A DNA stretch of 57,906 nt from an uncultured Planktomarina sp. (GTDB lineage: Bacteria > Pseudomonadota > Alphaproteobacteria > Rhodobacterales > Rhodobacteraceae): positions 1-57,906 of the forward strand of contig CAJWTH010000003.1 in assembly GCA_913047725.1 (NCBI GenBank). Direction: 5' to 3'. This document shows positions 1 to 57,906 of the stretch, one piece after another (the first letter of the stretch is position 1; every line of letters begins with the position of its first letter). The notes beneath the pieces were generated by a model. It was given only the letters and a program-made list of their open reading frames with translations, searched no databases and was not told where the DNA came from. The position numbers and the translations under genes are program-made.

Positions 1-245
1 TACAACGATTGGTTCATCAAAGTCTGGATGTGGATTTTCTGTCCTGTTGCAAAAGCGGCAAGCCGCATCACTTTTGTTGTAAATAAATTTTGGGTTACAC
101 ATTATCTTTTGTTTTCCTGCCACTTAAAGCCTTTGCCATTAATCACTCTTTTCCATTACTTCAGATGTAGGGCAATAGCGTGTATATCAAAATTTAATTT
201 ATGATTAGACCTAAATAATTTATCAGATCTGTCGTTTTTATTTTT

Positions 246-416
246 ATGACGGATAATGAAATTATTTACACAATTTGGGGAACAGGCCCACTTAGGAAGC
301 AGTTTGATGTCGCGCCCTACTCGCTAAAGCCCGATGAACTGAAAACCCTACACCGTTTGGACAATTTCAAGTCACCTGTGAATACTAATAGGTTAGTCAC
401 CTCAAGTATTGAATGA
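246..416 (+). CDS. hypothetical small ORF (56 aa, MTDNEIIYTIWGTGPLRKQ...)
   Basis: Open ATG-TGA frame below the ORF-track cutoff; no recognised family. Confidence 0.2.
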   Translation: MTDNEIIYTIWGTGPLRKQFDVAPYSLKPDELKTLHRLDNFKSPVNTNRLVTSSIE

Positions 417-557
417 CGCTAATAGGTAGCAGGGAATGCGGAACCAGCAGTGCGGCATTTTCTAATCTAAAAATAGCCATCCAATTTTCTTTAATGTCTT
501 CATAATTCTGCTACCCTTCGATATGAGGTAATTGAACCGCATTTAGGAGAGATAACC

Positions 558-851
558 ATGAGAAAATATGTCTATGATATGTGGTGCGTTGTCATGGATC
601 ATGACAAAAACCCATTAAGAAATATTCCAAACACAGCGACACGACATATGATTATGCAAATACTTGCATGGATGTGGTGCATCGCTTTTGGGCTAATTGT
701 TGGCAGTTGGTATGCTGTTGGCGTAAGCCTGATAGGCCATTTTTTATTACTAGGGGCTGTTGCAATTACCGTAGCGACATTTGAGACGGCCAAACGCAAA
801 CCACAAATCTTTATGAATGGACTACGTGGTAAAGGTGGAGAACATGAATAA
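558..851 (+). CDS. hypothetical small membrane protein (97 aa, about two TM segments)
   Basis: ORF with AGGAGAG-like RBS upstream (taggagagataaccATG); hydrophobic central region. Confidence 0.55.
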   Translation: MRKYVYDMWCVVMDHDKNPLRNIPNTATRHMIMQILAWMWCIAFGLIVGSWYAVGVSLIGHFLLLGAVAITVATFETAKRKPQIFMNGLRGKGGEHE

Positions 852-941
852 AAGTGGGATAATTTTTTTCAGTTGATTATTTGAACACTAACATAAATCT
901 GCAGGGTGAGTTGGATCAATTGGCTTGCCCTCTAAATTTAT

Positions 942-1517
942 TTATTCCCAATCCACCCGGTACATTGTTTCATTTCTTCTTAAGAAGAAGGGTGTAAATG
1001 GGCCACTGTAAATGGCTTGAATGGGACTTCCATTGATAGAAAGCCCATCTTTGAGCAATGCTTTTTCCAAAACATTGGCGTATTTTTTATTTCTTTTATT
1101 AGTTGATTTCCCAGAGTATTTGATAACTGCATAATGCCCACCTTTTACAGTAACCAGTTTTACATTATCGGCCTTCGGAATTGGAGTATTCAGTTTAGAA
1201 TAACTTTTGGGTAAGAAAAAATGCATCGTTAAACCGCTACCGTCATCTGATTTTAGGACAGGGACGGTCATTGCAATCTTTGACGCAGTTTTGTTTTCGC
1301 CAGAAATGTATCTAAATAATCGCCTAAATGCCCCATCTTCTCCTGAAACCTGTAGAGTTTGAACAGCTAGCCTATCCTCGTAGTATCTTATTTCATATAC
1401 TTTGGTAGTTTTGAGTAGTCTGTAGGTTGGTTCTTCATATGCCATGGCTGCACCAATATGATTGAAATAAAAAAGAATAAAAAAAGTTATAAATTTCAAC
1501 ATATTTTTGTTTTTCAT
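942..1517 (-). CDS. SOUL family heme-binding protein, probably exported
   Basis: Y-x-V-R-Y-Y-type N-terminus (TTKVYEIRYYEDRLAVQT), F-RRLFRYISGEN, KIAMTVPV motif; N-terminal hydrophobic signal. Confidence 0.85.
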   Translation of the reverse strand: MKNKNMLKFITFFILFYFNHIGAAMAYEEPTYRLLKTTKVYEIRYYEDRLAVQTLQVSGEDGAFRRLFRYISGENKTASKIAMTVPVLKSDDGSGLTMHFFLPKSYSKLNTPIPKADNVKLVTVKGGHYAVIKYSGKSTNKRNKKYANVLEKALLKDGLSINGSPIQAIYSGPFTPFFLRRNETMYRVDWE

Positions 1518-1768
1518 TCTATGCACTTTGTCCCACCATGTAGTGTACAACATTCATCTTGAGGCTGTCACTATATCGCATGAATAAACTGAACTTGGTT
1601 AAAAAAACTAAAAGTGCATTGCTGTTTTTGTGGGTTGAGGTGAGGATTTCATAAGACACTACTTTTAAAAATTAAGCATCCAAGAACTGGAAATTTCTAA
1701 TCGAATTAAGGATTAGCTGTTGTTAACTACAATTCTAACGAGAATTTAGATGTAGATTAAATTGGTAA

Positions 1769-1800
1769 AGAAAAAAGGCTAGACTCGAAAGCCTAGCCAT
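1769..1800 (-). terminator. candidate Rho-independent terminator on minus strand
   Basis: Minus strand GGCTAG-GCTTTCGAGT-CTAGCC followed by TTTTTTCTTT. Confidence 0.55.
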
Positions 1801-2000
1801 GAAGTTTAACATCACAGGGAGACTGCTTACTTGCAAAAAGTGTGCCACAATCTCACAAAAGACCAAGTTGTAGTTTAACCTAGTCTTTTTGGTGGTGCCT
1901 TACATTGTAGTGAACCTGCGATATGTCTGCGAACCTTTTTCTAAGATTTGGAAAAAGCGCGTGGTTGCATTAATTGCGGTTCTGAGGGTAGCCTTGTGAA

Positions 2001-2189
2001 ATGGATAATCATTTAAACCCTCTCAATCAATACAGGCAGAGATGTCCAAGGTGTCAGTCACCTTTGAAAACTGTCGTGGTGCATGGACATGAGCAGTGCC
2101 TAATCTGTAAGTCCAATATATTTGAGTGCTGCTCAGGCGATACCTGCGACACTGATCATGACTTGACTGTTGGGTACAAGAGGGCGTGA
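2001..2189 (+). CDS. small zinc-ribbon protein (62 aa)
   Basis: CPRCQSPL...HGHEQCLICKSNIFECCSGDTCD: two CxxC knuckles plus a CC/C tail. Confidence 0.6.
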   Translation: MDNHLNPLNQYRQRCPRCQSPLKTVVVHGHEQCLICKSNIFECCSGDTCDTDHDLTVGYKRA

Positions 2190-2341
2190 GTTTAAGAAGA
2201 ATGAAGTTGTCTATGCGTGTCATTGCCGTTTTTATTGAAAATGTAAGGCTACTGCGTACTGAACTAGAATATCTTACGATATTAGTTATGTGGCATCTAA
2301 CAATGGCCAGCCTAAGTCCTTTGAGAATCTACGATAACTGA

Positions 2342-3193
2342 ATGGTAAAATATATAGATAATGTAAATGCTCGTGCTCACTTAAGGTTTATGGAATGGCA
2401 AGCTGTATTGCGGTTGACGCACCACCGTGACCACACAGAAATGGCGCAAGCTTTTCCTGAGTACATAGAAGTGTGTAATCAATGGCACGAAAAATATAAA
2501 ACTTACATCAAGCGGAACCCAAGGAGGCCCAGGGCGGTTGCCCTTAATTCAATTTATTTAAGTTTGCTGAATAACAAAATTGAAAATTTAGAAGAGTTTT
2601 ACATAAGATTAAGCACAGAAGTTACAAATCTCAGGACGAGTAAGTCTCGTATACGGAAGGTTGTGCTTGATGACGAAAATTATGTAACTGAGTTCAGATT
2701 TGGAACAAAAATAGACAGTTTCGGAAATAATAACAGGATTGTTAATTTGGTTCTCAAGGAGGCTGTAGAACTTGTTCATGCTGATTATACGAAAAATGAG
2801 TTAAATAGCGCTTTTAATGACTTGGCTCTGGAATATGTAGAAGCCCAGATAAATAAAGAGGAGTTAGTGGCTCTAAGGGATTTATTTTTTAAAAAGGTTT
2901 ATGCCATGGAAAAATCTATAACACGCGCAGAGGCACTCATTTTAAGAAACTCTGATAAAAAATTGGCGAAAGATGCGTATCACCTGTACGGAATTTTTAA
3001 ACTGCGTTGTGAGGTTGGTGATGCTTGGACGTTATCTCAAACGGAACTTGCCAGAGAAAAGTTAGGTGTTGGAAAGCCGGCAGCTCTGAAAGCGGTAGAT
3101 TTACTCATTAAATTAAAATTAATTGAAATATTTGAGCAAGTGACTTTGGTTAGTGCTGAAGCACAGGCGACTGTTTACAGGCGTATAGGCTGA
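2342..3193 (+). CDS. hypothetical protein with possible C-terminal winged-helix DNA-binding segment
   Basis: 283-aa ORF; C-terminus LSQTELAREKLGVGKPAALKAVDLLIKLKLIEIFEQ resembles a winged helix. Confidence 0.5.
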   Translation: MVKYIDNVNARAHLRFMEWQAVLRLTHHRDHTEMAQAFPEYIEVCNQWHEKYKTYIKRNPRRPRAVALNSIYLSLLNNKIENLEEFYIRLSTEVTNLRTSKSRIRKVVLDDENYVTEFRFGTKIDSFGNNNRIVNLVLKEAVELVHADYTKNELNSAFNDLALEYVEAQINKEELVALRDLFFKKVYAMEKSITRAEALILRNSDKKLAKDAYHLYGIFKLRCEVGDAWTLSQTELAREKLGVGKPAALKAVDLLIKLKLIEIFEQVTLVSAEAQATVYRRIG

Positions 3194-3427
3194 CATATTG
3201 TTTGCTCTATGAAAACATTGATACGCCGTACAAAATTATGTGACATGGAAAATATAAAAAATATCTTGAAGTTTACGCCGATAATATAAAATATTATTGG
3301 CAGACCATTTAAACCTAAAAATAGTAAATTTTAAAATAAAAATAATTACAAATGTTGGCTATAACTCGGCTATCAGCATTGGAAAAAACTAATGCTTGAA
3401 AATGAAAAATTTAGATAAGAAAACCAA

Positions 3428-3604
3428 ATGCAACTTCTCGCTTATGGACATGAAGGGGGTAACAAAAATAAGGTTTGGTCAGTGATGGACGTTCCGTCTT
3501 TGGAGCACATGGCTGGAATGATGAATAAACCAGAAATCATTAAAATGAGAGAAAAGGCTGGGGCAATTACCAAAACTCAAAAAATGATTAAGCTTGTAGA
3601 ATAA
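3428..3604 (+). CDS. small ORF (58 aa), resembles C-terminal half of an antibiotic-biosynthesis-monooxygenase-like domain
   Basis: MQLLAYGHEGGNKNKVWSVMDVPSLEHMAGMMNKPEIIKMREKAGAITKTQKMIKLVE; below ORF cutoff. Confidence 0.3.
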   Translation: MQLLAYGHEGGNKNKVWSVMDVPSLEHMAGMMNKPEIIKMREKAGAITKTQKMIKLVE

Positions 3605-3736
3605 AGTCACTTTGGTTGGATATAAAGTGATTTTAGAGTTATAACAGCAGCCCACTTTATGATCGTATTTAATGACAGCATAGGGTGTGCCACTCTGAAA
3701 AAACCTTAAATAAATTAATAAGTTTGGCAGTAGTAG

Positions 3737-3898
3737 TCAAACCAACGTAACGCATTTTTTTGATTCATTGTCCCAAGTCATTCCTGGTAAGCAGAACTGG
3801 GATGGGTCAGATCCCCCATTGGGGCAGCTGGGTGCTTCTTGAGCTATCGCTGTTGTTGAGTGAAAAAATATGATTATAAAAGTCAGAACTTTTTTCAT
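3737..3898 (-). CDS. small secreted Cys-containing protein (53 aa), peritrophin-A/CBM14-like motif
   Basis: MKKVLTFIIIFFHSTTAIAQEAPSCPNGGSDPSQFCLPGMTWDNESKKCVTLV; AAGGA RBS 11 nt upstream, Sec-type signal peptide, C-x-PGM-x-WD-x(5)-C motif. Confidence 0.6.
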   Translation of the reverse strand: MKKVLTFIIIFFHSTTAIAQEAPSCPNGGSDPSQFCLPGMTWDNESKKCVTLV

Positions 3899-4125
3899 TA
3901 TCTATTTTCCTTTAAAAACTGGATAGAACTAGGTCTCTTTTCTCTTTTCATATTAAGTAAGTACCACCCTACCTTTACTGGCTGATAATAATTTAGGGTT
4001 GCTGGTCAGGGTGTCGGTTTATGTCAGCATGTAGCTTTCTAATTTATTATCTTGTGTGTTAGTATACAATGTCAGCCTTGAACAATTGTTTAAAGGTTTT
4101 TAGATAGAAAAATATGGATTGAAGT

Positions 4126-5148
4126 GTGACACAAAGAAAATATCCCCTCACTTTGAGAGATGTATCTGAAGTCTCTGGCGTTTCTGAGATGACTGTAAGT
4201 CGAGTTCTGCGCAATAAGGGTGATGTTTCAGCGACGACCCGTTCTAAAGTTTTAGATGCGACCAAGTCTTTGGGTTATGTTCCGAATAAAATTGCGGGTG
4301 CTCTCGCCTCGCAACGGGTTAACCTAGTTGCTGTAATTATCCCCTCCATGTCTAACATGGTGTTTCCAGAAGTGATGACTGGAATATCACAGGCGTTGGA
4401 TGAAACTGACTTGCAACCTGTCGTTGGAATCACCAATTATCTCCCTGAACGAGAGGAAAAAGTATTATATGAGATGTTATCTTGGCGTCCTTCGGGCATA
4501 ATTATTGCGGGTCTTGAGCAATCTGAAGCTTCGCGCGTAATGTTAGCAAACTCAGGCATTCCAGTTGTACAAATCATGGACATAGATGGAGATCCCATTG
4601 ATGCGATGGTTGGCATTTCCCATCGCCGTGCTGGTCGAAAAATGGCAGAAGCTATTCTGAAATCTGGCTATCAAAATATTGGTTTTATGGGAACCCAAAC
4701 ACCACTTGATCACCGCGCTAGAAAACGATTTGAAGGTTTCACGCAGGCCTTGGCAAAGCAGGGAGTAGAAATTGTTGACCGTGAATTTTACACAGGTGGC
4801 TCTGCGCTTGCGAAGGGCCGTGAGATGACAGAATCTATTCTGACTAGGTCTCCTGATTTAGATTTCATATATTATTCAAATGATATGATTGGCGCGGGTG
4901 GTTTGTTGCATTTGTGGGACAAAAAAATTGATATTCCTAGTCAGGTAGGCCTGGCAGGTTTTAATCAGGTTGAGCTTATTGATGGCCTTCCACTTCGGTT
5001 AGCCACAATGGACAGTTGTCGGTTTGAAATAGGTCAAACAGCCGCTCAGATTATTGCAGTACGTAATGGCTTGCTAGACTTGCCTTTAGAGAACATTGTT
5101 GAACTTTCACCAAAAATAGAATTTGGTGATACCCTACTTAGAAAATGA
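4126..5148 (+). CDS. LacI-family transcriptional regulator (GntR/gluconate-like branch)
   Basis: LRDVSEVSGVSEMTVSRVLRNKGDVSATTRSKVLDATKSLGYVPN HTH plus periplasmic-binding-like domain; GTG start. Confidence 0.9.
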   Translation: MTQRKYPLTLRDVSEVSGVSEMTVSRVLRNKGDVSATTRSKVLDATKSLGYVPNKIAGALASQRVNLVAVIIPSMSNMVFPEVMTGISQALDETDLQPVVGITNYLPEREEKVLYEMLSWRPSGIIIAGLEQSEASRVMLANSGIPVVQIMDIDGDPIDAMVGISHRRAGRKMAEAILKSGYQNIGFMGTQTPLDHRARKRFEGFTQALAKQGVEIVDREFYTGGSALAKGREMTESILTRSPDLDFIYYSNDMIGAGGLLHLWDKKIDIPSQVGLAGFNQVELIDGLPLRLATMDSCRFEIGQTAAQIIAVRNGLLDLPLENIVELSPKIEFGDTLLRK

Positions 5149-5793
5149 CTACCCCACTCTTGAAAATAAAACTGGTGTGCTTTCTTCTATCCAGAAATCG
5201 TATTTTTTCATAATATTTATGAAAAGATCTGTTTGTAAAAAATGATCAAGCCATCGGTGCACGTTTGGCAAATCCTGTGCATAAAACCAGTTTTTATCAA
5301 TATTTGAAAACTGTCTAATAAAGGGTAGGACAGCCATGTCAGCTAACGAGCAGCCTTCGCCAAACATCCAATTAGACTTTCCAATTTGTACGTTTAAGTC
5401 TGTCAAAAACTTGAGAGCCTTTGCTTGCTCCAACTTTGCATCTAACTCTGGAAATCTAACAAAATATTTTGTGTGATCTAAAGCATCTTTAAAAGGACCA
5501 TCATTTTTTAAGATCCATTCATACCCCTCGTTTGGCATATCTAGCCAGTGTTCTGGATCTCCCCGTTTCAGAGACCAAATCATTATATCAAAACTTTCTT
5601 CAATTATCTCGTTACTAGTAATTAAAACAGGTACGGTTCCCTTAGGTGAGGCTGACAGCAATTCTGGGGCCTTATCGCGTAACAAGATTTCTCTCAGCTG
5701 TACCTGAATACCTGAAACGTAGATTGCTAGTCGTGCACGCATGGCGTATGGGCATCGTCTGAAGCTGTATAAAATTGGCTTAGCATCACTCAA
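5149..5793 (-). CDS. glutathione S-transferase family protein
   Basis: YSFRRCPYAMRARLAI N-terminal thioredoxin-fold motif, GST C-terminal domain. Confidence 0.85.
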   Translation of the reverse strand: MSDAKPILYSFRRCPYAMRARLAIYVSGIQVQLREILLRDKAPELLSASPKGTVPVLITSNEIIEESFDIMIWSLKRGDPEHWLDMPNEGYEWILKNDGPFKDALDHTKYFVRFPELDAKLEQAKALKFLTDLNVQIGKSNWMFGEGCSLADMAVLPFIRQFSNIDKNWFYAQDLPNVHRWLDHFLQTDLFINIMKKYDFWIEESTPVLFSRVG

Positions 5794-7046
5794 GCGGCCT
5801 GTCCCTGCAGTTGTTTGGAAGAGGCGGAAGTAATCTTGGTTTCTATAATTTTACCTTCTGGTTGAGCGTCAGAAAAAACTACCTCTGCAAACTGTGGCGT
5901 ACGACCCATATGTTGGCTTTCCATCAAAACAGCATGTGGTTGGCCAACTTGGGCATTGAGGTGTTTCTCAACCTGTAATTCCCCTAACGCTCGGAGCCGA
6001 GCTGCTCGGACTTTGATTTCACGGCCATCAACTTGGGGCATACGTGCTGCAGGAGTGCGTGAACGCACTGAATAAGGGAAGACATGCAGCCATGTAAGAT
6101 TACACTCTTTGACTAGGGATAACGATCTCTCGAAATGTTCTTCGGTTTCTGTTGGAAAACCTGCAATAATATCTGCACCAAACGTCATTTCTGGACGAAG
6201 ATGGAGGACTTCTTCTGTGAACTGTATGGCATCATTTCGCAGATGGCGACGCTTCATTCGTTTAAGAATTAAGTCATCTCCGTGTTGTAGCGATAGGTGA
6301 AGATGTGGCATCAACCTTTGCTCGCATGCAATAGCCTGCAGCAGGGCGGGGTCAACTTCAATTGAATCAATTGAACTTATCCTTAACCTTGGCAAGTCAG
6401 GCACCAGTCTTAAGATTCTTAGAACCAACTCGCCCAGTTTTGGAGTTGCTGGAAGGTCTGCACCCCAGCTAGTCATATCTACTCCGGTCAAAACAATTTC
6501 AGCATAACCTTTGTCAACTAGTCGTTTAATTTGATCTACGACTACCCCTGCTGGAACTGAACGAGAATTGCCTCGCCCAAATGGGATTATACAGAAGGTG
6601 CATCTGTGATCACATCCGTTTTGAACTTGCACATAAGCACGGCTGCGGGTGCCAAAACCATCAATTAAATGTCCAGCGGTTTCAGTAACCGACATAATAT
6701 CGTCCACTTGAATTGGCTCGGTGCCAAAGCCATCTACCAGACGGCTCCACGTGGACGCTTTCATCTTTTCTGTATTACCAATCACTAGGTCAACTTCTGA
6801 CATTTCGGAAAATGTTTTGGGCTCAACCTGTGCAGCACATCCAGTTACAATAAGCTTTGAATTTGGATGTTTTCGACGGAGTTTGCGAATATCTTGTTTT
6901 GCTTTCCGGACAGCCTCCGCTGTTACCGCACAGGTATTGACAACGACAGTATTACTTAGATTTGCTTTGTCTGCTAAGTCCCTCATGGCCTCAGTCTCAT
7001 ACATATTCAATCGACAACCGTGATTAGAAAAAACGGGTTTATTCAT
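5790..7046 (-). CDS. mtaB: tRNA (N6-threonylcarbamoyladenosine(37)-C2)-methylthiotransferase
   Basis: MiaB/MtaB family: FSNHGCRLNMYETE, radical SAM CDHRCTFCIIP, VVNTCAVT. Confidence 0.92.
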   Translation of the reverse strand: MNKPVFSNHGCRLNMYETEAMRDLADKANLSNTVVVNTCAVTAEAVRKAKQDIRKLRRKHPNSKLIVTGCAAQVEPKTFSEMSEVDLVIGNTEKMKASTWSRLVDGFGTEPIQVDDIMSVTETAGHLIDGFGTRSRAYVQVQNGCDHRCTFCIIPFGRGNSRSVPAGVVVDQIKRLVDKGYAEIVLTGVDMTSWGADLPATPKLGELVLRILRLVPDLPRLRISSIDSIEVDPALLQAIACEQRLMPHLHLSLQHGDDLILKRMKRRHLRNDAIQFTEEVLHLRPEMTFGADIIAGFPTETEEHFERSLSLVKECNLTWLHVFPYSVRSRTPAARMPQVDGREIKVRAARLRALGELQVEKHLNAQVGQPHAVLMESQHMGRTPQFAEVVFSDAQPEGKIIETKITSASSKQLQGQAA

Positions 7047-7864
7047 GTTAAGCTCTTTAAAAATTGGGTAGTGAGTGTTCCATTAAATACGTGTGAAGTT
7101 TCGCCTGACATCCAAACACCATCTTCACGCCAATCAACATAAATAGTACCACCGTCTAGATCAATTTGAACTTTACGCGCAGTCAATCCAAGTCTTGCCG
7201 ATGCTACAGCAGCGGCACAAGATGAGGAACCTGACGCTAAAGTAACCCCAACGCCACGCTCCCACACACGCATACGCAAATGATCTTTTGAAACTTTATG
7301 AACAAATTGCACATTAGTTCGTTGGGGAAATAGGGGATCGTTTTCAATATCTGGTGCAACAGCCTCTAATTCGACTTGATCGACATTTTTGACAAAAAAA
7401 GTACAGTGTGGGTTACCCATGCCCGTGGCGGTTGGACTTCCATTCATCGGCAAATGTAATGTATCCATCTCGCGCGCTAGGGGAACCTCGTTCCAAGTTA
7501 ATAAAGGATGTCCCATATTAACGCTTACAGTATTATTTTTATAAAGAGCAAAAAGAATACCTCGTTCTGTTATTAAGGTTAGCCTATCTATACCTAGGCG
7601 CTCCATTTCATAACATGCCACACAGCGAGTTGCATTTCCGCAAGTTTCAGAGCTCGAGCCGTCTTTATTAAAAAATGTCAGGGCAACATCAGCATCTGGA
7701 GAATCACTAATTACAGCGAGTTGGTCAAATCCAATGCCTCGGTGACGATCTCCTAGGGCGCGAACTAATTTAGGAGAAATTTTTTGTATACCATTACGAG
7801 AATCGATAACAACAAAGTCATTACCAAGCCCATGCATCTTCATAAAAGGTATCTGATGGTCCAT
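7043..7864 (-). CDS. dapF: diaminopimelate epimerase
   Basis: MHGLGNDFVVID, GFDQL, ETCGNATRC, GNPHCTFF, VWERGVGVTLASGSSSC. Confidence 0.95.
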   Translation of the reverse strand: MDHQIPFMKMHGLGNDFVVIDSRNGIQKISPKLVRALGDRHRGIGFDQLAVISDSPDADVALTFFNKDGSSSETCGNATRCVACYEMERLGIDRLTLITERGILFALYKNNTVSVNMGHPLLTWNEVPLAREMDTLHLPMNGSPTATGMGNPHCTFFVKNVDQVELEAVAPDIENDPLFPQRTNVQFVHKVSKDHLRMRVWERGVGVTLASGSSSCAAAVASARLGLTARKVQIDLDGGTIYVDWREDGVWMSGETSHVFNGTLTTQFLKSLT

Positions 7865-7958
7865 TTGTGCCGTATATCGATCAAATTAAAAGGAATCTAG
7901 TATAAGCTCAGATAAGCTCTTGACCCTGACCGTTACCCTTCCTAAAACCTCGTTCAGT

Positions 7959-8034
7959 GGGCCCTTAGCTCAGTTGGTAGAGCAACTGACTTTTAATCAG
8001 TGGGTCACAGGTTCAAATCCTGTAGGGCTCACCA
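7959..8034 (+). tRNA. tRNA-Lys (anticodon TTT)
   Basis: GGGCCCU...AGGGCUC acceptor pairing, CUUUUAA anticodon loop, GGTTCAAATCC T-arm, encoded CCA. Confidence 0.97.
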
Positions 8035-8260
8035 CTTAATTAATAACTTTTCTGATAACCGAATGTTTTCTTCTTTGCGAAGGGAAACAATTTATTGTGT
8101 TATTTTCATAGAACATGGCGATTAAAAGTTATTGCCTAGCTTACGTGATATGCCCTGCTCACACACTTTTTATTGGCAGGGTGACGTTGAGGCGGGTTTG
8201 AAAAAAAAATGTAATTTTAATTGTCCATAAAAATTGAGGTTATGGCTAAAAGCATTATTT

Positions 8261-8893
8261 TTATTTCGCCAATTTAGCTGCCAAATCTTGATTTAGAAGT
8301 CCATCAAAAGCAATTTTCATTTGGGGGTTTGAGGCTAATAGCTTTGTGAGGCTAGAGGTTTTCCAACTTATCCCAACCACTTTTTCAGTTAGTTTAACTG
8401 TGGCAGTTGCTGGCTTCTTTATGAGATATGCTAGTTCTCCGATAAATACATTTGGCCCAACAAGAAACTTTTTATCATCACGAGTGATGAGTGCTTCGCC
8501 ATCAATTATAAAATAAAGGCATTTTGGGATTTCACCTTCAGTAGTAATTTGTTCTTCGCTGGAACCATCAAACCAATCTGCTATTTTCAATAATTTTTTA
8601 AATTCTCCCGGTGAAAGGGTAGTAAAAACCTGATATAGTTTTTTTTCTCTTTCGGTCATTACGAATGAAGCTCGATCGGAATAGATTACAACAATCATTA
8701 TCAAATTTATAACTACGAAGCTTGAGTTCCACAGCAACGCACTCCAGAGAGGAGTTTCCATAAAAAAATAATAAATTATGTAAAAAATAGTGCCTAAAAT
8801 TATCAAGCCACGAAGTAATATTTGGTCTCGAACCAAATATGCAAGGAGAAATAAAAACGCACCAACGTGAACCAGAATATCTAATGAAAACAT
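8261..8893 (-). CDS. membrane protein with C-terminal cyclic-nucleotide-binding-like domain (Popeye-like)
   Basis: Three hydrophobic N-terminal segments then EGEIPKCLYFIIDGEALITRDDKKFLVGPNVFIGELAYL cNMP-like fold. Confidence 0.7.
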   Translation of the reverse strand: MFSLDILVHVGAFLFLLAYLVRDQILLRGLIILGTIFYIIYYFFMETPLWSALLWNSSFVVINLIMIVVIYSDRASFVMTEREKKLYQVFTTLSPGEFKKLLKIADWFDGSSEEQITTEGEIPKCLYFIIDGEALITRDDKKFLVGPNVFIGELAYLIKKPATATVKLTEKVVGISWKTSSLTKLLASNPQMKIAFDGLLNQDLAAKLAK

Positions 8894-9020
8894 TTCTAAC
8901 CCTAACTTAACTTTTCTTATGTAATAACTGTGAAAATCTCTAATCTGTATCAAGCCGCGTCTTAATTTAGATCACCTTATTTAGGTGGCCGTCTGGGCAT
9001 TAGAAAACTAAGTCTTTGAG

Positions 9021-9350
9021 TTAGGTTTTTAGCCAAATTTCTTGAACAGCTGGGTCCCAACCAACTGTCAACTTATTGCCAAATTTTAATACGGGTCGCT
9101 TCATTAGCGTAGGATGGGCCAGCAATTGAGCATCGGCTTCAGACTCTCGTAACCACATTGATAAACCGCGATAGGTAGTTGATTTTTTGTTGACGAGAGC
9201 AGATCCAAATTCAGTTAAAAACTCAGCCCACTCTATTTCCGAAAGAGGCTCCGCTCTTATATCCCGAACTATGACTTCATATCCTGCATCTTTTAGCGCC
9301 TTTTGCGCTTTCTTACATGTATCACATGTGGGTATTCCATAAAGTATCAT
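9021..9350 (-). CDS. ArsC/Spx-family reductase (YffB-like)
   Basis: MILYGIPTCDTCKKAQKAL CxxC motif; ArsC family length and C-terminus. Confidence 0.88.
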   Translation of the reverse strand: MILYGIPTCDTCKKAQKALKDAGYEVIVRDIRAEPLSEIEWAEFLTEFGSALVNKKSTTYRGLSMWLRESEADAQLLAHPTLMKRPVLKFGNKLTVGWDPAVQEIWLKT

Positions 9351-9495
9351 ATGGTTGCTCCGCAGTTAAAATTATTATTGGGCGTGTACCTAAAGTTTTT
9401 TACTATTTTAATCTCAAACTAAGAATTACAGTATCGGCTCACTAGCAAGAGATCGACTGACCTCTTACTTTATATAACTATGAATTTTACCTAAC

Positions 9496-11340
9496 TTAAA
9501 GTTCTAACCCAAGTTGAATAATGTCTTGGGAAAATTGCTGCGTGCTAGACGGCATTTCGCCATCTTGGATCCTTGCTTGTTCAAACAACACCCTACAGAG
9601 AGCTTTTTGTAGGTCTAAACTTAATTTAGGTAACTTTTGTATTAAGCCGTGACCAACATTAACCTCTAGAACTTTTTTACTAGTTTCAAATTCGGGGTTT
9701 TGAGCTTTCAAAATACGCTCGAGGTTAAAATCTAGCCCACCTTCGCCTGCAACCAGACGAACTGGACTGTCGATAAGTGTAGTTGAGGCAATTGCATTCT
9801 CCACTTTATCTTCGAGGCAATCCTTTATGAGCGCAATGCATACATCAGCGTTCTTTGGTTCACTTTTTTTGCGTTTAGTCTTGGATGTTCCAACCTTATC
9901 AATGTCATATTTATCTCTTGAAATGGACACAAATGACTTTTCTTGGAAGGCATTCATTTGAGAGATCCAGAATGCATCAATAGGGTCTACCATTAGCAGA
10001 ACATCAATGCCTTTTGCTTTAAAACCTTCTAGGTGAGGACTACTCTTTGCCTGAGCTAAGGTATCACCGGTAAAGTAGAAGATTTGATCCTGACCATCTG
10101 CAAAATTATCAATGTAGTTTTGTAGAGAAATCAATTTCTCGTCTTTGTTTGAGTAAACTCTGATTATCTCTGCAATCTTATCTCTATTTTCAAAATCTTC
10201 GTAAAGACCTTCCTTAATCACTTTTCCAAATTGAGACCAAAATGCGTCATAAGCGCCAGGATCTTTCTTCTGCTTTTTCTTTAGCTCTGATAAGACGCGC
10301 TTGGTTAATGACTTGGAAATCTTTTTTAGAATTGGACTACTTTGAACCATTTCACGGCTGACGTTAAGGTCTAGGCTGGAGGTGTCTAGAACACCCTTCA
10401 AGAACCTTAGCCAAGATGGAATAATCTCTTGTAGGTCATTTGTTATAAATACCCGATTTATGTAGAGATTAATTTTTGATTTTCGCTCGGGTTCATGAAG
10501 ATCAAAGGGTGCATTTGTTGGTACGAACAATAAATTTGTAAATTCAACTGTTCCCTCTGATTTATTGTGTATGGTTATAAACGGGTCATCAAAGGCGCCA
10601 AAGCTTGAATTATAAAATTCTTTATACTCCTCTTTGGATATTTTTGTTGGTGATTGCGTCCATAAAGCCTGCGCGCTATTAACTTGCTCAACTTCACCTT
10701 CTTTTTCGCTAATCTTGATTGGTATCTGAATGTGGTCTGAATATTTCTTTACTAGGTTCCGAATACGGGAGCCTTCACAGTACTCTTTAGCATCTTTTTT
10801 CAGAAATAACTTTACACATGTCCCGGCTGGTTGATCCATATCCGACTGACTAATGTCATACCCAGTTTGGCCATCACTGGCCCAAGTGTATGCCTTATCA
10901 GTACCAGCTTTTCGGGTTGTGACTTCCACTGTATCCGCAACCATGAATGCTGAATAAAACCCTACACCAAATTTACCAATTAAACTTTGAGCCGCACTTT
11001 TTGCGTCTTTATTATCTTCAATTTCTTGCAAAAAACCGGCGGTCCCTGACTTCGCAATTGTTCCAAGGGTCTCAGACAACTCTTCGTCGTTGAGGCCGAT
11101 GCCATTATCTCTAATCTCAACATATTTTTTCTTTGCATTTATGATTATTTCGATTTGGTCATCTTCAGAATTAAGAATGGAAGGCGTAGTTTGCCCCTGG
11201 AAGCGACGTTTTTGAATTGCGTCTGAAGCATTAGACAGCAACTCCCTTAAGAAAATGTCCCGATCGGAATAAAGTGAGTTAATTACAATATTTAAGATTT
11301 TGCTGGTGTCAGCCTCAAAACTCTTAGCAAATTTATCCAT
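9496..11340 (-). CDS. htpG: molecular chaperone HtpG (Hsp90)
   Basis: FLRELLSNASDAIQKRR, IGKFGVGFYSAFMVAD, GVLDTSSLDLNVSREMVQ. Confidence 0.97.
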   Translation of the reverse strand: MDKFAKSFEADTSKILNIVINSLYSDRDIFLRELLSNASDAIQKRRFQGQTTPSILNSEDDQIEIIINAKKKYVEIRDNGIGLNDEELSETLGTIAKSGTAGFLQEIEDNKDAKSAAQSLIGKFGVGFYSAFMVADTVEVTTRKAGTDKAYTWASDGQTGYDISQSDMDQPAGTCVKLFLKKDAKEYCEGSRIRNLVKKYSDHIQIPIKISEKEGEVEQVNSAQALWTQSPTKISKEEYKEFYNSSFGAFDDPFITIHNKSEGTVEFTNLLFVPTNAPFDLHEPERKSKINLYINRVFITNDLQEIIPSWLRFLKGVLDTSSLDLNVSREMVQSSPILKKISKSLTKRVLSELKKKQKKDPGAYDAFWSQFGKVIKEGLYEDFENRDKIAEIIRVYSNKDEKLISLQNYIDNFADGQDQIFYFTGDTLAQAKSSPHLEGFKAKGIDVLLMVDPIDAFWISQMNAFQEKSFVSISRDKYDIDKVGTSKTKRKKSEPKNADVCIALIKDCLEDKVENAIASTTLIDSPVRLVAGEGGLDFNLERILKAQNPEFETSKKVLEVNVGHGLIQKLPKLSLDLQKALCRVLFEQARIQDGEMPSSTQQFSQDIIQLGLEL

Positions 11341-11539
11341 AGTGTCCTCCATAGGTTGATGCTCACTTATCAATGATATTTATCAATTCAAGGAGTTTTA
11401 TTGTAATTTTAACCATTATTTTTAGTTTGCTGAAAAAGCAGTTTTAAAAAAACCTTTAATAGCCTTAGTTATAACAAAAAATAATAAAAATTATTTGCTT
11501 AACTGGTACACAATTATCAGTTATCTTTATTTTTTTTAG

Positions 11540-12232
11540 TTAAATTCTTTCTATTGGCCATTGTGACTGCTCTTCATTTAGGTGTGCTATCACAGTTTCA
11601 CCGGCAACTGCAGTTTGACCCAAGCCAACGGATGGCTCAACTCCCTCAGGTAGAAATATATCTAATCGACTTCCAAAGCGTATTAGGCCAAATCGCTCTC
11701 CCACGTTCAACATCCCCTGATTTTTTGTAAAACAAACTATCCGCCTAGCAACTAATCCAGCAATTTGAATTACGCCAATTCGAATACCGTTAGTGGTTTC
11801 AATAGTTATTGCATTTCGCTCATTGTGTTCGCTGGCTTTATCGAGAGATGCGTTCAAAAATTTACCATGGTGGTAATTTATCGCAATTACCTCACCAGAA
11901 ATTGGAGCTCTATTTATGTGACAGTTGAACACATTCATAAACACTGACACCCTAATCATGGGCGTATCACCTAGCAGCATCTCTGCTGGTGGTGTAGTTT
12001 TTGTAATTAAGGAAACAATTCCATCTGCAGGTGACAGGACAAGCCCAGGGCCTTGAGGGACAGAGCGGACTGGGTCGCGGAAGAAATAGTAACACCATAT
12101 GGTAGCTAACACTCCTAGCCAAAAAAGTGGCTGCCACACAAGCCAGAATACCAAGCTAATTATGGCAAAAATAATCACAAATTTTCGGCCCTCTGGATGC
12201 ATTGGCACAGCCACGACCTTCACCATGTTCAT
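11540..12232 (-). CDS. psd: phosphatidylserine decarboxylase proenzyme
   Basis: [37 protein letters not shown]. Confidence 0.93.
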
Positions 12233-12236
12233 TAAT

Positions 12237-12626
12237 TTATATCCAATTAAAAGTAGTTAAGATCACAAAGGCAGCGAAGATACCATTTGCGCAAAGCATA
12301 CATAAAACTGCAAGTGAGCCCAAGTCTTTTGCGTGTTTTGCTGGGAGTGACCATTCTGGCGATACCATATCGGCTATTTCTTCAATTGCAGTATTAAGTG
12401 CTTCAATGGCAAAAGTTATCAATATTAGTAATATTGCTAAGATAACAAAACTTTTCTCTGCCTGAATTAGTATAAAGATAACTACAATCAAAAAGGCTGC
12501 TAGGGTTTCGTGGCGAAAAGCCGTTTCACCCCAAAGTCTTTTTGCCCCTGCCCAAGAATATGAGGCAGCAGCAAAAATATGAGCGATACCGTGGATTTTT
12601 TCAGGTGGGTTAGTCTTTTTTGACAT
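12237..12626 (-). CDS. dgkA: diacylglycerol kinase
   Basis: [42 protein letters not shown] signature. Confidence 0.95.
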
Positions 12627-14259
12627 CAGCTTTATTTCCGCAACGATTAAAAATATCTAGGATAGGTTTATATTCCACGGTTTCGACCCCTGTCATGCCT
12701 AAGAGGCTATGAAAAAAGTTTGCATGGCTATATTTTTGAGTTGAAACTGTCCTTAAACACTCAGACGTAATACTTGTTAAGTTTTTATATGCATCTGACA
12801 ACCACACGATCATTGGAACTTTTGTTTGCTCTCTTGGTGCCATAAAATAGGGAGCACCATGAAGAAATAATCCATTTTCACCTAAAGATTCACCATGATC
12901 AGAAATATATATCATTGAAGTGGTTACACGGCTCTGTTTTTTGAGTAAAGCGATCAAATCGGCATTTACTTTATCTGTGTACGCGATTGAATTGTCATAC
13001 GCATTAACAATTTCTTCTTTAGTGCATTCAAAGAAGTTGGATGTTCGGCAAGCTGGTTTGAATTTTTCGAGCGCCCTTGGGTATCGCAAATAATAAGACG
13101 GACCATGACTGCCAATTTGATGTAAAACCAATACAGTGTTTTTTTGTATTTCTGGCAATCTTTTAGCTACTTCGTCGACTAGTATGCCATCTAAGCATTC
13201 ACCCTCGCCACAAAATTTTATATTTTTTGCGTAGGTGACTTGAGTATATTTGGCTCGTGCTGCCAGCCCCTTATCACCAGTATTGTTATCAATCCACTCA
13301 ACCTGGTAACCGGCACGTTGAATTATATCCAAGACGTTTTCCTGAGAAGTTCCTTTTTCGTAAGAGTAGTTTGCCCGTTCAAAGTTAGAAAACATGCAGG
13401 GAAGAGAAACAGCAGTAGAAGTGCCACAGCTGGAAACATTATCGTAATAAGCAATGTCTTCATTTTTGAGCTTTGGATTTGTGGAGCGGTTGTAACTTCC
13501 CAGGCTAAAACTTTGTGAACGGGCTGTTTCGCCAATAACCACAACTATTAAATTAGGCTTTCCCTGATTTCTAAAGTTTGAATTTAGAGTTGCGTCAGTT
13601 CCAATTTCTTTAAATTCCAAAGTAGCAGACCGGGTGATCATAGCTAAGTAAAGAAATGATTCAGTAATTGGGGCTAGTGGCTGAAAGCTTGATTTCAAAT
13701 CAATCCGTAGTCTTAAAACTGAAGAATTACCCTTGATATCTGTTGCAACCAATATGACGGTTCCCAGAACGCAAAACACTAAAAAAAGTATATTTTGCAA
13801 AACTGAATGGAAAAACTTTGGATGATCAACTTTAACGTAAAAGACTATTACAGCTGGCACTATACCTGACACCCCAACCCATATTAGAAAAGACCTGGTT
13901 ACAAGGTGCTTCCCCTCCATAAGCGTTGTTGTAACTACATTTTGTATCATCTCTCGATCAATTATGACCCCTAATTGGTCCATATAATATGATGTCACTG
14001 AAGATAGTATGAACAAAAAAGCAATAAATGGTTGAAGGATGCGTTTCATTGCAAAGATTGACACAAGACCGCAGCATAATAGTAGCAAAGCTAATGCAAA
14101 AACTACTCCACGGATTTTTGCACCGGCAAAGACATCATCCCAAATTGTCCAAAAAGTTGTGTTATGAAGAACAAAAATAACTGCAACCGAAATGGTAACA
14201 AGAATGAGGGGATGAACACTTCGTGTCCGCCATTTAATGTAGTAATTGAGTGGCGGCAT
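12610..14259 (-). CDS. eptA: phosphoethanolamine--lipid A transferase family protein (paralog 1)
   Basis: N-terminal TM segments; VVIGETARSQSFSLGSYNR, CGTSTAVSLPCMFS, HQIGSHGPSYYLRYP, SDHGESLGENGLFLHGAP. Confidence 0.92.
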   Translation of the reverse strand: MPPLNYYIKWRTRSVHPLILVTISVAVIFVLHNTTFWTIWDDVFAGAKIRGVVFALALLLLCCGLVSIFAMKRILQPFIAFLFILSSVTSYYMDQLGVIIDREMIQNVVTTTLMEGKHLVTRSFLIWVGVSGIVPAVIVFYVKVDHPKFFHSVLQNILFLVFCVLGTVILVATDIKGNSSVLRLRIDLKSSFQPLAPITESFLYLAMITRSATLEFKEIGTDATLNSNFRNQGKPNLIVVVIGETARSQSFSLGSYNRSTNPKLKNEDIAYYDNVSSCGTSTAVSLPCMFSNFERANYSYEKGTSQENVLDIIQRAGYQVEWIDNNTGDKGLAARAKYTQVTYAKNIKFCGEGECLDGILVDEVAKRLPEIQKNTVLVLHQIGSHGPSYYLRYPRALEKFKPACRTSNFFECTKEEIVNAYDNSIAYTDKVNADLIALLKKQSRVTTSMIYISDHGESLGENGLFLHGAPYFMAPREQTKVPMIVWLSDAYKNLTSITSECLRTVSTQKYSHANFFHSLLGMTGVETVEYKPILDIFNRCGNKADVKKD

Positions 14260-14262
14260 AAA

Positions 14263-15027
14263 TTATTTTTCCAATTTAGAAGCAGACCTGCGAATAAATA
14301 CAAAGACTGGGAGTGTCAGTAAATACACGACATTGCCTATTAGCAAAGTTTCCCAAGGGAAAACAATTAGGCACACCAAAATTGCTAGGATAGTTAGAAT
14401 AATGGGCAGATTCATCGAAGTAGGGAAATTAGCGTCTTTTAACGAAATTGTTGGAAATGTGCCCACAGCGAGCGCACCACAAATCACCAGGAATATCATG
14501 GTAGCTATTGTATAATGCTCAGAGACATCAATTCCCATCATAACCAAAAATAATGGTGATAAGCCAAGGCAGGCCAAAGCCGGTGCTGGTACGCCAATAA
14601 AGTCGTTTGTCTTTAATTTCTGGCCTATCGCTTCTTCTTCATTTTGATTTACGTTAAATCGTGCAAGGCGAAGTGCACAACAAACTGCAAAAACCATGAC
14701 TGATATCCAGCCAAAACTGGATATGGAGGAATTTGCAAAAATTGTGAAATAAATAATAAGTGGTGTTGCTATGCCAAAATTAAAAAAATCAGCGAGAGTG
14801 TCCAATTCAGCACCAATTTTGCTTTCGCTTTGTAAGGCTCGTGCAAGTCCACCGTCGATCACGTCTAAAATCATGGCAAAAATTAAAAGGTAAAGTGCCA
14901 AATTTACATTTCCCTGAAGAGCCATTTTAACAGCAGTCAGTCCAACACAAATCCCAAAAATTGTTACAATATTTGGCAAAGACTTTGATAATGGTTCACG
15001 AGGTGGTTCGGTGATCATTTTATCCAA
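14263..15027 (-). CDS. pssA: CDP-diacylglycerol--serine O-phosphatidyltransferase
   Basis: CDP-alcohol phosphatidyltransferase motif DVIDGGLARALQSESKIGAELDTLADFFNFG. Confidence 0.92.
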   Translation of the reverse strand: MDKMITEPPREPLSKSLPNIVTIFGICVGLTAVKMALQGNVNLALYLLIFAMILDVIDGGLARALQSESKIGAELDTLADFFNFGIATPLIIYFTIFANSSISSFGWISVMVFAVCCALRLARFNVNQNEEEAIGQKLKTNDFIGVPAPALACLGLSPLFLVMMGIDVSEHYTIATMIFLVICGALAVGTFPTISLKDANFPTSMNLPIILTILAILVCLIVFPWETLLIGNVVYLLTLPVFVFIRRSASKLEK

Positions 15028-15644
15028 CTCCGAAATTTGTGGCCTAAACGAGTACGAAATTCTAAAAATTTAGTAGAAAAGAGTGCGGCTACTAAAAGAC
15101 CAGTAGCCGCTCCGGCGATAGTGGCCGAGATTGTGTGTCTATCAAGCATCACGCGAGCGTACATTGTGCACAATAAAACAGGAATAACTATCATTGCGAA
15201 CCACCAGCTATACCGTCGCATCACAAAGTAAGCGGTGGCGCCTGCCAGCGCTGAGTGGCCAGATGGTGTGTTGTGTTTACTTGTTGACGAAAATGGTCTT
15301 TGTCCAAGTCTTGTACCCATAATTTTGACATTATTTAGAAGTCTTTTAGGGCCATGAGATGCAATAATTCCTGAAACAGCGATAACTAAAATTTGCTTGA
15401 ATCCGGCTTTGTCCCTACTAATAATTGCTAAGGCAAATGGCATAAGTGTGTTAATATGACGACCGTATTTTTCTGTTGAAACAACAAATGGCATGTCTTC
15501 CCCACCTCTGGATGCAGAGTAATCGTTTTTTAAATCGCTAGGGTATAGTGCGGATATAAGGATTATTGTGACAAGAAGCACAATAGGAACAGTGTATGTA
15601 TGAAATACTTTAATAGGTTGTCTGAGTATTTCAACGAAGGTCAT
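15015..15644 (-). CDS. lpxE: PAP2-family phosphatase, LpxE-like (lipid A 1-phosphatase of Helicobacter type)
   Basis: GPKRLLNNVKIMGTRLGQRPF, TPSGHSALAGATAYFVMRRYSWW, YARVMLDRHTISATIAG; start set at MTFVEILRQ just after the eptA2 stop. Confidence 0.75.
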   Translation of the reverse strand: MTFVEILRQPIKVFHTYTVPIVLLVTIILISALYPSDLKNDYSASRGGEDMPFVVSTEKYGRHINTLMPFALAIISRDKAGFKQILVIAVSGIIASHGPKRLLNNVKIMGTRLGQRPFSSTSKHNTPSGHSALAGATAYFVMRRYSWWFAMIVIPVLLCTMYARVMLDRHTISATIAGAATGLLVAALFSTKFLEFRTRLGHKFRSWIK

Positions 15645-15645
15645 T

Positions 15646-17259
15646 TCAAGAGCCTCCACTGCGTGTGTTGAAAATATCAAAATGTGGTTTGTAAATATCG
15701 CTTCGCATTTGGAACGCACCCATCACGCTGTGAAAAGGATAATCGTGCGGAAGAGTTATATCTGTTAGAATGCTAGCGTTAGTTAAGTTTCGGGATTTTT
15801 TAAAACTATCTGACATCCAAACCATAAAGGGAACGCGTCTCTGCTCAGGAGGCGCAATAGCAATTGGTGCTCCGTGAAGATAGTAACCGTTCTCGCCCAA
15901 AGATTGTCCATGGTCCGAAACATAGATCATGGTGGCGTTGGTTTGTTCCAGACTTTTAAGTTGGCTTATCAGATTTGCGATCACTTGGTCTGTAAAACGA
16001 ATCGTATTATCATAAGCATTAATTAGCTCTTGCCTGGTACATTTTGCGATTTGAACAGTTTTGCATACAGGCGAAAAATGTTCGTACTCTGGTGGGTACT
16101 TTTTATAGTAAGCTGGTCCATGGCTTCCGGTAAGGTGTAAAGTTACAAAAACTCGATCGGCATTTGCCTCTTTTAATAGTTTGTCTAGGTTCCAAATTAG
16201 GGTGTCATCGTAGGCGCCAGATGGACAGTTTGTATCAATACAACTGTCTGAGATGTCTTTGGTAGTCTGATAAATGTTCACAGTCATTGGTGGTGGGCCA
16301 GAATTATTTGTTCGATAAATTGTCTTAATGCCATGACGCGTCAAATAACTCGGCAGTGGCTCAAACTTTGTACGTGAGGGTGCCTGCTGACCCTCATGAG
16401 TAAAAATACATGCGGCCGATGATATCGTATTAGTAGAACACGACAGTCCAATTGGAAATATTGCTAATTGGTGATCTTTTGTAAAAGGGTTGGTATTTTT
16501 TTTGTAACCTAGCAATGAAAAGTTATCCGCACGAGCTGCCTCTCCTAAGACAAGAACTACCACTTCTCTTTTAGCAGGTTTTTCAGAAAGGAAATATCCG
16601 TCTGGAAGAAGTGTTTGCTCACGGTTATCCAAGGCTGAGCGATTAAAGTGCCTGGCAGTATTTACGATGTAAGACCAAGGAAGAATTTTCCCACCCATTC
16701 GTGAAGCATGGTTGTCGTACCACAGCATCGTAAACGATGTCATCGTTATCCAAATAGCTAAAATCAAAATTGACCCTATTCCATACCCAAATCTCCAAAC
16801 CCGTTTTGGGACATCTAAATTGATGGATAAAACAAAGAGTGCAGGTACCAAACCTAAAAAGAATGTAGGCACAATGACTGAAATATGTAGAAGTTCTGTG
16901 GCCTCTCGGGAGTCTGTATTTAATACATTTGCTATCATGGATCGGTCAATTTCGATCCCATAGCTAATCATAAAATACAGCCCAAAGGCATTACAAATAA
17001 ATAAAACCGTAACCACCCACCGCATCAGTGAAACTGATAAGCCAGATAAAAGAAACAAGCTTGCAGCTAGCAGGCAAATTTGGAGGATTTGGAGAGAAAT
17101 TATCTGAATTATACCGCCAGAGCTTCTTAAATCACTGACTGTTAAAGCATAATCGAGAAGAGGACTTTGGAACGCAATTAAATTAAATATGCAAACTATC
17201 ATCACAAAGGATACCAAGCTTATTCTTAGCGCCCCTAGCCATTTTAGAAAATTTTGCAA
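15646..17259 (-). CDS. phosphoethanolamine transferase, EptA family (paralog 2)
   Basis: LVLGEAARADNFSLLGYKKNTNP, CSTNTISSAACIFT, HLTGSHGPAYYKKYP, SDHGQSLGENGYYLHGAP. Confidence 0.9.
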   Translation of the reverse strand: MQNFLKWLGALRISLVSFVMIVCIFNLIAFQSPLLDYALTVSDLRSSGGIIQIISLQILQICLLAASLFLLSGLSVSLMRWVVTVLFICNAFGLYFMISYGIEIDRSMIANVLNTDSREATELLHISVIVPTFFLGLVPALFVLSINLDVPKRVWRFGYGIGSILILAIWITMTSFTMLWYDNHASRMGGKILPWSYIVNTARHFNRSALDNREQTLLPDGYFLSEKPAKREVVVLVLGEAARADNFSLLGYKKNTNPFTKDHQLAIFPIGLSCSTNTISSAACIFTHEGQQAPSRTKFEPLPSYLTRHGIKTIYRTNNSGPPPMTVNIYQTTKDISDSCIDTNCPSGAYDDTLIWNLDKLLKEANADRVFVTLHLTGSHGPAYYKKYPPEYEHFSPVCKTVQIAKCTRQELINAYDNTIRFTDQVIANLISQLKSLEQTNATMIYVSDHGQSLGENGYYLHGAPIAIAPPEQRRVPFMVWMSDSFKKSRNLTNASILTDITLPHDYPFHSVMGAFQMRSDIYKPHFDIFNTRSGGS

Positions 17260-17634
17260 AGCAATAAGTTCCCTCGTTTAATTGTCAAATATCAGAAGAC
17301 ACATCTACGTCAACTCGTTGAGTTTTGATCATATGGGATGTCTTGAGCCAAGTGATGACATAAGCCAAAAAAATTGCCTTTTATAATTAATTTTTGTTAA
17401 TTTACGCCATAAAGTTTGTTTAATATGCTTAATTTTTAATATCGATTTTGGTGGATAAGTTTTCTTGTTAGAATTCTATGATAGTATAACTAAATACTTT
17501 ATAAAGTAGCTGCTAGAGATCTGCCATAGTTTTTCTAATCGTGTACTGTTAGGTTTAGTTTCCTGAATTAAATTTTAATTTGGTACCAATCCAAATACTG
17601 AGATTAATTGGTTTATTGTGAGAGAGGCGAAAAT

Positions 17635-19053
17635 ATGCTGAAACCCGCAAGTTCTGAGTTTAAAACATATTTAGAAACGATATTACCACCCGCTGTGTTT
17701 CCAGAAATTAGTGAGAAATACCTTACGGAGCCACGGGGACGATACCAAGGTATGGCTGGTATTTTAGTTGCCCCTGACGGTACAGACCAAGTGTCAAAAA
17801 TCATCTCTGCTGCGGCGCAGGCCACTGTAGGTGTTATACCTTATGGTGGTGGTACAGGCCTTGTAGGTGGGCAGCTTTTACCTACCTCCACAGGAGAGGT
17901 GCCGGCGCCAATAATAATTAGCTTATCGCGGATGCGTAAGATTAGAAGTTATCATTCTGAAGAAAATGTTTTGGTGGTGGAGGCTGGTGTTACCTTGGCT
18001 GAGGCTAAGGCTGAAGCCCTTAACGTAAACCGACTTTTCCCGCTATCACTCACTTCTGAGGGTACGGCTCAAATTGGAGGAATTTTGGCAACAAACGCTG
18101 GTGGGGTAAACGTATTGAGATATGGAATGGCACGTGATCAAGTTCTTGGAATTGAGGCAGTAATGGCAGATGGTCAAATTTTAAAAGGCCTAAAACGTTT
18201 GCGTAAAGATAATACTGGTTATGATTTACGCCATTTGCTTATTGGTTCTGAGGGGACGCTTGGTATTATTACGGCCGCGAGTCTTAAACTTGCTGCACGG
18301 CCTAGCAATGAAGGGACAGCATTTTTGGCGGTTGAGAGCCCAACATCAGCACTTGAACTTTTGCGCCGGGCACAGGAGTTGGTGGGTGATAGTATTTCCG
18401 CATTTGAATTAATTTCAGCGCAAGCATTAGAGTTTATATCAGAAAAATTTCCACAAATGCGTCAGCCTTGGCCAAACCCACCTGAATGGTCCGTTTTGTT
18501 GCATCTAGGGCTGTCAGATAGTCAACGCTCAGAAAAAGCGTTTGATGTTTTATTTGAAAGAGCATCTGATTTGATAATTGACGGTATTATTGCTCAGTCG
18601 CAACAGCAATCTAACGATTTTTGGAGCTTACGTGAAGCTATACCACTAGCAAACAGAGCTATTGGAGCTATCTGCTCTTTCGATATTGCAGTACCACTTT
18701 CTGAAATCCCTAACTTTATTCGTAGAGCAGAGTTGCGCACCAAAAGATTTGGTAAGTTGCGGACCAACTGTTTTGGTCACCTTGGTGATGGTAATTTACA
18801 CTATAACATTTTTCCACCAGTGGGAGCATCTGCCAAAGACTATATAGAGACTAGGGATGATTTGGAAAATGAACTCCACTCTCTTGTATATGAGATGGGT
18901 GGGTCAATATCAGCGGAGCATGGCGTGGGGCGCCTCAAAGTAAATGACCTGGAACGCTTCTGTGACCCAGTCAAAATGGCGCTTATGCGAACTGTGAAAA
19001 ATGCTCTAGACCCTTTGGGAATTTTGAACCCTGGCGCAGTTTTACGGGATTGA
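17635..19053 (+). CDS. FAD-binding oxidase, GlcD / D-lactate dehydrogenase-like
   Basis: VIPYGGGTGLVGGQ, RYGMARDQVLGIEAVMADG, GSEGTLGIIT, SAEHGVGRLK; ATG after GAGAGAGG. Confidence 0.9.
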   Translation: MLKPASSEFKTYLETILPPAVFPEISEKYLTEPRGRYQGMAGILVAPDGTDQVSKIISAAAQATVGVIPYGGGTGLVGGQLLPTSTGEVPAPIIISLSRMRKIRSYHSEENVLVVEAGVTLAEAKAEALNVNRLFPLSLTSEGTAQIGGILATNAGGVNVLRYGMARDQVLGIEAVMADGQILKGLKRLRKDNTGYDLRHLLIGSEGTLGIITAASLKLAARPSNEGTAFLAVESPTSALELLRRAQELVGDSISAFELISAQALEFISEKFPQMRQPWPNPPEWSVLLHLGLSDSQRSEKAFDVLFERASDLIIDGIIAQSQQQSNDFWSLREAIPLANRAIGAICSFDIAVPLSEIPNFIRRAELRTKRFGKLRTNCFGHLGDGNLHYNIFPPVGASAKDYIETRDDLENELHSLVYEMGGSISAEHGVGRLKVNDLERFCDPVKMALMRTVKNALDPLGILNPGAVLRD

Positions 19054-19096
19054 TATTAGGTAATCTGATATGGCAAATTACATTTCTTAATTCAAG

Positions 19097-19771
19097 TTGG
19101 TTTCTGGAAGGCTTATCGCATTGCATTTGACAGACTATTCTCCGCCAATTGACCCGTTGGATATTGTGTACCTTGATCATGAGCTGCTGGCTGTGAACAA
19201 ACCGTCAGGGCTACTATCGGTGCCGGGTCGAGGTCCACTGTTAGCAGATTGCTTAATCGCTCGAATACAGGCAGATTATCCTAGCGCACTGTTGGTCCAC
19301 CGCCTTGACCGAGATACCTCAGGCGTAATGGTCTTTGCATTATCGGCCCACGCACAACGGCATTTAGGACTTCAGTTTGAAAAGCGCCAATCTCAGAAAA
19401 CCTATGTTGCCCGGGTTATGGGCCAGGTTGAAGGTGATGAAGGAATTATTGACCTGCCTATAATAGTAGATTGGCCCAATCGTCCAAAACAGAAAATTTG
19501 TCATGATACTGGTCGTTCGGCAGTTACCCAATGGCATGTAATTAATAGGGACATTAAGGAAACTCGGCTAAAATTGAAGCCTCAGACTGGTCGCTCTCAT
19601 CAGCTGCGCATCCACATGATGGAATTTGGACACCCTATTTTAGGGGATCCCTTCTATGGAACTCCTGAGAGCCAAACCGTTTCCCGTTTGATGCTCCACT
19701 CTCATCGCCTTCGACTTCGCCACCCTGATGGAGGTGAACAGATAGAGTTTCGTGCGAAGTTACCTTTTTGA
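19097..19771 (+). CDS. RluA-family pseudouridine synthase
   Basis: LLVHRLDRDTSGVMVFA, KTYVARVMG, GRSHQLRIHM. Confidence 0.92.
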   Translation: MVSGRLIALHLTDYSPPIDPLDIVYLDHELLAVNKPSGLLSVPGRGPLLADCLIARIQADYPSALLVHRLDRDTSGVMVFALSAHAQRHLGLQFEKRQSQKTYVARVMGQVEGDEGIIDLPIIVDWPNRPKQKICHDTGRSAVTQWHVINRDIKETRLKLKPQTGRSHQLRIHMMEFGHPILGDPFYGTPESQTVSRLMLHSHRLRLRHPDGGEQIEFRAKLPF

Positions 19772-19908
19772 TACTGTTAATTTTTTTATATAACTACCTG
19801 GCTATAGTTTGTTCCGCTATATAAAATTTCAACTTGCAACATGCTAAATAAAGAATAAATGTTCATTTGAATTGTAAATTTTTAGGTGTTTTTTTTGGGA
19901 GTGTAACG

Positions 19909-21327
19909 ATGGATAAATTAGATTTCTACATTAATGGCAGGTGGGTTAAGCCGTCAAAGCCGGAAACACTTGACGTAATCAACCCGGCTAATGAAGGTAA
20001 AGTTGCAACCATATCGTTAGGAAGTAGTGCCGATGTGGATCTAGCTGTTTCTGCGGCTCGAGCAGCATTTCCTTCCTATTCTGAAACGCCAGTGAATCAG
20101 CGTGTGGAGTTGCTGACAACTATCCGGGAGATCTATAAGCGTAGGCTTGATGATGTTGCTGACGCGATACAAACAGAAATGGGTGCCCCAACCTATCTTG
20201 CTAAGGGAGCACAGGCCATGGTTGGCTTAGGTCACCTGAAAGCTGCGATCCGTTCGTTGAGCAACCATGATTTTGAATACATGCACGGTGAGTTTATAAT
20301 ACGTCACGAGCCAATCGGTGTTTGTGGACTTATAACTCCTTGGAACTGGCCAGTAAACCAAGTGGTCTCCAAGCTTGCGCCATGCATTGCGTCTGGCTGT
20401 ACCGCAATATTGAAGCCTTCGGAAATTGCGCCCCTATCATCGATGGTGATTGCTGAAATTCTTCACGAGGCGGGAGTGCCTGCTGGTGTCTTCAACCTGG
20501 TTAATGGAATGGGACCCGTCGTAGGCGAGGCCATGTCTGCTCATCCAGACATAGATATGATGTCATTTACTGGCTCAACGCGCGGTGGTGTTGCGGTGGC
20601 AAAAGCATCTGCTGATAGCGTCAAACGGGTAAGCCAAGAATTGGGTGGAAAATCAGCAAATATTATTCTTGATGACGAAAGTTTTGAGAAATCCATCAGC
20701 GCTGGTGTGAGCCTTTGTATGGATAATACAGGTCAGTCCTGTAACGCTCCAACTAGGATGTTAGTACCAGCCAGTCGGAAAGAACAGGCATTTGCCGTTG
20801 CTGCTAAGGAAGCAGAAAAAACAATCGTTGGAGATCCAAAATCAGATGGTACAATAATCGGCCCACTTGTTAGCGATGTGCAATACGAAAAGGTTCAAAA
20901 TCTAATCAAAAAAGGTATTAAAGATGGCGCAACATTAGTGGCCGGAGGGCTTGGCAAGCCAGAGGGCCTAGATCAGGGTTACTATGTTAAGCCAACTGTT
21001 TTTGGAGATGTAAAAAATGACATGACAATTGCCAAGGAAGAAATTTTTGGACCAGTTCTGTCAATCATCTCCTATGATGATGTAGATCATGCAGTTACTA
21101 TAGCTAATGATACTGAATTTGGACTAGCTGCATATGTATCAGGTGAGAATAAGGAAGAGTTAACAGCCATTGCACGGCGTTTGCGCGCTGGTCAGGTACA
21201 TATAAATTACGGCTCTGGAGGTGCTAATGCACCATTTGGAGGCTTTAAGCAGTCTGGAAATGGCAGAGAGAAAGCTGAGTGGGGACTCGAGGAGTTCCTA
21301 GAAGTTAAGGCAATTTTTGGTGGATAA
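19909..21327 (+). CDS. aldehyde dehydrogenase family protein
   Basis: ITPWNWPVNQ, SFTGSTRGG, QELGGKSANIILDD, NTGQSCNAPTRM. Confidence 0.95.
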   Translation: MDKLDFYINGRWVKPSKPETLDVINPANEGKVATISLGSSADVDLAVSAARAAFPSYSETPVNQRVELLTTIREIYKRRLDDVADAIQTEMGAPTYLAKGAQAMVGLGHLKAAIRSLSNHDFEYMHGEFIIRHEPIGVCGLITPWNWPVNQVVSKLAPCIASGCTAILKPSEIAPLSSMVIAEILHEAGVPAGVFNLVNGMGPVVGEAMSAHPDIDMMSFTGSTRGGVAVAKASADSVKRVSQELGGKSANIILDDESFEKSISAGVSLCMDNTGQSCNAPTRMLVPASRKEQAFAVAAKEAEKTIVGDPKSDGTIIGPLVSDVQYEKVQNLIKKGIKDGATLVAGGLGKPEGLDQGYYVKPTVFGDVKNDMTIAKEEIFGPVLSIISYDDVDHAVTIANDTEFGLAAYVSGENKEELTAIARRLRAGQVHINYGSGGANAPFGGFKQSGNGREKAEWGLEEFLEVKAIFGG

Positions 21328-21358
21328 TTTAAACTAGGTATTAATTAATCTATTTTTT

Positions 21359-21388
21359 AAAAAGGCCCCAACTAGTTGGGGCCTTTTT
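21359..21388. terminator. bidirectional Rho-independent terminator between convergent aldehyde dehydrogenase and pnp
   Basis: Perfect 20-nt inverted repeat GGCCCCAACTAGTTGGGGCC (21364-21383) flanked by A-run and T-run. Confidence 0.92.
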
Positions 21389-21408
21389 AGTATTATAGCT
21401 TAAAGCTT

Positions 21409-23541
21409 TTAGGACTCAGTTTCTTCTGGAGCCATTTCTTCACCAGTTTCCTGATTAACCATTTTCATCGCCAAGCGAACTTTACCGCGATCATCGAAAC
21501 CTAGTAGCTTGACCCATACTTCTTGACCCTCTTTCAGGACGTCCGACGGGTGATTTATTCTGCGGTTTTCAATTTGACTTACGTGCACTAAGCCATCTTT
21601 TTTCCCAAAGAAATTTACAAAAGCGCCAAAATCTACGACTTTTACAACTGTGCCCTTATAGATAGCGTTAGCTTCAGGCTCGGCGACAATAGCGTGGATC
21701 ATGTCATACGCTTTTTTGATACTATCGCCATTTGGACTGGCAATCTTTATCACACCCTCGTCGTTGATATCCACTTTTGCGCCAGATAATTCAACAATCT
21801 CTCGAATTACCTTACCACCAGATCCTATAACTTCGCGGATTTTATCAGTTGGAACGTTCATGGTCTCAATTCGTGGTGCGTGGATACTAAACTCTTGCGC
21901 ACCTGTAATTGACTTGGACATTTCGCCTAGAATATGAAGCCGCCCAGCTTTGGCTTGTGCCAAAGCCTTTTTCATTATGTCTTGCGTGATACCAGCCACT
22001 TTGATGTCCATTTGCAGAGACGTGATTCCAGCTTCTGTACCAGCCACTTTGAAATCCATATCGCCCAAGTGATCTTCATCACCCAAGATATCGGTCAAAA
22101 TGGCATAATCTCCGTCTTCTTCAAGGACTAGACCCATGGCCACACCTGCAACAGGTGCCTTCAAAGGCACCCCGGCATCCATCATAGATAAGGATCCACC
22201 GCAGACTGAAGCCATAGATGACGAACCATTTGATTCTGTTATTTCTGAAACTAGGCGAATGGTGTAAGGGAAATCTGTCGCAGCTGGCAGGACCGCCTGA
22301 AGCGCACGCCATGCCAATTTACCATGTCCAATTTCTCGACGACCCGGAGGCCCAAAACGGCCCACCTCTCCAACAGAGTAGGGTGGAAAGTTATAGTGTA
22401 GTAGAAAATTAGATTTATACATCCCGTTAAGAGCGTCAATCATTTGCTCATCGTCACCGGTTCCTAAAGTCGTGACAACCAGGCCTTGAGTTTCACCGCG
22501 AGTGAATAAAGCTGAGCCATGTGTTCGAGGTAGTAGACCTGTCTCACAATTGATCTCTCGGACTGTATCCAGGGCTCGCCCGTCGATACGCTTCCCATTT
22601 TTTACAACATCACCACGCAGGACTTGTGATTCCAATTTCTTCATAGCGGAACCTAAGTTTTCATCACTAAGCTGTTCCTCAGCTAAACTACCCTTGATGG
22701 TTTCTTTTGCTTCAGAAACTGCTGTAGTTCGCTCTTGCTTATCTGTGATTGCATAAGCCGCCTGCATTGAATCTTTTCCAGCAGCAGAAACCGCAGTAAA
22801 CAGGTCGCTGTAATCTGGTGCTTGAAAATTAAATGGTTCTTTTGCGCAATCTTCTGCCAAGTCAACGATAAGGTCGATTACGGGCTGGATTTGTTCATGT
22901 GCAAAAGCTACGGCACCGAGCATTTCATCTTCTGTGAGCTCATAGGCTTCTGATTCTACCATCATCACGGCGTCTTTAGTGCCAGCGACAACTAGATCTA
23001 GTCGTTGCTCCGGATCTAGGCGGAGATTGTGCATTTCGTCAATCGTTGGGTTTAGGATATAGGCTCCATCCACAAAACCAACACGTGCGGCCGCTATTGG
23101 GCCCATAAAGGGTGCGCCCGAAATTGTTAATGCCGCTGATGCTGCAATCATTGCAACCATATCTGGATCATTTACTAAATCATGAGAAAGAACAGTGCAT
23201 ATTACTAAAACTTCGTTTTTGAAGCCTGGAACAAACAATGGCCTTATTGGGCGATCGATCAAACGTGAAGTTAATGTTTCTTTCTCAGTTGGACGCGCCT
23301 CGCGCTTAAAAAAACCGCCTGGAATTTTACCAGCAGCATAATATTTCTCGTTATAATGTACAGTCAGGGGAAAGAAATCCTGACCTGGCTTTTGGTGTTT
23401 AGCAAAAGTTACGTTTGCCATTACTGAGGTTTCGCCCAGAGTGGCGATTACAGTGCCGTCTGCCTGACGCGCAACTTTACCTGTTTCCAGCGAGAGAGTT
23501 TCTTCACCCCACTGCATGGATTTTTTTGTTTCTATAAACAT
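21409..23541 (-). CDS. pnp: polyribonucleotide nucleotidyltransferase
   Basis: Two RNase PH domains ([26 protein letters not shown]..., [16 protein letters not shown]), KH and S1 domains at C-terminus. Confidence 0.98.
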
Positions 23542-23881
23542 TTATGATTTCCTATATGGCCCATTGGCCAGTAACATTGCGGCCCCATTGCCGCCGACCC
23601 CTGTATCCTATTTCCGGGCGCTGGGATCTTGACGCCACGTCTCAGATAACAGGCCTCTACAGCAAGAAGGTGAGTAGGGAAAGGGCTGGTATTTGCAACC
23701 TAATGCTCCAGCACCTCAACCAGGCCTGGTCAATTTTGTTTTTTTAGAAATGAAAATCTATGTTTTGATCAAAGTGGCGATTGAACCAGCCTTGGAGGAA
23801 GCTTCCTGTAAGCTGGAGATCCAAAATGCCTTGTTGGCCGGTATCGCTGACTACGGTGATACTGTATCAATTTCTGGTTAC

Positions 23882-23912
23882 AAAAAAACCGCACCTGTTT
23901 GGATGCGGTTTT
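23882..23912 (-). terminator. rpsO terminator
   Basis: Minus strand AACCGCAtccaaacaggTGCGGTTTTTTTG. Confidence 0.8.
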
Positions 23913-23934
23913 GTAGTCTTTAATGTATAAAAAT

Positions 23935-24204
23935 TTAGCGACGCAGTCCCAAACGTTTGATTAAATCTTGATATCGAGCTTCATCTTTAGCTCTGGCATA
24001 ATCAAGTAATTTCCGGCGCGTTGCCACCATTTTCAATAACCCTCGACGACCATGGTTGTCTTTTTTATGAGTTTTAAAGTGTTCGGTTAATGTTGCAATA
24101 CGGGACGAAAGAACTGCTACTTGTACCTCTGGGGAGCCAGTGTCACCCTCTTTGGTGGCAAATTCTTTCATCACACGTGCTTTTTCTTCAGCTGTAATCG
24201 ACAT
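23935..24204 (-). CDS. rpsO: 30S ribosomal protein S15
   Basis: 89 aa; [50 protein letters not shown]. Confidence 0.98.
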
Positions 24205-24426
24205 CGGGATCTCCTTTATATGTTAAGGGTTATGGCGCAGGCCGGGATGTCGTCCAGCAAGGCCCATGGAGTTGTTAAACAGAATCTAGTTGAGCTAGGC
24301 GTATAAGTAACTTCCATTCAAAAGGAAAGACTATTACTTAGAGTTTCTGTTCCCAGAATACTTTCGCTTTTCAGGCAAAGATGAAATCGCACGATGGTGA
24401 CCAGCTTTAGGTTCTTAACCCTTTAA

Positions 24427-24933
24427 TTATTCCCATTTTTCCGGTTTTTGTGAATAGGCGATGTAAAGGGGATGCTTGGGGTGTCCCCCTTTAGATATGC
24501 CTAGATGAAAAACTGGTTTGTTAGACTTTCGTAAGGTTTTCTCTACCATAGATCCACGGTTTAAATGGGCACCATGGGTTCCCCATGCTGCAATTATTTG
24601 ATCTCCCCACTGGCAGGACTCTAGTATAGTATGATCATTTTCTGGACCAATTGGATCTTTGGCTGCACGCATTTTTTTGGGATCAGTGTTGCGCCAGGCA
24701 AAAATATTAACCACCTGAAAACCGCCAAATCCCAGAGTTCGTGCCCGTCGTTCACAACGCTCCACGGTTGGATCATTTTGAACTTCGGTTGCAGTGGATG
24801 GGTTTAACATCACAAATACCACTCGAGATGCCTCTAATTTCCAAACCCTAGTCAGTGCATAGCGATATTGTTCACAATCAGAATATCTGGCTATGCTGTG
24901 GGCATCTCCTTTGGTATGAGATCTTATAATCAT
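24427..24933 (-). CDS. DUF1643 domain-containing protein
   Basis: YRYALTRVW...VFVMLNPSTATEVQNDPTVERC signature. Confidence 0.88.
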   Translation of the reverse strand: MIIRSHTKGDAHSIARYSDCEQYRYALTRVWKLEASRVVFVMLNPSTATEVQNDPTVERCERRARTLGFGGFQVVNIFAWRNTDPKKMRAAKDPIGPENDHTILESCQWGDQIIAAWGTHGAHLNRGSMVEKTLRKSNKPVFHLGISKGGHPKHPLYIAYSQKPEKWE

Positions 24934-25077
24934 TTAGTCAGTTTGTGGGATCAGAGGAATTAATTCAAGCGTTGGCTGAGGGTAGATTTTTTATTATCAG
25001 GCCACTCATTTTGTCTTAATGATTTGCAGGAAAATATTTCTAGCCTTTCAAACACGACCGATTTCATGAAAATCAAT

Positions 25078-25980
25078 TTACTGAACAATTACGCGGTTGG
25101 GATGGATTTCACCTGATCTGAATTGGCCAATAGCTAGAGCCTTTCCTTCATAACTCACCCAGATTTCATCACCAAATTCCGCATCAGTAAAGCAAATGGC
25201 TGGATTTCCATTTTGGAGCTTGGTGGCCCCCTCTGAATTTGTGGTACCTTTTGGCAAATCAGCTAGGCCGTCCTCTAGAGGCCGCAAATATTTATCAATG
25301 TCTAGGGTTTTGGCGAATGGCTCTATTGTTTCAAGAGTAACGGAATGCTCCAATTCAAATGGGCCAGACCATATGCGTCGAAGTTTGGTGACATGAGCAT
25401 AACATCCCAAAGCTTGTCCGAGATCGCGCGCGACAGCACGAACATAACCACCTTTGCCACAGGTCATTTTTAATACAGCAGTATTAACAGAAGGCCGGTC
25501 TATCAAAGTTAATTCTGACACAAAAAGTGGACGAGCAGAAATTTTTACTTCTTCACCTGCCCTAGCTAAATTATAGGCGCGTTCCCCATTTATTTTGACG
25601 GCAGAAAATTTAGGGGGAACTTGCATGGTCTCGCCAATAAAAGCCTCCAACTTATTAATTATTTCGGCGTTGGTGGGGCGTTTTGGACAGGTTGCGACGA
25701 CCTCACCTTCCGCATCATCTGTATTTGTTGCGATACCCAACTCTATGCTAAATTCATAAGCTTTTTCCGCGTCTGTGATGTACGGTATGGTTTTAGTAGC
25801 TTCACCTAAAGCGATTGCCAGTAGGCCAGTAGCCTCAGGATCCAACGTACCTGCGTGACCAGCTTTTTTTGCATTAAAAGCCCAACGTACCTTGTTTACA
25901 ACGGCGCTACTTGTCATGCCGTTAGGTTTATCAATAATTATCCAGCCTGAAATATTACGGCCTTTGCGAGTACGTCCCAT
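25078..25980 (-). CDS. truB: tRNA pseudouridine(55) synthase
   Basis: [46 protein letters not shown]. Confidence 0.96.
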
Positions 25981-26074
25981 GGGTTCCTCTTATGTTAAAG
26001 AAAGGTGTCAAAACTCAGCATATAAAATTTCAATCTATGACCGTTCTGGAGCCAAATTTTAAGCTGATAAGGGC

Positions 26075-26470
26075 TCAATCGTCTAAGTCGCGCCGTACAT
26101 CATCTCGTTCAAATAGTTGGCGGGTATTTTCTATTCGGTCAAATGTCTCATCGAGCCGAAAGCGCAAATCTGGTGCGTACTTCAATCCGGCCTTGCGCCC
26201 AACTATGCTTCTTATTTGACCTTTGTTTTTAGCTAAGGCTGCGATCGTCTCTGTGTTTTGACTGCCACCCAGAGGCATAACGTACACAGTCGCTATTTGT
26301 AGGTCAGGGGATGTAGTAACTTCACAAATAGTTATTGAAATACGGTTGAGTTCCGGGTCATGTATTTCACCACGTGCCAATACCTCAGATAGAGTTCGCC
26401 GAATAACTTCGCCAACTTTTAACTGCCTTTGCGACGGACCTGCGCCTTGGTATGCTCTTGTCTTTGCCAT
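26075..26470 (-). CDS. rbfA: 30S ribosome-binding factor A
   Basis: 131 aa; [38 protein letters not shown]; adjacent to truB. Confidence 0.93.
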
Positions 26471-26548
26471 AAGTGGGACATAGGCCCTGTGCCATTAGGT
26501 TTGCAAGTGGCAAAACTTTGGGCCAAATACAAAGTAGAGGAGAACGGC

Positions 26549-27358
26549 ATGATGAAAAACCCTGGAATAACGATTACTGGTGCGTCTGGCCGCATGGGGC
26601 AAATGCTCGTCAAAGAGGTTCTCGAAAGTAATAGTGCGCGGCTCGTTGGAGCTGTAGAACGAGTTGGCCATGCCTGGGTAGGTTTGGATTTGGGGGAAGC
26701 GATGGGTGGCAGTGCCAATGGCATAATTGTTACTGATGACCCATTGAAAGCTTTTGCACTTTCTCAAGCGATAATAGATTTTACCGCTCCAAATGCTTCA
26801 ATTGAATTTGCTGCCTTAGCTGCTCAGGCAAGGGCTGTACATGTCATTGGAACAACAGGAATGAACGATCAAGAGATTGCTGCACTCGAACCGGCAAGTC
26901 GTCATGCGGTAATAGTGCGTGCTGGTAATATGTCTTTAGGTGTTAACATCTTGACTAAATTAGTTGAAAAAGTTTCTGCGGCACTGGATGACGATTTTGA
27001 CATTGAAATTATTGAATCTCACCATCGGCATAAGGTTGACGCACCGTCTGGTACAGCATTGATGTTGGGTGAAGCTGCAGCCGCTGGGCGCGGTGTTAAG
27101 TTAGCAGATATTCGTGACGGTTTACGAGATGGTGTAGTAGGTGCACGGACGACAGGTAATATTGGATTTGTGTCAATCCGTGGAGGTGATATTGTCGGTG
27201 AACATGATGTACTTTTTGCTGCTGCTGGTGAACAAATTACACTTCGCCATTTGGCAACAGATAGAAGAATATTTGCTCGTGGAGCGCTGAAGGCTGCGCT
27301 TTGGGGGCAAACCCAAAAACCAGGTCACTACGACATGATGGACGTACTGGGACTTTGA
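26549..27358 (+). CDS. dapB: 4-hydroxy-tetrahydrodipicolinate reductase
   Basis: [43 protein letters not shown]. Confidence 0.96.
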
Positions 27359-27409
27359 TCTAGATCAAAATTCGGTGTTAAAATTGACAGCAAAGTCTTA
27401 GGTTTAAAA

Positions 27410-27781
27410 ATGCGCATTTTTTATCTTTCTTTTTTATTGAGCTTGATGGTTGTGTCGGCGCAGGCTGGTGAACGTATTTTTGATCGTTCAACACTTCTTG
27501 ATGTGGTCTCTGAGAAAGTATTAATTCTCCGCCTTTTTGGCATTAAGCTAAAAATTATGGAAGATGGAAGAATTGAGGGCAAGGCAATGGGTCGGGATGT
27601 TGTTGGTGACTGGGAATGGCAAGATGGTTTTTTTTGTCGCTCTATGTTTTGGGGTGAGCGTGATATTGGCTATAATTGTCAGGAAGTTTCCATCAATAAC
27701 AAAAAAATAAAATTCATAAGTGACCGTGGATTGGGTGCTAGTGCCAAGTTTTTGATAAAACCAAATGCTGGCTCGAACTAA
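27410..27781 (+). CDS. hypothetical exported protein (123 aa)
   Basis: Signal peptide MRIFYLSFLLSLMVVSAQAGE; globular mature part with W/C residues. Confidence 0.7.
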   Translation: MRIFYLSFLLSLMVVSAQAGERIFDRSTLLDVVSEKVLILRLFGIKLKIMEDGRIEGKAMGRDVVGDWEWQDGFFCRSMFWGERDIGYNCQEVSINNKKIKFISDRGLGASAKFLIKPNAGSN

Positions 27782-27783
27782 AG

Positions 27784-27963
27784 TTAGAAGTCTACGGCAA
27801 TGCCTTTGCGCTCCCAATCGCCAAACCTTACGGGCTCAGGACCATCTCTGCCCCCAAGTTCAGCAGGCAATTCTTTTTCTTCAACCAAGTCTTTGCGGGT
27901 TTTTGCTTCAGCCAAAGCACGTTCTGCGGCAGCTGTCAGTTTGCTTTTCTTGTTTTCTCTCAT
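27784..27963 (-). CDS. DUF1674 / SDHAF4-like succinate dehydrogenase assembly factor (59 aa)
   Basis: C-terminal ELGGRDGPEPVRFGDWERKGIAVDF matches DUF1674 signature. Confidence 0.85.
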   Translation of the reverse strand: MRENKKSKLTAAAERALAEAKTRKDLVEEKELPAELGGRDGPEPVRFGDWERKGIAVDF

Positions 27964-28006
27964 AGTGCTGATATATGCCGGTTTGATGAAATCGCAAGGA
28001 TAGTAA

Positions 28007-29341
28007 ATGCAGCAACCCCAGCAAAAACCGGGTCGACCTGGAACTTCTTTAGCTGGCAAGACAGCAAAACGAGTAATTTTAAATATAGAACGTTTGGAAG
28101 CAGTTCGAATTTTAAATGCGGTGATGATAGAGCAAAAGCAACTTTCTGAGCTAACACAATCAACTGAGTTTCAGGCATTACAGCCTCAAGAACGTGCTCG
28201 TGCACAACGTCTTGCGACGCATACTTTAAGACATGTAGGTCGAGCGGACCGGGCCTTACGTCCACATTTGGCAAAGTTGCCTGCAGTGGAGGTTTTAAAT
28301 GTGATGCGTTTAGGTGTGGTTGAAATAGTTGGCCTTGGTGCTCCAGCGCATGCTGTTGTTAATGATTTGGTTTCAATTTGTTCTGCGAATGGTAAAACCC
28401 GTGCTTTTAAGGGTCTCATTAATGCGGTTTTGCGCAAAGCTGTCGCTGATGTTTCCGGAAAATGGGACAAGTCGCCTGTCCAAATGCTGCCAAAATGGCT
28501 TCGGAACCCCCTAAAGGAAGCCTACGGAAACGGCACCGTTATGGCTCTGGAGACTGCTCACATGCGTGGTGCTCCTGTCGATTTGACTGTCACTAGTGAA
28601 CCAACAGTGTGGGCTAAAAAATTAAATGGTATTGTTTTACCTAATGGGTCAGTTCGGTTAAATGAAATGGGACAAATTTCATCCCTTGAGGGCTTTAGGG
28701 ATGGCAATTGGTGGGTTCAGGACGCGTCAGCTTCTTGGCCGGCGATGTGGTTAGGCCTTCAATACGGTGAAACAGTTTTAGATGTTTGTGCCGCACCGGG
28801 TGGCAAAACCATGCAAATGGCAGCAATGGGAACCAAAGTGACCTCCCTTGATATCTCGCCACAGCGAATGAAACGAGTTACTGAAAATCTAAACCGGACA
28901 AAATTAAAGGCTGAAACAATTATCGCTAATATCATGGATTGGGAAGATCCACGCAGCTTTGATGCTGTTTTGTTGGATGCGCCATGCTCTGCCACGGGGA
29001 CAATTCGCCGGCACCCAGACTTGCCGTTTGCTAAAGATGGCACCGGTATTTCAGAGTTAATTAGCCTGCAAGCGGATATGCTATCTGCGGCGGCAAAACG
29101 AGTAAAGCTTGGTGGACGCTTGGTGTTTTGCACTTGTTCCCTGATCCCTGACGAAGGTGAAGTCCAAGCTGAAAATTTTCTAAAGGATAATAATAACTTC
29201 GTAGCTGACGCCACAACTCCACTGGGAATAGACGAAAAGTGGCGTACTGAAGAAGGCGGTTTCCGGTTGAGGCCTGATTTTTGGCCTGATCTAGGTGGCA
29301 TGGATGGTTTTTATATTATTCGCTTAAACCGATTAAGATAA
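28007..29341 (+). CDS. rsmB: 16S rRNA (cytosine(967)-C5)-methyltransferase family (RsmB/Sun)
   Basis: VLDVCAAPGGKTMQMAAMG, VLLDAPCSATGTIRRHPDL, VFCTCSLIPDEGE; NusB-like N-terminus. Confidence 0.92.
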   Translation: MQQPQQKPGRPGTSLAGKTAKRVILNIERLEAVRILNAVMIEQKQLSELTQSTEFQALQPQERARAQRLATHTLRHVGRADRALRPHLAKLPAVEVLNVMRLGVVEIVGLGAPAHAVVNDLVSICSANGKTRAFKGLINAVLRKAVADVSGKWDKSPVQMLPKWLRNPLKEAYGNGTVMALETAHMRGAPVDLTVTSEPTVWAKKLNGIVLPNGSVRLNEMGQISSLEGFRDGNWWVQDASASWPAMWLGLQYGETVLDVCAAPGGKTMQMAAMGTKVTSLDISPQRMKRVTENLNRTKLKAETIIANIMDWEDPRSFDAVLLDAPCSATGTIRRHPDLPFAKDGTGISELISLQADMLSAAAKRVKLGGRLVFCTCSLIPDEGEVQAENFLKDNNNFVADATTPLGIDEKWRTEEGGFRLRPDFWPDLGGMDGFYIIRLNRLR

Positions 29342-29406
29342 AATTTACTGGGTGACACAGCGCAAGCTTTGGGCGTATTGTTTACTCGTATTGTGAGGCA
29401 TCAGGG

Positions 29407-31125
29407 TTGCATATTCCTGTAAGAGATAGTCCATATCGGTTGTCCTGGTTAACTCAAATAGGAAACCGTTGGCATTTGCGTCGGGCTGCTTGGTCCCGAC
29501 CACCTATTGGTGTGTTAAGTACGCCAGAACCTTGGACTATCGGTCAATATGATCGTGGCAAACAGCTGGTTGAGGGCAATTTCTTGACGCAAGGGCACAT
29601 CGTGGAGGTTGGTGATGGATCCGTTTGGGACCAGCCCATCCCTTCTGATTTGTTCGAGGCTGAATTACATAGTTTTGGATGGTTGGATGATTTAGCTGCA
29701 GTTGGCGATAACGAAGCTCGCGGCCGGGCGCAGACGTGGCTCTTGCAGTGGATTTCAAAATTTGGAATGGGCAAGGGTCTGGGATGGAATTCTAATTTAA
29801 CTGGGCGCCGGTTGATACGCTGGATTAACCATTCAATATTTATCCAGAAAACCCTCCCAAAGAATTCAGTAAATATTTTTTATCATTCGTTGGCATTACA
29901 CACTGTTTTTTTATCACGGTGTTGGCGGCAAGCTTCTACTAGTATGGAACGCTTTGAAGCATTATCCGGTCTGGTTTGTGCGGGATATTCTTTAGTGGGA
30001 ATGGAGCACCTAGCTGTCTCAGGTTTAAAAGATCTCGATGTTGAATGTGAATCGCTCGTTAGTTCAGACGGTACTTTGTTATCTCGAAACCCAGAAGAAC
30101 TACTCAATGTCTTTGGCTTATTAATTCAAATTAAAATAACGCTTGATTTAGTGAAGGCTGAAATTCCGCAGTTTTTAATACAAAGAATTGCAATAATGGC
30201 ACCAGTTCTGCGCAGTTTGAGACATGGCGATGGAACTTTAGCACGTTTTCATGGGGGAGGTTCAGGAAGTGAATATTTTTTGGATCAAACGCTCGCGGCC
30301 TCTGGAATACGGCCAACTATTCCACAAGATAATGCCATGGGGTTTTCACGGTTCACGTCGGGAGCAACGGCTGTAATTGTAGATGCCGAAGCACCCGCCT
30401 CTGGTCCTACTAGTTTCAACGCCCATGCCTCCACTGGTGCGTTCGAACTTTCTACAGGGCGCAACCCATTAATTGTTAGCTGTGGTTCGGGCTCAAGTTT
30501 TGGAGATGATTTGCACCTGGCTGGGCGCTGTACTGCCTCACACTCAACAATGACAATTGAAGGTGTCAATTCCTCCTGGTTTTCCAAGAGTGCCCAAAAG
30601 CATTTGAGCTACCTTCAAGATGTCCCAAACATCGTGAAGGTAAAAAAAACTCGGGCTATTGATGGAGTTCGCCTTAAAATAAATCATAATGGCTACCAAG
30701 GTAGCCATGGGCTAATGCATGTCCGCACTATGGATCTTCCTGTTGATGGTCAGAGTTTGGCTGGTGAGGATGAGCTTTATCCGCCCCAAAAGAAAGATAT
30801 GAAACAGTTTGATAAAATGCGCGGACAACATTCTGGAGAACTCAAATATGCGGTGCAGTTTCATATCCACCCTGATTCTCAGGTAAGCCTTATAGCGGGG
30901 GGATTAGCCGTTTCACTTACGTTAATTAATGGGGATATTTGGGTTCTTAGACATGATGGATCTAGCGCTCTATCGGTTGAACAAAGTTTGTATTTTGATA
31001 ATAATTTACTTTATCCGCGTAAAACTTCGCAAATTGTCTTAAGTGGAAAAATTAAGGAATTTACAACTCGTGTTCGCTGGTCACTAGCCAAATCAGTTGA
31101 AAAGTCGCAAGAAGCCACACAATAA
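29407..31125 (+). CDS. heparinase II/III family protein
   Basis: GLGWNSNLTGRRLIRWINH, LARFHGGGSGSEYFLDQTL, HSTMTIEGVNSSWF. Confidence 0.85.
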   Translation: MHIPVRDSPYRLSWLTQIGNRWHLRRAAWSRPPIGVLSTPEPWTIGQYDRGKQLVEGNFLTQGHIVEVGDGSVWDQPIPSDLFEAELHSFGWLDDLAAVGDNEARGRAQTWLLQWISKFGMGKGLGWNSNLTGRRLIRWINHSIFIQKTLPKNSVNIFYHSLALHTVFLSRCWRQASTSMERFEALSGLVCAGYSLVGMEHLAVSGLKDLDVECESLVSSDGTLLSRNPEELLNVFGLLIQIKITLDLVKAEIPQFLIQRIAIMAPVLRSLRHGDGTLARFHGGGSGSEYFLDQTLAASGIRPTIPQDNAMGFSRFTSGATAVIVDAEAPASGPTSFNAHASTGAFELSTGRNPLIVSCGSGSSFGDDLHLAGRCTASHSTMTIEGVNSSWFSKSAQKHLSYLQDVPNIVKVKKTRAIDGVRLKINHNGYQGSHGLMHVRTMDLPVDGQSLAGEDELYPPQKKDMKQFDKMRGQHSGELKYAVQFHIHPDSQVSLIAGGLAVSLTLINGDIWVLRHDGSSALSVEQSLYFDNNLLYPRKTSQIVLSGKIKEFTTRVRWSLAKSVEKSQEATQ

Positions 31126-31160
31126 AATGAACTTGGGACAATGGCTAACCATTAGGATTA

Positions 31161-32750
31161 ATGATGATTGACCTCATAAAGCTTCGGCGTGCTTTAATTT
31201 CCGTATCTGATAAAACTGGCCTTCTAGAGTTAGCCCACGCTTTAGTAGATCGGGGTGTTGAACTGGTTTCTACTGGTGGTACAGCAATTGCTCTTCGCGA
31301 TGCTGGATTGGACGTTCTGGATGTAGAAACGATTACTGGATTTCCCGAGATGATGGATGGCCGCGTTAAAACTTTACATCCAACTGTGCATGGTGGCCTG
31401 TTGGCCTTGCGTGACAACGCAAACCATAACGAAGCAATGGAGGAGTATGGTATTACTGGGATCGATTTGTTGGTTGTTAATCTTTACCCCTTTGAAGAAA
31501 CTGTTGCCAATGGTGCCGATTATACGTCTTCGATCGAAAATATTGATATTGGAGGTCCCGCCATGATCCGGGCTGCCGCTAAAAACCACAAATTTGTGAC
31601 TGTGGTTACCGATACTCAGGATTATTCTAATTTATTGAAAGAGTTGTCAGAACTCAAAGGCTCAACTAGTTATTTTTTTCGACAAAAACTAGCGCTCAAT
31701 GCGTATGCTCGAACTGCATCTTATGATGCTGCAATTTCGAATTGGATGGCTAAAGAGATGGAAGTAAATCCACGCTATAAGGTTGTTTCTGGGTCTATTG
31801 TCCAAGAATTACGTTACGGCGAAAACCCTCATCAGGCAGCAGTTTTTTATGGGCAAAGTGGTTCACAAAGTGGTGTGGCTACGGCAGTTCAGCATCAGGG
31901 TAAAAAACTTTCTTATAATAATATAAATGATACTGACGCCGCAGTAGAGCTTGTTGCGGAATTTGAGCCAGTTGAGGGACCTGCGTGCGCCATTATTAAA
32001 CATGCTAACCCCTGTGGAGTAAGCCGGGCAGCTACATTAAAAGAGGCTTATCAGGCAGCCTTTAATTGCGATCAGAAGAGTGCGTTTGGGGGCATTGTGG
32101 CTCTAAACCAAAAACTAGATGGTGTCACAGCTACTGAGATTTGTAAGATTTTTACAGAAGTAGTAATAGCGCCTGACGCAGATGATGAAGCACGCAAAAT
32201 CTTTTCTAAGAAGAAAAACTTGCGACTACTAACGATTAAGAACTTACCTGACATAAATATTACAAGCCAAACTATCAGGCAAGTTTTGGGTGGATATTTG
32301 GTTCAAGATAAAGATATGGGACGGGTCTCGCCTGACGACTTAAAAGTGGTAACTAAACGCTCGCCAACTTCTGCAGAGTTAAGTGATATGCTCTTTGCAT
32401 GGAAAGTCGCTAAGCATGTAAAATCTAATGCGATCGTTTATGTAAAAAATGGTGCAACAGTGGGTATTGGCGCTGGGCAAATGAGCCGCGTGGATAGTAC
32501 CCTAATTGCTGCTCGCAAGGCGAGAGAGATGGCGGAACAACTCAATTTAAAGAACCCATTAACTCATGGATCAGTTGTGGCATCTGATGCATTTTTTCCA
32601 TTTGCAGATGGGATACTGACAGTTGCTGAAGCTGGCGCTATGGCGATTATCCAACCAGGCGGCTCTGTTCGGGATGAAGAAGTTATTGCGGCAGCTAATG
32701 CAGCTGGCTTAACTATGATATTTACTGGGATGAGACATTTTAGGCATTAG
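31161..32750 (+). CDS. purH: bifunctional AICAR transformylase / IMP cyclohydrolase
   Basis: [47 protein letters not shown]. Confidence 0.98.
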
Positions 32751-32751
32751 C

Positions 32752-33228
32752 ATGAAAAAAGTTTTACTTTGGAGTACGGCCCTTACCTTTGTGTTGGACC
32801 AGGTTACAAAAATTACAATTGTACATTGGATGGGTTTGATTTCAAAAGGTACAATTGATGTTTGGCCGGGGTTTATTCAATTTCGTATGGCGTGGAATAC
32901 TGGAATAAATTTTGGGCTTCTTTCTGGCAATGGTGATTTAGGCCGTTGGTTTTTGGTGGTCCTATCGCTCATTATATGTACTTTTGTATTGTACTGGATT
33001 CGAGGCGAAAAAGGTCTCTTTGTCCTTATATCTGGTGGTTTTGTGATAGGAGGAGCGCTAGGCAATTTAATTGATCGAATTTTATATGGTGGCGTGGCTG
33101 ATTTTTTGAATATCACCTGTTGTGGATTTCAAAACCCATATGCATTTAATGTTGCGGACATTACGATTTTTATAGGCATATTTGGAATGGTTCTATTCTC
33201 TTCAGATAACGATAAAAAGCTTGAGTAA
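32752..33228 (+). CDS. lspA: lipoprotein signal peptidase II
   Basis: FVLDQVTK, WNTGINFGLL, GGALGNLIDRILYGGVADFL, NVADITIFIG. Confidence 0.94.
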   Translation: MKKVLLWSTALTFVLDQVTKITIVHWMGLISKGTIDVWPGFIQFRMAWNTGINFGLLSGNGDLGRWFLVVLSLIICTFVLYWIRGEKGLFVLISGGFVIGGALGNLIDRILYGGVADFLNITCCGFQNPYAFNVADITIFIGIFGMVLFSSDNDKKLE

Positions 33229-33405
33229 AACTGCTGTCAATTATGCATTTTCTTTAAAATTTTAATTTCATTGCACTTCTTTTTATTAATTTGATTCTGG
33301 TGATGTATTCAAAAGTTATGTTTCCATATTTTATAGAGCTTTAGTTGCCAAAAGACTTGAAGGAAGAGTGGTAGAATCGGAGCATAATATGCTATCAGTA
33401 GTGGT

Positions 33406-35211
33406 ATGCTTAGTAATGACCCCAACATAAGCCAAGCCCAACCTGTGATTCGACAGTTGAATGAAACAGCAATTAATCAGATTGCCGCTGGTGAAGTTGT
33501 AGAAAGACCGGCGTCAGCAATTAAAGAACTCGTTGAGAACGCGATAGATTCCGGTGCAACGCGTATTGATGTTGACTACGCAGATGGAGGAAAATCTTTT
33601 ATTCGTTGTACTGATAACGGGTGTGGTATTTCTGCTGACGAATTGCCACTGGCTATGATGCGACATGCCACCAGTAAAATTGATGGCTCTAATCTTTTAA
33701 ATATTCAAAGTTTTGGGTTCCGGGGGGAGGCCTTGCCTTCACTAGGTGCAGTAGGAAAGCTTGTGATCATGAGTCGATGTTCACAGTCTGATGGGGCGGA
33801 ATTAGAGGTTGATGGTGGAAAGCTGAGCCCGGTTAGACCAGTGGCCATGCAGCCAGGAACTCGGGTAACACTTAGTGATTTGTTTTATGCTACTCCTGCG
33901 CGCCTAAAGTTTTTGAGATCTGATAGGGCCGAGTCTAAGGCGATTGCTGATATCATGCGCCGACTGGCAATAGCAGAACCTTCAATTGCATTTTGTTTAC
34001 GTGACATGGCAACAGAACGCATAGTTTTGCGATTTCAGGCTGAACAAGGCAATATGTTTGATGCATTGCGTAGTCGATTGGGCCAAGTGATGGGCTCAGC
34101 GTTTGTTGAGAATTCTATAGTTGTAGACGCGGAGCGTGAAGAAATTCGTTTGACAGGATTTGCAGGACTTCCAACATATTCTCGGGGTGCCGCTGTATCT
34201 CAATTTCTTTTTGTTAATGGCCGACCCGTAAGGGACAAACTTCTTTTAGGTGGATTACGAGGGGCTTACTCAGATTTCTTATCCCGAGATCGACATCCTG
34301 CTGTTGCATTGTTTGTAGAGTGTGATCCCACGCGGGTAGATGTAAACGTGCATCCTGCTAAAGCGGAGGTACGTTTTAGAGAACCAGCTTTAGTGCGCGG
34401 GCTTCTTGTGTCTGGGGTTCGTCATGCTTTAGCAGAGGCAGGTCATCGTTCATCATCGACTGTGTCAGATGCAGCTCTTGGAAAATTTGAAGTGCCCGCT
34501 GAATCCCGATCTTATCAAATGGACCGGCCTTCGCGAGTGGTTGGACAGTTTGAATCTTTGGATACAAAGAATATGTTTGACGTAGAGCCATCTGCCCGAA
34601 CAGAGGTGGTGTATAAGGCCGAATCCCAAAGCTTGCCCCTGGGAGCTGCCCGGGCCCAATTACATGAGAACTATATATTGTCACAAACTGAGAATGGCTT
34701 GGTTATTGTTGATGCGCATGCTGCGCATGAGCGAATTATATATGAAAAAATGAAATCACAGTTGAAATCGTCAGGCATAAAATCACAAGCGCTGTTAATT
34801 CCAGAGGTGATTACTCTTTCAGATAGTGAAACTGCCCTGATTCTGGAGAAAAGTGAAATCTTAATGGAGCTGGGACTTACCGTTGAGCCGTTTGGCCAGG
34901 GTGCTGTTTCAATACAAACAATACCAGCAATATTAGGCCAAGTTGATGTCAAAAAACTTGTACTGGATATTATTGATGAGCTAGCTGAAAGTGGAGTTAC
35001 GGAGATTCTGACTTCACAAATTGAGGCTATTTTAAGTAGAGTAGCCTGCCATGGATCAGTACGTACAGGTAGGCGTATGCAGGCTGATGAAATGAACGCC
35101 TTGTTACGTGAAATGGAAGCTACGCCGCATTCGGGCCAATGCAATCATGGTCGACCGACTTATGTGAGCCTCGCCATGACTGATATTGCAAAGCTGTTTG
35201 GAAGAATATGA
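33406..35211 (+). CDS. mutL: DNA mismatch repair endonuclease MutL
   Basis: NQIAAGEVVERPASAIKELVENAIDSGA, GFRGEALPS, DVNVHPAKAEVRF. Confidence 0.97.
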   Translation: MLSNDPNISQAQPVIRQLNETAINQIAAGEVVERPASAIKELVENAIDSGATRIDVDYADGGKSFIRCTDNGCGISADELPLAMMRHATSKIDGSNLLNIQSFGFRGEALPSLGAVGKLVIMSRCSQSDGAELEVDGGKLSPVRPVAMQPGTRVTLSDLFYATPARLKFLRSDRAESKAIADIMRRLAIAEPSIAFCLRDMATERIVLRFQAEQGNMFDALRSRLGQVMGSAFVENSIVVDAEREEIRLTGFAGLPTYSRGAAVSQFLFVNGRPVRDKLLLGGLRGAYSDFLSRDRHPAVALFVECDPTRVDVNVHPAKAEVRFREPALVRGLLVSGVRHALAEAGHRSSSTVSDAALGKFEVPAESRSYQMDRPSRVVGQFESLDTKNMFDVEPSARTEVVYKAESQSLPLGAARAQLHENYILSQTENGLVIVDAHAAHERIIYEKMKSQLKSSGIKSQALLIPEVITLSDSETALILEKSEILMELGLTVEPFGQGAVSIQTIPAILGQVDVKKLVLDIIDELAESGVTEILTSQIEAILSRVACHGSVRTGRRMQADEMNALLREMEATPHSGQCNHGRPTYVSLAMTDIAKLFGRI

Positions 35212-36347
35212 TAATGACCCCTGAAATTACTTTAGCTCTGCTAGTTGGAATCAGTTTGATTGCTTTTTTAGTTGTTATTTTGTTAATTTTTGTTGCCCGC
35301 GCTGCATCACGCTCTGCTAATGCAACCGTTCCTCTTGGCAATCAGTTAGAGTCCCTAAATCAGAGAGTTCAAATAATAGGAGACGGTCAGCAACAGCTAG
35401 CAGGTGGCTTAACCCATGTTTCTGAGTCACAGGCCGCTCAACAGGGAAATATGATTAAGTTAATGGAGGCCCGTCTAGCATCAGTTCAGGAGCAGATGAA
35501 CCTTAACTTAAACTCGAGCGCAAAAAATACAGCTAAGTCATTGGGAGAATTACAGCAGAGATTAGTTACCATTGATAAAGCCCAAGATAATATTCAAAAG
35601 CTTTCAGGCGATGTGCTTAGTTTACAAGATATTTTGTCAAATAAGCAAACTCGTGGGGCTTTTGGTGAAATTCAATTACAAGAGATTGTAAGTAAGGCCC
35701 TACCATCTGATGCATATGCTTGGCAGGTAACGCTATCAAATGGAAAGCGTGCTGATTGTTTGATCCATTTACCTAACCCTCCTGGGCCAATTGTTATTGA
35801 TAGCAAATTTCCATTGGAAGCATACGAAGCCTTAAGAAATGCATCGACAGATTGGGAAGTTAATGAGGCTGCTAAATTTATGCGTACTAGCGTGAAGGCC
35901 CACATCAAAGCTATTTCTGAAAAATATATTTTGGATGGTGAAACGGCTGATGGTGCATTAATGTTTTTACCCTCAGAATCAGTTTATGCGGAGCTACACG
36001 CCAACTTTCCTGAATTAGTTAGGGATGGCTTTGAAGCACATGTTTGGATTGTGTCGCCTACTACATGCATGGCAACGCTGAACACTATGCGGGCCATTTT
36101 GAAAGATGCTCGAATGCGTGAGCAAGCTGGTGCTATTCGCACTGCATTGCGACTTTTACATCGTGATGTTGAATTGGTAGTTGATCGTGTCGAAAAGCTG
36201 AACACACATTTTGGACAGGCTCGGAAAGATGTGGAGGGGATTACAATCGCTGCAGAGCGCGCCGGAAAAAGGGCACATAAGTTGGATAATTTTGATTTTG
36301 AGGAAATCGACGTAGCCGAAAATATTGTACCAATAAATAAGTCGTAA
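35208..36347 (+). CDS. rmuC: DNA recombination protein RmuC
   Basis: GAFGEIQLQEIV, VIDSKFPLEAYEAL, FLPSESVYAELH. Confidence 0.93.
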   Translation: MIMTPEITLALLVGISLIAFLVVILLIFVARAASRSANATVPLGNQLESLNQRVQIIGDGQQQLAGGLTHVSESQAAQQGNMIKLMEARLASVQEQMNLNLNSSAKNTAKSLGELQQRLVTIDKAQDNIQKLSGDVLSLQDILSNKQTRGAFGEIQLQEIVSKALPSDAYAWQVTLSNGKRADCLIHLPNPPGPIVIDSKFPLEAYEALRNASTDWEVNEAAKFMRTSVKAHIKAISEKYILDGETADGALMFLPSESVYAELHANFPELVRDGFEAHVWIVSPTTCMATLNTMRAILKDARMREQAGAIRTALRLLHRDVELVVDRVEKLNTHFGQARKDVEGITIAAERAGKRAHKLDNFDFEEIDVAENIVPINKS

Positions 36348-36376
36348 CAGTATCGATGCTGAAAGAGTTTAGCACA

Positions 36377-38071
36377 CTAATCTTTATGTTCTAAATCTAT
36401 AATTTGTGTCTGGAGCTTTAAATAAGCTTTAAAAATGTCACCTTCTGAGATGACTCCCATTAATGTATTGTCTGATTGATCTAAAACTGGGATTGCTTCA
36501 CCGATAAAATCAGATGCGACTTCAATTGCTTGCTGAAGAGACGCATCTGAATTGAGAAAAATTGGCTTTTCATCAACATAGGGAATTAACAAATCTTCAG
36601 TTTTAACCGAAACGAGTGAGCTGAGGTAAACCTTACCAGAAAAAGCTCCGGTTTCCTTTTCTATGTAAGCCTCACTTTTATTGTCAGTTGCCATTCGCTC
36701 TATAGCATTAGCCACGGTAGTTTCTGCCTTGACCGTGATAAAATCAGCAGAAATGAGTGGTTCAATAGAGTTTTCCATTAATAGTAAGCCACTGCGGCCG
36801 TGGCTCAGATCTATATTTCTAAGCAGTAATTGTTTGTCAAAATATGAATGTCCAAAATAGTGATGACTGAACATGATAGCAGTCACAATACCAGTTAAAG
36901 ACATCATGGCTAGCTCGTATGAGCCGGTAAGTTCCAGAACAATGATTGTCATCGATATGGGCGCACCTATTACCGCGCCAGCAACAGCAGCCATACCGCA
37001 GATAATTAATTCTGGACCTGATGAAACGTAAAGCCCAGCTATCGTTAAAATTTGAGATATAGCTGCACCGGCTGCTGCGCCAATAAGTAATGCTGGTGAG
37101 AAAACGCCGCCAAAAAAGCCAAACCCAAGTGAAATAGATGTAGCGATTATTTTTCCAAATAGAATAAGAAGAACTACGACCAACAAGGTTTCGTTTTGAA
37201 GCAGAGACCAGAGGGTTTGTGACCCAAGGCCCATTACTCCCGGTACAAGCGCACCAATTAAGCTGAGGCACGGTACCATTATCACTGCTGAATGCAGTGG
37301 TTTTAATTTAAGTAATTTGGGTAATGATGCAAAGAATAATAATGACCTCATAAATACGACAGCAATAAATCCGAATATTGGTCCAACCAAACACGATATT
37401 AAAATCATTAAGCCCATGTTTTCATTCAATATTGTTTGTTCAAAAAATGGTACTGATGGCCAAACTGCTTGTGTTATTCCAAAGGATACTGTTGAGGCTA
37501 TTGCAATCGGGGCTAAGGCTTTAAAAGCAAAATGCCTCAAAATTGCTTCATGTGCAAAAATTATACCGGCAAATGGCGCGCCAAAACCTGCTGATATAGC
37601 TGCAGCAATTCCAGCTCCTATGAAAACATCAGTGGAAAAGTTTAGTGAAATCTTTGTTTTCAACCATGAGCCAATAGTTGCGCCAAGATGAACAAGTGGA
37701 CCATATTGGCCAACTGATGCTCCACCAGAGGCAGATATAAAAGCGGCCAATGTACTAAAAATTCCCAGTTTAATATTTATTTCGTTATCTATTCTATGAA
37801 CAGAATAAATAGTGTCTGCCGGGCCTTGCCATTCTTTAGAAATGGAAATTTTCTTCAGCCACAGTATACTGAAAACTGCCAGACCAAGAGTAAAATTATA
37901 AAGAATAAACCTTTGAGTAAAAGTTTCGGGTCTTTCAAAGATAACACTTATTAGATTGATTCCCGATCTAAAGTAATGTGCTGTTACCGCTCCTGCAGCA
38001 CCCAAGATTACGCCAACAAACAGAGCTCCCAACAACAGTAAAACAGCATTATTTGATACTTTAATCGCCAA
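36377..38071 (-). CDS. ClC-family chloride channel/antiporter with C-terminal CBS pair
   Basis: GASVGQYGPLVHLGA, GFGAPFAGIIFAHEA, GFGFFGGVFSPALLIGAAAGA; C-terminal CBS domains. Confidence 0.92.
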   Translation of the reverse strand: MAIKVSNNAVLLLLGALFVGVILGAAGAVTAHYFRSGINLISVIFERPETFTQRFILYNFTLGLAVFSILWLKKISISKEWQGPADTIYSVHRIDNEINIKLGIFSTLAAFISASGGASVGQYGPLVHLGATIGSWLKTKISLNFSTDVFIGAGIAAAISAGFGAPFAGIIFAHEAILRHFAFKALAPIAIASTVSFGITQAVWPSVPFFEQTILNENMGLMILISCLVGPIFGFIAVVFMRSLLFFASLPKLLKLKPLHSAVIMVPCLSLIGALVPGVMGLGSQTLWSLLQNETLLVVVLLILFGKIIATSISLGFGFFGGVFSPALLIGAAAGAAISQILTIAGLYVSSGPELIICGMAAVAGAVIGAPISMTIIVLELTGSYELAMMSLTGIVTAIMFSHHYFGHSYFDKQLLLRNIDLSHGRSGLLLMENSIEPLISADFITVKAETTVANAIERMATDNKSEAYIEKETGAFSGKVYLSSLVSVKTEDLLIPYVDEKPIFLNSDASLQQAIEVASDFIGEAIPVLDQSDNTLMGVISEGDIFKAYLKLQTQIIDLEHKD

Positions 38072-38268
38072 TTTTAAAGCTCGCTAAACTAATTTATTTC
38101 ATTTTAAGTAGTTTCTTTTAGGTCTCACTACTACTTAATTTTTTTTTAACTAGTCTACTTCGCCTTTGGGAACAGCTCTTGAAAATAGGTTTTAAAGGTG
38201 TCAGCAGCGATTTATGATTATTTAACGGGAAAGAATTACTGGCTAGATGTAAATTCCTTTTAGGTGAT

Positions 38269-38916
38269 TTAAATTCCTAAGAAACGCTGTGCCAGTCTTG
38301 GAAACCATGAATTAAAACGTAGTGGCGCATCAGTGGCGGTAAGACAAATACAATCTTCACCGATGTCTGCCATAGGCGTATGCTCAAGGCTTTGGTCAGC
38401 CGTTTCTACATCACCAACTGTGAACCTAGCGGTTTCATCAGAGAAAGCACCTTTCAGTACCAGTGTTAGTTCGGTGCCACGGTGCCCATGATCTGGGACG
38501 ACTGAACCGGCTGGAATGTAGAGCAATCGCGCAGTAGCTGATTTGGACGTTTTCAACACGGCTTGGCGTACGCCCATACCAATTGGACGCCATTTAATAT
38601 CATCTAAACTGCTGCCAACATATGCGGCTAATGGATTTGGGATCTTATTTTGTGGTTCAGAACCTTTAATTCCTGGCATCTTTGAAATTAAAGTTAAGGT
38701 ATTTGCCAAGGCATCTTTGGACATTGAAACCTTTGCTGTTTCGTCTAGGAAAACCCCACCAACAGAGTCAAAGGCTTGGGCAGCTGCCCGACATTCGTCA
38801 CACATTTCTAAGTGGGTTGCCACTATTAGATTGAAGGCCTCGGGAAGTGCCCCTGCGGAATATGCTAATAATATTTCATCGTGTAGGTGGTGTTTTATAT
38901 CATTCATATCATTCAT
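38269..38916 (-). CDS. chrR: ChrR-type zinc-dependent anti-sigma factor
   Basis: ZAS domain H-LEM-C-DE-C; cupin HGHRGTE and EHTP; overlaps rpoE by 4 nt. Confidence 0.93.
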   Translation of the reverse strand: MNDMNDIKHHLHDEILLAYSAGALPEAFNLIVATHLEMCDECRAAAQAFDSVGGVFLDETAKVSMSKDALANTLTLISKMPGIKGSEPQNKIPNPLAAYVGSSLDDIKWRPIGMGVRQAVLKTSKSATARLLYIPAGSVVPDHGHRGTELTLVLKGAFSDETARFTVGDVETADQSLEHTPMADIGEDCICLTATDAPLRFNSWFPRLAQRFLGI

Positions 38917-39458
38917 TTCATGGACTGACGTAATTTCTCTAATGCTAATCTAAGGCGCGATTTGATTGTGCCAAGGGGCAAGCCAGTTTCTATGGCAATT
39001 TCGCTATGACTTAAATCGCCAAAATAAGCTTTTTGTAGAAGTGCTAGCTGTGCATCGGGCAGTACTGACATCGCTAATCTCAGTTGCTCTGTTTCTTGTT
39101 GCAAGGTTAAAATATCAACTGCTTCAGGCTCAGATTCTGGGCCCCAGGTTAAATCTTCTGGCTCAGGGCGGCGCTGTTTACGAAACGCGTCAATATTTTT
39201 GTTTCTGGCAATTGTGAAAATCCAAGTTGATACACTTGCACGGCTTGGGTCAAATAAAGGTGCTTTGAGCCAGACGGTTGCCATGACCTCCTGTGCGCAG
39301 TCTTCTGCCATGCTGTTGGAGGCTCCAGATCTTATTAGAAAAGATTTAACACGAGGCGCAAAATAATGAAAAAGTTCCGCAAAAGCTTTCGGATCTTGGC
39401 TTTTTTGTACCTGCTGCAGTTCTTTAACCCAATTGTTTAGAGGTTTAGTTTTGGTCAC
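38913..39458 (-). CDS. rpoE: ECF RNA polymerase sigma factor, RpoE (ChrR-controlled group)
   Basis: ECF sigma regions 2 and 4: CAQEVMATVWLKAPLFDPSRASVSTWIFTIARNKNIDAFRKQRR, LSHSEIAIETGLPLGTIKSRLRLALEKLR. Confidence 0.94.
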   Translation of the reverse strand: MTKTKPLNNWVKELQQVQKSQDPKAFAELFHYFAPRVKSFLIRSGASNSMAEDCAQEVMATVWLKAPLFDPSRASVSTWIFTIARNKNIDAFRKQRRPEPEDLTWGPESEPEAVDILTLQQETEQLRLAMSVLPDAQLALLQKAYFGDLSHSEIAIETGLPLGTIKSRLRLALEKLRQSMK

Positions 39459-39626
39459 AGCTGGGGGTGTAGCCTTTTGGTTAATATGGATTAGATCTTA
39501 GAAAACAGTATAGGGGATTTGTTTGATAGATGCACTAGATTCATGATGCCTTTCTAAATTTTCACACATATTGTATCCACACCAAAGAATTTATTTCCGA
39601 CCAACTAAAAACAAATTTTCTAAATG

Positions 39627-39656
39627 TAATCTGTTTGCAAGCTGACTACGTAAGAA
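39627..39656 (+). promoter_or_regulatory. candidate RpoE-type promoter for the 39684-44266 operon
   Basis: TAATCT-N18-TAAGAA, compared with the TGATCC-N18-TAAGA-like RpoE consensus; 28 nt upstream of the ATG. Confidence 0.4.
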
Positions 39657-39683
39657 AATTAAATAATAATAAAGGGCCAATAG

Positions 39684-40982
39684 ATGCCATTTGAGAATAT
39701 CCAAGCAGACAAAAGGCGAATAGCGATTATCGGGGGTGGGGTTTCAGGACTGGGCGCCGCTTACGCGCTTCGAACATCAGAAAATGTAGTGTTGTTCGAA
39801 TCTGGTACAAAATTAGGAGGTCATGCCCGAACTGTATTGGCAGGCAAAAATGGAAACATGCCCGTGGATACAGGGTTTTTAGTCTATAATAATGTAAACT
39901 ATCCCCGCCTAACAGAATTATTTGATGAACTAGAGGTACCAACAATTCCGTCAGATATGAGCTTTGGAGCGTCAATTGATGGTGGATGGCTCGAATACGG
40001 AATATTAGCTCCGAAGGCAATCATAGCCCAAAAACGCAACATTTTTAGGCCAAAGTTCCTTGGAATGATGCGCGATATATTAAGATTTAATAAGTTGGCT
40101 AACAGCAATGTCATTGATCCTAATGTCACGATTGGAAGTCTTATTAAAAATTGGGGATTGGGGAATTGGTTCCGAGACTATTATCTGACCCCTTTCACTG
40201 GTGCAATTTGGTCCACACCGATAACTAAAATTTTGGATTTTCCAGCGCTTCCAATGATAAAGTTTATGAAAAACCATGCTTTACTGGGAACGGGTGGCCA
40301 ACACAATTGGCGTACAGTCAATGGTGGCTCATATGAGTACGTGCACCGTGTTGAAAACACGCTTCGAGAAGTAGGTGTTGAGATACGTTTGTCTGCGGCA
40401 GTAACGTCTGTACGCCGCGTTGATAGTGGTGTTGAGGTAAAAGCGGCTGGTGGCGTTTATGAATACTTTGATGAAGTAATCTTTGCTACTCACTCTAACA
40501 CCACATTAGAGTTGTTAAGCGATCCAACTGAGATCGAGCAAAGTTCACTGAATTCAATTAAATACCAATCCAACACAATGGTGCTGCATGCCGATACTTC
40601 AATAATGCCAAAACGAAAAGCGGCCTGGGCTTCTTGGGTATACACTGAGGAAAAAAACCGAAAATCAGATCATATTGATCTGACTTATTGGATCAACCGT
40701 CTTCAAAGTTTGCCAGAAGATGATCCTTGCTTTGTAACTCTTAATACCAAGCGACCAATAAAGCCGCATCTAATTTATGACGAATATGTTTTTAATCACC
40801 CAGTTTTTGACTTGGCAGCTTTGCAAGGGCAGCGAAATTTAGCCGATTCAAATGGTACTAATTCGACTTGGTTTTGTGGTGCATGGATGCGAAATGGCTT
40901 TCATGAGGATGGTTTAGCCACTGGTATGGAGGTCGCACGCCGTATACTCGACCAATCTGCCAGCATGATCGCAGCTGAGTAA
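39684..40982 (+). CDS. FAD-dependent oxidoreductase (amine-oxidase-like)
   Basis: RIAIIGGGVSGLGAAYALR dinucleotide-binding motif; GLATGMEVARRIL C-terminus; first gene of RpoE-linked operon. Confidence 0.9.
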   Translation: MPFENIQADKRRIAIIGGGVSGLGAAYALRTSENVVLFESGTKLGGHARTVLAGKNGNMPVDTGFLVYNNVNYPRLTELFDELEVPTIPSDMSFGASIDGGWLEYGILAPKAIIAQKRNIFRPKFLGMMRDILRFNKLANSNVIDPNVTIGSLIKNWGLGNWFRDYYLTPFTGAIWSTPITKILDFPALPMIKFMKNHALLGTGGQHNWRTVNGGSYEYVHRVENTLREVGVEIRLSAAVTSVRRVDSGVEVKAAGGVYEYFDEVIFATHSNTTLELLSDPTEIEQSSLNSIKYQSNTMVLHADTSIMPKRKAAWASWVYTEEKNRKSDHIDLTYWINRLQSLPEDDPCFVTLNTKRPIKPHLIYDEYVFNHPVFDLAALQGQRNLADSNGTNSTWFCGAWMRNGFHEDGLATGMEVARRILDQSASMIAAE

Positions 40983-41734
40983 TGGGTATGGATTATATCC
41001 AAGCTCACACTTTTCATGGACGAAAAGGCCAAATCGAAAACTCATTTAGTTATGCGGTAGACTATTTGCTACTTGATTTTAAGAGCAAAAAACGATTTCC
41101 TAAGCTCTTTTCTCACAATCATTTTAATTTTTTTAGTATTTACGACAAAGATCACGGTGGCCCACCGAAAAATGGAATTGGTTTAAGCTGGGTGCAAAAC
41201 ATTTTGAAGGTAAATGACCTTCCTGGCCAAGAGAGTATTTTTCTTCTAGCGCAGCCACGTCTTTTTGGATTTGTTTTTAATCCAGTAAGTTTTTGGTTAT
41301 GCTTTGATTCACATGATAATCTCCGTGTGGTAATTGCCGAAGTAAGTAACACTTTTGGCCAGCGGCACTGCTATTTGTGCCACCGTGATGACCTTGGGCC
41401 AATCACGGGGTTTGATACAATTACGGCAGAAAAAGTTTTTCATGTTTCCCCATTTCAACCTGTTGAGGGCACCTATTGCTTTAACTTTGATATCAGTACT
41501 GACTGGATTTCGATATCAATAGAATACAAGCGCAAAGAAGGTGGCTTAGTCGCAACTCTAGTGGGCCCACGCCAGCTTCTGACAAACCGATCTATTTTAT
41601 TATCGATATTGCGTCGGCCGTTTGGATCCAGGAGGGTCTTGGCACTAATACATTGGCAAGCAGTAAGGCTTTGGTGGCGAAAGGCAACTTTTCGTTCTTG
41701 CCCAGAGGCCCCGCACAATGATGTGAGCAGATGA
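40982..41734 (+). CDS. DUF1365 domain-containing protein
   Basis: FHGRKGQIENSFSYAVDYLLLD, RLFGFVFNPVSFWLCFD, EVSNTFGQRHCY. Confidence 0.92.
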   Translation: MGMDYIQAHTFHGRKGQIENSFSYAVDYLLLDFKSKKRFPKLFSHNHFNFFSIYDKDHGGPPKNGIGLSWVQNILKVNDLPGQESIFLLAQPRLFGFVFNPVSFWLCFDSHDNLRVVIAEVSNTFGQRHCYLCHRDDLGPITGFDTITAEKVFHVSPFQPVEGTYCFNFDISTDWISISIEYKRKEGGLVATLVGPRQLLTNRSILLSILRRPFGSRRVLALIHWQAVRLWWRKATFRSCPEAPHNDVSR

Positions 41735-42969
41735 CAGCTGTAAACAATATTTCTCCACCAGCATTTGCTCTATTTGGTGGCATGCTCGCCGCTGCAGGCA
41801 TACCGATTTATATTTTTGCACCAACGTTTTACGCTGAAAATTACGGCTTAAGTCTTACAAGCATTGCAGCTGTTTTATTTTGGTTGCGATTGGTGGATGC
41901 GGTACAGGATCCGTTGTTTGGATGGGCATCCGAAAATATTGGGCGTGAACGTCGTTTTTGGGTAGCTTTTGCAGTTATTATTTTGGTTGGGTCTATGGCT
42001 CTACTTTTTGCTGTGCCACCCCAAACGTCACCCCTTTTTTGGTTTGCAATCTCGATGACTGGGCTGTTCAGTGCATTTAGTTTTTTAACAATCAACTTTT
42101 ATGCGCAGGGTATTACTGCTGCTGCTGAGTTGCCTGGTGGCCACATGCAATTAGCGGCATGGCGTGAAACTGGTGCATTGATTGGAATCTGTTTAGCTTC
42201 TGTTGCTCCAGGATTATTTATCCTTTGGGGCATGGAGCCAATGCTTATCTTCACATTAACTTTTGGGTGCGTTGGTTTAATTTCTTTATGGATGATGAAA
42301 AGCCAATGGGTAGTTCTTGTTAAAAGAAAGCCGTCAAATTTTCTATTAGTGTGGCAAGATAGAAGTACAAGGCTATTATTAATTCTGGCATTCATAAATG
42401 CCCTGCCAGTTGCGGTGACCTCTTCACTATTTTTGTTTTTTGTTGGCCACCAACTTCAGGCCCCTGCCTGGGCAGGTGGGCTTCTAATGTTATTTTTCCT
42501 TTCTGCAGCTGCTGCTGCACCAATATGGACAATGGCGTCACGGCGATATGGAACGCGTCGCTGTCTAATAATTGCTATGAGCCTGGCTGTGATAATATTT
42601 GCATTAAGTGGAACTCTAAAGTCGGGTGATATTTGGATCTTTTTAATTGTCTGTATGGTTTCTGGTGCATCTATCAGTGCAGACTTAACCTTAATGCCAG
42701 CCGCCTTCGCTCAAAGACTTGCAGTAATAGCACCGAATGGAGGGCAGGGCTTTGGGCTTTGGTCTTTGATGAATAAGCTTACGCTGGCCCTTGCTGCGAT
42801 TGTACTTTTCCCATTGCTCGAGCTTTCTGGTTTCGATGCAACCGTGGCTCAGCAGACTGATAGTGCCTTAACGATGCTGACCGTGTTATATGCAATTTGT
42901 CCATTGTTTCTAAAACTAATTGCAATATTAATTTTAATTAAAACCCCACTGCAGGATGATCGGTTATGA
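41731..42969 (+). CDS. MFS transporter, GPH sugar:cation symporter-like
   Basis: About 12 hydrophobic segments, RLVDAVQDPLFGWASENIGRERRFW motif. Confidence 0.88.
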   Translation: MTAVNNISPPAFALFGGMLAAAGIPIYIFAPTFYAENYGLSLTSIAAVLFWLRLVDAVQDPLFGWASENIGRERRFWVAFAVIILVGSMALLFAVPPQTSPLFWFAISMTGLFSAFSFLTINFYAQGITAAAELPGGHMQLAAWRETGALIGICLASVAPGLFILWGMEPMLIFTLTFGCVGLISLWMMKSQWVVLVKRKPSNFLLVWQDRSTRLLLILAFINALPVAVTSSLFLFFVGHQLQAPAWAGGLLMLFFLSAAAAAPIWTMASRRYGTRRCLIIAMSLAVIIFALSGTLKSGDIWIFLIVCMVSGASISADLTLMPAAFAQRLAVIAPNGGQGFGLWSLMNKLTLALAAIVLFPLLELSGFDATVAQQTDSALTMLTVLYAICPLFLKLIAILILIKTPLQDDRL

Positions 42970-43541
42970 TGTTTGAAATAATACTTTTAGGCGGGTTTTC
43001 TGCCATTTTGGTAGCTCTATTTTTAAAGAAAAAGTTTGGCTTTCAAGCTCAAAAATCGACTGATTACGTGTCTACGGGTCCTCAATTTGATATTCGCAAA
43101 AACCTAAGTGGTCCAATGTTGTCAGAGGGAATTATCTATGGCCCATTTGGTCGTGTAACTTCGCGCTTTGTGGCAAAAATGCATGCAGAATGGAATGGTG
43201 ATGTTGGGGAGATTACTGAAGTCTTTGATTATGATAGTGGTAATTCTCAAACGCGTAAGTGGACATTAAAAGTCAGGAAAGACGGAAGTATTGAGGCTGA
43301 CGCCGACGATTTAGTTGGCACTGGCTATGGAAATCAAGCAGGTTCTGCAGTTGTTTTGAACTATACTATTAAACTTACAGAGGATGCGGGGGGCCATGCT
43401 TTGAAGGTGACAGATTGGATGTATCTTATGGAAAATGGAGTAGTAATTAACCGCAGCCAATTCAGAAAGTTTGGAATTAAGGTTGCTGAACTTGTAGCAA
43501 CAATGCGCCCAGAAACCTCTGACCAGATTGCGACTGAATGA
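42966..43541 (+). CDS. DUF3833 family protein
   Basis: LSEGIIYGPFGRVTSRFVAKMHAEWNGDVGEITEVFDYDSGNSQTRKW; operon context. Confidence 0.85.
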   Translation: MMFEIILLGGFSAILVALFLKKKFGFQAQKSTDYVSTGPQFDIRKNLSGPMLSEGIIYGPFGRVTSRFVAKMHAEWNGDVGEITEVFDYDSGNSQTRKWTLKVRKDGSIEADADDLVGTGYGNQAGSAVVLNYTIKLTEDAGGHALKVTDWMYLMENGVVINRSQFRKFGIKVAELVATMRPETSDQIATE

Positions 43542-44266
43542 ATTTTATTGGAAAGCGCTATTGGCTAGTTGGTGCCAGTGAGGGACTTGGCCGTGCCTTA
43601 GCACACAAGATGAGTGCGGCGGGCGCTGAACTCGTTATATCTGCCCGATCAGAAACACGGTTAAGAGCGCTTGCTGCTGAATTGCCAAATAAAGTTCAGG
43701 TTGCAGCTCTGGATATTTCCGATGGTGCAAGTGTTGTTAAAGCGGGAGCGGGTTTGGGTCGCTTAGACGGAATTGTATTTCTTGCAAGTGTTTACTGGCC
43801 GATGCCGGCAAACCAATGGGATGGCGCCAACGCGATTGCTATGGCGGAAATTAATTTTACGGGACTTTTCCGAGTGCTGGATCAAGTTATGGAACAGTTT
43901 CTGGAGCGAGATGCAGGCCATATTGTTATTACTGGGAGTTTGAGTGGATTTCGTGGATTACCAGGCGCCATTGGTTACGGCGCATCCAAGGCAGGCGTTA
44001 TGTCATTAGCGGAAAGTCTTTATGCAGATTTGCGGTCATCTGGGATTAAGGTGCAGTTAGCAAGTCCAGGATTTATTAAAACCCGACAAACTGATAAGAA
44101 TAGATTTCGAATGCCGTTTATTATGTCGCCTGATGAGGCGGCTGATTATATGATGCTTCATATGGCCAGTAATCGCTTTAAAAGTAGCTTTCCACGGCTG
44201 TTTTCTTGGTTTTTGCGTTCCAGCCAATTTTGGCCTGATTGGCTTTATTTTCGAATATTTAGTTAA
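43538..44266 (+). CDS. short-chain dehydrogenase/reductase
   Basis: WLVGASEGLGRALA, YGASKAGVMSLAESLYADL. Confidence 0.93.
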   Translation: MNFIGKRYWLVGASEGLGRALAHKMSAAGAELVISARSETRLRALAAELPNKVQVAALDISDGASVVKAGAGLGRLDGIVFLASVYWPMPANQWDGANAIAMAEINFTGLFRVLDQVMEQFLERDAGHIVITGSLSGFRGLPGAIGYGASKAGVMSLAESLYADLRSSGIKVQLASPGFIKTRQTDKNRFRMPFIMSPDEAADYMMLHMASNRFKSSFPRLFSWFLRSSQFWPDWLYFRIFS

Positions 44267-45306
44267 ATTAATTCGTTTATTTTTTGATCAAAAACCAGCT
44301 TCGCCCTCTTCCAAACACCACCCTCAATGTTGCCCAATGACAAAAGGCTTGGGAGCAGCTGAGAAGAAAAATCTTCTGAACTCTCCCGTGGTAAGATAGA
44401 CGGTAAATTATCAATAGCTGTAACATCTAAAACTGGGTCATCAGAGATTCTTTGTGTAGGCTGTTCCCATGTTGTTTCAGAACTATAAACTTTAATTGGT
44501 GAGTAAGAATTTGTGGGGTCGCACGCAATATCACCAATTACAGTAAGTTTGCGTTTCGCATTTATTGTGGATTTTGGAATAAAGACTGGAGTTGCTTTAT
44601 CTGCCAGTACACAATTCAAAAATATTTCATGCTCATAAATTTCTGGAAATGGACCACCATGGGCTGTTTCACTGATGTCCCATTTAGTCGTTGTTATGTT
44701 TAGCCTATTACAAAAATCTATGGCACCGGTACCAACCCGACCGTAAGCTCCAACAACAATTACTCGTGGCCTTGTTTGCGACAGGCTAGCCAAGATATCT
44801 GCCTCCAAGCTGTTGGCATTTGTAAATGGCTGCATCGCAGAGCATCTCTCACCAAGTTGAATCGCAGACCAACTTTTGATGGCTACGGCAGCACCTGCAA
44901 AACCTGCCCAATAACCGAAAGCGGCTACTCTTCTATCTGTCTCGTCTGTTAAGTATTCTAAATCATACAATGTGCCACCACCGGCAGCAAAGCGGGATAG
45001 TAGTTTTTGTCCGTTAGGTTGGCCTTTATAGGCATGACCAAACATAATATGACGGTGTTTGAGTGGAGTATTGTCATTTGGAAGTTCTTTTAAACCAAAT
45101 ATAATAGTGTCGCTTGGTGCGTTCTGCCAAGTTCCTGCATCGACAATTTTAATATTTTTAAACTGTTGAATTGGAATTGCTCGGGACGGGTCTCGTTCAA
45201 TTATTACATTAAATCCAGCTGATATCAGGCTGTCTACACCATCCGGTGTTACACCTACCCGCTGTTCATTTGAGCGTTGTTCAGCTCTGATCCAAATACT
45301 GGTCAT
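44263..45306 (-). CDS. saccharopine dehydrogenase (lysine-forming, LYS1-like)
   Basis: Alanine-dehydrogenase/LYS1 fold: EQRVGVTPDGVDSLISAGFNVIIE, FGHAYKGQPNGQKLLSRFAAGGGTLYDLEYLTDE. Confidence 0.8.
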   Translation of the reverse strand: MTSIWIRAEQRSNEQRVGVTPDGVDSLISAGFNVIIERDPSRAIPIQQFKNIKIVDAGTWQNAPSDTIIFGLKELPNDNTPLKHRHIMFGHAYKGQPNGQKLLSRFAAGGGTLYDLEYLTDETDRRVAAFGYWAGFAGAAVAIKSWSAIQLGERCSAMQPFTNANSLEADILASLSQTRPRVIVVGAYGRVGTGAIDFCNRLNITTTKWDISETAHGGPFPEIYEHEIFLNCVLADKATPVFIPKSTINAKRKLTVIGDIACDPTNSYSPIKVYSSETTWEQPTQRISDDPVLDVTAIDNLPSILPRESSEDFSSQLLPSLLSLGNIEGGVWKRAKLVFDQKINELI

Positions 45307-45335
45307 GATTTATTATTTATCTGCAAGTTAATAAC

Positions 45336-45995
45336 TTAAACTATAGTCTGGGCGTAGTGGCGCTCTTCGGCATCTAGATGAGGCGTAGCGTTATAACCAA
45401 TCATAAAAACCTCATCTCCCCAAGAATGGAATTTATGAATGGATGAATTATAGATTGGAAATAATAGTCGGGCAAACCCATCGGGCCCAAGCTTGAACAA
45501 TTCGGCAATAAACATGCTAATGACCCCGCCAGAGGTAATAATTACACTACGTCCACCAAGTGCTATTAGTTCTGTTATCAAATTTTTGAAGCGCTGAGCA
45601 AAATGTAGGTAGCTTTCATGGACAGCGTCAAGTTCGCCACGATACCAAGAATTAAACAACTTTGGAGCGTGCCAAATAAATTCCTCATGGGAATTTGGAA
45701 TTGGGGTCCTTGTTTGTAATTTAAATTCTTCAGCTAAGTCGAAATAACGCATCTCATTGACTCGAGGATCAATTTGAACGTTTTCTTGAAAATTTATTCC
45801 TTCTATTGTTTCACGATGTCTGCGAAGAGTTCCACAAATTAATCGATCGCAAGTTTTCAAATTTCCGCGCAGATAGTCTCCTAACCATATAGCTTGTTGG
45901 TGGCCAGTTGGAGAAAGTTTATCGTAACTTTCCTCATTTTTTGCACCGGTGTTAGCCTGTCCGTGGCGGACTAAAATTATTTCACTTAATTCCAT
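45336..45995 (-). CDS. histidine phosphatase family protein
   Basis: ILVRHGQAN (RHG) motif. Confidence 0.9.
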   Translation of the reverse strand: MELSEIILVRHGQANTGAKNEESYDKLSPTGHQQAIWLGDYLRGNLKTCDRLICGTLRRHRETIEGINFQENVQIDPRVNEMRYFDLAEEFKLQTRTPIPNSHEEFIWHAPKLFNSWYRGELDAVHESYLHFAQRFKNLITELIALGGRSVIITSGGVISMFIAELFKLGPDGFARLLFPIYNSSIHKFHSWGDEVFMIGYNATPHLDAEERHYAQTIV

Positions 45996-46154
45996 AACGA
46001 TTGAGTAGCGTGTTTCATAATGTTTGCCAATTGTGACTTTTTGGAGCGAATTGGAAACCTTTTTTGGCGCAAATTCTGTTATGCTTGTCGTGTATGGGGT
46101 GTGTTTTTGTATAATCCATGATTTAAAACGAAAATAGTTTTTAGGAGTAGTTCT

Positions 46155-48950
46155 TTGTCAGAATCAGTCACATTTACCTTAGATGGTACTGAAATCTTGG
46201 CCCAGTCCGGGCAGACAATCTGGGATGTTACCAAGGGACAAGGTTTTATTATTCCGCATTTGTGCCATCGAGATGAGCCTGGTTATCGATCAGATGGCAA
46301 CTGTAGAGCGTGTATGGTGGAGGTAGAAGGTGAGCGTACGCTGGTCGCCTCCTGTATAAGGCCAGTATCTGATGGGATGGTAGTGCACACACGCTCTAAT
46401 CGTGCGACGCAAGCGCGTAAGATGGTTATGGAAATGCTAGTTGCGGATCAACCTGAGATTGAAGTTGCTCATGATAAGTCGAGCCATCTGTGGGAGATGG
46501 CTGAGGGTCAAGGGGTTATGGCAAGCCGATTCCCAAAACTAGAAGACGGCCGTATTCCCCTTCTCGATGACAGTCATGTGGCAATGTCTGTTAGCTTAGA
46601 TGCATGTATTCAGTGCGGGTTGTGCGTTCGAGCGTGCCGTGAGGTTCAAGTAAATGACGTGATTGGGATGTCAGGCCGAGGTCATGACTCCTACCCAACC
46701 TTTGATATGTCTGATCCAATGGGTGATAGTAGCTGTGTGGCCTGTGGTGAATGTGTTCAAGCCTGTCCCACTGGTGCGTTAATGCCCGCCACGGTGACAG
46801 ATGAAAACCAGGTTGGTGACAGTGCGGATTTTGATAGCGAAACTAAGAGTATCTGTCCATTTTGCGGAGTTGGATGCCAGGTTAGCCTTAAGGTAAAAGA
46901 TGGACGAGTGAAGTATGTCGATGGTATAAATGGGCCTGCTAATGAAGGGCGTTTGTGCGTAAAGGGTCGGTTTGGGTTCGATTATATTCATCATAATCAC
47001 CGTCTAACTAAGCCGTTAATCCGACGTGAGAATGCTCCCGCGAAAGGCCTTAATGTTGACCCCGGTGATTGGAGTGACGTCTTTCGTGAGGCGAGTTGGG
47101 AAGAAGCATTAGACTTTGCGGCTGGTGGTTTAGCCAAATTAAAACAGTCTAAGGGCGGTGCTTCAGTGGCAGGTTTTGGTTCTGCTAAATGTACCAATGA
47201 GGAAGCTTACTTATTTCAGAAGCTTATTCGTCAGGGATTTGGGCATAACAATGTGGATCATTGTACCCGTCTCTGTCACGCATCTAGTGTTGCCGCTTTA
47301 ATGGAAAATGTTGGTTCTGGGGCAGTAACTGCAACATTTAATGAGATTGAAAATGCTGATGTAGCCATCGTAATTGGCGCAAATCCTATCGAGAACCATC
47401 CAGTAGCAGCAACTTATTTTAAACAATTTACAAAACGTGGTGGAAAACTAATAGTAATGGATCCACGAGGTCAGGCATTGAAGCGCTTTTCTAGTCACAT
47501 GTTGCAATTTCGACCTGGAACTGATGTTTCGATGCTCAATGCTATTATGCACGTGATTGTTGAAGAGAATTTATATGACCAGCAATATATTGAGGCTTAT
47601 ACTGAGAACTGGGATGCTGAAAAAGCACACTTAAAAGAATTTTCGCCTGAAAAAATGGCTGGAATTTGTGGTATAGAAGCGGAGGTTCTTAGAGATGTGG
47701 CTCGTACTTTTGCGGGTGCTAATGCCGGAATGATCTTTTGGGGCATGGGGGTGTCCCAGCATATACATGGTACAGATAATTCTCGTTGTTTGATTAGTTT
47801 AGGACTAATGACTGGTCAGATTGGCCGACCCGGTACTGGTTTGCACCCTCTACGTGGTCAAAATAATGTACAAGGAGCATCTGATGCAGGACTAATCCCA
47901 ATGTTTTTACCTGATATGCAAACGGTTGTAAGTGATGATGTACGTGCCAAGTTTGCAAAGGTTTGGGCGCGGGACGGTGGAGTAAATGAACCACTGGACC
48001 CTAACAAAGGATTGACCGTGACAGAGATAATGGATGCCATCCATGATGGTGATATCTGCGGCATGTATGTTTTGGGTGAAAACCCTGCAATGTCGGATCC
48101 GGATGTTGTTCATGCCCGTGACGCTCTTGCTAAACTTGAGCATTTGGTTGTTCAGGATATTTTTATCACAGAAACTGCTAACTATGCAGATGTAATTCTG
48201 CCTGCCGCTGCATTTGCTGAAAAGAGTGGGACGGTCACTAATACTAATAGGCAAGTACAAATGGGCCGTCCTGCTGTTTCTCCTCCAGGGGATGCTCGTG
48301 CGGATTGGTGGATTGAAGTTGAGCTGGCCAAACGCCTTGGTTTGGGTTGGGGCTATGATCATCCAAGTCAAGTTTTTGCTGAGATGAAACTAACCATGGA
48401 ATCCTTTGATAATATTAGTTGGGATAGGCTGGAAAGTGAGAATGCGGTTACGTATCCTTCGCTTTCACCCACTGATCCGGGCCAGCCTATTGTATTTGGG
48501 GATGGTTTTCCAAGGACAGACGGCCGCGCAAAATTTACGCCAGCGGACGTAATAGCGCCTGATGATACACCTGATGAAGAATATCCCATGATCTTAACAA
48601 CTGGGAGACAACTTGAGCATTGGCATACAGGGTCGATGACGCGTCGTTCAGCGGTGTTGGATGCGGTGGAGCCTGAGGCTAATTGTTCACTACATCCATC
48701 CACCTTGCGTAAATTAGGAGTAGCTCCAGGCGGATTGGTTCGGTTGACCACAAAACGTGGGACTATCGATATTATGGCTCGTGAGGATCGTGGCGTTTCT
48801 CCGGATATGGTTTTTTTGCCTTTTGCTTTTGTAGAAGCTGCGGCAAATATTTTAACTAATCCTGCAGTTGATCCATATGGGAAAATTCCAGAATTTAAAT
48901 TTTCTGCTGTACGGGTTGAAAAAGTAGAAATATCTATTGCTGCAGAATAA
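46155..48950 (+). CDS. formate dehydrogenase alpha subunit (N-terminal 2Fe-2S, ferredoxin and molybdopterin domains)
   Basis: 2Fe-2S CHRDEPGYRSDGNCRAC, CIQCGLCVRAC, CVACGECVQACPTGA, CPFCGVGC, active-site HCTRLCHASSV. Confidence 0.93.
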   Translation: MSESVTFTLDGTEILAQSGQTIWDVTKGQGFIIPHLCHRDEPGYRSDGNCRACMVEVEGERTLVASCIRPVSDGMVVHTRSNRATQARKMVMEMLVADQPEIEVAHDKSSHLWEMAEGQGVMASRFPKLEDGRIPLLDDSHVAMSVSLDACIQCGLCVRACREVQVNDVIGMSGRGHDSYPTFDMSDPMGDSSCVACGECVQACPTGALMPATVTDENQVGDSADFDSETKSICPFCGVGCQVSLKVKDGRVKYVDGINGPANEGRLCVKGRFGFDYIHHNHRLTKPLIRRENAPAKGLNVDPGDWSDVFREASWEEALDFAAGGLAKLKQSKGGASVAGFGSAKCTNEEAYLFQKLIRQGFGHNNVDHCTRLCHASSVAALMENVGSGAVTATFNEIENADVAIVIGANPIENHPVAATYFKQFTKRGGKLIVMDPRGQALKRFSSHMLQFRPGTDVSMLNAIMHVIVEENLYDQQYIEAYTENWDAEKAHLKEFSPEKMAGICGIEAEVLRDVARTFAGANAGMIFWGMGVSQHIHGTDNSRCLISLGLMTGQIGRPGTGLHPLRGQNNVQGASDAGLIPMFLPDMQTVVSDDVRAKFAKVWARDGGVNEPLDPNKGLTVTEIMDAIHDGDICGMYVLGENPAMSDPDVVHARDALAKLEHLVVQDIFITETANYADVILPAAAFAEKSGTVTNTNRQVQMGRPAVSPPGDARADWWIEVELAKRLGLGWGYDHPSQVFAEMKLTMESFDNISWDRLESENAVTYPSLSPTDPGQPIVFGDGFPRTDGRAKFTPADVIAPDDTPDEEYPMILTTGRQLEHWHTGSMTRRSAVLDAVEPEANCSLHPSTLRKLGVAPGGLVRLTTKRGTIDIMAREDRGVSPDMVFLPFAFVEAAANILTNPAVDPYGKIPEFKFSAVRVEKVEISIAAE

Positions 48951-49319
48951 AGATTTTCAAAGTTTTTAAACTTTTCTCTCAAGCAATTATCTGCTTCTTT
49001 TAAAAATGGTCTTTGTGCGTACAACTAATGATTGACCTGCCGTGAGATCTGGCCATCCTATCCAAACCCAGTTCATCTGAAGGTTACTGGACACGGCATT
49101 TGAAAGAATATTGTGATTGTTTTGGCAGATCTGATTTTGTTTTGGCTTCACTTAGTTCTAATGCACAGGATTTAGGTGACAATCCTTCAAAACCTAACGT
49201 CCCGATTTAATTAGTAGGTGTTAGGACATTATCAAAAGATTACTGACAAATTTAACATAAGTGGACGTTTGGCTAATTATAAACTAAAGCGATAACGTGC
49301 TATATTTGTAATTTGAAAG

Positions 49320-49343
49320 GCCATCTACTTTGATGGCTTTTTT
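49320..49343 (+). terminator. Rho-independent terminator (best orientation plus)
   Basis: GCCATC-tacttt-GATGGC-TTTTTT. Confidence 0.7.
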
Positions 49344-49362
49344 AATTGTGACGTTATAAATA

Positions 49363-49488
49363 CTAACCTTGACGCGCCTTAAACCGCGGCTGGGTTTTAT
49401 TAATTACGTAAACGCGGCCTTTACGGCGCACTACACGACAGTCACGGTGGCGGCCCTTAAGTGAGCGAAGCGAGTTCTTGACCTTCAT
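49363..49488 (-). CDS. rpmJ: 50S ribosomal protein L36 (41 aa), missing from the ORF track
   Basis: [41 protein letters not shown], translated by hand. Confidence 0.95.
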
Positions 49489-49538
49489 TGGTCTTTTCCT
49501 TCAAAACTGGGCTGCGGTTAAGCCCTAGTTAAATTACG

Positions 49539-49613
49539 TGGTGGGCACGACTGGGATCGAACCAGTGACCCCTTCGATGTCAACGAAGTGCTCTACCGCT
49601 GAGCTACGCGCCC
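49539..49613 (-). tRNA. tRNA-Val (anticodon GAC)
   Basis: GGGCGCG...CGUGCCC acceptor pairing, UUGACAU anticodon loop, GGTTCGATCC T-arm, encoded CCA. Confidence 0.96.
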
Positions 49614-49810
49614 GTTGAACCGATACAAAGTCCACATCGCAATAATAAAAGACGCTTGCGGCCGTATCAGTAGCGGCCGTATATGCAGCAGGTGACGAGT
49701 CTTCAAGCCAAAATTGAGTGATGGCGCAAAAATAGCGAGGCAGAAGTTATTTTTATGATCTTTATGAACCAAATACTTCCTAAATACTTGAAATATGTTA
49801 TGTTGTTATC

Positions 49811-50671
49811 GTGACAATGGCTACATTCAAACTTTTATCACCCTCAGAACTCCAGAGTAGCATAGTATTCGCATCGCCTCACTCTGGACGGCTATATTCT
49901 CAAAAATTTTTAGAATCTGTCATGCTCGATCCACTTACCATACGCACATCTGAAGATGCTTTTGTTGATGAGTTATTTAATTCTGTGCCTAGTTTTGGCG
50001 CTCCACTTTTGGTGGCGAACGTTCCGCGATCTTTTATTGATCTTAATCGAGACCCTGGAGACCTAGATCCTATATTGATCCAAGGCGCTAAGTTTCTTGG
50101 AGGAAAAAATGGAAGGTCATTATCTGGCTTCGGGGTGGTACCGCGTCTGGTTTCAAAAAATAAATCGATTTACAGTGGTAAATTAAATTTGGATGAGGCC
50201 AAAGAACGGTTGTTAAACTTTTGGTATCCTTATCATAAGTGTTTGCAAGACATACTTGATGCTACAAGAAAAAAATTTGGCCATGCTGTACTTATTGACT
50301 GTCACTCTATGCCCCACCAGTGCGTAGATTTAGAACTGCGGGAAGCGGCTCCACCTCAGATTGTTTTGGGGGACCGGTTTGGCGCTGCCGCGAGCCGAAA
50401 CGTAGTAGATCAGGTACATATGGCATTTTCTGAAAGTGGATTTCGTGTCTCAAGAAATATACCGTTTGCAGGCGCTTATACTAGTCAAAAATATGGAAAA
50501 CCCCAGCAAAACCAGCACGTCATACAGGTGGAAATTGATCGTAGTCTCTACATGAACGAAGCAACAATTGAAAAACTATCTAATTTTTCTGAATTTCAGA
50601 TAACTTTGAGTGACGTGATTGCTAAAATTATTCAAATAGATGTTAACGAAGATAAGTTAGCCGCTGAGTAG
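49811..50671 (+). CDS. N-formylglutamate amidohydrolase family protein
   Basis: VFASPHSGRLY, RSFIDLNRDPGDLDP, LIDCHSMPH, VIQVEIDRSLYMNE. Confidence 0.9.
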   Translation: MTMATFKLLSPSELQSSIVFASPHSGRLYSQKFLESVMLDPLTIRTSEDAFVDELFNSVPSFGAPLLVANVPRSFIDLNRDPGDLDPILIQGAKFLGGKNGRSLSGFGVVPRLVSKNKSIYSGKLNLDEAKERLLNFWYPYHKCLQDILDATRKKFGHAVLIDCHSMPHQCVDLELREAAPPQIVLGDRFGAAASRNVVDQVHMAFSESGFRVSRNIPFAGAYTSQKYGKPQQNQHVIQVEIDRSLYMNEATIEKLSNFSEFQITLSDVIAKIIQIDVNEDKLAAE

Positions 50672-50672
50672 C

Positions 50673-51929
50673 TCAACGCAAAGAGCGACCTTTGACTATT
50701 GAACCACTGCCAAATTTTGCTCTTATCTGGTCAGTTGCTCTTTCAGCTTTGGCCCTATTTTGTTCATTTGGATCAAGTAAGTCACCAGTGAGGTGGCTGT
50801 TGGTCTCACTCACCAAGTTTGAGATACCCACGCCTATAAGCCGGTATGACCCGGCATGGCTTGTTTGATCAAATAAGTTGCGTGCTGTGCGATAAATACG
50901 ATCAGCAATTTGCGTTGGCTCACGAAGTGACAGCCTACGTGATAGCAAACTATGATCTGCCCGTTTTAGTTTAAGAGTGACAACGCTACCAGCAAGATCT
51001 CGAGCTTTGGCTCGGTCGCTAACCTTTTCGGCCAACCTCCATATATGTCCATCCAATATATTGGGATTTGACGTATCCTCTGAGAATGTCGTTTCATTTG
51101 AGATGCTTTTAATAGCTGCATTTGCAGTTACGCGTCTGCGGTCTTGTCCGCGAGCTAGGTGCCAGAGCCTGTCGCCAAGCGACCCAAATCGAACAGAGAG
51201 ATCTCTACGATCCCATCGCAAAAGATCTTTAAATACTCGGATCCCGGCTTTATCCAATGCATCCTGCGAGACGCTTCCAACGCCCCAGATCAGGCTAATA
51301 GGTTTATTTTGTAAAAACTCAGCAGTTTCGGCAACCCCAATCACAGAATACCCGCGTGGTTTTTCGAGATCGCTCGCCACCTTTGCTAGAAACTTATTGT
51401 GAGATAACCCAATCGAGCCAGTAAGGCCAAGTTCGTCTTTCATTCGGTTAATTAGCTTTGCGAGCATTACTGCAGGAGGCGCTCCATGCAGTTTGGTTGT
51501 ACCCGTCATGTCTATAAAAGCTTCGTCAAGAGAAAGTGGCTCGACGTCAGGCGTTAGATCCTGCATTATTTTTCTGATTGCTTTACTGGCTTTTACATAT
51601 TCATCCATCCTAGGACGCACAACCACTGCGTCAGGACAAAGTTTTAATGCTTGATACATCGGCATAGCTGATTTGACCCCTCGTACTCGGGCCACGTAAC
51701 AGGCTGTACTGACTACCCCTCGGCGTCCTCCACCTATTATTACTGGTTTGTTGGCCAGCTCTGGGTTGTCACGTTTTTCGACAGAAGCGTAGAAGGCATC
51801 ACAATCCATGTGTGCTATTGAAAGTGAAAAAAGTTCTGGATGTGCCAATATTTGAGGGCGCCCACAATTTGAGCACCGCGATGGGGTAGTTTTAAAGGAT
51901 GCGAGACAGTCTCTACAAATCGCTGGCAT
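50673..51929 (-). CDS. dinB: DNA polymerase IV with N-terminal zinc-ribbon extension
   Basis: Y-family HMDCDAFYASVEKRDNP, PLSLDEAFIDMTG; N-terminal CRDC...CSNCG. Confidence 0.95.
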   Translation of the reverse strand: MPAICRDCLASFKTTPSRCSNCGRPQILAHPELFSLSIAHMDCDAFYASVEKRDNPELANKPVIIGGGRRGVVSTACYVARVRGVKSAMPMYQALKLCPDAVVVRPRMDEYVKASKAIRKIMQDLTPDVEPLSLDEAFIDMTGTTKLHGAPPAVMLAKLINRMKDELGLTGSIGLSHNKFLAKVASDLEKPRGYSVIGVAETAEFLQNKPISLIWGVGSVSQDALDKAGIRVFKDLLRWDRRDLSVRFGSLGDRLWHLARGQDRRRVTANAAIKSISNETTFSEDTSNPNILDGHIWRLAEKVSDRAKARDLAGSVVTLKLKRADHSLLSRRLSLREPTQIADRIYRTARNLFDQTSHAGSYRLIGVGISNLVSETNSHLTGDLLDPNEQNRAKAERATDQIRAKFGSGSIVKGRSLR

Positions 51930-52012
51930 GCTCCTAGGATATAGGGAAAGTCAGCTCGCGTCCACGGAGTGAAGTGGATTCTAAAAAGGATGATGGACTA
52001 AAAGTTTTATAC

Positions 52013-52720
52013 CTATAAATTATTTATTTCTGAAAGGATCTCCATTGTAGAAGCGAGTGGGGATGGTGCAGACCAGATTGGGCGTCCAATTACGATATGG
52101 TCTGCACCATTTGTAATTGCCATAGCTGGGGTGGTGATACGCTTTTGGTCTCCTGGTTTTGACCCAATGGGACGAATGCCAGGGGTAACAATCAACTTTC
52201 CTTCAGCTTCAGGCAACGCACGTACCAGCGGGGCTTCTTGTGGACTGGCAATTACGCCGTCTGCGCCAGCATCAAAGGCTTTACCTGCGCGTTCAACCAC
52301 TAAGTCAGAAAGCTTCCCTGACTTTATTAATGCCGCATCAAGATCTGTTCTATCAAGTGATGTGAGAATGGTGACGGCCAAGATCTTAGTTTTTTTACCA
52401 CTAGCGCCGTCTTTGGCAGCTTTTACAATGTTGGGATCACCGTGAACGGTTAAAAAATCTAAATCAAAGCTTGTCAGTCCACGTACGGCCTTTTCGACTG
52501 TTGCCCCGATGTCAAAAATTTTCATGTCCAGAAAGATACGTTTTCCCATTTCTTGTTTAAGCTCGTTTGCCAAGGCAAGTCCGCCGGTAGTCAGCATGCC
52601 TAGTCCAATTTTATAAAAGCTGACTGCATCACCAAGTTGTTGGGCTAATTTTAGCGCTGATATGGCGTCTGCTACATCCATTGCGACAATCAATCTATCG
52701 TCTGCCAAAGTCACCTCCAA
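52013..52720 (-). CDS. pyrF: orotidine 5'-phosphate decarboxylase
   Basis: LIVAMDVADAISALKLAQQL, IFLDMKIFDIGATVEKAV, VTPGIRP. Confidence 0.96.
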   Translation of the reverse strand: MEVTLADDRLIVAMDVADAISALKLAQQLGDAVSFYKIGLGMLTTGGLALANELKQEMGKRIFLDMKIFDIGATVEKAVRGLTSFDLDFLTVHGDPNIVKAAKDGASGKKTKILAVTILTSLDRTDLDAALIKSGKLSDLVVERAGKAFDAGADGVIASPQEAPLVRALPEAEGKLIVTPGIRPIGSKPGDQKRITTPAMAITNGADHIVIGRPIWSAPSPLASTMEILSEINNL

Positions 52721-53003
52721 AATGTTTGATTGCTAAATAATAATTCAGATAAATCCGGTCAACGTTAAGCATCATATTATTGGTTAATACTACGTGGGCC
52801 CCCTGGTACAAGCAGGAAGAGGACTATGTTTAAATGGCCTTATTGATAACGCTGTCAGCAATTTAGTAAAACATAGACATACATTTTTTTATAACCACCC
52901 TTGCCGTTGCTGTCTTGTATACCCAACTACAAATACAGTTACTTTAATACTTTGTTTGAATGAGCGGTGCTGTTCAGGTTCAAGTGGTCAGAGGATAGGA
53001 TCA

Positions 53004-55613
53004 ATGAATTTAGAAAAATTGACGGAAAGATCGCGTGGGTCGATTCAGGCCGCACAAACTATTGCTGAAAGAAAAAGTCATGGGCGCTTAGGACCTGAGC
53101 ATTTATTAAAAGCATTGTTAGATGACCCGGAGGGTTTATCCAGTAATTTGATTTTGCGTTCAGGGGGGAATTTGGTTCGTATAATAGATGTGCTGGAAAT
53201 TAACCTCTCAAAAATTGCAAAAGTCACTGGTGTCTCCCAACTTCACCTAGACAGCACGCTGAACAAGGTTCTGCTTGAGGCTGAGAAAATAGCCCATAAA
53301 GCAGGTGATAGTTTTGTTCCCGTAGAACGTCTTTTTCTTGCCCTTTGTACAGTGAAATCCAAAGCTAAAGAGGCATTAGATTCTGGGGAGGTCTTAGCTC
53401 ACAATGTCCATGAAGAAATTAATAATATTCGACAAGGTCGTACTGCAGATAACGCTAATGCTGAGGATAGTTATGAAGCCTTAAATAAATATGCACAGGA
53501 TCTCACCGCGCGTGCGCGAGAAGGTAAGATTGATCCTATTATAGGGCGTGACGAAGAAATTAGGCGTGCAATGCAAGTCCTTTCGCGCAGAACTAAAAAT
53601 AATCCCGTTTTGATTGGAGAGCCTGGTGTGGGCAAGACTGCAATCGCAGAGGGAATGGCCCTTCGGATTATAAACGGTGACGTCCCTGAGAGCCTCCGCA
53701 ATAAGCGGTTACTTGCTTTAGACATGGGGGCCTTAATTGCTGGTGCCAAGTACCGTGGTGAATTTGAAGAACGTTTGAAAGCAGTATTAAATGAAATGAC
53801 TGCTGCGATGGGAGGGATTATTCTTTTTATTGACGAGATGCATACGCTCGTTGGGGCAGGGAAAGGTGACGGCACAATGGATGCGGCGAACCTTATTAAA
53901 CCTGCTTTGGCTCGGGGCGAATTACACTGCATTGGTGCTACAACTTTGACTGAATATAGAAGATATGTTGAGAAAGATGCAGCACTTGCTCGTAGGTTCC
54001 AACCGATCGTGGTTGATGAGCCTACAGTCAATGACACAGTCTCAATTCTTCGAGGAATTAAAGAGAAATATGAACTACATCATGGCGTGCGAATTGCAGA
54101 TGCGGCTTTAGTTGCTTCAGCACAGCTATCTCACCGCTACATTACAGATCGCTTTTTGCCTGATAAGGCTATTGACTTGATGGACGAGGCGGCCAGCCGT
54201 TTGCGGATGCAGGTGGACAGTAAGCCAGACGAACTGGATGCACTTGATCGAGATATTTTGCAAAAGCAGATTGAGGCAGAAGCGCTGAAAACAGAAGACG
54301 ATGACGTTTCTAAAAGCCGTCTATCAAAACTTCAGAAAAAACTAGCTGTACTTCAGGAGCGGGCAAGTGAGTTAACTGGGCAGTGGCAAGCTGAGAGAGC
54401 TAAGTTAGCAACAGCTCGGGATCTTAAAGAAATGCTAGACCGTGCTCGTGCTGATCTAGACATAGCCAAGCGAGACGGCAATCTAGCGAAAGCGGGCGAG
54501 CTTTCCTACGGGGTAATTCCAGGACTAGAAAAGAAATTATCTGCAACGGAATTAGATGAAGAAAAAATGGTTGAAGAAGCTGTATGGCCGGATCAAATTG
54601 CCGGAGTGGTTGAACGATGGACAGGCATACCAACATCACGGATGTTAGAAGGCGAGCGGGATAAACTGCTGCGGATGGAAGATGAGTTGCATTTGCGTGT
54701 CATCGGCCAGCACTCTGCGGTGCATGCAGTATCCAATGCCGTACGTCGTGCACGGGCGGGACTAAATGATGAAAGCCAGCCCTTAGGTAGCTTCTTATTT
54801 CTTGGTCCAACAGGAGTTGGGAAGACAGAGCTTACCAAGGCGGTAGCCAACTTTTTATTTGATGATGACAATGCCATGGTGAGAATTGACATGTCTGAAT
54901 TTATGGAAAAGCATAATGTTGCTAGACTGATTGGAGCCCCTCCCGGGTATGTTGGTTATGAGGAGGGTGGCGTTCTTACGGAGGCCATTAGACGACGTCC
55001 ATACCAGGTAGTACTGTTTGATGAAGTAGAAAAAGCCCATCCAGATGTATTTAATATTTTGCTTCAAGTCTTGGATGATGGTGTGCTGACCGATGGTCAG
55101 GGTAGAACTGTAGACTTTAAGCAAACTATAATCATTCTGACCAGCAACCTAGGAGCGCTGGCACTGAGCCAACTTCCGGATGGCTCTGATGTTTCTGATG
55201 CTCAACGTGAAGTTATGGATGCCGTACAGCGTCATTTTCGACCTGAGTTCTTGAACCGTTTGGACGAGACTATCATTTTTGATCGGTTGAGCCGCAATGA
55301 GATGAATGGCATCGTGGATGTCCAGTTGAAGCTCCTAACTGGTCGATTAGCCCACCGCAATATTAACTTAAATCTGGACCAAGCTTCCAAAGAGTGGCTT
55401 GCGGATGAAGGATATGACCCAGTATTTGGGGCGCGACCACTCAAACGCGTTATACAAAGGACACTTCAAAATCAACTCGCTGAGATGCTTTTGGCGAATG
55501 AAGTTGTGGATGGTGATAGTGTTCCTATTACGGTTGGCCCAGATGGATTAATTGTTGGTGATCGCCTCAGCTCATCCTCCCGCGTGCCACAAAAAAAACC
55601 CATGGTTCATTAA
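53004..55613 (+). CDS. clpB: ATP-dependent chaperone ClpB
   Basis: Two AAA+ domains ([26 protein letters not shown]), middle coiled coil; start at [12 protein letters not shown] rather than the ORF-track start. Confidence 0.97.
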
Positions 55614-55702
55614 ACTTTTAAAATGAATTAAAATCTAATTATGGATGGATTGGCTCAGAGTCACTTTCGTACTAGTTAGAGGCTACTGAAGGGATTCATT
55701 GT

Positions 55703-56605
55703 ATGGCAAATGGCTGGAAAAATAATCTATTAAATTGTGAAATAACACCTGAGCCGTTTTGGCTAAGCAGACGTCAAATTGTTTCTGGGGCTTTATGTTC
55801 AGGAGTTTTTGGAACGATAGCAGCTCCCAGTTCTGCTGAGGTGCTCGCGCCAAATAGCTGGGACGACATCACTAACTATAATAATTATTATGAGTTTGGT
55901 ACTGGAAAAGGAGATCCAGCGGCTAACGCACATCGGCTGAATACTAACGGATGGTCGATAGTTGTGGACGGTTTGGTAGATAAGCCAGGCCGTTACTCTT
56001 TGCCGGAACTTTTAACTGGGTTAACTTTAGAGGAGCGAGTTTACAGGTTTCGATGCGTTGAGGCCTGGTCAATGGTTGTCCCCTGGAATGGATATGAACT
56101 TAAAGACATTCTCGATATTGTCGGCGTTAAACCGAGTGCTAAATATGTTTCATTTGAGACCGCTCTTCGACCAGATGAGATGCCAGGTGTTAAGTACAAT
56201 GTTTTGGATTGGCCCTACAGAGAGGGTTTACGGCTTGATGAGGCGATGCATCCCCTGACTTTGATGGCTACGGGAATTTATGGAAAACCTATCCCAAATC
56301 AAAATGGAGCTCCAATAAGGCTGGTCGTACCTTGGAAATATGGCTTTAAATCAATCAAATCCATCGTAAGAATTACACTAACGGATATAGAACCAAAGAC
56401 GAGTTGGAATAAGTCTAATCCGAGAGAGTACGGTTTTTACAGCAATGTAAATCCAACTGTAGATCATCCGCGTTGGTCGCAGGCTAGTGAACGAAGAATT
56501 GGTGGAGGCTTATTTGCCAGACGCAAACCTACCTTGATGTTTAATGGTTACGAAGATGAAGTTGCCCATCTTTATAATGGAATGGACTTAGCTAAGTTGT
56601 ATTAG
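55703..56605 (+). CDS. msrP: protein-methionine-sulfoxide reductase catalytic subunit
   Basis: Tat motif SRRQIVSG, molybdopterin motif [20 protein letters not shown]. Confidence 0.95.
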
Positions 56606-56629
56606 TTAGACAAAATGTGGATCGAGTAA

Positions 56630-57235
56630 ATGATTGTCCGAGCACTAAATTCTGGCCTTCGTAAAGTTCCTGTGTGGGTCATCTATATTTTTTTACCAGT
56701 TCCAGGTGTAGTGACATTCTATTTAGGTTTGACCGGTGGACTTGGCGCTGAACCAATTAAGGCACTTGAGCAGGCGCTTGGTGAATTTACATTAAACCTT
56801 CTGGTCTTGGGCCTATCAATCAGTCCAATCCTAAGATTTACGGGCTTGAATCTTTTAAGGTTTCGCCGTGCGGTTGGTGTTATGGCTTTTACCTATGTGA
56901 CTGCACATTTTTTAACTTGGCTTATTCTTGACTTACAGAGTGCCAATCAGATTTTTGCTGATATTAAGAAGCGCCCCTACGTTACCGTTGGGTTTTTGGG
57001 TTTTTTACTTTTAGTGCCGCTAGCTGTTACTTCAAATAATTGGGCAGTTCGAAGTCTGGGCCGGTTTTGGCCTAAGTTACACAGTTTAGTCTATGTGGCT
57101 GCTATTCTTGGTAGTTTGCATTACATAATGTTGACTAAGGGCTTCCAGCTTGAGCCTTTAATCTACATGGCTGTCATCATTGCTTTTATCGCAGCGCGTA
57201 TGCCTAAATGGCGTCGATCCTTGGCTAGAAAGTAG
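56630..57235 (+). CDS. msrQ: protein-methionine-sulfoxide reductase heme-binding subunit
   Basis: YedZ-family membrane protein immediately downstream of msrP. Confidence 0.94.
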   Translation: MIVRALNSGLRKVPVWVIYIFLPVPGVVTFYLGLTGGLGAEPIKALEQALGEFTLNLLVLGLSISPILRFTGLNLLRFRRAVGVMAFTYVTAHFLTWLILDLQSANQIFADIKKRPYVTVGFLGFLLLVPLAVTSNNWAVRSLGRFWPKLHSLVYVAAILGSLHYIMLTKGFQLEPLIYMAVIIAFIAARMPKWRRSLARK

Positions 57236-57470
57236 TCAAACCCAGTTAACGCTCATAACTGTCTTTAGCTTTGAACAGTATTGGTCTTTCCTTGATGCCA
57301 TCATTAGTAGTTACGGTTCGCAGAAGTTCTATATGTAGAAATTACACTGCATTGATTTAGACATAGTGATTTCAGTGATAACTAATCAGATGTTTTTGCG
57401 AATATAAGTGTATGATTTTAAGGATATAAAAATTAATTATAGAAAAAGTTCATTTTCTTTAAAAAAGCCC

Positions 57471-57498
57471 TTGCGGCTTCTGACCGGTGACCTTAGAA
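57471..57498 (+). promoter_or_regulatory. candidate rrn promoter with A/T-rich UP-like upstream region
   Basis: TTGCGG-N16-TTAGAA preceded by an A/T-rich stretch (57424-57468). Confidence 0.35.
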
Positions 57499-57643
57499 GC
57501 ACCCTACTGGCTTCGCTAATAAACGAATCCACAACGAAATTGATATATACTTAGCAGGGCGTGCTTACAGTTATTAAGCGCAACCGGTTATTTTTTGTGT
57601 CGCGCTATTTGAAATTGATGATATCTGAAGAGATATGTGGGCG

Positions 57644-57667
57644 GTTTGGTTCATTCGATGAACAAAC
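57644..57667 (+). other. rRNA leader hairpin
   Basis: GTTT(G)GTTCAT-tcg-ATGAAC-AAAC. Confidence 0.5.
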
Positions 57668-57789
57668 AACTGCATATCGACTTACTAGGGCTACCTCAAA
57701 TTGAGGGTGTCCGATTATGTAAGGTCAGCTTCACTGTTTGTTAGGTTTTTGTTTCTTTTTGAAACTGAAGCACAATAAACAGAAATGAT

Positions 57790-57810
57790 GTCCCGCCTGA
57801 ACAGCGGGAC
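57790..57810 (+). other. rRNA leader hairpin just upstream of 16S
   Basis: GTCCCGC-ctgaaca-GCGGGAC. Confidence 0.55.
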
Positions 57811-57854
57811 GATGTGCAGAGGTTCGAACGTCAAGGTTATACAGCAATGTATTT

Positions 57855-57906
57855 CAACTTGAGAGTTTGATCCTGGCTCAGAACGAACGCTGGCGGCAGG
57901 CCTAAT
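57855..57906 (+). rRNA. 16S ribosomal RNA, 5' end only (truncated by window)
   Basis: CAACTTGAGAGTTTGATCCTGGCTCAGAACGAACGCTGGCGGCAGGCCTAAT. Confidence 0.98.

Follow-up and report, generated by a model that had tools for sequence, protein, structure and literature searches.

Transfer of phosphoethanolamine (PEtN) consumes phosphatidylethanolamine (PE) and makes diacylglycerol, and the diacylglycerol kinase DgkA is linked to PEtN-transferase function. The window, that is, the whole 57,906-nucleotide stretch of Planktomarina DNA analyzed here, carries genes for donor synthesis, transfer and by-product recycling in an apparent single transcription unit, in a bacterium from a group that ranks among the most abundant in the ocean. 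The question is whether this locus is a self-supplying surface-modification module, as a first-pass annotation had it, or an operon for general PE synthesis that also carries modification genes. We consider it probable, judging from gene content and arrangement, that the six-gene operon combines pssA and psd, the sole PE-synthesis pair detected, with a module of two arms for adding PEtN to lipid A.

In such a module, LpxE would remove the lipid A 1-phosphate, EptA2 would put PEtN from PE on the freed 1-position, and EptA1 would add PEtN to a phosphate that remains, most likely at the 4' position. Each transfer would leave diacylglycerol, which DgkA would rephosphorylate to phosphatidic acid; CdsA, encoded outside the operon, together with PssA and Psd would rebuild PE. 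The acceptor positions on lipid A and the flux through the cycle are what we infer here.

Layout and selection of the six genes

The ORF map has all six genes on the minus strand at 11540–17259, in the transcription order eptA2 > lpxE > pssA > eptA1 > dgkA > psd, and family scans agree with all six names; in place, strand, order and identity the first-pass annotation was correct (Table 1). For lpxE and pssA, the start of the longest ORF lies too far upstream, and ATG starts at 15644 and 15018, respectively, were adopted instead. With these, the five junctions measure +1, -4, +3, -17 and +4 nt in transcription order, spacings that are identical in two relatives and nearly identical in a third. 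The next gene on the same strand, htpG, lies 166 nt downstream of psd. The gene spacing suggests that the six genes may be co-transcribed and co-regulated; in a promoter/terminator scan, no promoter signal exceeded that of shuffled sequence.

Table 1. Coordinates of the six genes and of the adjoining intergenic region in the window.
Feature	Position	Strand	Remarks
eptA2, phosphoethanolamine transferase, Helicobacter-EptA-like	15646..17259	-	TTG start, operon gene 1; PF08019 + PF00884, NF007160
lpxE-like, PAP2 lipid A 1-phosphatase	15015..15644	-	ATG 15644; PF01569, NF007159
pssA, CDP-diacylglycerol-serine O-phosphatidyltransferase	14263..15018	-	ATG 15018, 4-nt overlap with lpxE stop; PF01066
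eptA1, Neisseria/E. coli-type lipid A phosphoethanolamine transferase	12610..14259	-	NF028537, PDB 5fgn
dgkA, diacylglycerol kinase	12237..12626	-	PF01219, alignment to E. coli DgkA 3ze5
psd, phosphatidylserine decarboxylase	11540..12232	-	PF02666, NF003677
Intergenic region, presumed promoter region	17260..17607		348 nt, between eptA2 and divergent FAD-linked oxidase gene

The ratio dN/dS is 0.06–0.25 in all six genes within the window's own Planktomarina subgroup, demonstrating purifying selection, and congeners retain the gene order even where protein identity falls to approximately 60%; together these observations argue that the arrangement is more than chance. A lone assembly artefact was ruled out, since the six-gene order recurs in independent assemblies.

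The PEtN transferases and the LpxE-like protein

EptA1 has the EptA_B_N and Sulfatase domains, scores 531 bits against NF028537, above the cut-off of 500, and has PDB 5fgn as its closest solved structure (E=6e-94). EptA2 has the same two domains and scores 526 bits against NF007160, the model of the H. pylori-type EptA (cut-off 561), compared to 331 bits against the E. coli-type EptA model. In the alignments, residues E244, T280, D454, H455 and H467 of EptA1 are invariant in relatives, and E240, T276, D449, H450 and H462 of EptA2 are likewise invariant; as in the N. meningitidis enzyme, we take these to be the metal site and the nucleophilic Thr. Both proteins belong to the EptA/MCR family, with its membrane domain, sulfatase fold, and metal-site and Thr residues, and a tree of 49 sequences places them in separate clades (support 100/100). 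The search for EptA2 among the genome contigs reached 19 loci, and its likeness to the Helicobacter enzyme is judged from profile scores. A third, divergent EptA gene is found elsewhere on the chromosome of the congener G004 (L118:7926-9548).

The LpxE-like protein matches the PAP2 family (PF01569, 39.6 bits) and the LpxE model NF007159 (162.5 bits, cut-off 177). Of the PAP2 motifs, PSGH is kept, as are the R and H of motif 3. The canonical form of motif 3, SRxxxxxHxxxD, ends in Asp, and this residue is Ala in 10 of 10 LpxE-like sequences aligned. No PDB sequence match was found for this protein, and its structure prediction has a mean pLDDT of 50. PAP2 proteins act on several substrates, and this replacement could also fit a different reading, namely that the acceptor is another surface glycan or a protein and that the PAP2 protein is a phosphatidate or undecaprenyl-pyrophosphate phosphatase. 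We regard this as quite unlikely, given that the best family match is LpxE, that the homolog L126, adjoining a gene of the same EptA2 type, passes the equivalog cut-off of 177 with 192.6 bits, that the eptA2-lpxE pair recurs, and that the lipid A pathway gene lpxC is present, encoded elsewhere. A defense-system reading of the locus was dropped, as PADLOC returned no match for EptA2 or LpxE.

Characterized systems offer close parallels. In Helicobacter pylori and Capnocytophaga canimorsus, the lpxE-eptA pair strips lipid A of its 1-phosphate and attaches PEtN at that position, and the C. canimorsus operon was shown to give 1-PEtN lipid A (PMC4730577). Here, too, an H. pylori-type EptA adjoins an LpxE-like PAP2 phosphatase; unlike in those species, eptA2 precedes lpxE, and the two are fused to pssA, eptA1, dgkA and psd. 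Co-expression of dgkA with mcr-3 yields maximal colistin resistance (PMC7559476), and in the eptA-dgkA pairing, too, a PEtN transferase is followed by DgkA in keeping with diacylglycerol recycling (PMC7559476, PMC10285318). In Planktomarina EptA1 is likewise directly followed by DgkA, but unlike mcr-3-dgkA this pair is preceded by pssA and followed by psd, and it is chromosomal, with no sign of resistance-plasmid mobilisation. The psd-pssA pair of Alphaproteobacteria encodes the same two PE-synthesis enzymes in adjacent genes, whereas in Planktomarina the order is reversed, the pair is split by eptA1-dgkA, and both genes belong to a separate clade. We found no paper on the combined six-gene operon in a literature search that covered few subscription journals, and no Planktomarina lipid A structure in the literature searched. 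The parts are all known; the combined arrangement, which we did not find described, would be the new part.

Genes of PE synthesis and the lipid cycle

Psd is recognized by PF02666 (152.7 bits) and by NF003677 (356 bits, above the cut-off of 315). PssA matches PF01066 (72.3 bits) and TIGR00473 (86.7 bits, below the cut-off of 107), its best PDB match is PssA 7pow, and inspection of the sequence identified the CDP-alcohol motif DGxxARxxxxxxxxGxxxDxxxD as DGGLARALQSESKIGAELDTLAD. Since EptA2, LpxE and PssA score below the NCBIfam equivalog cut-offs, their assignments are strong, not formal. DgkA belongs to its family (PF01219, 77.4 bits), and its Glu/Asn/Glu and AKD active-site segments are kept relative to E. 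coli 3ze5.

Profile searches for a second pssA or psd covered the window's genome (G000, a Planktomarina MAG of the marine Roseobacter RCA cluster, 2.13 Mb, 86% complete) and a complete single-contig congener (G012, 3,288,122 bases), and found none in either. Psd is single-copy in both, and the remaining CDP-alcohol transferases are PgsA and a phosphatidylcholine-synthase-like (Pcs-like) protein; a second, housekeeping psd/pssA pair elsewhere was rejected on this basis. RCA isolates contain PG, PE, PA, acyl-PG and ornithine lipid, PE being among the major phospholipids (PMC7779409). As the operon genes are the sole ones detected for PE synthesis and PE is present in RCA isolates, PssA and Psd most likely make bulk PE rather than a private donor pool. 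Because the PE genes would also serve bulk membrane synthesis, the surface-modification half may be viewed as a dispensable extra attached to a PE operon with a housekeeping role.

The first-pass annotation had proposed the loop PE > DAG > PA > CDP-DAG > PS > PE with only CdsA outside, and this logic is sound: CdsA is encoded elsewhere (G000:C144, G012:C1:1635593), and the cycle does not lie wholly within one operon. DgkA, for its part, is not unique: away from the operon, the window's genome carries a second DgkA-family gene (G000:C53:2713-3012). The operon dgkA is the only DgkA-family copy found in G012, G017, G004, G002 and G006.

Retention, decay and origin of the linkage

Among 20 congeneric genomes, psd is found in 13, always in the six-gene cluster or in a reduced form of it. 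The arrangement is not confined to the window: the order is intact in seven of the 20 genomes (the window, L053, L055, L058, L059, L061 and L062), including L055, whose lpxE is interrupted by a stop codon two codons short of where its match ends. The cluster occupies two chromosomal sites (gene names read from ORFs): in one subgroup it is flanked by htpG and the oxidase gene, whereas in the other its neighbors are a sarcosine-oxidase operon and a glutamate-dehydrogenase-like gene.

In six congeners retaining pssA and psd, eptA1, eptA2 or lpxE is broken or gone: in G012 eptA2 has a frameshift and a stop, and lpxE a stop; in G004 eptA2 is split by an IS3-like transposase ORF (L054:15077-15919, identity read from the sequence) and lpxE is shifted; in G007 the reading frames of both eptA genes are changed (in a draft MAG this may reflect errors of sequencing; G012, however, is complete); G001 has lost eptA1 and keeps a partial dgkA with remnants of eptA2 and lpxE; and in G002 and G006 only pssA, dgkA and psd remain. 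Two draft genomes, G009 (L116) and G016 (L117), have eptA2-lpxE with a convergent dgkA; no psd was found in either. Three congeners that are 94–98% complete (G011, G013 and G019) yielded no psd, pssA or eptA, only a weak CDP-alcohol transferase match, of a type whose counterpart in the window's genome resembles phosphatidylcholine synthase; they are predicted to make no PE, that is, some RCA-cluster species should lack this lipid. The linkage of pssA/psd to eptA is not obligate, as demonstrated by the six congeners with damaged modification genes and by the three near-complete ones without a PE pathway. Congeners with intact, half-dead and absent versions of the operon offer a ready comparison.

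The claim of the first-pass annotation that the module is dedicated and self-supplying proved too strong, since pssA and psd are the only detected PE pathway of a group in which PE is a major lipid and are retained where eptA and lpxE decayed. The same decay, in which pssA, dgkA (truncated in G001) and psd persist, could be taken further: the locus might be no more than a housekeeping operon for PE, set in a compact genome, with eptA, lpxE and dgkA as passengers having no functional coupling to donor supply. The abundance of PE in RCA isolates (PMC7779409) agrees with this, as does the fact that, of the arrangements seen at the Rhodobacteraceae loci examined, psd-pssA lacking eptA is the most frequent. 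We find this explanation doubtful, however, because the gene order is kept at both chromosomal sites, dgkA is found mostly in genomes with eptA, and the linkage of eptA1-dgkA with psd-pssA is seen again in other genera, where it goes back to a single pssA/psd clade.

This linkage was surveyed in 297 sampled Rhodobacteraceae genera, 24 of which have an EptA1-type gene. Apart from Planktomarina there are 23 of these; 16 of them have dgkA next to eptA1, and three (G022, G081 and G123) have psd-pssA next to it. A simpler unit, eptA1>dgkA>psd>pssA, is present in G022, G081 and Ascidiaceihabitans L127, and in the latter it converges on eptA2>lpxE. The unit consists of the same four genes as in Planktomarina, with pssA and psd of the same eptA-linked clade; it differs from the Planktomarina operon in its order and in not being fused with eptA2-lpxE. 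The eptA-linked pssA and psd genes, including those of Planktomarina, form their own clades (support 100/99 and 100/100, respectively) apart from the usual Rhodobacteraceae pair, which indicates that their linkage to eptA is old. The pssA clade also includes two Loktanella genes adjoining dgkA. By profile score, a biased measure here since the profile itself derives from this lineage, the eptA-linked pssA lineage occurs without eptA in G104, G237, G163 and G086, in the last with dgkA.

These distinct clades might suggest that the operon PssA and Psd are specialized for PE directed to EptA, i.e. a dedicated donor supply. Such specialization seems very improbable, as no other PE genes were detected in the genome and the two genes are kept in congeners with dead or missing eptA genes and, in the case of pssA, also have relatives of the same lineage without eptA (G104, G237 and G163, again by profile score). 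The simplest history would be that eptA1-dgkA and a psd-pssA pair were joined once, long ago, in which the four-gene unit of the other genera is precursor-like, followed in Planktomarina by fusion with eptA2-lpxE, reordering and repeated loss of modification genes. It is a bolder and, in our opinion, unlikely proposal that in Rhodobacteraceae a specialized PssA/Psd lineage evolved together with EptA1-DgkA and took the place of the usual pair, bringing bulk PE of Planktomarina under an envelope-modification operon; if true, membrane lipid composition would be coupled to PEtN decoration of lipid A in a dominant ocean bacterium.

Two further observations concern the distribution of these genes. 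No PF02666 phosphatidylserine decarboxylase was found in some Rhodobacteraceae genomes that are 98–99% complete (for example G020, G030, G032 and G034), suggesting that PE is dispensable in parts of this family. Outside Rhodobacteraceae, a lone EptA2-type gene was observed in the Rhizobiaceae MAG DT_97 (L133), which may reflect a transfer or a misbinned contig.
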